Assembly: GCA_004369045.1 (NCBI GenBank)
Contig: ML213515.1
Coordinates: forward strand, 849,066-913,065
Source: Heliocybe sulcata
Taxonomy: Eukaryota > Basidiomycota > Agaricomycetes > Gloeophyllales > Gloeophyllaceae
Reading direction: 5' to 3'
Length of the DNA: 64,000 nt
In this document: one piece after another, positions 1 to 64,000 of the stretch
How the letters are laid out: each line of letters starts with the position of its first letter
How positions within the stretch are numbered: position 1 is the first letter of the stretch
Program-made: the position numbers and the translations under genes
The notes under the pieces: generated by a model
The model's database searches: none
The model's input: only the letters and a program-made list of their open reading frames with translations
Told to the model about the DNA's origin: nothing

Positions 1-359
1 TGCCCAAAAGGATGGGGTAAATCATAATAAATCAAAAAATATCCCCGGAGACAGGGGCAGTACTATATCAGCTGTTATTAGCACCTGGAAATGCAGCACG
101 GTAATGATACCACTGCACTAAAATAAAAAGAAAAAGAAAAAAGGGGATTGGCTCAAGGAGCCACGTGGCATATCCGGTGATGAACACGAACACACCACGA
201 AACCCGGAAAGAGGAAGACCTAAACAAACAACAACAACCACACACCAGCACCAATCCCTTGGTGCTGCCGCAGCTGCGAGGCCCCGGGAATCGAAGGGTA
301 TGAAAGTAGTTCGGAGGGAGTCAATGGGAAATATAGGACCGAGACCACAGGCCACAGGA

Positions 360-800
360 GCGACGTAGCGAAGCGCTAAAAATAGAACAAGCGGCGAAAG
401 CGACCGGAAGCGACGTAGGGCACTATAGAAGCGAAAATGCACTGAACGCTAAAAATAGATGTAGACTCCAAAAATAGAATGAAGCGAAAACACCTCTGGT
501 GTTTGGCGGAACACAGACAGCAAAAGCTCGGAAAGAAACGGACGGAAAGCGTACAGCGAGCGAAACAGTGAGGCGTGGGAAAATATGACGAAGCGACAGC
601 GGCGGGTGTAGCGACAGCGCCCAATAGCTGGCAATAGCTCGGGATGACTGGGGATGCGGAGCGGCGAGGGTTTTGTGAAGCACAGGATAGTGAGCGATGC
701 TTGTCGGCCGTTTAGCGACAAGCAGCGACTTTAGCGACGATTAGCGGGTTTAGTGATGATGAGCAGGATTAGTGACGGAGATGCAGGAAACTCAGACGGA
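360..800. repeat. Degenerate short repeats (AGCGAC / CTAAAAATAGA)
   Basis: The element CGCTAAAAATAGA recurs with small changes near 374, 447 and 469. The hexamer AGCGAC or TTAGCGAC recurs many times, including a run at about 713-770. The units are irregularly spaced and no frame across them looks like a protein. They may be remnants of a minisatellite. Confidence 0.5.
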
Positions 801-1212
801 GACACAGGGAAGGGAGGGAAACACTAGATTGCGCAGGGAGGACGAGATACAAGCTCTGGGGGGACTCTGGTAGACTCCGAAACCTAAATTACAAGTACAG
901 GAAGTGCTACTCTAGTAGGCTACCTGCCTAAACCAAATAGCCGAGGTCCCTGTGCTAAACAATAAGAACAATAGCTATATGCAAAACAATAAGAAAGGCT
1001 AGACCAAAACCCGAACCTCGGAACAAGCTCCAGGAGCTGCAGCGTCCATATACGGAAGCGGCCGCTGACTGACGCAAGCGTGGGAATGTGCGCTCGTCGC
1101 ATCAAAAGCGCTGCCGATGAGCGGCCGGACGACGGATGGTGCCGGCAAGGCACGCACACTCTCGGAAATGACTCGAACTGACTGAGACGACCTAGAACAA
1201 GCCTGCCGGCCA

Positions 1213-1330
1213 TTGCCGAAGCGTCGCTGCGTCGCTGCGTCGCTGCACCGCACCGCTACGACGTGCCGCCGACGCCGACAGCGACGCCGACGCAGCGCCG
1301 CTGCAGCGCTGCATATCGAGAGACCAGCGA
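1213..1330. repeat. GTCGCT / GCCGAC microsatellite-like tract
   Basis: Three exact head-to-tail copies of GTCGCTGC-type units are followed by irregular GCCGAC and GCAGCG units. The tract gives arginine-rich or alanine-rich open frames on both strands, a typical false-gene signature of a trinucleotide-like repeat. Confidence 0.6.
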
Positions 1331-1676
1331 CAGCCTGTGGAACGACTCGGAGAGGTTGTCGGGCGAGGTCGGAGCTCGGGAAAAGCCAGGAAATAACAGA
1401 AAAATCCATAGAAACTTGAATATCGCTCGTAGCGCGACGCCGCGGATACGCTCACTATCGCACAGAGCGTGGGAATCTGCGCAAATGTAGTGAAAATGCG
1501 TTTTCAGCGCTCAGAGACACGTAGGGCGTATTACCGGATGTAGTCCACTGTGGCTGGTAGTGTTCAGTACCTTGCCTTCGAGCTCGCAATACCATGGTAT
1601 TTTAAGAAACGCAGAATCTATATGATCAATGCATTCCAAAATTCTTGCTTCTGGGCCCTAATTCCCATTTTTTTCT

Positions 1677-1693
1677 CCCGGTCTTCGACCGGG
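1677..1693. repeat. Perfect 7-bp stem hairpin with TTC loop
   Basis: CCCGGTC-TTC-GACCGGG is a perfect inverted repeat. It follows a run of pyrimidines ending in a T stretch. No gene is near enough to give it a role. Confidence 0.6.
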
Positions 1694-2049
1694 CAACAGA
1701 CCAGTGCCAAAGCTTCACAGAAGCCGGAGGCTGGAAAGCCAAGGGAGGAATAAAGTACCTAAGTACAACAGTGTGTTTCTAGCACTCAATATCACTAGAA
1801 AGGTGGCTCCACAACTCTCCTCGAGCCTCGAGGTGCTCTGAGCGGGAAGGCGAGAGGGCGGACACGATGCTTCCCACGGTTAGAACCCCGCTCGATATCA
1901 ACGGTGGCTGAAAGTGCAATGCTTTCTATGAAGCTCTGTTGCACATTTTATCCTCAAACATCTCCTCTACTAGATAAATAAGATGATATAAACAATATAC
2001 CATTTTTTCTTGTTTTACTACGAGCTGTAACTTGTCCTATGGATCACCT

Positions 2050-2322
2050 ATGATATTGAGCGGAGTACGAACTATCCAAGTCAGTCCGGCAAAGTCCGCT
2101 GTGCTCCAGCAACGTTGTCACTCTTACAGCAGCCACGGTATTGCACGCTGACCAGCTGAAGGTCACGAAATGTATTATAGCCCTCGCCATATTCTAATTT
2201 ATAGATCTTTTAGATTTTTTTGACAGTTTCCACGTTCTGCAAGCTCTGTGCAAGATGCTTTCCGCGTCGCCACTAGCCACGTGAACTTCCCTATTCTGGA
2301 TTGAAACTCCGCTCAATATCAT
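2050..2322. repeat. 273-bp element bounded by a 17-bp inverted repeat (MITE-like)
   Basis: The 17 bases at 2050-2066 (ATGATATTGAGCGGAGT) are the exact reverse complement of 2306-2322. The interior is non-coding and AT-rich. A related sequence, CCCGCTCGATATCAAC, lies near 1906, so the element or its end occurs more than once. Size and ends fit a miniature inverted-repeat element, but no clean target-site duplication is visible. Confidence 0.45.
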
Positions 2323-2404
2323 TATCAATATCATGCCTGGGAGTGAGTAACGCCCCGGAAATGCATGGAGCCCTGTACAAGAGCTCTGGGTTGTTGAACT
2401 CAAC

Positions 2405-2770
2405 TCAATAAATAACTAAAAGTACGCCGAAAAATCATGATAATCAGCCAATACTCAGCCACCTGAGAATCATGCTTATGTAAGCATGGAAGTTGTGCTG
2501 CATGTCTTCTAGCAGTCTCAATTGAGTGGGAAATGGCCCAAAAATCAGAATATTCAAGAGTACTCACCTGTATTTAGGTCTCTGCCTACATAAGAACATG
2601 ACAAAGGTGGGGTACTCCCTGCCAGAATAAATAAACTGAAACAGTTGATTAAAAATGCACAAAAATTCAGGATAGCCAAGAACACTCAGGTAAGCAGGTA
2701 TTCCTGCTTTGATAAGAACAGATACCACTCCAAACAAAGTAGTGAATTTTTAAAGTGAATATTGCTGCTC
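2405..2770. repeat. Three degenerate tandem copies of a roughly 115-bp unit
   Basis: A core beginning AAAAATCA occurs at about 2430, 2540 and 2660. In each copy it is preceded by an ACTCAATAA / AATTGAGTG / AGTTGATTA-type segment. In the second and third copies it is followed by an ACTCACCTG or ACTCAGGTA segment and then a CATAAGAACA or GATAAGAACA motif about 40-55 bases on. Spacing is 110-120 bases and the copies have diverged greatly. No coding potential is seen. Confidence 0.5.
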
Positions 2771-3366
2771 ATTGTGGCCAGCACCATCTCGTAGCCCTGA
2801 TATAGAAGGAGCAACATTATACTTTAGTGAGTTCCACTTCACATGTAGGTTTATTACTAAAAGCAGAAATAAATTGTGCGCAACTGGGGACAGTGTATCC
2901 TTGAAGGTCATCTAGATAATATGTGGTGGAATATGTGGGATAGCAATTTTCTATTTTGGATCTGGTTGTCAAGCTTGCATAAACAGGCCTGTACACCCAC
3001 ATGTGTCTGTCCTTGCTTATTAACTTATCTCTTTCCCTTAGTATCTAGGTATGGGTTGTTGTACTTTGGTTCTTCTTGTAGATAGCATCCTTGTCACTAT
3101 ATGTAGATACTGTAGTAATTGCATGTGAGATATGCAATTAAATACTTTTTCCTACTCATATTTGAGTGACATGTGCCAAATTTACTTCAGAAATTTCAAA
3201 CTCAGGACTCGTATCATGCCATGCACAGCAGTGGCCCACTTCCACAAGTATAGATTATGAGTTTGTTCTACTTGTAAAGAGGAGGTATTGCGCAGAAGAG
3301 AGAAGGAAACAGAGGAGAGGGTGCTCTTCTCAGCGGTATATAAGACTGATCGAGCGTGAAGAGCTG

Positions 3367-4092
3367 TCAGTCTGCTGTGGCGTCACAACAGCACGATGTG
3401 GCGTCACTCGGAGAGCACGGACGCTCGGACATCCCGGAACTTCGAACTCCCAGATTTTCTGCAATCTCCTGACCTTCCAGACTGTTGAGATGGTCGCTCA
3501 TCTTGTACGTCTGATTCGAGTTGTCCGTTTGACCCGACCACACAGTAAAATGGCCAGTTCTGACAGTCAGCCCTTCACCATTGTTCGACTTCACTATCGC
3601 AACTTCTGCTTGTTGAATCAGGCTGAGCGCCAATTTATCGGACGTGAAAGTCTCTCCTGGTGCCAATCGTCGCATTCCAGTTCCCGTTAATATAGCTTCC
3701 ACGTCTTTCAGATTCAGTTGTCGTCGAGGAATGTCAGGAGCGGCTGACTGTATCTTCTCGAGGAAGGTGGAAAGACCCGTGGCTAATTTCGCAACGTAAG
3801 AAAACGTTCGCGAGTCATGCAGAACTTCACCTATAACTCCAAGAGCGGGGATGGGAACGCTTGCACCAGCGGCCTATGCATATCAAAAAACGTCAACTAA
3901 CAGCACATATCTTGTACTAACCACTCACTGCTGTCGCTCTCAGGATTTCCACACTTTGCTGCAGCACCGCAGTATTAACTCCGTGCGTTATCCACTGGAA
4001 GGCAGGTGAGAACCATGCTGCAGCGTGCGACATGGGATACGACATACCACTACCTCATCCGTATCGTTGACGACCGAAAAATGGGATCCCAT
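3367..4092 (-). CDS. Uncharacterised small protein, tandem paralog 1
   Basis: I do not recognise a named family. The model has three exons, 4092-4048, 3994-3929 and 3873-3367, giving 205 residues with matching phases. The short first exon encodes MGSHFSVVNDTDEVV and the second starts WITHGVN. The third has an alanine-rich helix-like stretch and then a conserved core around GMRRLAPGETFTS, ending in a GHFTVWSG and a tyrosine/serine motif. A near relative lies directly upstream at 4798-5487 with exons of 45 and 66 nt in the same places, which supports the model. The start is the only ATG before the 45-nt exon shared by both paralogs. The last 35 residues are cysteine- and serine-rich and absent from the paralog, so the C-terminus may have drifted or read into former 3' sequence. 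Function is unknown; a membrane or surface role is only a guess from the alanine-rich helix. Confidence 0.7.
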
Positions 4093-4797
4093 TATTGTCG
4101 ATGGTCGAGGGTCGGATTGCTAGTATCGGTGAATGGGTGATTAGAGATGCACGGACTCTATCCTAGTTTATAACAAGTTGAAGAGGCGGAGAAAGTTGCG
4201 GAGTCTGAGAAGCACAGCATGCTGAGCATTGCATCATGCATGACCCTATATCGCATTGCAATGCAAGACGCCGTGACAGCTTTACCTCCCATTGCCGGTC
4301 CACTGGAGGGAGCGGTGATTTTGAAGCAGGGATCGCAAGGTGCAAATCAGACTACCGTCGCATATGACCGTAACGTCCAGGGAGAAGAGTTCGTTCGTCA
4401 CTGTCGACAGATCAGATTCTAGGCGACGTTGTCGAGACGGTATTTCGTGGAAGGCATGCATACTGCAGCTTTCGCGCAAAAACCAGCCCTAGAGTAAGAC
4501 AAGATGAACGAACCATTGACGAGATGCGGTTCCCAAAATCGATCAACGTCAACCTGTTTGGATGTGATAAGACATAACGACAGGTGTATGAAATAGCTCT
4601 TAGTATACTGCGGTCGTACAATCTTTGTAAGTCAGCTACACCACTTCAAGAACGAAGATGAAAATTCCCCGGGGCGATATGCACCAAGAAATGTTCATCA
4701 AGGTCCCTCAACCTCTTCTGAAATGCATGGTCACCCTTGAGCGCGAACCATCAGCAGTGCAGAAAGGGTGGCTGTTTGAGAAATACTTACACATGAT
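4093..4797. other. Spacer between tandem paralogs, partly duplicated
   Basis: The stretch around 4185-4260 resembles 5565-5640, upstream of the second paralog: both carry a GCGGAGT.TGAGAAGCACAG-type segment followed by CTGAG and ATTGCAATGCA. The tandem duplication therefore includes promoter-side DNA. Nothing else is recognised. Confidence 0.6.
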
Positions 4798-5487
4798 TCA
4801 CGAGATATTGATAGTATCTCGATCTTCCAAGCAGTAAAGACGGTCGCTGATCTTATACGACTGGTTGGAGTCATGGGTCGGCCCAGTCCATACAGTGAAA
4901 TGGCCAGTCGTGATAGTCAATCCTCCGCGTTCATTCTTCTGCACTATCACGACTTCAGCCTGTTGGATTAGGCTAAGAGACAGTTTGCCCGAGGTGAAGG
5001 TCTCGCCTGGGCTCAGTCGTCGCATTCCTGCTTGCGTGAGTAATGCTTCGATTTCGTGTAGAGCTGCATGGCGTCGAGGTATCTGAGGGCGAGATGAGCG
5101 TTGATCCAGATAACCAACCGCGCCAGTCAGTGTCATGGCTGACTTCGCGACATAAGAGGCGGCCATTCGGATATGCGGGGCCCTGCTGATAGCTGCCAGA
5201 GAGGCTCCATATACAGGGAGAGCTGCCACAGCGGCTCCAGATGTAGGGACGGCTGCGGCCAACGCCTGCGCGTAGTATCGCGTCAGATAATGGAGTAAGA
5301 TTCCTGCAGGGTACTCACTCCTACTCCTGTTAATACGGTGGCAGTTATCTTCAGAGCGTTCTGATTTACTCCATACGTAATCCACTAGGAATTCGGTGAG
5401 AACGACGCGGATTATTAGGGCATTTTCGAACTGATCCCCTACCACGGTGTCCTCTGAGTCGTTGATGACAGAGAAATAAGAGCCCAT
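4798..5487 (-). CDS. Uncharacterised small protein, tandem paralog 2
   Basis: The model has three exons, 5487-5443, 5384-5319 and 5265-4798, giving 192 residues with consistent phases. Exon 1 encodes MGSYFSVINDSEDTV, exon 2 starts WITYGVNQNALKI. Exon 3 opens with an alanine-rich stretch that could form a membrane or amphipathic helix (about residues 38-65), then the conserved core GMRRLSPGETFTSGKLSLS and a terminal region with HFTVWTGPTHDSNQSYKIS. Compared with paralog 1 it is well conserved in the core and diverged in the alanine-rich segment. An uninterrupted frame runs through both introns, but paralog comparison and good GT-AG signals favour splicing. No catalytic motif is visible. The pair forms a two-gene tandem array and no other relative is seen in the window. 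Confidence 0.72.
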   Translation of the reverse strand: MGSYFSVINDSEDTVVGDQFENALIIRVVLTEFLVDYVWSKSERSEDNCHRINRSRSEYPAGILLHYLTRYYAQALAAAVPTSGAAVAALPVYGASLAAISRAPHIRMAASYVAKSAMTLTGAVGYLDQRSSRPQIPRRHAALHEIEALLTQAGMRRLSPGETFTSGKLSLSLIQQAEVVIVQKNERGGLTITTGHFTVWTGPTHDSNQSYKISDRLYCLEDRDTINIS

Positions 5488-6187
5488 TCTTTTCGCTGCG
5501 ATGTCTAACGCCGGCAGTAGTAGCGGTGCAAGAGCGACTAGATGGAGGCGGCGCGAGTAGCATCTTTCAAGAGGGCAGGGCTGCGGAGTTTGAGAAGCAC
5601 AGAACACGCTGAGCCTCGCGATTGCAATGCAGACACTGCCGACGAGCTGTACATTGCTGGCAGTTTCCGCGTATGCTCTAAAAGATAGAAGGAAAGGAGA
5701 ATAGTTCTAAGCTGCGCACATGAATGCCCCACGGAGGCCGTCCGAGCGCGCCCCTGCTAATTCGCATGAATACGGACTTGCTTGATAGAGTCCGCAGCCG
5801 GGCACCCTTTCCCCTATTAGCGAATAACTATATACTGCAGCTGATGCTAATGTACAACAATATGACAAGTATGAGCCACGAGGACGTTGTGGAACAGCCA
5901 GCCAGCCATGCATGCGATGCGAGAGGCCCAAAATGCGGGGTTAAGTACGAGGGTGCGTATATCGTAAGAAGGATGGATGCGCGTCGAGTACAGGACGTGA
6001 TGTACAATGCAAGGAGGCATGAACGAGAATGCTACGGATGAACCTGACCAAGAGCAAAGGAGACGTATGAATCCCGAGAACGCGGAACGACACTATAGGA
6101 ACATAATAGCACAGAATAGACTAGATGACCACACCGTCAAACGGAGAAAAACCCAAGAACAGATACCACCATAAACACCTATCAGAT
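5488..6187. other. Intergenic region
   Basis: This holds the promoter side of the second small paralog and the 3' flank of the long regulator. A plus-strand frame at 5724-6041 lacks family similarity and codon character and is not called. Nothing else is recognised. Confidence 0.55.
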
Positions 6188-9100
6188 TTACCACCCCGAA
6201 TAATGGTAATCATCTGCCCAACTGCGATTTCTCGCCATCGCCTGCCTTCTCCTCTCCTCCCTCTCCTCCTCCCTCGAACGAAGCGGTCGACTACCTTGAC
6301 CGTGCTGCGCCTGTTGACCATTCCCTCCCGCTTGTTGTTGTTGCTGCTGCTGTTGCATCAAAGGTTGAGCCTGAGCCTGAACCTGCCGAGGAGTCGTGCT
6401 CGTCAACGGCCGCAACCCGCCGCCGAGCAAGCCACCCCCCCTACGAGGGACCAGGCTCACCTGCCTTTCCCAGAGCAGGTTCCGCCGCAAGCTCTCTGAC
6501 AATTCCGTGGCGAGCATCTTCCGGCGCGTGGTTCGTGGTGTCATAGGCGCCGGCGGTGCAGGGAGGTTATAAGGATGATTAAGCGGTATCGGGGCGGTGT
6601 GAACAGTAGAGAGAACAGGACGGTCTGGACGAGACGGGTTGGGATCCGTCTGCACACGGCTAGCAGCGGGCGGCGGGGGAGGCCTCTCTGGAAGTTGTCG
6701 ATTAGCAACATTCGGTGGCACCGGTGGGCGTGACGGTTGCGGCGCCGGCTGCCGTTGCTGCTGCTGCTGCTGCTGCCCCGACGACGTCCGTCGATGCGGA
6801 CCAACAAGCGCAGCAAGCTTTTGCTGAGCAAGCGACGTCGAGACCTGGATACCATTCTCCCCATCCTCCTCGTCACTATCCGTGTCATATTCCAACTCCT
6901 CCTCTTTCGGCATACCCTTCGGCCGATAAGCACCATTCCCCTGCGGCGGTTGTTGGTGGTGGTGTTGACGATTACTAGGGCCGGCATGAGGGACCGTAAC
7001 CTGAGCCTGAGCCTGGACGGGGGCAGCCTCGGCAATACTAGCCGAGCTCTTGCTCGTCTGTAGCTTGGGAGCCGGTGCAACGGCACGCGCAGGTGTCATC
7101 CCGAGACTCGTCATACTGAACCCCCTCGCCTTCGCAGCAACATCCTCAGTACTCCGCCGGTAGGGATGCTCAGGCGGGAAGATAGTCGGATCGGGATTAA
7201 GCAATTGGCTGAGCAGGCCTGACTGAGTGCGTTGGAGGTTCGAGTAGGAGCGCTTGGGCAGCTTCGCAAACATATCCCGCTGTCGCTGAGCTTCGCGCGC
7301 AGCTTCCTGTATCCGTATCTGCTCGCGGGTAGCAGCAGAGATCGCAGCAGTCCGCTTATTCTGGTCGACGTAACGGTGGTTCTGCGCCCGAGCAGGCGGA
7401 TGATCAGATACTTCTTCAGACTCCCAGCTGTCGTCCTCCTCTCCTTCACTGTCGGTAGTCTCGTACTCTGACGAAGTGCTGATGATCAGCCCGCGTCTCT
7501 GCGAGGTAGGCTGCTGTTGCGGTGAGGATGACGATTGTTTAGCCGCTGTCGACGGCTGGGCCGGCGCAGCGGTCTGAGTCTTCTGCGGTTGAGCAGAGGA
7601 CTCCGGTCTCGACTGGGTCTGCGAAGGAGGGACAACCTGAGCGACAGGCTTCGGTGCTGGCGCAGGCTGCGACGGAGGAGGCGGAGCCGCACGGGACGGA
7701 GAAGGAGCTGCAGACTGTGCATCACGAGGGTTACCATCCGACCCAGCACCCAGCTGCACGCCCGAAAACACATGCGCCTGCCCAACAGGACTCGCATTCC
7801 CAACCACCGAATCCGTCCCATTCGACGACGCCGATCCAACCATAAACTTCGCCCGGCCATTCGTCGGCGAGTTCCTCACCGCTTCCTCGGGCACCGCCTT
7901 CCCCTTCCCCTTCCCACTCCCTCCTTCCTCCGATCGCGCTGACGTAGCAGGCATATTCGGAGTCGTCGGACTCTTCACCTTCACTCCCGCGCTCTTCGTC
8001 CGCTCAACAGCCGCCGGGGCCTTTGCCGCCCCACTCCCCGCGCTCTTCGTCCTCTCCATCCCAATCATCTGTTGCACGTTCGCCGCACTCTGGCTCCGCT
8101 TCGTGACGGTAAGATGCCCCGTACGCGCACCCCCCGCGGTATGCATCCTATGCAGCGTCGGACGCTGTGGCGCATGCCGAACAGCCTCCTTCCCCTTCCT
8201 CCCCTTCGCACCCGCACCCGCACCTCGTCTCGAAGTAGCACTCTCCCTCGCGTGCGACTGCCGGCTGCGAGAAGACACCGCCGACGCCACCGAGCTATGC
8301 GACATGACGCTTCCACTCTCAACCACGTCCTCCTCCCCAATATCCTCAAAAGCCGTCTCGTCAGATGCCGGACTAGCAGACGGCCGCTCCGGCGAGTCCT
8401 GATCCGGCGACTCAGAATGCAAAAAGAAGCGACGGCGGTCCGAAGCCTTCAACGTCTCCTCGTTCGCCTTTGCAGGAACAGGCTCAGGCGCAGTAACCGT
8501 AGCCTCAGACTTGAGTTGAGAAGGATTGATAGCTCTTGCAAGAGGATGCGCAGGGGGGAGCAGCGTCGTAGAAGTATGCGGCAGCACAAACGGCGCAGGA
8601 TTCGCAGGCATCTGCGGCGTCGCGGGGGGTGTAGGGTGCGGAGTAGGGTTCACAATGACGACGCGAGGGAAGAGACCTGACGCCTGGGGCGTGGACGCCG
8701 TGGTAGTGATCGTCGACGGGGGCGAAACCTCGGTCCCGGAGGTCTGGATAACCGGCACAGCAGCCCTGCGTACATTCGTCGAAGGCACACCAGCAGTGGG
8801 CGTACCCTGGGCAAGAGGCGTGCGCTGTGCGGACGAGGATGGCGATGCCGACGGCGCGTCCTCACTCGAAGGCGTGCGCTGAGGGCTCGGTGAATGCGGC
8901 ACGACCAGTTTCTCCGGAAGGAGGTCGCAGATGATTTTGCCTACGGACGACGAGCTGCGCCGAGTTCGCATAGGAGGAATGTCGGTGACACTCAAGTGAG
9001 ACGAGGATACGACAGAGGACGGTGGTTGCGGGGAAGGCGAACGGTGGCGTCCTGTAGGCGAGGAGGGTGTCGGAGGTGCTTTTGGTGTCAGCAGAGGTGC

Positions 9101-10335
9101 TATAGTAGGGCAAGGGTAGCAAAAGGTTTAGTTTACGATCGTAGTAAGGTAATGAATTGACTAACTTGTCTGAGAGGCTTCCTTCTCCTCAATGTCCGTG
9201 AAAACAGCCAGATGGGAAGATGCCCGTGAGGATGCCACCGAGCAATCGGAGGGCGTGGATGGCAAGCTTGACTGCGTTGCAGCCATTTCTGCATACCACA
9301 GTCGCCAAGAGATATTTTCCAGCCGCCGACCGTCTTGCAGCGATTCTTTGCATTTCGTGAACACTAGGTCAAATCATGATTAGCCCCGTTCGAGTACAGA
9401 GAAAGCATAAAGGGAATGCGCAGCGCGGCGTCAGGAAGTAACGAGTGCCTAGAACAAGTGCTGGAAAACAGCAAACATCTTGGCAGGACAGATCGTGGCA
9501 GATAAGATGGAGAGTGAGGACACCGAGTCGCCATGAAATGAAGCCAGCAACAAAAGGGAGGACATAAATGGAAAGGGAGAATTTGTACGCTTGCGGAAGC
9601 AAAACAAGGATTACGCAATAAATCTCTTAACCCACGCCGATCTCGCTCAAGAACAAAAAGAAGGAGGGAGCATTCTGACAAGCGAGAAACGCAACAAAAC
9701 CACAAGTGAAACAACCAGAATAAGCAACGAAGACACAGCGACAAAGTAAGTAGATGCGCGGCCCGGGCGCTGCATGATACAAAAGAGAGGCCGTAGACCC
9801 ACTCTGAAATGAGAGAAGTCAAAGAGCCCATGAACATGGGGAAAAATCCCAGTCGTGTGGTATGCCCAGGGCTCCCCTCGGGAGGGAAAGACGCCATCAC
9901 CACTTTCCCCTCCAAGCACCATGGTGTGTAAAAGGGAAGTCTGGTGGCCGATGAACAAGAGTAACGAAAAAATGGAACCTCAAGTGTCTAACTCCGAGAA
10001 CATGTCCGCGGCCCACATGCAAAACCGATAAGGCCGCCCCGGCCCTTCAGAAAGTCTCAGGCAGTGTTGCATGACTTCTAAGCTGTCACAAGCGACCAGG
10101 AGGGCACTCAGCGGCAGCCATCAACCCGCCGATGTCATATCTCCCGCAGTCCTGATCGCACGTATCAAACGCCTACTGCCCCGTCCCCACGACGCACCCG
10201 CACTGCGCATTCATAAGAATAGTTAGATGAAAAAGACTCACGCGTCCACAGTCCTGACAACGCCTCATTGCCCTCCAGATCCTTCAGAACGTCTGGCGCA
10301 AGGGCCAATACCGGTGTTGAAAACGACGCGAGCAT
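6188..10335 (-). CDS. AreA/Mks1-like GATA-like-domain (DUF1752) + DUF3295-type regulator
   Basis: Three exons, 10335-10242, 9363-9166 and 9099-6188, give 1067 residues with matching phases. The first intron is 878 nt, unusual here. Exons 1 and 2 together rebuild the domain found at the N-terminus of AreA and in Mks1-like fungal regulators (Pfam PF08550 as I recall it): EALSGLWT joins LFTKCKESLQDGRRLENISW, at about residues 24-57. The remainder is proline-, serine- and glutamine-rich and probably disordered. It has acidic patches (TTDSEGEEDDSWESEE), polyglutamine tracts, and a conserved C-terminal segment RRKMLATELSESLRRNLLWE near residue 950, a hallmark of DUF3295 proteins. The DNA-binding GATA zinc finger is absent. 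Related proteins act in nitrogen or stress signalling as regulators rather than DNA binders; that role is inferred. The downstream frame could start at a TTG (8995) but splicing to the upstream exons explains the domain better. Confidence 0.85.
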
Positions 10336-12903
10336 TGCATAGGTAGTAGTACAGTATCGATAGAACAAGAGCAAGAAGAAGTCAAACGAGAGAGCGGCGC
10401 GATAAAAAGCAGAAGGCTTGGAGTCGCGGATGCAGCCCAGGTGGACACGAGACCGAGAACGTGCAGGCTGTCAGTCCGAGCACGAGACGGGGTCGAGGTC
10501 GCCGAGAGTGTTACGTCTTCGGTGTGTCAGACGTCGGTCGCAGATGCGCGGAGAGCGTCGCGGACGACGACAACGGCCACAGATACAGGCGGGCGCTGCT
10601 GGTTGTCCGAGAAAAGGCGAGCGAGGGTTTTCAACAGGGAGTTGGCCTAAACATTGAACGAGCTTGCTCCTTCCGGCCGACGGCCCGTACCTCAATCATC
10701 TGCTCGCTTATGTAACGGCCACGCGAGCTACCGAATATGGCTGCCGCGTTCCTATAGGTAGGCCCAGGCTCTGCCCGGCGAACCAATAGCCGCGCTCCTG
10801 CAGGACGCGATATTCGATTTGCCTCCGCACAGGGCCTGTTCCTGTGTTACGCCTCGTTTCAGCGGCGAGTCATGTGTGCATGCGCCCTCCCCACCGCCGT
10901 TTCAGCTGTACGTTGTAGCGACCTCAGCCTTTAGGCGAATAAATAGACGAATACGCCGGTCGGCCACCTGACCATGTCGTGTCTAAACGTTGCGCCACAA
11001 CATCAGCCCTGTCGCCGATGCGCGAGGTTCAGCCCAGGAAATCTCCGGGCAACGGTAGTCCGGACGTTGTAATATTGGGACTGATCAGGTCGCGTAGCCA
11101 TCGTAACGCGCTGCGCAGACATGACTCCATATGACGCTTGTGAGCGTCTTCTCTCGATGGGCGTCCGTCGGAACTATCTTAGATCCTGGCGTCGACCGAA
11201 TAGCAGCCTTTCCGACCTGTGCGGCCTCGAGGTAGTTGGTGTTCCAAATGCGAGCTATGTCTTTGTTCTGCGTCACCCAACAGGAGAACTGCCAGGTATG
11301 CTTTTTTTACCGAGACTGCCAGTCCCTTTGTGACAAGAATAAGAACTTACAGACGCTGGCGTACCCATATACAGCCAGTCCCTATTCGTCAATTGGGACC
11401 CAACCATCAAAACGATATTCATTGTGCGTAGAGGCTCGCCTGGAACGCAAGCTCCGTCCGAGGAGCATATGCCTTCCGCACATATCCGAGTGCTAGGACG
11501 AATACGCCCAATATTATTCAGGTACGCGGCGGATGGCACTGGGGACGTGCCACCGTGCACACACCCACCAAGCGTGGAATGCAACTTCCCAGCGTGGTTG
11601 CCAGCCACTCTCGACATTCCGCAATTCCCCGCATCTCTCTGCGAACGGTGTATATTTTTGCTGCAGCCAAAATTCGGAGAACGGGTGAGAGAAGATAGAT
11701 GATCTCGATTGAGATCAGGATCAATGACCGGACGGATGACCCCATTGGACGGGAGAAGCCTCGCCATCCCGAGAGCCGTCGATGCAGGCACGAATAGCGC
11801 TGCAATCCCGCTGCATCTGATTGGACAATGCGCGCAAGTGCTAGCCCGAAGATCATCCAGACTTGGCCAATAGCACAGATCCTCGAGGCTTCCGGGCGTC
11901 TTTATCCAACTCAAGTCACTCCGACTACCAGGGGAATCAGATGGGAGTAGGCTCAATCACTCTCCGCATAGTACCCGTGCATCATCCCGCTACCGCGACG
12001 CCCGTCCTCTATCAGCTCCGAATTCCTTCGGGAGATGCCTTCGCAAGAGTCCTGTGACCGCGGCGAATGAGAAGGCTGCGGCGTTAATGGGCGTATGTGT
12101 CTCCTTGTTTGTCGACCTTGGCAGTCCGAGGCATTCATACATCACCCCGGCCCATCGCAAACTCCAGGGCAGTGCTCTTTAATTAACGCTCGGGAGTCCG
12201 GGGTAAACAGACTCTGAGTAGCTGCGAACAAAGGCGTTCGAAGCTTATTGAAGCTTGTCTCTTCCGAGTAGCATAATCTTGCTTGAGACAAGCTGATAGA
12301 CACCTGTTTGGAATAGCATACGTCGCTCTCGATGCAGAGAAGGCATTCCCTTGAGCCACATCTGCACGGTAAGTGACATAACGTCCAGTCTAGTTTCAGA
12401 GCGGTAATTAACGAAAAAGAGACGTCAACTGAGTATCACGGATCTATATGGTCTGAAATTTCTCGGCGTCTAACCGAGCAGGGCAATAGTTACGGGCTAA
12501 AATTTCACACGTTCATGAGCTATGGCCGTTTAGCATGAAACTCGAAGTGCCTGTCCGCTGTAGTAAAAGCTAACTCTCGCTGTGCAGCGAAGTCGAGTCT
12601 GGCTGACCGTTCGCTATTAACTGATGGACCAAAGCCAGAGCATAACCGACCTTACGCTATGAGCATCTCAATGCTTCATTTGTGTCGAAACTGTCGCTAT
12701 CGAAGAATAAAAGGAGAGTGAAGCAGTGTGGTGTGGCACGGTCACGTGATAAGCGGGCGGCGAAACCGTTCGTCGGAGTTTCTTTTGCCACAACCTCGCA
12801 CCACTCACGTCTTGCCGTCACAAATCCTGCCACTCTTCTCGCACTCACTGACAATCACTGAGTCAACACACATATCCCTGCACTGCACTCCCGTACTTCG
12901 GCC
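10336..12903. other. Intergenic region, about 2.6 kb
   Basis: The long minus-strand frame at 11273-11956 and its overlapping companions lack a recognisable domain, and their composition does not separate them from other frames. I do not call a gene. The right end is the promoter of the F-box-like gene at 12904 and holds a GGTCACGTG E-box near 12740. Confidence 0.5.
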
Positions 12904-14691
12904 ATGGTACGAATGCGCATCAACGGCAGGGAGTTCAACACCTCCGTGCCACGGCCGGTCGACTTACCCCCCGAGTTGCTCGGAGCAATATTCTTATTCC
13001 TGCAGAAAGATGCAATGCGGGACAGCGGATGTTTACCTTACACCTGGACCACTGTCACGCTGGTCAGCAAAGCCTGGCGCGCCGCCGCCCTCCAATACAA
13101 GACGCTATGGACTACAGTATCAGCGTCTGCCAAGAACCCAGATGCCTTAGAATGTTTTCTTGCTCGCTCTATCCAGCAACCCTTGACCATCATCGGGTCT
13201 CTCGCAGGCAAGAAAAGCGCGTCGAACAGCAAGGTACTAGCGGCGCTCGACAGTACCATCGGAAACCTGAAGATCATGCTCGGGAAGGAGAGGCAGAGGT
13301 TCATGAAATCGGAGCGGGAGGAGATGAGGATGGATTTGCGCTACTGGAAGGACGTGAGGAAGAATATGATTAAGGAAGCAAGAGAAAGGGACATGCAAAA
13401 GTGGGCTCTTCTTCGGCAAGAACTCCCCCGCGTGCGCGCGCTCACCTTAGAGATGTCCTCGCGCATTCTGGCTCAAACCAGCCAGAAGGCCCCTGGAGCG
13501 ATCCTGCTGGAAGACCTCACCATCGTGCGCATCGGCAAAGCGGCACTGGGACAGGCCGACTTGTCCCTCTTCGCGTCACCCGTCTTGAACCGCGTACGGC
13601 TGAGCGGCACGGCCTTTAGCTTCGACGAAATAGGCACGCTGATGAGTGCGACGTTGACGGAGCTCCGAATCTTGGGTACAAATACCGTCATGACCACAGG
13701 CGAGGTGATCCATCTGCTGTCGTGCGTTCCCAAGCTGCGGGCTTTCCGGCTTGGGGTAAGAATCCAACGCACAGCGGAGACCATTGGGCTGGTAAAAAGC
13801 GTCACATTGCAAGATCTGCGCATCCTGGAGGTCAGCCCCTGCAGAACCGGGGAAGCCGACTTGTTGGCATTCGTCAGGACTCCCAATATCAAGCATGTAG
13901 AAATTGGTATATATTCGGGTTTCGAGGACGTGGCGGTGGTCCTGAAGCGATACGCCTGCCGCCTCACATCAGTCGATCTGCGTGGATGCACCATCCAAAT
14001 AGTCGACGGTCGGCGCATCTGTGTCGTGTTCGCACCGGAGGCAGCCTCCACATCTGCTGACACGAAGACCGAAGGGATTACTATTGTGTTCAACCATGAA
14101 TACGGAGATGCAGACCTAATCCTGTACCTCCTCAAGCAGCACCTGCGCTCCCTGCTCGAGTCCGTCCAGTACTTGAGCGTTCGAGATGCACACGGGAATG
14201 CGGATTACATGGCGGCGAAGGCGTGGAGAGAGTGCTTTCTCTCGATGCCCCACATCAAAAAGCTACAGCTGTCAGGGCACAGTGCCTCAGTGATACCTAC
14301 AGGCATCGTATATCCAACCCAAATCGACGGGGCTTTGGTGTTCCATTCTCTTTTCCCGGCTCTGGAGTCGCTGGAGCTGGAGAATGTATGGTTCCGAGAG
14401 CCTTCTCCAGTTATTAATGGTTTGGAGACATACTTCTTCGACAGCCTCGTGTCGTCCATCCGTCATCAAAGTCCGGTGGACAGCGCCGAGGGTCTAAATG
14501 TCCTACTGCCGCGAAGAAAATTTTGTCACTGTTGCGTCAACAATCAACTGAAGCGCTTGACCGTAAGGAGGGCAACCAATCTCTACGAGGACGACGTCGA
14601 CCTCCTCATGTCCATCGTGCCCGCAGTGATGTGGGATCGGCTTGAGAGAACGAGATTACACAGATGGGACGGCCCGGAGGAGGAGGATTAG
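12904..14691 (+). CDS. F-box-like / leucine-rich-like protein 1
   Basis: A single exon encodes 595 residues. The start ATG sits in a good context (GGCCATGG). Residues about 18-65 form an F-box-like domain (PF12937 type): VDLPPELLGAIF, then VTLVSKAWRAAALQYKTLW. A charged coiled-coil segment follows at about residues 105-175, then irregular leucine-rich-like repeats with the recurring pattern of a strand and LRxLxL/LTELRIL. The tail is short and acidic (GPEEED). F-box proteins bind Skp1 in SCF ubiquitin ligases and choose substrates through the C-terminal part; this follows from the family and is not shown here. The domain order F-box, coiled coil, LRR-like repeats, acidic tail is the same as in the genes at 16793 and 22864, so they are diverged paralogs. 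No intron is needed. Confidence 0.82.
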   Translation: MVRMRINGREFNTSVPRPVDLPPELLGAIFLFLQKDAMRDSGCLPYTWTTVTLVSKAWRAAALQYKTLWTTVSASAKNPDALECFLARSIQQPLTIIGSLAGKKSASNSKVLAALDSTIGNLKIMLGKERQRFMKSEREEMRMDLRYWKDVRKNMIKEARERDMQKWALLRQELPRVRALTLEMSSRILAQTSQKAPGAILLEDLTIVRIGKAALGQADLSLFASPVLNRVRLSGTAFSFDEIGTLMSATLTELRILGTNTVMTTGEVIHLLSCVPKLRAFRLGVRIQRTAETIGLVKSVTLQDLRILEVSPCRTGEADLLAFVRTPNIKHVEIGIYSGFEDVAVVLKRYACRLTSVDLRGCTIQIVDGRRICVVFAPEAASTSADTKTEGITIVFNHEYGDADLILYLLKQHLRSLLESVQYLSVRDAHGNADYMAAKAWRECFLSMPHIKKLQLSGHSASVIPTGIVYPTQIDGALVFHSLFPALESLELENVWFREPSPVINGLETYFFDSLVSSIRHQSPVDSAEGLNVLLPRRKFCHCCVNNQLKRLTVRRATNLYEDDVDLLMSIVPAVMWDRLERTRLHRWDGPEEED

Positions 14692-16792
14692 AGCACGGAG
14701 AATGATGGGGAGCGACCACAGAAAGAAGCTTGCAGTGGTTACAGGAAGGACGAACTGGAGGGAATATCAGAAGTCAGCGCTACAGCGCTAGCATCAACGT
14801 TGACTCAACGGTTCCATTGATGTGTAATAGCTGCTGAAGGAAATTTAATCACGTAGGCGCATCTGGGTTACCCATTACTGCACAAGCCTCATGCGAAACG
14901 CTGTAGTTAGGGATAGATATGCAGGCCGCTAAAATGAGGAAGCATTCGCGGCTCTTTCCGAGCTCAGAGCTGGCCATTGGGTCCCTACAGATAGCCTGAG
15001 ATGACCGCGACAGCAGTCTTCGGACAGCACGCATACTACACGAAATGTCGACGCTCTCATCCCTGGTCCGACTATAGCTAATGACGCTGGAAGCTGAGTG
15101 CTGAGCGCTAAGCCTCCGAAAGTCGAAGAGCGACGCCTTAACTAACGTCAGTTTAGGGGGTAAAGTGTGACTGTAACTCTTAGATGAAATCGTGCTTCAT
15201 GGCAATCTGCTATGCCCGATGTGTTACTTGGGCTGCCTCATATCCCTGTGCTACTTGTGTCACATCCATGAGGCCTTCAGTCGCGAATTGAACTACTAGT
15301 CATGGTTTGGGCTCCCTCCTATTAGACAGTCGGAGTGGTGAACTCCGTCCTTATGCGAAGCTCTCTTCAAGGCGTCTGCTTAAGACATCACCCAGACTGC
15401 GTAGCCTCGTAGGTGTATCGCGCTTCCAAAAGGTATGTTAGAATTCTAGTGAGGAAATAAAGTAAAGTGTTGCCAGTCAATCATCACATCATTGTCTTTG
15501 TGCTTGGCTGATGTGAACCGGAAGTCTTTTGCAACGGAACCGGTGTCTGGAGAATCGTGGCTATCAACATTACTGGCGATGCATATGGCCGTCTTGTACG
15601 TCCTCATGTTAATATGTTGTCCCGCTGCTGGTAAAAGCTTTGAAAACAACTGAAGAGCACCATCGACCAGATGTGGAGATTATCCTCACCAGATGGACTC
15701 TAGTTGTCTCTCTCAGCGCTTCGACTAGGACTTCCTCCCAGTGGACGGTCAGCGAACTCTAGCGGAGACGGGCGAGACTCACATCGCAGCTCGGTGCCGT
15801 CGCACAACGCACCTCAGTCAGCTCCGTGAGTGTATCTCGTAACGTTGCGAAAGGATTCCAGCCAGCGCACGGCTGAGAACACAACTTGCGGCATCTGCGG
15901 CCTGTGCAGCGTAGGTGCGACACATCTTGTCCGCCGAGATATTGTTGTTTGTGTTGCTCTCATTGAGATGCGGCAGGCATTGGTGCAGAACTAATCTTTC
16001 GTCAAATACTCAGCAGAAAGGATACTTATTGCACTCTGCTTGGATATGTTACACCTTGATCTGCAGCACGAGCGGCGGGTCAGTTGCAATCTTACATTAG
16101 AAGCTTAAGGCGGCCGGCCCAGGTGGGCATACCCTCCGTTGACCCGCAGAACTGCAGTCGAAATTTCAGCCTCTGTCTCCGCGTCACTTCGATCTTTGCA
16201 TAGCACATTCTTCATTCCTCGTTTTATTTGCATATTTGTCCTGCGCGCTATATTTCTAAGCCTGCGCCTGTCAACACTGAACTCCGAGTAGCAGTGCAGT
16301 TATATAGCAGTCGCTGCAGGCCAGTAGCAAATGGGAGAGATTGGATACCATCGAAGGAATACAGGGGGCATTAGGTAGAGCAGGAGCTCTACCGACGCGC
16401 GGGTGGCACGAACAAGCGGAGCTCGAAATGGACAATGAGAATGGACGCGTACCACGTGACCGTGATCCCAGCATTTGAGCGGCGTCGCAATCTGACCGCC
16501 ACCTTCACCACTACCCCCGCCATCTTCGCTGCTCGCTCATCACCTTGCTTCAGACAATTTCTCGTCATTAAGCGAATATATCTTACTGCCGACCATGTCA
16601 TACATGTGAGTCTCCGCATCCTGGCTCAGTGCCACAGTTCTAACTGCCACCATCGTCGCCGATTCGCATTGTCACTAGAAACATCACCTCCAAAGATTAC
16701 CTTCTAGTCAAAAGGCCTCGTTACTCCGCCGCACTACCTACCAAGTGAGTCGTCTGCCATATTGGACCGTGCCACAGCTCTGACTGTCGCCG
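14692..16792. other. Intergenic region with duplicated promoter module
   Basis: No gene is supported at 14.7-15.4 kb. About 15443-16080 is related both to 21780-22200 (upstream of the 22864 paralog) and to 30757-31290 (far side of the ICMT gene). From about 16450 the sequence becomes almost identical to the upstream region of the 22864 gene. A CACGTG E-box lies at 16453-16458. Confidence 0.65.
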
Positions 16793-17686
16793 ATGTGGCC
16801 GCTTAGCCCCGTTGTCAGCGACGTCGCCCTCCCTCTAATCCAGTCGAAGAGGACGTCCCGCGAAATCATCGCTAAAATCACCGCCTACGTCGTTGCGGGG
16901 TCGGATAACCAAGAAAAGGCGGTCCTCTCGATGGCGCAGATATGTAAGACGTGGCGGGAGACGCTCATCGATAATCCGAGGATATGGGCCAGGGTTGGAT
17001 TGACAGCGAGCTTCGACGCTCTCCAAGAGACCCTGCTGCGCGCCAAGCGGGTTCCGTTGACCATCACCGGGTCGATCACGCCCAAGCCACTCGAGGAATC
17101 CACGATAGAAGCCCTGAACCAGGAGCTAGCGACGTTTGAAGAATACCTCGAGGTACTGGAGAGGAAGCTCGAGCTCTCGGGGGAGCAGTTGAGGGTCTTG
17201 GGAAAGTTGCGAATGCGAGAGTGGCGGATCTTCGAAGAGGAGGACAGACTCTGTAGGCAGGCGGACCTGGAGCGGGACCAGAGCTTCCACAAGTTAGCGC
17301 TCATACGCCGTCACCTCCACCACACTCAGTCTCTTCACCTCACGATATCATCCACGATCCTGGCGAAGATCGGGCGGACGGATACGCCCAAGGCGATGAT
17401 GCTCGAGGACCTGCAGATCAGGCAGGTGGACTGCGACGGATCCGTCGATCTCTCGCGGCTCGCATCCCCCGTCCTCCGCCGCCTGAAGGTTTCCGGGTTC
17501 CGGTCGTTCGACGACTTTGGCATGCTGGCTTGCTCGATGTTGAGGGAGCTGGATATTAGCAACGTCCATGCGGCCTCAACGACCGGAGCGATCATCGAGC
17601 TGCTGTCTAGGACACCTCTTCTGGAGACTCTGAAGTTGAGCGTCTCACTTCGGCAGACACAGGAGAGCAACTCGCTCATCAAGGTC
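16527..17686. repeat. Identical tract, copy A (partner 22598-23757)
   Basis: Reading both copies side by side I find no mismatch over about 1,160 bases, from just after a T/G difference at 16526 / 22597 to an A/G difference at 17687 / 23758. Outside this tract substitutions are frequent. It covers 270 bases of leader and the first 298 codons. Confidence 0.85.
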
Positions 17687-18640
17687 ATCGCCTTACCGGT
17701 CCTACGTCGGTTGACCCTTCTTGTCAGTAACGTCGGCGAGGCGGACATCCTTACCTTCGTACGCGCCCCAGCTCTCGAGCTCGCGTACATTCATGTTTGC
17801 TGGTCTGCCAAGGTGTCGAAGGTAATCGAAGTCGTCGGGAGGGCGATCGATACCCTTTCGCCGAAGACGTTCCGGGGCTGCACGGTCCGCGGATCGGGTA
17901 TAGAGATGACCGAGTTCATGCTCACATCAGAGACAGCTGCCGTGAAGGCCCCATCTCCAGGTGAGGGCATACATCTAGTGATGGAGGGCTACTACTGGAA
18001 AGACGAAGACGTGGTGGTCGACCTCTTCCGCCACCAGTTCCAGCCCACTCTCTCCGATATTCGATGTCTGAGCATCCAGAACGGACGGGCACGCACAGAA
18101 GAGGCTGTCGAGACATGGAAAGCGTTCTTCCTCGCGATGCCTGCTATCAAGCAGCTACACCTGTCAGGCACCACATCGACACTCCCGACGGGCCTCGTAT
18201 ACCGTGACTTACATGATGGGCATGTGTGCTGGCCGTCGCTCTTCCCTCGGCTGTTATCGGTCGAGTTTGAGGCGGTCTGGTTCCGGAAGTCCTCCGCTGG
18301 TCGTGGCCAAGACCAGGGCAATTTCTTCCGCCGCCTTACGAAGTCATTTGAGCGGCAAATCCAGGGAGACTTCAACAATGAGGATGGCTCCATAGGTCTG
18401 ATAAGATCCTGTCAGCGCTCGAGCGACCTCGAAAACACTAACAGCCTTACCATCACAAAGTGTATCAATATCTTCCAGGAAGATATTATGTTCCTCGATG
18501 AGCTGTTCGCCTACGGAATGTTCCCTAGAGTCTCCTGGGACGGGCGCGAGCAGGAAGAGGGGCCGAGGGAGATAGCAGAAGGATGTCAGGAATATGAGGA
18601 TGAAGATGAAGGCGAAGGCGAGTGGGAGGAAGCGTACTGA
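16793..18640 (+). CDS. F-box-like / leucine-rich-like protein 2A
   Basis: A single exon encodes 615 residues. The F-box-like domain is at about residues 20-72 (REIIAKITAYVV, then MAQICKTWRETLIDNPRIW). A strong coiled coil follows at about 100-170, rich in E, L and R. From about residue 175 the protein has irregular leucine-rich-like repeats (LRRLKVSGF, LRELDISNV, LETLKLSV) and it ends in a very acidic tail. It probably acts as a substrate adaptor of an SCF ubiquitin ligase; this is family inference. Residues 1-298 are identical to the paralog at 22864, whereas roughly one residue in five to six differs after that. The leader has several possible 5' UTR introns (GTGAGT at about 16606 and 16746) but none would add coding sequence in frame. 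Confidence 0.85.
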   Translation: MWPLSPVVSDVALPLIQSKRTSREIIAKITAYVVAGSDNQEKAVLSMAQICKTWRETLIDNPRIWARVGLTASFDALQETLLRAKRVPLTITGSITPKPLEESTIEALNQELATFEEYLEVLERKLELSGEQLRVLGKLRMREWRIFEEEDRLCRQADLERDQSFHKLALIRRHLHHTQSLHLTISSTILAKIGRTDTPKAMMLEDLQIRQVDCDGSVDLSRLASPVLRRLKVSGFRSFDDFGMLACSMLRELDISNVHAASTTGAIIELLSRTPLLETLKLSVSLRQTQESNSLIKVIALPVLRRLTLLVSNVGEADILTFVRAPALELAYIHVCWSAKVSKVIEVVGRAIDTLSPKTFRGCTVRGSGIEMTEFMLTSETAAVKAPSPGEGIHLVMEGYYWKDEDVVVDLFRHQFQPTLSDIRCLSIQNGRARTEEAVETWKAFFLAMPAIKQLHLSGTTSTLPTGLVYRDLHDGHVCWPSLFPRLLSVEFEAVWFRKSSAGRGQDQGNFFRRLTKSFERQIQGDFNNEDGSIGLIRSCQRSSDLENTNSLTITKCINIFQEDIMFLDELFAYGMFPRVSWDGREQEEGPREIAEGCQEYEDEDEGEGEWEEAY

Positions 18641-19735
18641 GACCTCTGAGGACAGATCGGCAAGCAGTCGGCTGCGCCGGGAGATTGGTCTGCAGCCCTA
18701 GACGACAGAGAGGTGCGGGATATGTGCATGGCTGCCTGAGCTTACCGCCAAAGAGGATTCGATGAAATGTAGTATGCAATTTTGTGTCATGAACGAAAGT
18801 GTTTCCTTACATGCTGCGTGCTGTGAACCTAGTGCAAAGCGCACTATAGACCCCTAATAACCAGAACACAGACAGCATAGGCGCGACGGGAGACGTACTG
18901 GACTGTCGCAGGGTACAAGTATCGAGCTTGCCGAGGAAAAAAAGGATGCGACGACCATTAGCCACAAATAAACATCAAATAGCCGCAAAGTTGCGAGAGC
19001 CACACGCCGCACTCTCCAAGGGCGTACGTTTGGCACAGCGCATCGCCCGCCTCTGAGTTCTTGCCGTACTAAGGCTGGTATCCCTGGCCAGTCACTCCTT
19101 GACTTTGCCAGCAACGGGATCCTTAATTGAAGCAAACCAGCCTGTCAGTAACCGTGCGTCTCTTGCATGGTTGTGAACCTGGACTCGCTGGTTGTTACAA
19201 TTCCGCGGTCCATCCGTACATGTACTACACACAAAGTACCCTTGCAATATACATATGTCGTCTGCATTCCTGCTAAGTAGCAAAATATTTCACACACGAA
19301 AAGGTGGTATATTCATTCCGAGAACAAGCGAATATTGCGCGAGATGGACACATCGAGCACTTTGATGCTATAGGCGACAGGATTGAACAAGAGATGCTCA
19401 CTTGTCGGGGCCAGGTGTGGCTTGTGGCTGAGTCGCGTGTAGAAAGTTTCGCGTGAAGAAACAAACATGACCAATCTGACGCGCAACAAAATGCGCCACT
19501 TCTTCATTCTAGCCACTTCAGACCGTCCCTCTGAGTCTGCTCTCTGCTACGCTCAACGCGCAATACCCGCACATTATCTCACTGCTTGAGCGACATCCAG
19601 CATATCACATTTAAAGAAACTCCGAGTCGGTAAGGAGTCTTTCTATGTGTCGTGGTGCGTAGCCTGATTGACGTGCCACATACCTTTTCGTTACAAGCCT
19701 GCGAATTCAACCCACAACTCCATATCATAATCGTT
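18641..19735. other. Intergenic region
   Basis: The left part, to about 19070, is the 3' flank shared with the second duplication unit, including a stretch GCCACAAATAAACATCAAAT found in both. The rest is the leader of the F-box-like gene at 19736. No further gene is seen. Confidence 0.6.
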
Positions 19736-21229
19736 ATGCGCATCATCGACCTCCCGGTAGAAATCCTTTCCTCAATTTTGAAGACCTACATCACCTCTGC
19801 CATACCGACCGATAGCTCCGCGGCTCCCCCACATCCCTCTGGTCCATACGAGTGCATGAAGTTGGAGGTGGTTTGCCGGAAGTTCAAGGACGTCCTGAAT
19901 AGCGATCAGTCAGGATCTATCTGGAGTAACGTCATCATAACATCCGACATTCGTGCCACGGCTGCCATCCTCCAGCGCACCAAACAAGCACCCCTCTTAA
20001 TCACGGGGAATTTGTGGGGCGAGCAGCCGTTCGCGACAATGAAAAATATTCATATGCTCCAAGCCGTCTCACGGCGAATCGTATCGCTCAACATGACCAC
20101 GTCAAGAGCCGCTCTCCGTCTGTGGCACCCCGCGACGGCGCTGGACAGCCTGGAGGTCCTGAAAATCGCTCGAGTCGCCGGTGGCCCACTCCAAAGCGAC
20201 GAAGACCTGCTTCTGACGCGGTTCAAGGCCCCGAAGCTCAAGAAGCTAGAGCTCACCAATTTCACCTGGTCAACGATCGAACCGCTGTTGAGGGGCGACG
20301 TGGAGTGGCTAATGCTGAGAGGAACAATGATGATACCGACAGCTGCATTCTTACAGGCGCTGAATAAGATGCCGAAGCTGCAGGTCTTACAGGTCGAGTG
20401 CATGATGACCACGACTTCGGATGCACGCCCCGCCTATGTCTTCCTTCCCCACCTTCACTGGATTTCAGGTATAATTGGGCATGCAGAGGATGCTGCGTAC
20501 CTCACGTTTATCCACGCACCGGACCTGCGTAACATTGCTATCACCATCGCGCACGAGAACGACGTCGTTCACAAGATGGTCCTGACCATACTGGATCAGA
20601 TGCTAACCTCCATAACCACCAAATCTCCAATACGCTGCGCTGGATTTGCCGTTCCATTTCCCAAGGGAATACACTTGGTCCTAACAGAGGGCAAAATCGC
20701 CTCGTTCCGGGACCTGATCGTGCTCCAGTTCGCGGTCTACACCAACAGGCAGTCAACTACTCTTGGGACAATCGGCCAAGCCTTTGAGCGCACCCTGCAG
20801 AACATCAAGGTGGTGTCCATCCTTGACGGAGAGGTGTGCAGTGGTGATACTGAGGATTCGACAAGGGAATGGGCTAGGTTTTTCAGACGGATGCCGAATG
20901 TGAGGACGTTGCGCGTCCGAGCCGGAGGCGTGAATGCGCTGCGCGGTGGTCTTGACTATGCCCAGGAAGATGGCACGTACGGTCTTATCTTCCCGAAACT
21001 GGAGAAGATCCAGCTGGAGTGCGTCAGGTTCAGACCTTCTGAACAAGGCAAGAAGGCCTTCATCGAAGTCTTGATGAGATCGTTAGCCCGTCACGACATC
21101 GCGCGACAATCGCACAACCTCACCATACTCAATGCGATCCATTTCTATCGCAAGGACTTCGATGCTTTGAAGGACCTAGGCCTCCAGGTCAAATGGGATG
21201 AAATTCAATGCGATGCAGATGGAATATGA
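19736..21229 (+). CDS. F-box-like / leucine-rich-like protein 3
   Basis: A single exon encodes 497 residues from the ATG at 19736. The open frame extends upstream only through a GTG. It opens directly with the F-box-like core (MRIIDLPVEILSSIL, then LEVVCRKFKDVLNSDQSGSI), followed by the recurring WSNVIITSD and the LLITGN motif also seen as LTITGS in the 16793 and 22864 proteins. Unlike those, it has no long coiled coil between the F-box and the leucine-rich-like repeats, and it lacks the acidic tail. It lies between the two copies of the segmental duplication but is clearly diverged from them. Role as SCF adaptor is inferred from family. Confidence 0.8.
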   Translation: MRIIDLPVEILSSILKTYITSAIPTDSSAAPPHPSGPYECMKLEVVCRKFKDVLNSDQSGSIWSNVIITSDIRATAAILQRTKQAPLLITGNLWGEQPFATMKNIHMLQAVSRRIVSLNMTTSRAALRLWHPATALDSLEVLKIARVAGGPLQSDEDLLLTRFKAPKLKKLELTNFTWSTIEPLLRGDVEWLMLRGTMMIPTAAFLQALNKMPKLQVLQVECMMTTTSDARPAYVFLPHLHWISGIIGHAEDAAYLTFIHAPDLRNIAITIAHENDVVHKMVLTILDQMLTSITTKSPIRCAGFAVPFPKGIHLVLTEGKIASFRDLIVLQFAVYTNRQSTTLGTIGQAFERTLQNIKVVSILDGEVCSGDTEDSTREWARFFRRMPNVRTLRVRAGGVNALRGGLDYAQEDGTYGLIFPKLEKIQLECVRFRPSEQGKKAFIEVLMRSLARHDIARQSHNLTILNAIHFYRKDFDALKDLGLQVKWDEIQCDADGI

Positions 21230-22863
21230 TATACCGGAATTGCTGATGGTTAGTTATTGATCTGGTTTGCTGATACACCTACTCACCGACGCCCCGGTCA
21301 TAGGTGTACGGGGATGACGTCCCGGCGAACAGGTCTTTGCCCCAGTAGAGAGATGGATGGCTGATTATCGGGCGTATCAACTGTCCAGAGTAATCAAAAG
21401 CAGTATACGTACCATTTTGTAAGAAAGCCCCATTGAGTCGTATCCGGCGCCCGCGAATCGCTGCACCTGTGATGACCCTACTCAAACACATCTCTGACAA
21501 CATTCGGCAGCCGCAATAGCAATGTGTTCCAGTTGACGATATCCAAGCAGAGTAAGCATGACTACTGTTCAGAAGGCGAGACCAGCGCGAGATGAAGGGC
21601 GCCCAGCAACACCCGGTTCGTTGCGAACCAATGAGAGTTTGTCTTTGGCTCTATTTGCGGCTATGCCACCCACTCTTCCTGCTTCCACCCACATCTTTCA
21701 CGAACGACGAGCTGCTTATACTCGTATCTTGCGCTCAGGATTTGAAAGCAAGCGAAGAGCCTCCTCAATAATACGTGAAGATTGTTTTCACCAGATGGAA
21801 TACAGCCGGCATTTAGGCACTCGAATTGGAACTTGTTCCCAGTGGACGATCAGCGGACTTTAGCGTGGGCGGGTGACTCACGTCGCAGCTCGGTGCTGCT
21901 GTACAACGCACTCTTGTGAGCTCTGTGAGTGGACTACGCAAGTCTAGTGACGGATTGCACCTAACTCACCACTGTAAAAGGTGACACGCTTCAAGAATAT
22001 GCGACCGTGCAACGCAGATGCAAGACATATTGTTCGTCGTGATATTGTCGTTTGTCTTGCTCTCATGGAGATGCGGTAACCGTTCGCTCAGAAGTAATCT
22101 TTCCTCAAGTCCTCAGCAGAAAGGATAGGTATCATATTCTGTTTAGCTATGCTACATCTCTATCTGCAGCACGAGCGGCGGGTCAGTTGCCATCTTGCAT
22201 TAGAACGCGGACGTCTGACCTGTAGAGCCGCGCTCGAGATCTCTACTTCAGCTCTCTATCTCCGTCTCTCCCAGCTTTGCACAGCACACTATTCGTTATC
22301 ATACATATTTGCCTTGTGTGGTGTGCTTATAGTATGTGCCCGAGTCTGGCAACAAGGCACTCCGAGTAGCGGTGCAATCATACACAACGTATTGCAACCC
22401 CGATAGCAAACGTGAAAAATTGGGCACCCTCAAGGGATGCACGAGGCATTGAGTAAAGCAGGAGCTCTACAAACGCGCGCGTGGCGCGAACGTGCGGAGC
22501 TTGAAAAGGACAATACGCGTACCACGTGACCGTGATCCCAGCATTTGAGCGGCGTCGCAATCTGATCTGCCACCTTCACCACTACCCCCGCCATCTGCGC
22601 TGCTCGCTCATCACCTTGCTTCAGACAATTTCTCGTCATTAAGCGAATATATCTTACTGCCGACCATGTCATACATGTGAGTCTCCGCATCCTGGCTCAG
22701 TGCCACAGTTCTAACTGCCACCATCGTCGCCGATTCGCATTGTCACTAGAAACATCACCTCCAAAGATTACCTTCTAGTCAAAAGGCCTCGTTACTCCGC
22801 CGCACTACCTACCAAGTGAGTCGTCTGCCATATTGGACCGTGCCACAGCTCTGACTGTCGCCG
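21230..22863. other. Intergenic region with duplicated leader
   Basis: From about 21780 this is the upstream part of duplication unit B, related to 15690-16450 and then nearly identical to unit A from about 22517. A CACGTG E-box is at 22523-22528. The small frames seen are not conserved between the copies outside the identical tract. Confidence 0.6.
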
Positions 22864-23757
22864 ATGTGGCCGCTTAGCCCCGTTGTCAGCGACGTCGCCC
22901 TCCCTCTAATCCAGTCGAAGAGGACGTCCCGCGAAATCATCGCTAAAATCACCGCCTACGTCGTTGCGGGGTCGGATAACCAAGAAAAGGCGGTCCTCTC
23001 GATGGCGCAGATATGTAAGACGTGGCGGGAGACGCTCATCGATAATCCGAGGATATGGGCCAGGGTTGGATTGACAGCGAGCTTCGACGCTCTCCAAGAG
23101 ACCCTGCTGCGCGCCAAGCGGGTTCCGTTGACCATCACCGGGTCGATCACGCCCAAGCCACTCGAGGAATCCACGATAGAAGCCCTGAACCAGGAGCTAG
23201 CGACGTTTGAAGAATACCTCGAGGTACTGGAGAGGAAGCTCGAGCTCTCGGGGGAGCAGTTGAGGGTCTTGGGAAAGTTGCGAATGCGAGAGTGGCGGAT
23301 CTTCGAAGAGGAGGACAGACTCTGTAGGCAGGCGGACCTGGAGCGGGACCAGAGCTTCCACAAGTTAGCGCTCATACGCCGTCACCTCCACCACACTCAG
23401 TCTCTTCACCTCACGATATCATCCACGATCCTGGCGAAGATCGGGCGGACGGATACGCCCAAGGCGATGATGCTCGAGGACCTGCAGATCAGGCAGGTGG
23501 ACTGCGACGGATCCGTCGATCTCTCGCGGCTCGCATCCCCCGTCCTCCGCCGCCTGAAGGTTTCCGGGTTCCGGTCGTTCGACGACTTTGGCATGCTGGC
23601 TTGCTCGATGTTGAGGGAGCTGGATATTAGCAACGTCCATGCGGCCTCAACGACCGGAGCGATCATCGAGCTGCTGTCTAGGACACCTCTTCTGGAGACT
23701 CTGAAGTTGAGCGTCTCACTTCGGCAGACACAGGAGAGCAACTCGCTCATCAAGGTC
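22598..23757. repeat. Identical tract, copy B (partner 16527-17686)
   Basis: This is the partner of the tract described at 16527. The offset between copies is a constant 6071 bases across it, so it has no indel. The sharp change to frequent substitutions at 23758 inside the reading frame argues for conversion or exchange rather than a recent whole duplication. Confidence 0.85.
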
Positions 23758-24711
23758 GTCGCCTTACCTGTCCTACGTCGGTTGACCCTTCTTGTCAGTA
23801 ACATCGGCGAAGCCGACATCCTTACCTTCATGCGCGCTCCAGCGCTCGAGCTGGCGTACATTCATATCTGCTGGTCTGCCAGGGCATCGAAGGTTATTGA
23901 ACTCGTCGGGAAGGCCATCCATCACCTCTCGCCGAAGACGTTTCTGGGCTGCACAGTCCGCGGGTCGGGAATCGAAACGACCGAGTTCATGCTGACGTCA
24001 GAAGCAGCGGCCGTAAAGACCCCATCATTAGCCGAGGGCGTACATCTAGTGATGGAGGGCTACTACTGGAAAGACGAAGACATGGTGGTAGACATCTTCC
24101 GGCACCATTTCCAGGCCACGCTTCGTGGCATCCAATGCCTTAGCCTCCAAGATGGACGAGCACGAACCGAAGAGGCCGTGCAGACGTGGAAGACGTTCTT
24201 CCTCGCGATGCCGGCCGTCAAGGACCTACATCTGTCAGGCAGCACATCGACACTCCCGACAGGCCTCGTATACCGTGACTTCCACGATGGGCATGTGTGC
24301 TGGCCGTCGCTCTTCCCTCAGCTGTTATCCGTCGAGTTCGAGGCGGTGTGGTTCCGGAAGTCGTCCGCTGGTCGTGGCCAAGACCAGGGCAACTTCTTAC
24401 GCCGTCTTACGAAGTCATTTGAGCGGCAACTTCACGAAGATTTCAACAACGAGGATGGCTCCATGGGTCTGATAAGGTCTTGTCAGCGCTCGAGCGACCT
24501 CGAAAAAGCTCAAAACCTTACAATCACAAAATGTATCAATATCTTTCAGGAAGATATTATGTTCCTCGATTATCTGTTCGCCTGCGGTGTGTTCCCTAGA
24601 ATCTCCTGGGATGGGTGCGAGCAGGAAGAGGGGCCGAAGGAGATAGCAGAAGGAGGTGAGGATGATGACGAAAGCGAAGGCGAGTGGGGGGATGCGGACT
24701 GTGACCTCTGA
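22864..24711 (+). CDS. F-box-like / leucine-rich-like protein 2B
   Basis: A single exon encodes 615 residues, the same length as the 16793 protein. Residues 1-298 (F-box-like domain, coiled coil and first leucine-rich-like repeats) are identical to it. The remaining half differs at about 50-60 positions, including the segments around the GYYWKDED motif and the acidic tail (EDDDESEGEWGD). Both copies keep full open frames. The pattern suggests that both proteins are made, dock to the same ligase and differ in target recognition, which is inference. There is no sign of frameshift or premature stop. Confidence 0.85.
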   Translation: MWPLSPVVSDVALPLIQSKRTSREIIAKITAYVVAGSDNQEKAVLSMAQICKTWRETLIDNPRIWARVGLTASFDALQETLLRAKRVPLTITGSITPKPLEESTIEALNQELATFEEYLEVLERKLELSGEQLRVLGKLRMREWRIFEEEDRLCRQADLERDQSFHKLALIRRHLHHTQSLHLTISSTILAKIGRTDTPKAMMLEDLQIRQVDCDGSVDLSRLASPVLRRLKVSGFRSFDDFGMLACSMLRELDISNVHAASTTGAIIELLSRTPLLETLKLSVSLRQTQESNSLIKVVALPVLRRLTLLVSNIGEADILTFMRAPALELAYIHICWSARASKVIELVGKAIHHLSPKTFLGCTVRGSGIETTEFMLTSEAAAVKTPSLAEGVHLVMEGYYWKDEDMVVDIFRHHFQATLRGIQCLSLQDGRARTEEAVQTWKTFFLAMPAVKDLHLSGSTSTLPTGLVYRDFHDGHVCWPSLFPQLLSVEFEAVWFRKSSAGRGQDQGNFLRRLTKSFERQLHEDFNNEDGSMGLIRSCQRSSDLEKAQNLTITKCINIFQEDIMFLDYLFACGVFPRISWDGCEQEEGPKEIAEGGEDDDESEGEWGDADCDL

Positions 24712-27700
24712 GAACAGACTGGCAGGCAGACGGCGGCGCCGGAGACGGTACTGCGACTCTAGAAGAATACAGAGGTGCTCGATATTTACATGGCTGACCG
24801 AGCTCAGCGCCAGAGGGGATCCGATGGATTGTAGTGTGTAATTTTGTGTCATGAACCAAATGTGTGCTGACATACCGCGGGCTGTGAGCCGAGTGGCAAA
24901 CTGCACGATAGACTCTTAATAACCAGAACCCAGCATCGTATCTGGCAAAGAGTAGCGCAAAGACGCAATGGGAGACGAACTGGACAGGGTAATACCGAGC
25001 TTCCGAATGAAAAAAAGATGCGACGACCATTAGCCACAAATAAACATCAAATAGCCGCAAAGTTACGGGAGCCACCCGCCACAGCCTCATGGGCGTAAGT
25101 TTGCCACAGCCCATGCCCGCTTCTGAGTTCTTGCCCTAATTGTAGACGATCATATAATAGACGAGTTTGCTTCGGAAAGATACAAGAGTGGAGACGTCGA
25201 AGAATCCCTACCTGGCACCCTGTACATGGCACAAAAATGCCCATTAAATCTACTGGGACTGCCTTCAGGAAGTAGGCTCCGGGGCACCGTACAGCAAGAA
25301 AGTGTGATTGAGCGTCATACAGCCATAGGTAACAGCTGAAGTCGTACCTCAAGTAGTGCAGGCAGCCGAGTTGTAACATCAATACAGGAGAGCTTCCTGT
25401 CCGATCTCCACAGACCACCACAACGTCGCAGAAAGACGACATCAATAACAATCTGGCGACGGCCTCTGAGTTCTGAGACGCACCAGTGCCACATCCTTAC
25501 AAACCAATGTACATATGTGCTCGCCGCGGGAGGGCTCGGAGAGGTGGCACGAACAGGCGCGAACGTTTGGAAAGAATTCCAGCGCGAACGGGGAAGAGCG
25601 CCGCTGTGAGGATGTCTCCAGTAATTGTCGACTATCTGCAAGCGGCCTTCGTCTAGAAACGCTGCCTTTGCAATTCAGAAAGCATGGAAAAGCGCGTACG
25701 CGAACAGGTCCGCATATGATACGTCCTTTGTTACTAACGTGCCGTCATTTGACGTCGCGGGGCTGTTATGCGACTCCTTCTCGGGGTGCAGTAGACACAG
25801 TCGCCTCTTAACATACTGGTCTGCAATCGCCTCTGTCGCTACCTAGCCCATGCCGACTTAGCCAGGACAAACCCGGGGAAACGGCTATGCTTCGGTTCCT
25901 CGTGCTGTCCCTTCTCCTTCCCAGACTCAGCTTCTCCCCGCTGGGCGGGATCTGGGTGCTGGATCGAATCCACATTCCGAGGCATGTCATCTGCAGCCAA
26001 TCACGTAGTTCGACGTGATGGAGGGCGTTCTCGTACAACACGAGGCAACGGCGGTCAGGAGCCGCGCTTTATGGTCTTCCCCAATCCACAGAAGAGCACG
26101 CGCGAGCTGTGCATTGGTCGGAGCACCCTGGAAAATTGTACTGCAGGTAGATAGACATATTCATTAGTAATACTACTCAGAAACGCATAGTCGAAGTATA
26201 TACCAGCGCGTTTGAAGGTATCGTTACCAGTTCTGCACCTTCCCCTCGAGCCAACTGATGCCTCGAGCTAGGGCGGCCTGTCCGAAGAGAACAGAAAGGA
26301 CGATGAACATCGTCCCCTTATATACCACACTCTCACCCAGGAGCATTGAGAACTGGATGCCCGAGAACAATTCCTGCCAGTCCTAGTCGGACCGCCACAG
26401 CCGAATCGCTGCTTAGGTACCAGCGCACTTGGATTCAAGCCATCAGATACTAATAATTGAGTAAAGAAAAGGACTACTCCACTGATTCCCAAACATCCGT
26501 CATCCAGCTCATCGCCACCTTTGATCGCCATGCTCCTCCCGCGGACAATTCCTGCTCGCCAACTTCCCATCTCCGGGTCCCGCCATGACATCTTCACGTC
26601 TGTGGCGCCTTGCTTGTCTATCCCTGTACTTGTCCAGGACCTCCTTAACAATCTCCAGCGCCGCTTTTCTGTCTGCCCTCAATTCTTCAGGCGTTTTGCA
26701 TACGACGTGCCCGCTGCATGGCCTGCGAGGCTAGGCGCAAGGCTTGATGCTGGACGGTTCCGCTCTTACACGCCTGAGGCACACATGACAGACATCAGAC
26801 GAAGACACGACGGCGAGCGTTGCGGGTAGGAGAAGAGGTGGCGAGTATGTTTCGCAAGTGCTACTACACCTGTGATTTAAAACGATGTCAGCGGTGATGG
26901 AGGTATGTTCAGTTGGGATAACTTCACGTACTGCGGTTACGCAGACGCGCATATGTCAGTCCCCAGCTTCTCCGAAGACAACTCCCTTTCCTCTGCGGTA
27001 CAGATGTTGAATTGGCCAGGCAGCGGACGCCTGGGCCAGATTGACCAGGGTGTCCTCCCACTCCCTCTTACTGGGTATTCTCTCCTTCCAGAGCATCTGG
27101 CGCAACATGACACGCAGATGGTAGACCGACACGGTGTTCAACTCCTGCGTATACTGCATGCTTTCTCTTCGCTGCCTCGCGAAGGGCTCCCCAATCGCTA
27201 TGATATGGCAAGGCTGTTATAGACAGGTCAACATAATCATCGCCAGCTGACTTCAACGCATACCTACCAAGTTAGCCTGCCCAATTTACGCCCGCAAGTC
27301 ACCGGTCTCCAATCCGCCAATCAGCTCATCGCAGCTGGCTTGTCCAAGCCCATCATTTACTAGTGCCTTCCGGTCTCGATCCTCCCTCTCTACACCTTGT
27401 CCATTCAGCACTTTCCTCACTTCGGGTTGGCAGCCTGGTAGGCCTCGTCTTGTCACCAACAGCGGGAGCTACTGGAACGGTCGGGAGTTCATGCCGGGCG
27501 GTGTCAACGACAGTTTGCTCAGTGAAGGTGAAGAAGAATAAGCTGTTGGAGAATGAGTCAGACTCGAGCGATGATGCCGGGTAAAACATGACAAGAATGA
27601 GGACATCGTTACTAGCCATCTCTCAACAATATAGTTTAGAAGCTTGCAGCACCACATTCGTCGTGGTAAAGGCAGTGCGAACCAGATGTATAGACCGACA

Positions 27701-28360
27701 TACCTTCACGAGCTACATCTCCACGGATGGCCTCCGCGTCAATCGTGAATGCCACCTTCAGACGACGCCATGTCTCCTACTCTGGTGCGGCTTGTTCAAT
27801 AATTTGTGATTGTTCTCCGTATCAGCGTTATTCCTGCCGACAGTCGAGCCACTGAGTTTAGAACAGAGAGGGAAAGAGAGAGAATGAAAGGAGCACGTGT
27901 GGGAACGTCGAGCCACAACCGCGAGCAGCCAAACAAAGTCAGCATGGTTGGTCGCGCGTGCTCTGTTTTCCTAGCTGCCACGCTGCCACGGACGAACTTC
28001 ACTTGAAACGGTCCACTTTGGTCTTTTCGTATACCAACTGCAAAATCTCAAATACGCATCATCAACACGTCCAATATATCCAAGCCCTATATTGTATGTC
28101 TATCGTGTTCGCCTTCAGGTATCCAAGTTCGACCGATTCTCCCTTCTAGACAACTCGAGCCACTTCCGCGCTATGAGATCCCGGCTCAATTATTGCCTAC
28201 TCAAAGTAGCTGTTGACAGAAGTGGTATTACTACTTCAGACAAGGAGGTCAGAGATACGCAATCCATTCTCTCGCTGTGGCACGTCCAACCGTGCCACGG
28301 CTACTTCACTTGCCTGACATCCTTCCTGCGCTAGTCTGACATACCTCTACTTCCCTACAG
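24712..28360. other. Long intergenic region, about 3.6 kb, with coding-like debris
   Basis: To about 25140 this is duplicated 3' flank. From 25.9 to 27.6 kb the minus strand shows short protein-like pieces with changing frames (see 26956-27159), which look like a decayed multi-exon gene. I cannot assemble an intact gene. A CACGTG lies at 27894-27899, about 470 bases before the next F-box-like gene. Confidence 0.5.
26956..27159 (-). pseudogene. Fragment resembling the Fab1/PIKfyve middle region
   Basis: The minus frame reads YHLRVMLRQMLWKERIPSKR followed by EWEDTLVNLA. This is close to the segment before the conserved KLALRIA-F-RP motif in the chaperonin-like region of fungal Fab1 (phosphatidylinositol-3-phosphate 5-kinase), as I remember it. 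The expected continuation is missing: the frame goes on with unrelated residues and the neighbouring frames do not supply a kinase domain. Residues upstream in another frame (27068-27256) do not join it. It is best read as an orphan host-gene fragment, perhaps carried with another rearrangement. Chance resemblance is possible. Confidence 0.35.
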
Positions 28361-30034
28361 ACAAAGCCTTTCGGTCCTGTCTCCTTGAGCGCATTGCCTC
28401 TCGAGATCGTTGAGAAGATCGTTATCGGCGCAACCAATATCAGGCGGCAGCAAGACCGGACGAAGGTGCTCTTGCGAATGACACACATTTCCAGAGCGGT
28501 GCGAGAGATCATGATACGGAAGAGGGCTCTATGGAATTGCGTAGATACGGACCACCCCGCTCTGGCTGCTTTGTTCCTGGAGCGCGCAGCGAGACCTGAG
28601 GTGAGGGTCGTCATAAGCGAGTCTGTTGACGAGCAGAGGGCGACCGACCTCCTCGATGTCCTTGAGCGCTACTCGCAGGCAATTGTCTCATTGCACATGG
28701 ACATGCCGGGTGCTCTTTGGGAGAAGTTCTGCAAGGAGAGGGTGCCCGAGATGTGGCATATGACGAACCTGGAGCGCGCGGAACTCTGGCACCAAGTTGG
28801 CAATGACAGATATACCCTACCATCTACCATCGCCCTTCCTTTCGTCACCCCTGCCTTGAAGGAGCTCGCGACCTTCAGGATTCCTTTACAAACCGCCCAG
28901 TCCCTGATGTCGGCTAGTATCGAGGACTTGAATGTCTCAGGCAGTACTAAAGCGACAGCCGAAGATGTCTGGACTGTGCTAGCCGCGACACCAAACCTGA
29001 TACGCTTGAATATCTGTGCCACCGTGGTAGATGACGGAACAAGACGTGATGTTGCGCTTCCTCACCTAGAGAAGCTCAGCCTCCGTATCGTGAACAGGCC
29101 CGCGGCCGAGGTGTTCGCTCGCCTTATACATCCCGGAAAGGCGCGTATCGACCTAGACATCATCAGCGATGATCTGGATGCCATCGAAGACATCATCGAC
29201 ATCATTGGTCCAAAGATCAATGCTATCGCGATCGGAAACAACTATACGATATGCGCACTATCCCACTACAGCACCACAGACACAACTATGGTGTTGTCAC
29301 CACCTTCGGCAGGATATGCAGCACACGAGGAGTCGACGGAGGGACAGGAAGACGAAGAAACGGGACCGAGATTGCGGTTGAATATGGCACAGTACATCGA
29401 GGATGAAGAGGACCTCCTTTACGACACCTTAGCAGAGGCGCTCCGTCTAACGCTGAACGGGATAACGGTCCTCAAGATCCAGGAAATGCGGTTGTACAAT
29501 GACCCGAGCTTCGAGCCGATGCGGCACCTGATAGGCCCGTTCCCGACAGGCCTCATTCGCAAGAAGAAGAGAGCGCGGTCCACGGGAGAGGAAATCTGGG
29601 TGCTTGCCTGCCCATACGTACAGAAGATGGAACTGCGTTTTGTGCGATTCCGCAAGACATTCCGTGGGGCTAACAAGGACGATTTTGTGGACCTCCTGCT
29701 AAGGTCCATTGAGCACTCCCACCTGGGAGAACACAAAATATACCTTACCATCGACTACCCGGTGAATTTGAATGAAACGGACGTTGCCGACCTGGAGAAG
29801 ACGATTTACACCATTCACCGGACTGGTCCATTCGGGAAGGAGGACGGCGGAAACATGGAGGACGATACAGTTGAGATTTTTGGAGAGAGGGAGATTGGTT
29901 GGCTCGAGGAAGACGACGAGGCAGAAGAAGGAACGGCTGCCTTGACAGAGATCGATGTTGCTGGAGCTACCGACGATGATGAGGGGGAGGGGGACGGTGT
30001 TGAGGATGCTCTACAAAGGCAAAGGACGAGTTGA
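28361..30034 (+). CDS. F-box-like / leucine-rich-like protein 4 (5' exon unresolved)
   Basis: The main exon runs from about 28361 to the stop at 30034, about 557 residues. It has no ATG before the F-box-like core, which reads LSALPLEIVEKIV and then LRMTHISRAVREIMIRKRAL; the first in-frame candidate is a TTG at 28385. An excellent acceptor (TTCCCTACAG, ending at 28360) precedes it in phase 0, so an upstream coding exon is likely; I could not choose one with confidence (ATGs lie at 28096 and 28173). The C-terminal half has irregular leucine-rich-like repeats and the GPFPTGLI motif that matches TLPTGLVY in the 16793 family. The last 60 residues are highly acidic. It belongs to the same local family and is probably an SCF adaptor by inference. 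Confidence 0.75.
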   Translation, partial: TKPFGPVSLSALPLEIVEKIVIGATNIRRQQDRTKVLLRMTHISRAVREIMIRKRALWNCVDTDHPALAALFLERAARPEVRVVISESVDEQRATDLLDVLERYSQAIVSLHMDMPGALWEKFCKERVPEMWHMTNLERAELWHQVGNDRYTLPSTIALPFVTPALKELATFRIPLQTAQSLMSASIEDLNVSGSTKATAEDVWTVLAATPNLIRLNICATVVDDGTRRDVALPHLEKLSLRIVNRPAAEVFARLIHPGKARIDLDIISDDLDAIEDIIDIIGPKINAIAIGNNYTICALSHYSTTDTTMVLSPPSAGYAAHEESTEGQEDEETGPRLRLNMAQYIEDEEDLLYDTLAEALRLTLNGITVLKIQEMRLYNDPSFEPMRHLIGPFPTGLIRKKKRARSTGEEIWVLACPYVQKMELRFVRFRKTFRGANKDDFVDLLLRSIEHSHLGEHKIYLTIDYPVNLNETDVADLEKTIYTIHRTGPFGKEDGGNMEDDTVEIFGEREIGWLEEDDEAEEGTAALTEIDVAGATDDDEGEGDGVEDALQRQRTS

Positions 30035-31656
30035 GCGAGAAAGGACGTATAAGAAGCAAGTAGGGCAGCGGCCGCAAAGGGCGTGATATCGACTGCGTTG
30101 CTAGAGCAGGACGGATGACGAGTGTAACTGAGTAGACAGCTGCAGAGTCGCAGAGGATTCCTTTTGAATGTACAGTACATGTTGATCAACACTCAGTATT
30201 GACTGATAGATGACAGTCCAAGGGCGTGAGTACTGAGTGGTAGAACATCAAGATTAATGACGCACATGAGGGATAGCCGCAATATCCTCCATCATTCGTT
30301 CCTCGGCGATACTCCCTTCACGAACAGATGTGCCAGACCTTGCCTAGAATGATGAGGGAATGCAGACTGTAGCAAGCGCTAGTTGCTCGCCTACTGAGTT
30401 CCATTGAGGAGACGTCGCTAGCAATTCCAGTCGGCCGTATCGTTTGTCCACCCCGGCAATCGCCGCGCCCTCAAAAGAAACACATCAGAGCAGCTTGCTA
30501 CTCTCCTCGAACTCTCATGGCTGGGCATCTGAACAATTGGGACTTATGGCAAATAGCTATCACATAACAGCAGCCTAGATATGCAAATGAGCACCTTCGG
30601 TGATTTCGTGCTGTTGTCTTTATATGTTTGAAGGCGCTCATTCCTGATTATTTCACGACAGCCTGGGCATAACTAGTACATCCGTGAACTTTTCGGAAAC
30701 CCAAGCCGCTCTCACAAGGCATGCAGTCCATCATGTCAGTCGACCCTGCACGAATCTTAGTGAGGACGCAAAGTAAAGTACCGCCATGCAATATTCAATC
30801 ATCGCATCATTAATGTCCTTGCACTTGGCCGACGTAGATTGGAAGTCTTCGCAATTGACGTCTTTGCAGGTCTTCCCTGGGCCGTGCTGTCGCTACCCGG
30901 TGATACATCTGCGGCATTTTTACCGTAGGTTCTCATATTGAGATGATATTGTGGCACTCATAAGAAAGCCTGGTCGAACAGACGTGAAGATCGTCCGCTT
31001 TATTTTGGAAAGTCGCATGCTGGGGCCATCATACAACGAGTCTCTCCGGAATCAGCACCTTCTGTGGCCCCTACCGGACGCGGAAGAAGTTCTCTAATAA
31101 ACCCTTCATGCACGAGTCGCTGATGCTATTTCACTTGGCTACAGTTAGCTCGCTCTCAGGTCTGGGTGGACCACATGACGACGCCGACGTGTACTATCTG
31201 CCGAGTCTGGTATTAGCAATTGGGACAGACATCCTGTTCCTTGCGATATCATTGTGTCTTTTTTTCGATGCAGTCGCGGCAGACATCAAGTCCGAACATT
31301 AGTCCTAAAATCTGTACCTGCGATCGCCGAATTTGCGCCTTCCGGGATCAGCCAAGAGGCATTCAGATTGTTCTTCGACATCCCAGGGCTCCAGTTTAGC
31401 TCACTGGGCTATAATGGTCTGTAGTGAACTCGCTAGGAGGGCGCGACCTTGAAGGGGAAGACTTGACCGGAAGGTCAGCGCCGTTATACACGTAGAAAGT
31501 TTGTTGGTAGGGTCAAGGTGCATACTGCCGAGGCTATTGCATCAGCTCTATCGAGCTACAAAGCTCATGGTTCTATCACAAATGTGGTATGCAGATTCTG
31601 TTCATAGAGATATTTGAAGGGAATAGAGCACGCCTCGGCGAGCGTTCCCGCTAGTA
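30035..31656. other. Intergenic region with a third copy of the promoter module
   Basis: Sequence from about 30757 to 31290 is related to 15443-16080 upstream of the 16793 gene, for example the shared AAAGTAAAGT, AATCATC.CATCATT and GGAAGTCTT segments in order. No F-box reading frame accompanies it. From about 31440 the sequence is the 3' flank shared by the two ICMT copies. No gene is called. Confidence 0.55.
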
Positions 31657-33330
31657 TCAATAAACGTAAGGAATCAACTTATACGGCACCCTACTCGCCC
31701 ACTCATCCCATTGCTGCCCAAACTGCTTCCGCATAGCCGCATCCTCATTCACCGGCCTGAACAAACACACGTAATCCAGCCCCAGTCCACCAATCAACGA
31801 CAACCCGACTATCAGTTTACCCAACACCGTATTCAACACGCCGCACTCGCGCAGCCACGAGCCCTCAGAGAACCAGCACAAGCACACTCCGGTAAAGGCA
31901 ACGACGAAGGCGGAGTAGCTCGGGTGACGGACCCAGGAGTAGGGACCGGAGGTGACGAGGGTCTGGTCAGGACGGAAGGAGAGCTGGTAGGTGAAGTGCT
32001 TCCCGAGGGTGACATAGCATTGGTAGCGTATAAGAGAGCCGAAGACAGCGAGCGCGGTGCCCACGATGAATGAAGTGGTGAGGCGGACACGAGGGATGTG
32101 GGAGGGGGACGGGGCGAGGGTAGCAATGACTTCTGAGGTGTAGGGCTCGTAGTGCAAGTGAGCACAGATGAGGACGAGGGACTCGCAGAGCGCGCCCAGC
32201 CATAGCCCATACTGCACATAGTCCTAAGCGTCAGTAAACAGAAAGGAGATAGCAAGAGTACACGCACCTTAAGGATGCTGGGCCACCAGATGATGGCTTT
32301 CTGCCTAAAAGTGGCGTATCCGGAGAAGCGCTTGAGGTCTTCGTCCGGCACAGGCGGATTGGGGTTCGTGAGGCATCGATGCAGGCCAGCAGTCGCAATA
32401 AAGAGAAGGGGTACTCGTGCCAGCGACATGGCGTGCAGTTGCTCAGGCAGATAGGTGCGAGACCGGGCGAGAGTTTAAATGGCCAGCTCGGCCGGCCATC
32501 ATGGATCAGCGCACACACGGAGGTACGGGTTCATCACTCAGGAATGCGCTAACAAGGATTCCCCGTGAGATGAGAAGGCAAAGAGGAACACCGGCGCCCA
32601 CAATGTGTCGTAATCGCGTCGTAACGAGTCTGCGAGACTTAGCTATGCTTTGCCCTCCGCTATCACCATTGCATTCAAGAGACGTAGACAGTAAGCTCTA
32701 AGGCAAGCAGAACGCGAGCATAAGGCTTGATCAGCTTGTGACCGTCGACTCGGATGAGTCAAGATCTTAAGGACGGCTTCGGAGATATTGGTTATGCCTC
32801 GAGGTCATCGGTGCACCGCGCACATGTCTGCTGAAGAGCTAAGTAGTCGGCATCAAGATATGATAGGTATATTGTCGGCGTTGCTGTATATATATCAGGA
32901 GCCCAAGGAAATTTCGGTACTCATGACGTGAATACCGGCCATATCAGCGTCATCGCAGGGCTGCAATTGGATATCGTAGACTTATCTTGTCGGCAGAAGG
33001 GCGAGGATGGTGCACAGGACCCGCTCGTAACTCGTGTTACGATTCCTTTCTTCGCCGGGATCAGGATAAATTGTAAGACCGACAAACGTACCTCCGCTTG
33101 AGGGTTGTCGTACGGCGGAAGTTTGTTGATGCAGCATCCGGTTTATCGCATCCAGCGCCAAGTAAGAGACGCAAACTGTACTTGTAAGGAATGAGGTGCG
33201 GCGGAACAGCGCACGAAGATTCCAGTTGATAATGTAAGGAACACAAGCGTCCGAGTTGCCAGCGATTTCCCACGCAGCATGCTTGAGCACATTCACTACT
33301 GCCAACAGACTGGTACACCATGCTGTCTAT
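31440..33330 (-). repeat. ICMT segmental duplication unit 1 (with 44600-46370)
   Basis: The unit holds the ICMT gene with about 200 bases beyond its stop and about 0.9 kb upstream. In both copies the upstream part contains a conserved run starting near ATTGGATATCGTAGA and ending near ACGAAGATTCCAGT. The two units have the same orientation and lie about 13.2 kb apart. Confidence 0.8.
31657..32429 (-). CDS. ICMT-family protein-S-isoprenylcysteine O-methyltransferase-like, copy 1
   Basis: Two exons, 32429-32268 and 32223-31657, are separated by a 44-nt intron (GTGCGT...CTTAG) and give 242 residues. The family transfers a methyl group from S-adenosylmethionine to a C-terminal prenylated cysteine in the ER membrane. 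The C-terminal half has its signature elements: a GPYSWVRHPSYSAF motif (SAM-binding region), then NEDAAMRKQFGQQWDEW and RVPYKLIPYVY at the end. Several hydrophobic segments fit a polytopic membrane protein, including an N-terminal one (VPLLFIATAGL). Basidiomycetes often carry many such genes and most have no tested substrate. The copy at 44821 has the same intron position and length. The frame is intact. Confidence 0.88.
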
Positions 33331-34387
33331 GCTCTTCTATAGTCGTCCGGGCGGAGATTTCAAGCGGGTTTGGGTGCCGGTCGTAAGGGTCTCTCGTTCG
33401 GCGTGACTGGCGACTGCATGGCGGCGCAACATCCGTAGACTGCAAGTCCTTGGCATGAAGTCGACGCCTTGACCCTCGTCTTGTGCAGCCTGCAAAGCGC
33501 TACCTTTATCATCTTCACAGTTATGCAGGCTTGGATAGGTCATTACAAGATCGACTTGCTGCGATCCATCGTGAGTTATATATGAGTTTATGTGCTTCGT
33601 TGCGGGTGTGATACGGCTTGGATAGGCGTCTATATGTACCTCCTGGGCGAGGCTGGCACAGCAAGAGGGTCGCCACAGTATCTCGCAGGCGAACCCAGAT
33701 ATCCATCCTGCCTCGGCGGCCTGCCCTTCGCCAAGAGGTCGGTAACGCGGCATTGTCTATTGCGATCCTGGTATCCGGGCTAACTCTGCACCACGCACTA
33801 TCCTCAAAGCCTCGTTTGCGGAATGTCGGATGCATACACCGATCATGGGCAAGAGCCTTGTCGAACAGGCCGGTACTTGCCATTTGCGGGTAATGTAAGA
33901 CTGATTTTATTGCGTCTTTACGGCAATCACTTTGCGTGCGCGAGCTTGAAAAGTACTTGCTTGCTTTATGCAGATCTCAGTGAGTCTGGTCTGCCGTGTA
34001 GGTATCGTAGACCTACGCGATTCCTAGTCCCTACATTGATAGCAAAGAGAGGATACCATGCCCGAGGTTTGTTTCTCGTTGATGTCAGCGCGTAAGTGGA
34101 GTTTGATGCAGAAGTGTTTCAGAGGCGGGAGTCGTCGTCTACAAGACAAATATCTCGAGCGATAAGACGAGTGGTGATGTAGATACTTCATTCAGAGATA
34201 TCTTGGGAATGTACGAGGTCACGGCGGACAAGAAACCATCTGGATAGTACAACGGAACGGAAGAGACCTTCGACAGAAAAATTAACGAGGAGAGCGCAAA
34301 AAGTGTAGCTCCAAAACAGAAAGTGCGTCCGTGTCCAACAGTGTCTGCTGGTAACAGAGAGGAACCTTAAACATCAAGTAGTGGCTG
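32430..34387. other. Intergenic region
   Basis: About 32880-33330 is shared with the second ICMT unit (45960-46370) and may contain its promoter. The minus frame across it (32982-33305) is not intact in the other copy, so I do not call it. From 33.3 to 34.4 kb I see only unsupported overlapping frames. Confidence 0.55.
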
Positions 34388-35098
34388 CTAGTCGGAAGAT
34401 GCGATCTGCACGTCCACGTATATGACTTCAAACATCGGCGAGTTACCAGCCTAGGCAAGTGAATCAGCACATGACATAGGCATATAGAGCATGATTTTGG
34501 AGGGAGGGACGCCAATAATGCAGCAGTTAGATGAAGGAAACAGCAATAGAAAGTGAAGCCACGTAATCGGAACGCGGATGATGCAACAACACTATGCCAG
34601 AACGACAGACTTACCCCGACCAGAGCGACATGCCCGACACTCAGCAGTGCATACGGTCCCGCATCCTCTCCAGATATAAAGCCGTCTGGTACTGCAACCG
34701 AGAAGTTCTGGTGGGGAGGCTTCTCCCCTGTCCCGGATGTATTGCTATACTGCGGATCGTACCCTCCATGATAGAGCACTGTTCCCATTTCTTCTGTAGG
34801 AGAAGCACAGACAATCGATCCAGCTGAGGAGTTCGTTGTGCAAGCACGCAGAGCAATAACGAGAGAAACCTCGGTGGACCCTGTTAAAGAGTTCTATGCT
34901 CTCCCAGTCAGCATGCGGAAAAGAATGGGGATGGGCGCAGTAACACACCGGCCTATCCACTTCCACTGTAAAGTTCGATGAAGATGAGATTGTTGCGCCG
35001 GCTTCAGGATAACCGATCGCGATTGATTGTGCTTGGATCAACGACGCCAATGCCGCGCAGAGGAGGAAGAGCAGAAAATGCAACATTCCTGACGGCAT
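34388..35098 (-). CDS. Small secreted protein of a fungal-specific family
   Basis: Three exons, 35098-34949, 34893-34615 and 34450-34388, give 163 residues with matching phases. Residues 1-24 are a signal peptide (hydrophobic core LHFLLFLLCAALASLIQ, cleavage expected near QAQ-S). The mature part begins SIAIGYPEAGATI, then FTVEVDRP joined across the intron to NSLTGSTEVSLVIALRAC, then GTVLYHGGYDPQY and PPHQNFSVAVP, ending GNSPMFEVIYVDVQI. I recognise this pattern from uncharacterised secreted proteins common in mushrooms; they look like a beta-sandwich of about 140 residues, but no activity is known to me. The second intron is 164 nt, long for this locus. The neighbour at 35798 is also a small secreted protein on the same strand. 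Confidence 0.8.
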
Positions 35099-35797
35099 TT
35101 TCGCGGCAGTAGAACTAACGTTGAGATAATGCTAGCAGAGGAGCTGAGCAGAGACGAGGAGCAGAGAGCGCCGAATCCGCATGTTTGCACTGACCGCATG
35201 GTAGAAGAAAGCGACGCATATCACACGTGCCAGTCTAGAGCCAGGGTAAATGAGCTATTATCAGAAATCGTCAGTATACATAGAGCATCTCCGAGGGGAA
35301 ACAAGAGAAGCGTAATCGAGCTAGACCTATGCTTGCATGCGGTGGTGGGCGGAGAGGAACAGATACCAAATTTAGTGTCTGAATGAACGCCCGCCTCATC
35401 TCCGACCAATCAGAGCTTTCCCTGCTGTACCTGACATCTCAAAGCGCTCGAGCGCTTTGAATGATCACGAATTCGGGAATCTTTGCAAGATCATTCAATG
35501 GTTTTGGGTAGCAAAGTCTGTACCGGAAGCTAATATGACGTGGCTTGCGGATGCGGAGTAGTATGCACTTTAGGCTGTCAGCGCGGATATTCTCGAGTGC
35601 GAACGCGTCGTTGTCGATGCTCACGTACTGTAGATATACAGAGGTAAATGCAATGAGCTGAATCGCAAAATGTGCGCGACGGTGTGCCACATTTAGTGTA
35701 GAAATCCGCAGACGAGCGCTAGTTATACATTCATACAAAAAGAGATTATATCCCGGAATCCATTGTACACAAACAAGACGACCCTTCTGCACATGGT
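35099..35797. other. Intergenic region between two secreted-protein genes
   Basis: It holds the promoter of the 34388-35098 gene and the 3' flank of the lectin gene, and a perfect 22-bp palindrome at 35439-35460. The minus frame at 35439-35804 overlaps the lectin stop and has no recognisable domain. Confidence 0.55.
35439..35460. repeat. Perfect 22-bp palindrome
   Basis: The half-site TCAAAGCGCTC is followed directly by its reverse complement GAGCGCTTTGA, with no loop. The centre is CTCGAG. It could be a protein-binding site or a terminator-like cruciform in the spacer downstream of the lectin gene. Confidence 0.8.
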
Positions 35798-36298
35798 TTA
35801 ACAAGCTAAAACCCCGTTCTGATTGTCAATGCAGGATCCTGTAAAGAACAGGTTACTCAGCACTGAGAGGAGGTACGAAGACAAATAGCGCATACTGACC
35901 AAGGTCTACGATGGAAGCAGGAGAGCCGCCGCTTCCATTGCTGCAGTAGCACTCCATGTACTCTATTCCAGCAGCTATCTCACATCCGCTGCACGTGCTG
36001 CTGTAACCGCCGCTGCAGCACCAAATGAGCGGTCAGGTCATCTGTCTTCGTAAACCCACGGTAAGTGGCGAACGTACTTTCCGTGGACGCAAGTGAGCTG
36101 TCCATCGTAGTTGGCGACGCAATTGTTGAGGTTGATGGAGGTGTCGACCAATTGTCCGGCATCGTTGTAGCAACTGGAGTGGAAGGTGTCTCCAGAGATG
36201 TAACCCGTAGTACAGGTGGAGGCGAAGTTGGCGCCAGTAGCCTGTAACTGTAGTATGAGGGCCAAGGAGGATACTGCAAGTGTCAAAGAGAGCTGCAT
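35798..36298 (-). CDS. Secreted CVNH-domain (cyanovirin-N homology) lectin-like protein
   Basis: Three exons, 36298-36078, 36012-35900 and 35838-35798, give 124 residues with consistent phases. A signal peptide covers about residues 1-22 (LSLTLAVSSLALILQL). The mature part has two tandem CVNH-like repeats. The first reads NFASTCTTGYISGDTFHSSC and continues through DTSINLNNCVANYDGQL. The second reads GGYSSTCSGCEIAAGIEYME, then SIVDLG joined to SCIDNQNGVLAC. Each repeat keeps the C...C spacing and the LNNC / L-SC followed by N-x-(D/N)-G-x-L pattern. CVNH proteins bind high-mannose glycans. The start at 36298 was preferred over an in-frame ATG at 36346 because it puts the signal peptide at the N-terminus. 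The last exon is only 41 nt, yet it completes the second repeat exactly. Confidence 0.85.
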
Positions 36299-39491
<3,193 letters not shown>

Positions 39492-40439
39492 TGGCATAGT
39501 ATGTTTCGTCGTTATATCACTATTATCATTCTAATACATTGTCTGCCCAGAAATATTCACAGAAGTCCCATAAGGCGTTTATATCATCCGTCGAAGTCCC
39601 TCGGTATCGTGTTTGCCGGATGCATACTCTTTCTGTCCGGTGTATGTTTCGCTTGATCCTCAGTTAGTTCGTTGAGCGTGCACCTACTTCATGCGGTGGT
39701 ACGCTCGGCGAAGTCCGGATTTCATGAAGCCTGCAAGCTGTATGACCTATCTGATCGACTCGCTCGCCGCCGACCACGTAGGTGAGTAATCTGCACATAA
39801 TCCATTCCGTTATTCGATATTCAAGTATCTCATGGTTGTGCAAGCAGTATGATAAACCGACCGTGCTGGAGCCACCAATCGATCAGATTTCTGAGTCAAC
39901 CGACGTTCCCTAAAATACCCAGCATCGTCGCAGGGTCCCTATCTGGCTTGAGACTTGCCGAATCGGTACAAGTAGCTCCTTCCTCCAACTCGGAATTCTT
40001 TCTGACTTTCAATTTTCACTCTTCACGTCTTCACAGAAGTGCCCCGCCAGCGTATAAAGGTGAGCTCAGGACATCACTAGCCATCTTCTCCCCTTCCCTC
40101 TTGCCAACACCATCGTCGACGCTCTAGTCTCATGGAACTCTGGCTTTTAGCCATAGCCGCGAGCGCCAGTCACGACGAGCTGGTCCAGCAGTAACTGAGG
40201 TGCTCACGATGGCTGCGACCACCAGTTTTCTTCGTGGTGCTTTCTGAGGGATGGCATTATCACCCTGGGCTTTAGCACTCGAGCTTCGTGTTAGCTCCCT
40301 GAGCCATAGTAGGACAATCTTCCACTCTTGCGCTTTGATAATTGTAAGAAGTGCCCTGGTGCGCAACACCGAGTCTCATGCGATCCCCTGATCTGTGCTG
40401 GATTTTCGTTACTTCAGTGCGTGAATTCCCCTTCCTCGA

Positions 40440-40715
40440 TTGTCCGGCGCCCCTTTCACCTTGGCCCTCAGCGTACTCGACCTTGACCTCCGAATCATCT
40501 TCTTCGCCTTCTCGGCATCTATCTCACCGTGCCCGTCCAACACGACGTTCTGCTCGCCGAGCACACTAAAGAACGTCCTCAGGACATCCATGCAGTCTAG
40601 CATACCAAGTCTTATGTGTGTGCGGTTGCCCGCGGCGCTGATAAAGCTTGAGCAGCCTCACCGCAGAGTCCTCCCAGATATCCCTCGCGGCGCGTTCAGA
40701 ATATCTAAATGATGG
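40440..40715 (-). pseudogene. Relic of the C-terminal part of an F-box-like gene (a)
   Basis: The minus frame reads LDCMDVLRTFFSVLGEQNVV then LDGHGEIDAEKAKK. It corresponds to LLDCMNVLKEDVLQLRTILG and VAWDGHGEVEAG of the intact gene at 42123-43988. At DNA level TTGCCCGCGGCGCTGATAA is shared exactly. The frame is not continuous with an F-box or repeat region and no start remains, so only a fragment of about 0.27 kb of the C-terminus survives. Confidence 0.75.
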
Positions 40716-41559
40716 CTATCAGGGGCCATGGTATCGTCGAACGGTGTCGCACGGCTTGGATGCTTCGGAGAATGCTCTCTGAGTACGCTTCGCACGAGAG
40801 AGAGGCGATAGAAACTGGCGGTCGTATCCGTTGGCGGTATGGGTGCGTGGCTTGCGTGCAGACCGTAGACACTGTTGAACGGAGACGAGGCCTCCCTTCA
40901 TCCGTCTCTCCGGTGTGCTCGTGAGTCCACACGGTCTTCGACGGATTCCAGGCATGATTTGTATATGATGTCTGCTATCTGAACGTGGCCCGCTACTTAA
41001 GTAGTCTTCTCTCCCCCCGAGCGATGCATATATGCCCGTCGTCGTGGTTATAGAGGGGCAGCCTTGCAGGACATGTTTCGAGGGGCGTGAAGATATGTGT
41101 CGGTTGGTATGTGAGATTGGTTGTCTCAGTTACTGTCGGCGCCACTGGTGCATGACCGTATCAATGGACCGCGGCTGACTTGGTCTCACTGTAGATCTCC
41201 CTCCATGGATGCTAGCCAAGGTATTCAGGCAGGCTCGCTTCGACCGCAGATCGCACTGCACCTGCCCTCATCCATAGCTTTCCAAGCAGCGCCGCGGAGC
41301 TGCGACTCCATGGCTATTTGTGGCATCTACGCGTGGCCACATTCACGTGGTTTGCTTAAAAGATTCCTATCGATGAGACGCGAGGCGCAATTTTCCTCCT
41401 CTCTTTCCCTCTCTTGCTGGCGAGATGCTGCCCTGGCTTTGCTTGAGCGTGAGTCGGGTTGTGCGCGTCCCGGGTCTTGTGAGCTGTATCACCCCGCGCG
41501 AACACCTCTGATCGTCGAAAATAACGGAAGGGAAGATGACCGCTCCTTGTCGATTCGGT

Positions 41560-41830
41560 TGCGATCGCGAGTGCGAGTATCCTCTACGCGTCACCCACCT
41601 CTCAATGAGCCTACATCTATCGCCGGAGGTGAAGTTCACCCACACGATGTTCTGCTCGCCGGACACGGTTCGGAGATCAAGAACGTCCTCCTTGAGGACA
41701 TTCATACAGTCCAGCAAAGTAAGTCTGAAGTGTTGTTGCAGTTGCCTGCGGCGCCGACAAGGCTTTAACAGTCTCACCATAAAGTCATCCTGGCAATTAG
41801 CCGCACGAGGCTCCAGGCGTAGCTGAAGAC
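41560..41830 (-). pseudogene. Relic of the C-terminal part of an F-box-like gene (b)
   Basis: The minus frame reads VRLLKPCRRRRQLQQHFRLT, LLDCMNVLKEDVLDLRTVSG and EQNIVW, matching MERLLKPYQRRGQPQNTLRL and the following residues of the intact 42123-43988 protein. Upstream similarity continues over GGCTCCAGGCGTAGC and then stops. The downstream acidic tail is lost. Together with relic (a) it indicates at least two former tandem neighbours of the intact gene. Confidence 0.8.
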
Positions 41831-42122
41831 ATCTTTGTAAATCTCCATTTCGCTATACTACTGCAATCCAGTGGGACTGGACGCTTGCAAGTAACCACGA
41901 CAGAGCGCGCAGGAGCTGTTGCTTGTCACTTAGATGTACGTACTTCACTGTATCCAGTTCTGACCATGCTGACTGCTTTCGAAGAGAAGTAATGTAATAC
42001 AACAAGAAAAGTTAATAGCCAGGAGAAATGATTCGACCGAGATTGTAAGTTACGCCACTTTCTAACCTTCGTGTATAGAAAGCCCACCCTATATCCCTCG
42101 TCCCCTACCAGCCCCTACACGT

Positions 42123-43988
42123 TTAGTAGCCAGGATCAAAGTCCTCCTCGGTATCGGCAAGATAACCCTGATCCTCATCATCCCACAGCATTGGTTCGTC
42201 CATATCTCCCTCATACTCGGAGGATCCATCTTCGCCCACTGCTTCGTAGTCTCCGAGACTGTTGCCCCCTGCACCTTCACGCGCCCCACCGTCCCAGGCC
42301 TCGCCTCGCCTTACGTCCTCCACTTCAGTATGCATGCTTCCATCGCCCAAGGCCGCCCTTCGGCGTGCGCCTTCTGCCTCAGTGTGCGTATCCTCCATCA
42401 AATACCCATTACCGTCTTCACACCGTCCTTCACCATACTCGCTCTTGTCATTCAAGGGTTCTGATCCACCTCCACCAGCTTCTACTTCGCCGTGTCCGTC
42501 CCACGCGACATTTTCCTCTCCTAAAATAGTCCTGAGCTGAAGAACATCCTCCTTGAGGACATTCATACAGTCCAGCAAAGTAAGTCTTAAGGTGTTCTGC
42601 GGTTGCCCGCGGCGCTGATAAGGCTTTAGCAGCCTCTCCATGAAATCTTCATTGGTTTCACTCGGCCAAGGCTCCAGGCGTAGCCAAAGGCCCCGCAAGG
42701 TAACGGACTGGAGCTGGTGCCATAGGAAATACCCTCCTCCCCACCAATCGTCCGGATACAGCAAGCCGTTTGAGAATGCGGAGCTCAGGTATCCGGACAC
42801 TTCGAGGCTAGTTATGGCGGGCATCATGTAGAAGAGATGCATCCATGCATCTCTCTCGTGATCCCATATAGCCATCCCGTCGTGGACGGTGAGATGGGTA
42901 ACAGAAGCAGTGGAAGGCGATACCCAGGTCTCGAGGAGATTGAGGATGATGTATTCCATCCCGAGTCCGAAATCTTCGAAGTAGATTTGTAACCCTGCCC
43001 TCTGTGATGCGTGGCCAGTCCCAGTAACATCAGGCGTCAGCGAATAATAGAACTTTCCGATGCCTCCGTTATGCAGCGTACAGCCCCGAAACGGCGTGCG
43101 CGAGTGCATTTGTTGAATTATTGTCCCAGCTGCCGCCAGCTTGTATGCGGGATGGTAGGGTCCAAATGGAAGGATTCGGAGGCGGAAGTAATCCAGCACA
43201 GGGAGATCGAGGAGGAGCATTAGCTCAGAGTCCGCACCGTCATTCGACGTGAACAGATTGAGTGTTGTCAAGGCCGGCAACTGAACCCTGTCGGGGACGT
43301 TCTGCGGTGGCGCCATCTCGACGGCGAGTGTAAGCGACTCCAGCAAGGGTGTCTGGCGAAGCAGGTCAAGCACTTCATTTGTCGCGGGATACCAATAGAC
43401 ATTGACGAGGCTAAGAGTCGTCAGCCGGGACAGGGAGCTTGTCAGAATCCCGCTGAAATCATCATAATGGAACCCCTCGAGCCATAGGCGGTGAAGCCGG
43501 TTGGACGTGAAGTGCGATGTCAGCACATTTGTCCGTCGTAGACCGGGAGACGACCTTCGAATTTCCAGCTCCTCCAGCAATACCATCCCATCATACTGAC
43601 CCGCATTTGCCGACTCCAGCCTGTCCAGGACCTCCTCTGAGACGCTAGTCAGTCGTAGTGACCGCAACCTGTGAGCATTTGCCATGATGAGGTCGAGCTT
43701 CTCCACATCCTCGGGGACCTCGGTCCTTTTGTCCGTCGCAAGGCTTCCCTTGATAGATAATGTACGACTTCCAGAGCGCTGAATGAGGACCTTCAACGAC
43801 TCCAGACACGAGAATGATATGTCGGTCCAGAGCTTCGAGTACCCCAACGTCGAGTGCCTCCAATGTTTGTTCAGGTGGCATATAGGGAGTCTGTCTGCGA
43901 GGCTGGCTTGGTCTCCTGTACCGCCTTTGATAAGTGGAAGTAGTTCCGATGCGATCATTCCAATGATTTCGCTCGCGATGCCCGCCAT
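42123..43988 (-). CDS. F-box-like / leucine-rich-like protein 5 with long acidic tail
   Basis: A single exon encodes 621 residues from the ATG at 43988; the frame extends a few codons further upstream only through a GTG. The F-box-like domain covers about residues 3-60 (IASEIIGMIASELLPLIKGG, then LPICHLNKHWRHSTLGYSKL, WTDI). Irregular leucine-rich-like repeats follow (LRSLRLTSVS, LEELEIRRS, LTTLSLVNVYW, LESLTLAVE). There is no long coiled coil. The last 120 residues are acidic, glycine-rich and repetitive, including two partial repeats of a TEAEGARRRAALGDGSMH / TEVEDVRRGEAWDGGARE unit. Two relics of its C-terminus lie just downstream. A TCACGTG motif lies about 355 bases upstream, near 44342. 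Likely SCF substrate adaptor, by family. Confidence 0.82.
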   Translation of the reverse strand: MAGIASEIIGMIASELLPLIKGGTGDQASLADRLPICHLNKHWRHSTLGYSKLWTDISFSCLESLKVLIQRSGSRTLSIKGSLATDKRTEVPEDVEKLDLIMANAHRLRSLRLTSVSEEVLDRLESANAGQYDGMVLLEELEIRRSSPGLRRTNVLTSHFTSNRLHRLWLEGFHYDDFSGILTSSLSRLTTLSLVNVYWYPATNEVLDLLRQTPLLESLTLAVEMAPPQNVPDRVQLPALTTLNLFTSNDGADSELMLLLDLPVLDYFRLRILPFGPYHPAYKLAAAGTIIQQMHSRTPFRGCTLHNGGIGKFYYSLTPDVTGTGHASQRAGLQIYFEDFGLGMEYIILNLLETWVSPSTASVTHLTVHDGMAIWDHERDAWMHLFYMMPAITSLEVSGYLSSAFSNGLLYPDDWWGGGYFLWHQLQSVTLRGLWLRLEPWPSETNEDFMERLLKPYQRRGQPQNTLRLTLLDCMNVLKEDVLQLRTILGEENVAWDGHGEVEAGGGGSEPLNDKSEYGEGRCEDGNGYLMEDTHTEAEGARRRAALGDGSMHTEVEDVRRGEAWDGGAREGAGGNSLGDYEAVGEDGSSEYEGDMDEPMLWDDEDQGYLADTEEDFDPGY

Positions 43989-44820
43989 GGTCTGTGGCAC
44001 GGTCGTCGGTCAAAATGAGTATGCTGGGTTGAGGGCCCGAAGGGAATAGACATACCATAGATGGAGATATGGAAGTTACACTGAGGAGAAATTTGGTCTT
44101 GAGAGTTGAAAGATCTGTGTCTCCGTCGGGGTTGATGCAGAATACTGTTCACGATGTCGACGCCCCTTGTGGCACGTTGAATTCCGCAAAGCCGTTCGAG
44201 CTCAGAGGTAAGATACAAAGAGGTAGAAGCAGCAGAGTATCGTTTGCGTGATTAGAGATATGTTGCAGCTTTTGAGATCGTCGTACGCGTAGTCAAGAGT
44301 GCATCGGATGAAAAGGGTCGTGGTCGGCGCTTTCTACTGAGCACGTGACTATGTTTGTCCTTATTAGCCGTGCGGTCGGCGCTTCGCCACACTGACGGGC
44401 CTGACGAGTGCAGCAAAAGATACACTTACCGCTACGTTAATCATGAGCTTAAGGGTTGCTGTAGTATAATATTGGCCTGTGGTTGAAACAAAAAATCTGG
44501 CTTCAGATAAAATCTCGTCGCACCCGATGTACCCTGAAATGTTCCAACTGTTTTTTCGATGTTCCGAATCTCAGTAGGTTTGGCAACCGGGGTCCGTATT
44601 TGACTCCCGAAGAGGGCGAAAACTCGAAAGGAAAGTCTTTGCCAAAAGTTTAGTGCCGTTATACACGTACAGAAATTTCCATCACCGGCAAGTAATCAGC
44701 TCCACCTAGCTCGGACGCCCTCTTTCCCATCACGAGTGTGGTACATCAATCCTGTTCATAGAAGATTTGTCCAATACGCAAAGAGAATACAGCATGCCTC
44801 GGGGGGCGTTCCCGCTGGTG
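43989..44820. other. Intergenic region
   Basis: This holds the leader of the 42123-43988 gene, a CACGTG at 44342-44347, and from about 44600 the 3' flank shared with the other ICMT copy (for example GTGCCGTTATACACGTA, compared with GCGCCGTTATACACGTA in copy 1). No gene. Confidence 0.55.
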
Positions 44821-46370
44821 TCAATAGACGTAAGGAATCAACTTATACGGCACCCTCCTCGCCCACTCGTCCCATTGCTGCCCAAACTGCTTCCGCATAG
44901 CCGCATCCTCATTTACCGGCCTAAACAGGCACACGTAATCCAACCCCAGTCCACCTATCAATGACAGTCCGACTATCAGCCTACCCAACACCGTATTCAA
45001 CACGCCGCACTCGCGGAGCCACGAGCCCTCGGAGAACCAGCACAAGCACACTCCGGCAAAGGCAACGACGAAGGCGGAGTAGCTCGGGTGACGGACCCAG
45101 GAGTAGGGACCGGAGGTGACGAGGGTCTGGTCAGGACGGAAGGAGAGCTGATAGGTGAAGTGCTTCCCGAGGGTGACATAGCATTGGTAGCGTATAAGGG
45201 AGCCGAAGACGGCGAGGGCAGTGCCCACGATGAATGAGGTGGTGAGGCGGACACGGGGGATGTGGGAGGGGGAGGGGGTGAGAGCGGTGATGAGTTCCGA
45301 GGTGTAGGGTTCGTAGTGCAAGTGAGCACAGATGAGGACGAGTGACTCGCAGAACGCGCCCAGCCACAGCCCGTACTGCATATGGTCCTAAGAGTTAGTA
45401 AATGAAAAGAAGGTAGCTATAGCGCACGCACTTTTAGAATGCTGGGCCACCAGGAGATGGCTTTTTGCCTGAAAGTAGCGTATCCGGAGAAGCGCTTTAT
45501 GTCTTCATCCGACGCGGGCGGGTTCGGGTTTGTCAGGCATCGATGCAGGCCAGTAGTGGCAATAAGGAGGAGTGGTACTCTTGTCAGTGACATGAGGTAC
45601 GACTGTCGAGGTAGGAAAAGTGGGAGACTGGGTACATTGCCGAGCGGGTGTTAAATAGAAAACTCGGTCGGCCATCATGGTTTAACGAAGGCGGAGGTAC
45701 GGCTGCACCACAGGAAAATGCGCTAGCAAGAACTCTTCGTAAGATGAGAAGGCCGAGATGAACGCCGTCCGCCACAATGTGTCGTGATCACGTACGCCGG
45801 CTATGAGCTCATGTTTGGCACAGCATGGCTATGATCTGGCTCCTTCCTTCAGCATCGTAGAGATAAAAAGGCACGAACAGTACACCGAGAGCGCAAGCAC
45901 GACGCCGAAAGATGATGATGTGAGTTGGATCGCCGCCGAACTACTCGTGATCAAGAACGACTCCGAATAACTCGAGGTCATCAGGGCACCGTCAAGATAT
46001 GATAGATAGTGTCGGTCTTGCTGTATACAGCAGGAGCTGGAGGAAATTCCGGTACTCATTACGCAAATACGGGCCGTATTAGCGTCATCGTAGGGCCTCG
46101 ATTGGATATCGTAGAGCTATCTTGTCGGCAGAGGCGCGGAGAAGGAGCCGTTCGTAACTCGTGTTATGGTTCCTTTCTTCGAGGGAGTCAGGATAAACCG
46201 TGCGGCCGACAATTGCACCTCCGCTTGAGGGTACGACGAGAGTTTAACGCACCATCAATCGCATCCAGTACCGGAGATAGGCCGGAGTATGAGGAAATGA
46301 GATGTGGCGGAGCAGCGTACGAAGATTCCAGTCAATACAGCGTATTTTCAGGGGGATTTCCTGCAGATCC
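44600..46370 (-). repeat. ICMT segmental duplication unit 2 (with 31440-33330)
   Basis: This is the second copy of the ICMT module, with both flanks recognisable. Coding identity is very high in the C-terminal exon; the flanks have diverged more. Immediately beyond its upstream end lies a relic of an F-box-like gene of the 16793 family. Confidence 0.8.
44821..45593 (-). CDS. ICMT-family protein-S-isoprenylcysteine O-methyltransferase-like, copy 2
   Basis: Two exons, 45593-45432 and 45387-44821, with a 44-nt intron at the same place as copy 1, give 242 residues. The C-terminal exon is almost the same as that of copy 1; differences cluster in the loop around YEPYTSELITALTPSPSH and in the first exon. 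The SAM-site motif GPYSWVRHPSYSAF and the terminal NEDAAMRKQFGQQWDEW / RVPYKLIPYVY are fully kept. It has hydrophobic segments for several membrane passes. Both copies being intact and strongly constrained suggests that both are functional, perhaps with different expression because the promoters have diverged. Protein substrate unknown. Confidence 0.88.
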
Positions 46371-46471
46371 TTGATCTGGGAATAAGGATACGCTACTCCA
46401 AAGGGCACGACGCGTCGATATTCGACTTACAGAGATTTTCTATGCTCTCTAATAACGTCCGTACGGCTCAA
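45594..46471. other. Intergenic region, shared upstream flank of ICMT copy 2
   Basis: Sequence around 45990-46370 resembles 32880-33330 upstream of ICMT copy 1. No intact gene. The right end joins the F-box-like relic. Confidence 0.55.
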
Positions 46472-47013
46472 GGCTACTGCTGGAAAGACGAAGAGGTGGT
46501 AGTCGACCTCTTCGGCAAACAGTTTGGGCCTATACTCTTTGATCTTACATGGTTTAGCCTGCGGAACGCACTGGTGCGCACTGGAGACGCCGTGGAAGTG
46601 TCGAAAGCGTTCTTCCTCACGATGCCTGCACCTCAGGCGGCACATCGATGCTCCCAACCGGCCTCGTGTATCGTGACCAGCACGATCAACATATCTTCTG
46701 GCCGTCAATTTCCCTTAGCTGTTATTCGTGTTGGTCTGGTTTCGGACGTCGTCTCCGATGTTCTTGGCGAGGACCACGACAGCCTCTCCGGTCGCCGGGC
46801 GCAATCGTTTGGGCGGCAACTACAACACCGAAGATGATTTGGTGAACCTGATAAGCCTTTCTCAGCGCTCGAAAGACCTCAATCCATATCTTTCGGCAAT
46901 CCTGCTGGGACGGGCGCAAGCAGCAAGAGGAGGACGGGAAGATAGGGTAAAGAAAGACATAATATGAAGGTGAAGAGGAAGACGAAGACCACACGTGGGA
47001 GGCAGCGGACTAA
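46472..47013 (+). pseudogene. Relic of the C-terminal part of a 16793-family F-box-like gene
   Basis: The plus frame begins GYCWKDEEVVVDLFGKQFGP, matching GYYWKDEDVVVDLFRHQFQP of the 16793 protein, and continues KAFFLTMPA and TGLVYR-like sequence in a different frame. The end, with an acidic EGEEEDEDHTWEAAD-like tail and TAA at 47011-47013, still lines up with the tail of the intact genes. Frame changes lie between these blocks and the F-box half is missing, so this is a dead 3' half of about 0.55 kb. It shows that the 16793 family once had a further member next to ICMT copy 2. Confidence 0.85.
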
Positions 47014-47847
47014 AATTTCTTGTGAAAGTCTGATCCCAGAAATGAGCAAGACGAGGTGATGAAATATTTTGAAGATTGCGAGCTCGGGTGGACTCGATAT
47101 TTGTACCGGTGTGTGCGAAATTACTGCCGCCAGTGGATGAAGTAAATAAACATAGGGCACAGGCCTATTTCCGTAGTAGCAACCTTGAACGTTCAGAACC
47201 TTCGAGCCAGACTATGATCATGATCATGGCAGTGGCCCGGGACGCGACCAGAAAGCCACAACACAAACAACCGCAAATTCTCCAGAGCCACATCGACTTC
47301 TGCTTGTTCCGGTGCAACTGAAATCCGCTGAAATCCGGCGACGAGTCTACTGTCCTCAGCAAGACCGCGCTCATTATAATTACGACCGGCCACTTGGCTT
47401 CGCCCAATTTTTTGGTCATAGTATTGAAACGCATTGCAGACGGGCCGTTCAGAGATAGAATGGTCTTTCGGACGATCCTCGCCGAGCACAGAGTCTCAAA
47501 TGAGACTCCCGCCTTCTTGAGCGGTCTGTCCGCACATATACTGGAGACGATTGTGATGGCGCTGCACTCTGAGCGCCCTAGATAGTCTTCTTCATGAGAT
47601 CACCGGTCCACGATTGAACTCGTTTAATCCGTAAGTAATGTCATCAACATCTGGCCAAGTTACAAACCAGCCTTGCTGGATATCTGACATGGATCCTTGT
47701 CGCTTCGTCTGTATCTCTTTTGGTTGGTCTGCTTGACTGACATTCTCATCGGATGTACGAACAGACCAAGACGCCGCAGAAACATCTCTGCGATCCTGCC
47801 TACCGGGTCGACAGGTCATAAAGCAAAGGGACTTTTATCCGCAACGG
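47014..47847. other. Intergenic region with an orphan coding-like fragment
   Basis: From about 47322 to 47585 the plus strand has an open frame without ATG in its first 25 codons that looks protein-like (FLVIVLKRIADGPFRDRMVF, then RTILAEHRVSNETPAFLSGL). I do not recognise the family. No partner exons are evident. The rest shows nothing. Confidence 0.4.
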
Positions 47848-48940
47848 CCATGTCGCCTCTCGACTTCGTCGTCAGCATACTGCTATGGGTCTATCCGGTG
47901 TTGTCAGAGCTCGGACAGCCAGATCATAGGAGACTAAAGACCCTAGTAACATTCGGTGACTCCTATACAGACATCTTGGGCCCTTGGGGATAACGGCACC
48001 GCCTGGCCCATATACGCCTCCCGCTACGGGTCTTTCAATCTCTACTCCTTCGCCCGACGTGCTCTGATTTTCCAAGTCCTGGCGCCAACACTTTCACGTC
48101 AAAGTCTGTGATTGAATATTGAGGGACAGATACCTACGTTCCTGAGAGGGATGTCGAACGGTACGGTACGATCGAGCTGGAGATGGAGGAGACATTTTTC
48201 ACGCTTTGGATCGGGACGAATGATGTGGGCGTCCATGGCCTGCTCACTGGAGAGCAAAGGCCCTGCGTGACCCTGGTAAATACTGCACGATGCCACGCGG
48301 AATAGGTGTCCACTCTGTACGTCCACGACACCAGACACTTTCTAGTACAAAACGTAGGTTCCCCTGATTTGTAGTTTCATGCACGCATTCTAACATTTGC
48401 CTTGCAGATGTTGCCGCTCGAATCGACTTTCCTGTTTGCAAAGCATCGAATCTCGGTACTGGGCTCTGGATCGAAATAGTACCGAGTGGAACGTCATGAT
48501 GCGGGCAATAGCTGCTAGCAGGAACGCACTCTCCAGTCTGATGCTGCAATCTCTCCCTCCCTGTATGCCTGGGGTGAGTATCGCGCGAGCTATATATCCG
48601 TGCTGCAAGCTCACATATTACGCGCGAGGTATCTTCGATCTCAGTAGACGCCACCCGAGTACTATCTCAATGAAACTGCCCCATATAACGTGACTGCATG
48701 CGTCAACCCGTGCATATTCCCAGTGAACGGCAACGTCAGCGATAGCGCCTCGGCTACATGCACAATCGCTCAAGGTAGCGACAGAGATAGCTTCCTGTGG
48801 TGAGTATATTACCTTAGTTTGTAGTTGCAACCTTCTGACTGGGAGTATGTATGACGAGCTGCACCCATCGGAGCAAAGTGGCAAGGGACATTACTGCGAC
48901 GGTCGACGGCTGCAGTCGGTGGATGAACTGGCTGAACTAG
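47848..48940 (+). pseudogene. Broken CE16/GDSL-type acetylesterase
   Basis: The start MSPLDFVVSILLWVYPVLS is a signal peptide, followed by LVTFGDSYTD, the GDS block with the nucleophile serine. Further blocks appear in order but in different frames: DNGTAWPIYASRYGSFNLYS, TFFTLWIGTNDVGVHGLLTG (the G-ND block), RYWALDRNSTEWNVMMRAI, NVTACVNPCIFPVNGNVSD, and YDELHPSEQ with the catalytic D-x-x-H near the end, closing at a TAG at 48938-48940. Between blocks there are an early stop just after ILGPWG, another stop after the ARRA segment, one within the HAE-VSTL segment, and frame changes near 48450 and near the C-terminus. An intron ending at about 48408 remains recognisable. Intact relatives are secreted carbohydrate (acetyl) esterases. 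It is the host's own gene in decay. Confidence 0.85.
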
Positions 48941-49088
48941 AGCAGTGCGCAGATCGAAAGGGTCATATCCCAATAAATTTATAGGATCGTCTATACAGGC
49001 AGTATTTTCCTATGAATACTTGGCATATCTACATGTACAGTATAGCGTATAAATAACAGCAACCCAATCCGTCCCGTCCCAACAGCAT

Positions 49089-50937
49089 CTAATTCGCATC
49101 AAGCGACGACGCCGTCGACCTAACGAGCGCCGCCTTTTCCGACGAGCGCGGCACGAACCTGCACTTGAACGTCTGGCCGGTCCCGAGGCTGACGTTCTCG
49201 GGCAGGGGCGACGCCTCGTCGGGCGCGAGCGTGAAGGCGGAGAGGAGGTTCGCGGCCATGATGAAGACGGAGCGGTAGGCGAGGTGGCGGCCCGGGCACA
49301 TGCGGCGGTTGAAGCCGAAGGCGTACAGGCGCGCGTCGCGCGCTTGCGGGAAGCGGCCGTCCCACCGTTCGGGCCAGAAGTCCATGGGCTTTGGGTACAT
49401 GGTTTCGTCGTGCAGGATTGCCCTGGGAAGGAGGGGCGTTAGTGACACTCGGGTTTGGACTAGGGCAGGTACGCACCATTGGTTGGCGACGATGATGGAG
49501 CCTTTGGGGATGAACATGCCCTCGTAGATGTCGTCCTGGATGCACGCGTGCGCTAGACCTAGGGGAGCGACGGGCATCCAGCGGAGCGTCTCGAGAACGC
49601 ACCAGCGGAGGTAGGGCAGGTGGTCCTCATCAGCAAAGGTCGGAAGGCGGTCCCTGCCGACAACAGAGTCGATTTCAGCCTGGAGCTTCTTTTGACACTC
49701 GGGGTGCATGAGCATAGCGAGGACGAACGAGGCCATGGTGCCGAGAGTGGTGTCGACCGCGGCGCCGTACATGATCCCAGCGGACGCTGCCTGAGATGAG
49801 CAAAGTGCGGGACTGGGTAAGGGAGAGATGGCGTACGTACCCTTGATGATGTACTCCTCGTCGTCGGAGCCGGTGATCTGGCCTTTCATCTCGAGCAGTC
49901 TGCTGGCGTAGCAGGGCTTGATGGCGCCTTTGGCCATGCGCTCCTTGAGCTCGACCCAGGGCGTGTTCCGGATAGCCATGTGACCGTCCAGCACCTTCTT
50001 GACAAAGGGCCTGTAGTTGGTACCAGGGAACCAGTCAGGCATGTATTGCACTGTGGACAACGTGGCGTCAGAGTCCTGGTTTGTTTAGTATGATACTGGA
50101 GCCACTCACGCCATGGAATGAAGTTGACGACGAAGGCGGTGGGGGTGACAGCGATGAGGTTGTTCGGTATGGCGGCTTCGTTGATCTCGACGAGGTGGTC
50201 GTCGTGCGTGGTGACTTTGTGGTCGTAGGTGACGCGTAGGATGATGGACCCAGCAGCACGGCGCATGTGGAAGAACCACTGATCGGGGGACTCTAGAAGG
50301 TGTTCAAGGCACTCGTAAGTCTCCTGCTCCTGGATGTCGCTGTAGTCCTTGACGGCGGTCGGGTTGAAGGCGGCATTGACGACCTTGCGGTAGGTGCGGA
50401 ACTCCTCGTCGTAATCCATTCCCGGGAAGTGGTGGTCGGTGGATCTGAGCGATGGAGTTAGTCATTGATATTATCTGGCAGAGGGGAGTACGAACAATCT
50501 CCGGATGACACCGGGGTTGCGGTCGGAGTAGATGTTGCCACGCTTCTCGAGGAGTTCATTTGTAGCATGTGCAGTGTTGAGGACGACGACGCGGTTGCCG
50601 AACGATTCGAGTGAGAAAACAGGACCTGCGTACTGCTGAGAATTTTCATTCGTTATAAAGCATACTAAAGCACATACCGTAGATCTTCGACCACTTCTTG
50701 TAAGTGATATGTAAAGGCTCCTTCTTGCCATCGGGCAGCTGGCGAAGGTTACCAATGATAGGATCACCCTTGGGCCCTGTAAACGAGGTTAGTAATAATG
50801 CATATAAAGTGTACAAGGTAAAGCTCACCCGGAGGGTAAGGCAGACCGCCGGAACGTCTGCGGTGGCTTGCCCAGCGATACACCAGGAGACCCGACACAA
50901 ATACTAAGAAAAGGAGTGCCTGTGTCTGGAAGGCCAT
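49089..50937 (-). CDS. Cytochrome P450 monooxygenase 1
   Basis: Seven exons, 50937-50829, 50776-50678, 50625-50496, 50444-50110, 50050-49841, 49786-49477 and 49422-49089, sum to 1527 nt and give 508 residues. An N-terminal anchor (ALLFLVFVSGLLVY) is followed by the proline hinge YPPGPKGDPIIGNL. The I-helix motif is GAAVDTT, the K-helix ExxR is ETLRW, the PERF-like motif is FWPERWDGR, and the heme-binding loop is FGFNRRMCPGRHLA with the cysteine ligand present. Asn replaces the usual Gly in FGxGRR. Exon 3 ends at a GTTCGT donor, chosen because it alone keeps phase. It resembles the basidiomycete P450s annotated as O-methylsterigmatocystin oxidoreductase-like, though the true substrate is unknown. 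It is ER-membrane bound and needs a P450 reductase. It is co-oriented with a second P450 and an FSH hydrolase upstream. Confidence 0.92.
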
Positions 50938-51815
50938 AGCGAGGATACCAAGGGGGACCTAGTGGATGAAGGAGTCGTGGTCTGAAAGAAGCCCTGGCGG
51001 CAGCAAAGCGAGAGACTGGCTTGAACACGATTATAACCAGCCAGGGAGGGCCGAGATCGCGAATGGGCGGTGCGGTTTACGAATCTTTCGCGCGCAAAGG
51101 GTGGCGAATACCTGGTTTGCCCGCCATGTTCGGGCACATTGTTTCCGGACTTGGACGGATTTGCGCCGGGCTGGATTCTTGCGTTTAGCGGAGTGATGGG
51201 CCTTTGCGCTTGTGCGGCCTGTGCAGTGCAGGAAGAGAGTTGCGGCCGTGCAATGGTGAAGGCGTACCGTGGGAATGTACTGATGGTGCGGAGGCGTTTG
51301 CCACAATCCCTTGCGTGGCTTTTACGGATCGGGACCAGGCTGTTCAACGGTACCAGAGGTGTTCTACTAGAACGTGATCATGATACCAATGAACAAGGAA
51401 AGAGCGTGTATGACTTGGCTCTGACCGATGCGTCAACACCAGAACTCTAAACGTTGTGGTCCAATTTCAAAGGGCTGCCACCGCAGAAGATCTTTCTTAT
51501 CTAACGTTTGAGCCCGAACAATTCCCTCACTTGTCGGTTCCGAGTGTGAAGGAGGCTTTTGTCTCCGATAGAGGTAGTGGACCTCCGCGTCCTAGAATTC
51601 CTGACCCTTACCGTCTGGCGAGAGAGGGAATGGAGCAGCTATGAATATCACTGATGAGAGCAAGCATGTTCCCAAGAACAAGCCAGATTATATTTCCTAG
51701 GGCACAATTCGTGATTACAGGGCGGTCCGCCTATGTTTGCGTTTACAGTCGTTGCGAGATAGAACCGGTACATATCATAACATCACAATCGTCCTAAAGG
51801 CCCAAAGGAAACGCC
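50938..51815. other. Spacer between the two P450 genes
   Basis: About 0.88 kb contains the promoter of P450 1, with a TTATAATCG-like TATA element on the minus strand about 90 bases before the start. The frames seen across 51070-51450 and 51456-51644 are open on the plus strand but match nothing. No relic of a P450 exon is seen. Confidence 0.55.
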
Positions 51816-53782
51816 TTAATGGTTTCCGGACATCACGCCCTTGGACCATGCGGCCTGCTGAATCAGCGCGCGAGAGTTCTCGCGTCTGGGCTTGATCGTG
51901 CACTTGAACGGCTTCGGGTGCCTATGAAACCTTCAGGACACGAACAGGATAGTTTACGGTTGAATTACTCACCTGACAGAGTGCTCCGCAAAGGTGCTGT
52001 CAATGGGGATTTCCTTCCCCTTCTCGTCCACCGCGGGCGAGACCTTGAAGGCGTAGAACAGGGATGCAATAGAGATCCAGATATTGTTCTCCGCAACGTC
52101 CTTGCCAGGGCATACTCTGCATCGGATAGTCAGCATACGGACAACGCGAGCAGCGCGAGGGACGATTACCTCCTCCCGAAACCGAACGCCGGGCCACGAG
52201 GGTCAGGCTGGGGAGAGCGCCCCTCGCCCGCGAGGAACCGGTCGGGATCGAACTGCTCAGGATTAGGATAGACGTCCGGGTCGTAGAGCATCGCGTACGC
52301 GTTCGCGATGATCATACTGTCCTTCGGGAGGAGATACCCATTGTACACGTCGTCCTGGCACAGCCTGTGCGGCACACCCACGGGCGTCGTCGCGCCCCAC
52401 CGCAGCGCCTCCGTGACGATGCACTGCAGGTAGGGCAGGTGCTCGCGGTCTTCGAAGGTCGGGAGACGCTCTTTGCCGACGACGATGTCCATCTCGGCTT
52501 GGGCGCGCGCTTGGATGATGGGGTTGAGCACCATCGCGATGAGCGCGGTGAGGAGCGCTGAGAATGTGGTGTCGAAACCGGCGGAGAAGGTGATGGCGGC
52601 GGTGTCACGGACGCCGTCGTTATCCTGGCCCTTGGTATCTTCCAAGAGAGCCGTGCAGTAGCAAGGCGTTTCGGTTCCCTCTGCCTGGGTGGAGGATCAG
52701 TCTCCGGTTTCATGATGGGCGTACTCTGATTGGACTTACCATTCTTTTCTGGACTTCTTCGAACGGCCTGTTCACGAAGGCGTGCATGTCGTCCTTTGTC
52801 CCTGGCGGGAGACGCTTGAAACCGGCGCCTGGCATCCAGTCGGGAACGTGTCTCACTGGGTCCTTCAGTTAGAGTAATTGCAAGCAATAACAAGACAGGT
52901 ACGCACACCATGGGAAGAAGTCGACAATGTGCGCACCCACGGCGCCCGCTGCGTCTATGGTAGCCACTCCCTTCTCTGCGATCTTGATAAACTCGTCGTC
53001 CTTGGACTTTACTTCGTGGCCGTAAGACATCATCATCGTAATACCACCAGCCAATCTAGATACGGCATTTCAGTCATGATGACGACTGGCGGCAGAGCGA
53101 TTTGGTGCGTACCGTTTAAAGTGAATTTGGTAGTTTTCAGGGTCCTCTAACAAGTCGAACAGAGTCCGGTGCACCTCCCTAGTCTGAGTCGCATAGTAGT
53201 TGGGAAGACGGCGCTTGCGGAAGTACTCCTCGAGGTACCTCCGGTGACGCTTGAATTTCTCGCCGTAGTCCATGATCGGGAGCGCCCATTCCTTGAACCA
53301 GATTTCAATACCAACATGCGATGACCTCTGAATGATCAACTCACCCAGCCAATTCTACATCAAAGCAAGAGATGAATAAGCGTGTTGCAATTCAGGACGT
53401 TTCGAGGCGACTTACACATCGTGCGTCATAGCAAAGTACGGTCTGTTTGAGTAGATCGCGCTCTTCTTGTCAAGCAAATCATGTGCGGCCTTTGCCGAGT
53501 TGAGAACAACGATGGATCGCTTGAAGGTGTGGAAGTACAACATATCACCTGTGCACAGATCATGAGCGACACAATCTCTCGCTCACAACCGCGGAGTGTC
53601 TCACCATACTTCTTCCCCATCTCGTTGAACCCTATCCACGCCGCATGCTGCGGAATATGCTGCACATTCCCAATGAGAGGAAGCGAAGGCGGGCCAGGAG
53701 GGGTGGGCAAGTTATTCGCGCTCTTCCTCCGTCTATAGAGAACGACCAAAACCGCGAGCGCGACAAGGATGGCGTACAGCAT
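51816..53782 (-). CDS. Cytochrome P450 monooxygenase 2
   Basis: Nine exons, 53782-53605, 53548-53416, 53354-53345, 53291-53113, 53055-52907, 52855-52740, 52684-52170, 52116-51973 and 51921-51816, sum to 1530 nt and give 509 residues. The anchor is YAILVALAVLVVLY, then LPTPPGPPSLPLIGNV. The I-helix motif is AGFDTT, ExxR is EALRW, the PERF-like motif is FDPDRFL, and the heme loop is FGFGRRVCPGKDVA with the cysteine ligand. Exon 3 is a 10-nt microexon supplying the IGW of VIGWEWALPIMDYGEKFKRH. An intron splits the heme loop between FGFGR and VCPG. The C-terminus is HPKPFKCTIKPR and a short tail. It is a different P450 from its neighbour (low similarity outside motifs). Substrate unknown; same orientation as the neighbours. 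Confidence 0.9.
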
Positions 53783-54316
53783 GGCTAGAGAACGGAGGAG
53801 ACGACGACAAAGCGCGAGCGTTCCGTCCGTATGTATAGCATGGGACGCGACCGATTGATACGGCGGCGCTGCCCCGCATACGATGTGCGGTTGCACAGCA
53901 TGCGCGATGGTTAGAGTTACGGTTCAATCCAGCTAAGATGGGCCCGACTCCCACGGGCACTCGAGCGGAAGCGGGCGCTTCTCTAGGAACCATCAATCGC
54001 GCTGTGTATCCTCCTCCGTCGTGGACTCGGAACCGAAGAGTCGGGAATTTGCGGTGAGTGGTCTCTGCAACAGGATGGGCATGGAGATTGTATTAAGAGT
54101 GTGGCCTCGAGGCCTTGCGTGAGGTGAAGGAGTTGGAGCATAACGAGTGTATTTCACAGTATACAACACAACATTGTAATAAATAACCATTTTACGATCT
54201 AAACAATACACACAAGACCTGTTGTGCCAGTACGACTTCCGTGTCTGATATGTTATAGGTAATGAGCGTACGTATGTAGCAGCGAACCAAATCGCAGTCC
54301 GTTAAATAAATCATCA
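53783..54316. other. Intergenic region
   Basis: The spacer between P450 2 and the FSH hydrolase is about 0.53 kb long and should hold the P450 promoter. No gene is recognised. Confidence 0.55.
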
Positions 54317-55920
54317 TCAACCTGATCTCGACCCAGACAATGAACCCAAATTGAAAAACCGTCTCCCAGAGACCCACAATAACACAGGCAGCACAAGCAA
54401 TAAGCGCCACTGATGAGGCAAAAAGAACGATGCGAAGAAGATGACGTGCCAATAGTACGACGTGAAGATCTGGAGCTCGGACACCTGCCGCTGCAGGTCC
54501 GCGACTGTCTGCGCCGACTGACGCGCCGCGGGAGCCAATGCGTAGTACGGATAAGGATGGTGAAGGTGGGACTGCGGCGGTGGAGGGAGGGGGTGCATGA
54601 GCTGCGCGAGCGCTGCAGGTGTCGGCATCTTCATCTCTCCGAAGCGGCGCGAGCGCGGGTCTGTCGGCTCGACTTTGAGCTCCTCGACCTCGTCGAATTT
54701 GGGATGGAACTCGTCGGGTGCGAGGTCCAGGTCTGTGATGGAGCTCGCTGGGGAGGAGTCGCTGTCGAAGGCAGTGACAGAGCTGGCGGGGGACGAGACG
54801 GCGGGAGAGATAGCAAAGTCGTTGGGATTCTGGATGAAGTCCGCGAAGAGCTTTGGCCACTGGCGTTTGTTGGGAACAAAGTGACCTGTCATAGTCATTA
54901 AGCACCGAGTAATGATTAATAGCAAGGAAGACGCGCTACGTACCGCCAATGTGATACTCTACAGCTTGCGCTGCGCTCTTCTTTAGCAGAGGGATAGTAT
55001 CTTCCTCGCGGATCACGACATCATTGCGCCCGAGGATGTGCAGGCTCGGAGTGTTGTACGACGCTGCAAAAACGATATCACCGATGGAGCACGGAGGAAC
55101 GAATCCGGAGACGGCGACGCAGAATCGGCTGTTGTAGTTGGAATGCAAGTCAGCATAGAGCGGGTATAAGTATGACCATAAGCACTCACAGAGGTGGGTG
55201 GATGGCGACGCCGTTCTTCGTGAATTCGGGGAAGAGGTAAGGACGTTCGAGCTGGAAGAGCTGTCAGTCTCGGATCAATCACCAACCACAGGAGTTGTCT
55301 CTTACGATCGCGGACACTGTTGCTGCCATGGAGGCCCCTTGACTGAACCCGAAGATACCCTGTCGTGAGTTTGGTCAGCAAGCGCAGCAGCAAATACCGG
55401 AGCGTCAGGAAACCCACTTCGAACTCATTGGTGGCCAGTACGTCCCGAACGGCGCGAAGCCCTTCTTGGATACCAGGGCACTTTGACCGCATTTCCGTGA
55501 TGTGCCACCATGCCCGAGGCGCGCTGTCAGTGTCGGACTCGTACGATATCACCTCATTCTCCCGCGCTTCGTTGACGGAGGAGCGCTCGGGTGGGAGGTC
55601 CGTCGGCCAAAGAATATGGGGGGCGTTCAAGTACACTAGAGAATCCAGTAGAGTGAGGAGTAAATCGTGCTGGGTACAGACGTGAACTTACCGAACTCGA
55701 TGTCTGGACATAATTTGCGTATTGCTGCAGTCTGTGCTCATCAGTTAAACCTCAAGACCGAGGGAAGGAGTAAAGAAGTCAGCTAACCCGATTCCGCATG
55801 ACGTTTGCGTTCTGAGAATGCCTGAAATTTCCAAGCGGTCAGACGGTCTGCAGGACAAGTGATTGGCGTGACGAAGCCTCACCCATGCAGCATCAAGACC
55901 TTTCTACGAGGAGCTGCCAT
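54317..55920 (-). CDS. FSH-family serine hydrolase with C-terminal membrane extension
   Basis: Eight exons, 55920-55883, 55821-55788, 55731-55692, 55635-55418, 55359-55306, 55251-55190, 55128-54944 and 54885-54317, sum to exactly 1200 nt and give 399 residues. The fold is the alpha/beta hydrolase of yeast FSH1 and human OVCA2. Landmarks: VLMLHGHSQNANVMRNR near the N-terminus, YLNAPH, the nucleophile elbow GIFGFSQGA (Ser116), SGFVPP, PSLHILGRNDVV with the acid Asp185, and GGHFVPNKRQW with His212. The family normally ends shortly after the histidine. Here about 185 residues follow: a serine/aspartate-rich segment, a proline/histidine-rich segment, and two hydrophobic stretches near the C-terminus (HVIFFASFFLP and WRLLLVLPVLLWVSG) that predict membrane attachment. 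FSH members in other fungi include product-releasing thioesterases such as LovG; whether this one serves the adjacent P450s is open. Confidence 0.9.
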
Positions 55921-57061
55921 TGCGACTGTGCTAATGTAGGAATATAAAGATGGCTATCTGCGAGGAATATATACCATGAGGATGAGATGACGAGCGGCGC
56001 ACGGTGCGGACCGACGACTTACAGATAGACGGGAAGCAAATTGAAATCAGAACGATAGAGGAAAGAGAGGTCTATGTTCTTGTGCCCAAGTCTAAGCGGA
56101 AAGACGCAAAAGAAAGGAAGGAGAGAGAGGAGAGAGATAGAGGACTGAGTCCTTGGAAGAGCAGGACGGAGGTTCGCACAGAGAGGCCGCAGGCGAGGTA
56201 TATGTAACGGTTGACACGCCCGCGAAGACGCATCGCTATTGGGCAGCCAATGCGGAGGAAGGGGACCGCGGACGCGGTGACGATACGGGCGGCCTGCTTT
56301 GTGGCCTGCACCGGAATCCGATCTATCAAACCGCCCTGAGGCGGGTAGGCACCAAACCGAGATGCAATTCTGGCTCCGGGTCAGGTCGCCTAGCAGATGT
56401 GATCTTGACACGGCGAGGCTGCGGCCGTATGTTTGCAAGTTGTTGATGGGCGCTATAGTGGTAGCTGGGGTCTTGTCACTGCCCGCTACTACTGAAGCGG
56501 AAGGCGTAAAGCACCGCGTATCACAGCTTGCTGCCGAGGGGAAGGGATCGACGAAACAAGGCGCCATATTGAGTTTTCATCCATATTGAGCGACCGGTCC
56601 TGGGCCAGGAGTGTCCGGGCGGCGAAACGGCCATGCTATGCCACCCGTACATCCCAAACATTGATGTATCGTTTCCGACAATGGCAGCGACGGAACGTAT
56701 GGATGATATCTACGGTCGCATGTTGGCAAATTGAAGTTCGTTCCCGCCCCAGACTGGCAGGTGAAGCGTTGGAATAAGCTGCGCTGGTGGGAAGATGGTC
56801 GGCGTTGCCCATGAATACAAAGAGTGGGCCGAGCATGATATCTAGGCCAACATATGCGTACATTGCGGACGCCAGTGGCTAAGTCGTGGAGGTAAAGGAG
56901 CCCCGCATTGTCAGAAAGTGTGTGGCTGCGTGGATTTGAGGTTATTTGTGGCAACCAATCTGCAGGTTATTGGATTCATTCTTGCTTCGCTCTTGATATC
57001 AATACGTATCTTGTATCCGCTCATCAGTACTCAGTTATCAGGCAGCTTAGTCTCGCAAGCC
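55921..57061. other. Intergenic region, about 1.1 kb
   Basis: Divergent promoter space between the minus-strand hydrolase and the plus-strand gene at 57062. It contains purine-rich runs (AGGAAGGAGAGAGAGG near 56110). Overlapping short frames on both strands have no support. The plus frame continues upstream of 57062 to 56918 but only from a GTG. Confidence 0.55.
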
Positions 57062-57991
57062 ATGTTTTCATCTCTACTGCCTGAGCTGTTGGGAAGGATT
57101 GTCTTATTAGCGTCCGTGGATGGTAGCGGGCGCACAGCGGCTGCCCTGCGCCTGACGTCGCGATATGTAGCCGCTGTTGTCGAACCTTACAGGTTCTGCT
57201 CTATGGCAGTGGAGGGTGCAGATAGGATTCAGAGTCTCGCGAGCGCCATCAGGGATGCGGACTTGCAAACAAAAAGTCACTACCGTCATTTACTCATGTC
57301 GGACGTTACAAAGGACTTTCGCACTACTCTGGAAGGTCTAGGAGCTCCGGCGTCTGGCAACGGCATATTTCGATCCGCTGGAGAGGCTGCTACTTCTTCT
57401 ATGCGCGACCTCCTGGCGCTCATTGCACCAACGCTTGTGACATTCATTCTCCTGTCGTACAACAGCTCCTGCGAACTGCAAAATTCAGTCTTCTCAGCCG
57501 ACTTCGCTCAACTTCGACATTTCTCTGCTCATATTAACGGTGCTGCTCGGCGCGAGTATCCGGCATTTGGTATCAACTTCCCTATGCTATTAAGCCTGCA
57601 TGTATCCGCGGGTCTTTCTATGAACAGCGAGGCTCTTGTATCAAACATCTCCGCTCCATCCCTCTTCGCCATCCGTCTTGGTGAACTTCAGCTAAAAGTC
57701 TCCAGCATGTTACTGGCATATTCCATCCTGGGTGCCCTTCTTCCCTTGTACTCCGGCCGCATTGCAATGTCGCCGGATGCCTTCCCGAACCTGAAGCTCT
57801 TGGTGGTGCAGCTTTTCTCTGCAGAGGAGAGCCTGGAGCAGTGCTACGGTTTCACAGAAGACATGAGATCCTGGGCCGCCTATATTGAGGATGAAACCAA
57901 TCGGAGGCTCGAAGTATTGGTAGATGCTCCTCGTGTCACAAGCATGACGTTGAGAGAGGAGTGGACGGATCTTCTAGGAGAGTATACATGA
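57062..57991 (+). CDS. Short F-box-like protein
   Basis: A single exon encodes 309 residues from the ATG at 57062. The N-terminus has the F-box-like pattern common in basidiomycetes: FSSLLPELLGRIVLLASVDG, then LRLTSRYVAAVVEPYRFCSM at about residues 27-48. The middle (LLALIAPTLVTFILLSYNSS) and later LRHFSAH, LLSLHVSAG, LFAIRLGEL look like a few degenerate leucine-rich-like strands. It is about half the length of the 12.9-30 kb genes and not closely related to them. The extra upstream frame would need a GTG start and is not included. SCF-adaptor role is by family inference only. Confidence 0.65.
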   Translation: MFSSLLPELLGRIVLLASVDGSGRTAAALRLTSRYVAAVVEPYRFCSMAVEGADRIQSLASAIRDADLQTKSHYRHLLMSDVTKDFRTTLEGLGAPASGNGIFRSAGEAATSSMRDLLALIAPTLVTFILLSYNSSCELQNSVFSADFAQLRHFSAHINGAARREYPAFGINFPMLLSLHVSAGLSMNSEALVSNISAPSLFAIRLGELQLKVSSMLLAYSILGALLPLYSGRIAMSPDAFPNLKLLVVQLFSAEESLEQCYGFTEDMRSWAAYIEDETNRRLEVLVDAPRVTSMTLREEWTDLLGEYT

Positions 57992-58620
57992 GTAAGGTCT
58001 GGAGGCCGGAGGCCGAGCCTCTCGATCTTTGGACGCGTCCGCTGTTGTCCGCAGCTAGCGGTCAGCAAGTTGGGCTGGCCGGGGCACTAGTCATGCAGCA
58101 CCATTCCAGCTAAGAATGCGACCGTATCGCGGATGGATCTTTTTCAGCGTTACTCACCTGTTCGCCAGCGCAGAACCTGCTCGGAGGATGTTCAACCAGA
58201 GGAATACGGTAGACTAACTCATTATCATCCGCACCCTTGAATCCGACATCGTCCGTTTTCAGTTGATTACTCTTCCTTGCTCCCTCCGTCAGGACACCCC
58301 TAACAAACCCCTAACAGCAGCTAATTATAACATAATGTGGGGTCGACATGTTGGCTGAACCGTTCCTCGCGTCCTTTTGCAATTTCTCCAGATGCAAAGG
58401 AACACGGGGAATACACGCTTGTGCTCGCCGGAGCGTTCCGAAGAAATGCCGGGCCACTACTTCCATCGGCAAGAGCTCAGGTGACCTCCTGATTTCATCT
58501 GACGACGTTCACTGTTGCACGGGATATGGTTATCAGCTATGATAAAGGCGAACTGCTGGAGCCGCTCGACGGCTCGACGGTGTCTCCTTGACGCATCGGA
58601 CGACCCCTCCTCACGCCATC
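57992..58620. other. Promoter region of the sugar transporter
   Basis: No gene. GTGGGG at about 58336 matches the binding consensus of CreA/Mig1-type carbon repressors, which would suit a sugar transporter, but the match is short. Two CCCCTAAC motifs occur near 58297-58315. Confidence 0.4.
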
Positions 58621-60282
58621 ATGAATGCACACCATCCAGAAATAAAGTCCTACGTCGGTCTACGAGGGAAGCCCCTTCTATACGCCATCACCTTCTGCTG
58701 CTCTCTCGGCTTCTTACTCTTTGGTTATGACAACGGTGTATTCTCGGGTTTGACGACGGACCCACTCTTCCTCGAGCAATTCGACTCCCCCGGCGCAACT
58801 ATTCTCGGCTTTATCGTTGCGGTTTACGAGATTGGCTGTCTCTTTGGTGCCCTTGGGTGTGCCTGCTGGGGCGAGCGCTGGGGGAGGAAGACCATCTGCG
58901 CCTGGGGCTCCGCCATCCTCATCATCGGCACAGTTATTCAAACCGCGAGCTATGGACGCCCGCAGATGATCGTCGGCCGGATTGTTACAGGTTTGGGCAT
59001 GGGCTTGATCACCAGTGTTGTCCCCATCTACCAGTCCGAGACTACACCGGCCGCTCTGCGGGGCAGGATGATCGCGGTACAGCTGTCCATGCTCATTGTG
59101 GGCATCGTGATTGCATACTGGATTGATTACGGGATGTCGCTGAAGGAATCGTCCGTCCAATGGCGATTCCCCATCGCTTTCCAGATTGTCTTTGCTCTCT
59201 TGCTCATTGCGGTGTGCGCCGTTCTGCCAGGTATGTCTCATTGCTGTTAAACATCTTACTCACGTCCGCTAATCACTTCTCTCGCAGAATCACCACGGTG
59301 GCTCGCATCGCATGGGTACACGGACGAAGCCCTAAGCGTACTCTGCTCCCTCCGGAACGCCCCAGCCTCTTCTCCCATCGTACACGCAGAGTTCTCAGAC
59401 ATTCAAAATGCCATCGCTCTCGAATCCTCGGAGTCCGGCACCTGGAAAGACGTCTTCACCGACGGTGGAATTATGGGCTGGCAGCGCACCGCCATCGCCT
59501 GCGCAGTACAGGCGATGCAGGAGTTCTCAGGCACCAATATTATCACGTACTACGCTCCGTATGTGATGGAGAACTCCGTCGGCCTGGACAGGCACCAGTC
59601 GCTGCTCCTCTCTGGCGGTCTGCAGCTGTTCTTCCTGGTGATGTCATTCATTCCCTGGTTCATCCTTGATCGGGTTGGGAGGAGACGACTGTTTATCTTC
59701 GGCTCGTGGGGGATGGGCAGCTGCATGTTGATCTCTGGTATTTTGATCAAAATTGGTGGAAGGAGCAATGGTATTGGGGCAGTAGTCATGCTGTACCTGT
59801 TCCAAGGCTTCTTCACCATCGGATGGATGTCCAATATGTGGTGCTACCCGAGCGAGTGAGTCTTCTCGCACGTCCTGCACTATCAAGACTTATCGTACCT
59901 CGAATGCAGAATTCTCCCCCTTCGCAATCGCCAGCGCGGCGGTGCCCTCTCAGTCGTCTTCCAATGGCTCACCACTTTCCTTGTCGTTGAGATTGCGCCC
60001 CCTGCGCTCTCCAATATCGGCTGGAAAACATACATCATCTTCGCCATCTTCAATTGGGTGTCGATCGGCATCGCGTGGTGGTGGTTCCCCGAAACCGCTG
60101 GGCGGACGCTCGAGAGCATTGATTTCTTATTCGCAGGAGCGGGGAGTATACGTGAGGTTGTTAAGAGGTCGCAGGTTAGGGATGGAAAGGCGGAAGGTGA
60201 GGCTGCGCTCGAGGCTGGAACACCGAAGGAGAAGACGCCAAGCGTGGTGGGGGAGAAGGCAACTGTTGAGCAGGTCGACTGA
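58621..60282 (+). CDS. MFS sugar (hexose-type) transporter
   Basis: Three exons, 58621-59230, 59288-59855 and 59910-60282, sum to 1551 nt and give 516 residues. It is a plasma-membrane sugar porter of the major facilitator superfamily, with twelve predicted membrane segments. Signatures: GFLLFGYDNGVFSGL in helix 1, GERWGRKTI in loop 2-3, VGRIVTGLGMGLITSVVPIY with QSE after it, ESPRWLASHGYTDEAL in the central loop, QEFSGTNIITYYAP in helix 7, DRVGRRRLF in loop 8-9, and PETAGRTLESIDFLF after helix 12. The tail of about 55 residues is charged and cytosolic. The start ATG is followed by NAHHPEIKSYVGLRGKPL, normal for the family. Which sugar it carries cannot be told from the sequence. Confidence 0.93.
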
Positions 60283-60621
60283 AGCTGGAGTATCATTGTC
60301 TGCAGCGGACATCTCGAGGGTCTGCGCTAATGTAAGCTATGAAAGCTTAGTGTATTTTAGTTGTATTGTGTCGTTAATACTATGTATGTTGAGAATAGTG
60401 GAAAGTATCTAGAAGAACAAACGCCTACAGTGAAAGGGCAAATGCGACTATGACTCGGAATATAAGGCTAATCGCTACATGAACGAAGTCCACTCTAAAT
60501 ATATGTGTAGAGTTGCTCCGGGGTCCGTATAAAGAACTCGTGGTCATCTTGTGAACGTGAGGTACGATGGGGTCATAAATCATAAGAAGCTTCTCCCGAC
60601 GACAATAACCAGGTCGTCGAA
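60283..60621. other. Convergent 3' spacer
   Basis: Short region between the 3' ends of the transporter (plus) and the DUF6534 gene (minus). A TGTATTGTG / AATACTATGTATG-type AT-rich stretch near 60360-60390 may include the polyadenylation signals. Nothing else is seen. Confidence 0.5.
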
Positions 60622-62536
60622 TCACTGAATCAAATGCCAGTTGTCGAATGGGGTTCGTGATCTTGCCCGCACTGCGCCAACGGAAGCTGGCGGAGGCAGC
60701 TTCGGGCCATCCGTGGGCACTGGTGCGACATGGATGGTTTGCCTGCTTTCGTACACTGGAGACTCCGTATTCTGAGAACGAGCCTCAAACTCAATCACCT
60801 CCGACACACGGGCACGAAGGCGCTCGCGGCTGTTCAGCCTGGTAAAGAAGCAAAAAGTCAGGGCGGTTGGACATGAAACAGTTTGCAGACTCACGATGCG
60901 AACATGCAGTTTACGTATACTGTCGTCAGTATACCAAATTAGTAACGGACAAAGGCGGATTCAGGGTGAACCCACTCTTGGCGTGAACAAAGTAGGCAGC
61001 GAGGAGACCAGCAAATGTCACGCCGGCACTTGAGACGTACTGCAAGTAGATGGTAAGGCACGAGACGAGGAGCACCAAGATGGTGAACGAACAAGGAGCA
61101 GAGACAGGAGAGTGATTATACTAGGGGAACAAATGACTGTCAGGACACACGAAAAGAAGATAGTAGGGTAGCTTACCTCGACAGAAGACCGGTCGTCAAG
61201 CTATACCTGATCAACGCATCAACAATGGTTCTGCAGAACGGCTGTCAGTCACGGCAGCAATCCGACATGGAGGCGTAATACCTACTTCGACCCTCCGAGC
61301 GAATCTGAACGGTGCTTCCAAAGCTGGAAGCACAAAATCGCAGAAATGCCGACGTCGGCGATGAGGCAGCAACTGTTGGCAGTCTCTAAAATTGCCGTTG
61401 CGGTGACGTCTGCGATTCCGGTGTGCGTATCGGGGATGTAGACCAACAGTGCGGGTTCGACGAAGCTATAATTTGTTAGACCAGGAAAACAAACCAAGGG
61501 ACAGGTCGCCCGCGTCGTACCTCCTGATTGTCCAAGCTGCCGCATTGAAAGTCCGTCAAGATCTTGGTGGTAACGCTGAAGCATGACACTCACTTAAGGA
61601 GAGAGCTGGAAAGTAAGGTTGACTGAGATATCAGCAACATGCGCGCATAATCCAGAACTCACCAAATGCCGCGACTATCGGCACAAACTGTTGGCATCGA
61701 TAAGTACTGCATCCAAAGAAATGAGGAGCTCGTTACGTACCAGGATAGAAGTCCACTTCTTTCCGCTAACTGGATCCTTCTCATGAGACCAATCCTACTT
61801 AGTAGCAGATTAACGACTCACATCTCCACAGTCGGATTACGAAGAATCTGAAACGGGTTCAGGCTACACTATATTGACTGATGGCAAAAGACGTACGACT
61901 GAGCGGTCAGCGTCAGAACAAGCTATAAACATACGAGACTCAGGTATGGCATCTTCGAATGGGCACATCACGTACAGATGGGATGCCCTGCGCCTAGAGT
62001 CTCTGTGATATCAGACGGCGGTTGTTGGATCAGTTTGGGTTGGCTTACCTCGAGGCTCCTAGATGCGTTGTCGGCGTCAAGCTCCAAGTTCAGAAACGCG
62101 AACTAAGTTACTCACCAGTTGACGTTATAACGGTCTCCCACATCCCCTCGGGCTCGATTAACGAGATAAAACCAGACCGCGTGGGTTATTAGGAACTGCT
62201 GGAGGGTATCCATCTACGAGACATCAGATTTGAGGAACATCAACCAGATAATGTCGTACCGCCCATGTGAATGTAACCTGCAATACCAAAGCTTCTGTGT
62301 CAGTCACGTCTCGGACACTCGTGAAACGGCCAAGCTCTCACCATACAATTAATGGCCATCTCGGTCTTGTCGATCTTTCGACAAAATATGATGAACTGTC
62401 CTAGAGCAATACCGTACAATCTGTCCGCATACGTGTCAGTACTAATGGTACGGCTACTCCCAGAACCACCTACGAACCCGTAGGAGACAGTAGCACCGAT
62501 GTAAATGGCCCCATATGACTCTTGTAGTAAGGTCAT
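60622..62536 (-). CDS. DUF6534-type multi-pass membrane protein
   Basis: Multi-exon gene on the minus strand. The start at 62536 gives MTLLQESYGAIYIGATVSY, then after an intron LYGIALGQFIIFCRKIDKTE, VTFTWA as a tiny exon, MDTLQQFLITHAVWFYLVN, later ADVGISAILCFQLWKHR, TIVDALIRYSLTTGLLS, a helix with LVLLVSCLTIYLQYVSSAG, VYVNCMFAS and LNSRERLRARVSEV, ending at a TGA at 60622. These blocks in this order are the pattern of the large basidiomycete family DUF6534: seven or so helices, with an aspartate-containing L-DTL-Q-F-TH motif and a closing N-x-x-x-ASLNSR-x-LR. The exact exons in 61.4-62.1 kb were not resolved, so it is possible that the gene is damaged there. Function of the family is unknown. 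Confidence 0.75.
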
Positions 62537-62599
62537 GTCACTCTTATACAGGCGCCGCTGGCGAAGAGCCTCCGGGGAGGAACAGATGGTGGAGAGGTT

Positions 62600-63240
62600 C
62601 TAGTGGACGCCTCGCAGATCTACTATGCGACACCGCGGAAAGGCGGTGCTGAATGGATGACCTGAGAAATGAGCGAGTATGTCAGAGGCGTTGAGCAGGT
62701 TAAACATGATATAGAACTCACCGCAACAGAGAACAAGGGTTCGGTAGTGCGAGAGAGCCGATATCACGTCGTACGCGTAGAGACGCAAGTCTGGTGTACC
62801 AATGAGGCGATCGTCAATCCTCAAGAGAGTGGAGAAGCGCTGATGCCACGGCCGCTGAGTGCGCCCATCCGAGATCATTGATAGATGAAATGCTGTGCTG
62901 CGATCTCTGTGGAATGATGAAAGTACCGGGGATACGCCCGAGGACTTGAGCATTACAGCTATATAACATGATCATCAAAGGTGAGAGTCGTTTATCAGTG
63001 ACTGCGCCTTCCTCTCCGCATGTCGACATGATCGACATGTGTACGACATCAACGATATTCGTCAATATCTCAACCACGGAGTCTCTTGCACCGTATCGGA
63101 CACCGAAACGGAAGGAAATGTCAAGGTCCTCAGGGAGGGGGAATGTCTTTGCCCTAAAGAGGTATGTAAGACGGAGTGAAAGTGACTCGAAAGGTCTCAA
63201 AGCCACGAATGCGGAGAGGGACCGCAAACTCTATAATGGA
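62600..63240 (-). CDS. Possible F-box/LRR-like gene, partial model
   Basis: The minus strand shows two protein-like blocks separated by a likely intron. The upstream one (about 63227-62990) reads LRPFESLSLRLTYLFRAKTF, then LDISFRFGVRYGARDSVVEI and VDVVHMSIMSTCGEEGA. The downstream one (about 62930-62600) reads TAFHLSMISDGRTQRPWHQR, TLLRIDDRLIGTPDLRLYAY, then after a further intron GHPFSTAFPRCRIVDLRGVH and stop. The blocks resemble parts of basidiomycete F-box proteins, by memory only. I found no F-box or ATG start and cannot exclude a truncated gene. It would lie head to tail with the DUF6534 gene. Confidence 0.35.
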
Positions 63241-64000
63241 AGCTGGCTGCTGATTGGAACAAGGAGGATTGGCCGGCGAGATCGGTGAGTCATGTCGTTT
63301 CACGGAAGAGCCTACGATCCGATATCGACCATTCTACAGCCCAGGAACACACGGCGACTTGGACATATTCATAGTCGAGTCATGACGTGGATGCATCAGC
63401 GGAGAGCACTCACAGTACACGTAATGCACCGGAGCTTGGTACGCTCAACCCGTTCGCGATGATTCATCTCCTAGCGAATTCAACTTGGGCCTACTCACTC
63501 CAGCCGTGGTTGATGCATCCACGCATCGAAGAATCAGGCGTCTCCGATACCTGAATCAGCAAACGTATTCATGCATACCCTCCGAGAACGTTCACACTCG
63601 TCTCCCAACTCCCGTAAGTAACATCGCGAGCGTCCGTCAGATTTTGAGCCTACCTTGCATTCACAAGGTGAGCCCTCTGTATTTCCAAGAAGCGGCAGCA
63701 AGTGTATCTCTGACACTCGACCGTATAAGAAAGCCAAAAGCCTCAAGCGTTCGCCAGGACCATATAGCCGGTGGGCTACAAGGGAGTACGGGAGCCCCGA
63801 TGATTCAAACTGGAGTCCGCCAACACACTGAAAGAGTTCGGATGAAGTACCGCAAGACGAGTGGTGGTGAGACGGAGCCCAGAAGAATGCAGGGATAAGT
63901 ACATTGCAAACAGGCGTCGCAAGGTGAACGTTGGGTCCCGGCTTAGAACTTGGAATCGCTTCTCCCAAGAATCGCTGCCCCGAAACCGAGGTACTATGAA
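63241..64000. other. Right end, unassigned
   Basis: Overlapping frames on both strands (63485-63898 plus, 63534-63968 minus) compete and neither shows a domain. Upstream exons of the minus-strand gene may lie here. The window ends without a clear gene boundary. Confidence 0.4.

Follow-up and report, generated by a model that had tools for sequence, protein, structure and literature searches.

The duplicated genes and their products

The window is the whole stretch of DNA analysed here, 64,000 bases long, and corresponds to bases 849066-913065 of contig C13 (952,076 bp) in a genome of 31.6 Mb and 51 contigs, which to judge by gene content and size is probably that of a basidiomycete. It contains two duplication units on the forward strand, unit A at 15721-19065 and unit B at 21821-25135, which blastn aligns at 86.9% identity. 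Each unit carries an open reading frame of 615 codons, copy A at 16793-18640 (+) and copy B at 22864-24711 (+). The two are direct duplicates lying 6,071 bp apart, and 557 of the 610 residues compared are the same in both. We describe their product as an F-box/LRR-type protein on the basis of the reading frame, a fold model and a match to PF12937 (F-box-like) that falls below the cut-off in both copies (E about 0.02; 0.022 for A). An older F-box paralog of the same family, H, with 595 codons at 12904-14691 (+), passes that cut-off (E=1.8e-5, 24.9 bits against 24.3) and is 33% identical to A over the protein match. A third close copy, C, is intact, has 616 codons and lies on the reverse strand at C13:839851-841691, 7-9 kb to the left of the window; the homology of A to C starts near 16415. 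Elsewhere in the window a further duplicated pair (31617-32619 and 44781-45793) shows 86% identity, and its exact runs reach 93 bp at most. The contig also holds a large inverted duplication in pieces (C13:725968-742563 and 754871-757519 against 830071-816031), 87-91% identical, one of whose arms contains an N run.

The leader of the A and B genes could include an upstream start and two short introns. Enumeration of splice sites and reading frames gave several models that fit, and the one with two introns starts at 16595 and has an open frame with GT-AG signals. On the forward strand it places a proposed exon 1 at 16595-16605, intron 1 at 16606-16678, exon 2 at 16679-16744 and intron 2 at 16745-16818, for which an end at 16806 also fits. 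Copy B has the same letters as these proposed exons and introns at +6071 (22666-22889), and in the alignment copy C has a 3-base insertion in the proposed exon 2 that keeps the frame.

The fold model, one of AlphaFold2 made from five proteins of the window, has a mean pLDDT of 65. It predicts F-box-like helices at residues 19-65, a helical hairpin at 102-173 and then a succession of LRR-like strands. Confidence is uneven, with averages of 26-53 per ten-residue block in residues 1-60 and values mostly of 63-93 in residues 200-460, and it is low also at residues 292-295. Foldseek returned NLRC4 chains as the best matches, with COI1, TIR1 and Skp2 among the further ones. All have TM-scores near 0.2 when scaled to the query; an LRR-like array in these predicted proteins is a likely reading, but the parts align loosely.

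An identical tract inside diverged copies

In the alignment of the two units the longest exact run is 1,160 bp, with A 16527-17686 equal to B 22598-23757, both on the forward strand; the next longest is 51 bp (16445-16495). A reading of the sequence by eye had proposed a stretch of about this length free of mismatches and indels, flanked by diverged sequence and ending abruptly within the reading frame, and the alignment bears this out to the base. We scored A/B identity in windows of 50 columns, with gaps counted as mismatches. The profile is not smooth: 13 to 45 of the 50 columns match from 15655 to 16440, all 50 match across the whole tract, and 33 to 47 match from 17739 to 18640. In the coding sequence 3' of the tract 127 of 945 sites differ. 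The differences that adjoin the tract are at 16526 on the left and at 17687, 17698 and 17732 on the right. The right edge, between codons 298 and 299, falls within both reading frames; the first mismatch, at 17687 in codon 299, is one at which A is unique and B agrees with C. The left edge is blurred and weaker than the right one because the adjoining 16440-16526 is also conserved in copy C (2/82 sites differ for A/B, 9/87 for A/C and 5/82 for B/C).

Copy C gives a yardstick for how much the tract can vary. Over its 1,159 ungapped sites A and B each differ from C at 89 and from each other at none, whereas downstream, over 1,268 sites, there are 185 differences for A/B, 239 for A/C and 218 for B/C. 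If A/B and A/C differences stood in the same ratio in the tract as downstream, A and B should differ there at 72 sites, and they differ at 0 (Poisson P ~5e-32, Fisher P 1.3e-20). With an upper bound (95%) of 3 differences, the age of the conversion would be below roughly 4% of the A/B divergence. The same is apparent at silent sites. In NG86 estimates the A/B dS rises from 0 in codons 1-298 to 0.39 in the codons that follow, that of A/C from 0.18 to 0.47 and that of B/C from 0.18 to 0.40. The proposed introns differ at 0 of 147 sites between A and B and at 7 of 147 from C, and in the part of the tract that would be 5' UTR under the two-intron model 4 of 67 sites differ from C. Since synonymous sites and sites of the proposed introns do differ in C, neither purifying selection nor uniform recent duplication can explain the tract. 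The sequence-only reading had already argued that uniform recent duplication could not give such a pattern, and the contrast in A/B dS on the two sides of codon 298 upholds it.

Several possible sources and biases of the copied sequence were also considered. A genome search with the tract, to which N stretches are invisible, found two places at 100% and copy C at 92%, thus no third identical copy that could have been the donor. A cDNA donor is unlikely if the intron model is right, since the proposed introns of A and B are identical. Comparison with C gave no signal of GC-biased conversion, as 37 of the 89 sites have a strong base in A/B and a weak one in C, and 30 have the reverse. The site patterns around the tract edges do not reveal the direction of transfer.

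A second tract and possible smaller exchanges

To place the tract in the context of its cluster we compared C13:692001-952076 (260 kb, with three N runs) with itself, which gave 51 HSPs of at least 250 bp. In two of these the longest exact run is exceptional, 1,160 bp for A/B and 1,473 bp for a pair that we call D and E; in the remaining 49 it does not exceed 212 bp. The D/E tract is inverted, with C13:766655-768127 equal to 774553-773081, and is followed after one mismatch by a further 161 bp of exact identity. D and E have reading frames of 617 and 624 codons that are 35% identical to A over the protein matches, and the tract covers codons 18-508 of the 617 of D. Ahead of the tract D and E are unlike at 19 of 313 sites, and beyond it at 41 of 271. 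In the genome search this tract was found at 100% in two places, with further copies at 93%, 77% and 93%. Copy F (C13:803781-805249, 93%) plays the part here that C plays for A and B, and differs from D and from E alike at 101 of the 1,473 sites.

We used a permutation of polymorphic sites modelled on the idea of GENECONV, with 10,000 rounds. Among A, B and C the longest run of A/B agreement takes in 89 of the 405 polymorphic sites, against a permutation maximum of 22. For D/E it takes in 101 of 261, against a maximum of 38. The control pairs are less simple. The longest A/C run has 6 polymorphic sites and was reached in 66 of 10,000 permutations. The longest B/C run has 11 polymorphic sites at which both differ from A, all within 32 bp (18057-18088), a run length that 0 of 10,000 permutations attained with all sites and 5 of 10,000 with the downstream part alone; the permutation control for the other pairs is thus not wholly clean. 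This run is perhaps a small older exchange, or else a burst of change in A. Fourfold sites are suggestive, and only that, of an older exchange with copy C in codons 1-298, with 21/133 differing there against 38/122 after for A/C (Fisher P 0.005) and 21/133 against 33/122 for B/C (P 0.032). In codons 1-100 of A (window 16793-17092) the comparison with C gives 1 difference in 48 fourfold sites and 11 in 100 residues, an unusual ratio drawn from small numbers.

The sequence-only reading had added a functional claim, namely that the exchange keeps the F-box half the same while the target-binding half diversifies. This part does not hold up. The tract edge at residue 298 is not a domain boundary but lies inside the predicted LRR-like array, between the strands predicted at 279-283 and 306-311 and in a stretch of lower confidence. 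The dN/dS after codon 298 is 0.22-0.26, which is not above the 0.30 (A/C) of codons 1-298, so the C-terminal part taken as a whole gives no signal of diversifying selection. The D/E tract, for its part, spans most of its gene. The position of the A/B tract is therefore probably incidental to the protein domains, and conversion in this cluster is probably recurrent and not targeted to the F-box half.

Explanations and significance

The reading that best fits these observations is a recent interlocus gene conversion, in which at least 1,160 bp were copied between old duplicates, and on the sequence comparisons above we hold it to be very probable. A and B would be old direct duplicates whose synonymous divergence had reached about 0.39 substitutions per site before one paralog overwrote the other over at least 1,160 bp, taking in the upstream part and codons 1-298. 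The molecular route could have been a break in one paralog that was repaired by synthesis on the neighboring one. Identity in the tract is far above that of the flanks, its edges lie inside homologous sequence, and it reaches silent and non-coding sites at which C differs. The proposal of gene conversion or exchange in the sequence-only reading is thus supported, both by the yardstick copy and by the second tract, in all but the functional effect it claimed. Two points that speak against conversion are length, as both 1,160 and 1,473 bp are long beside the ectopic tracts of yeast, although C. elegans tracts of up to 2,958 bp are on record, and the blurred left edge of the A/B tract. For D/E, the fair similarity of the two copies just before the tract also counts against it.

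An artefact of assembly, in which reads from one copy were used to close a gap or repeat in the other and so created a false identity, is an unlikely rival, and it is where the remaining doubt lies. C13 does have N runs, at 742684-754482, 847526-849065 and 934651-940327, some of which are maybe not assembly gaps. The window however has no N, and copies that are some 8% apart, as A and C are in the tract, would not normally be merged in assembly. The pattern also appears twice, in a direct and in an inverted pair, though both could still be artefacts. We note in passing that C13 opens with 2,582 N and that the N run at 847526-849065 stops exactly where the window starts. Double unequal crossing-over, or a two-step history of crossovers that left a patch of identity, is much less probable still. 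The direct orientation of A and B would allow unequal exchange, but a single crossover should give an identity that leaves the unit on one side, and both A/B edges are internal; for the inverted D/E pair an exchange would invert the interval between them. The idea that strong purifying selection on the F-box part holds A and B identical has next to nothing left in its favor. The dN from C is indeed lower in codons 1-298 than after them (0.053 against 0.106-0.111), but A and B lack synonymous and upstream differences as well, and C differs at such sites and at 32 of the 298 residues, which refutes it.

A broader variant of the conversion reading would have recurrent events start near the 5' ends of these genes and fade toward the 3' end, leaving a common front and private tails. 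It was suggested by the divergence of A/C at fourfold sites per 100 codons (0.02, 0.18, 0.28, 0.36, 0.35 and then 0.18, with B/C alike) and by the starts of the two long tracts, each of which lies close to the start codon. We find it doubtful. The D/F values (0.14, 0.12, 0.07, 0.26, 0.16, 0.11) show no steady rise from 5' to 3', and neither do the fourfold profiles of E/F, D/H and F/H. Additionally, two tracts would be too few to establish such a polarity, and the counts for A/C and B/C are interdependent. Among the matches listed in a literature search on conversion polarity and paralogs were a paper on maize and one on mouse repeats.

Gene conversion between neighboring duplicates has precedents. 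PMC3966223 describes conversion between the tandem genes fog-2 and ftr-1 of C. elegans with tracts reaching into introns, and a reference title in it names FOG-2 as an F-box protein. As in A and B, these are neighboring duplicates in one orientation that exchange in their shared part and remain different at their 3' ends, with a synonymous divergence of about 28% compared to the A/B dS of 0.39 after the tract. They differ from A and B in that their tracts are 39-145 bp long rather than 1,160 bp and that the 3' end of fog-2 is non-homologous, whereas the 3' part of A and B is homologous and merely diverged. The same paper gives tracts of 12-2,958 bp with a mean of 117 for 7,829 duplicate pairs of C. 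elegans, and conversion in either orientation. For yeast ectopic conversion PMC3924818 gives average tracts of about 200-500 bp and re-estimates of about 50 to several hundred bp. There too a tract is copied between repeats, with non-reciprocity known from the yeast side; those tracts are experimental and average a few hundred bp, and the A/B tract is longer and an evolutionary inference. In plants, PMC6771003 reports intergenic exchange within RPP8, an NLR family, likewise among duplicated genes for LRR proteins, although these are immune receptors with population data. Among the matches listed by a search of titles and abstract openings there was no conversion among fungal F-box paralogs; for F-box expansion in Agaricomycetes and mushrooms this covered the best 12 of 31 matches.

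The A/B tract is present in the assembly and is well supported as gene conversion of an ordinary kind; it adds a clear further case to a process already known, and no new mechanism. Its consequence for work on this family is a practical one. The whole-gene A/B dS of 0.17 is an average of 0 and 0.39, and trees and dates based on whole genes will thus mislead for these paralogs. What the locus presents is a cluster of F-box-type paralogs, tandem as well as inverted, that is being reshuffled by recent conversion.
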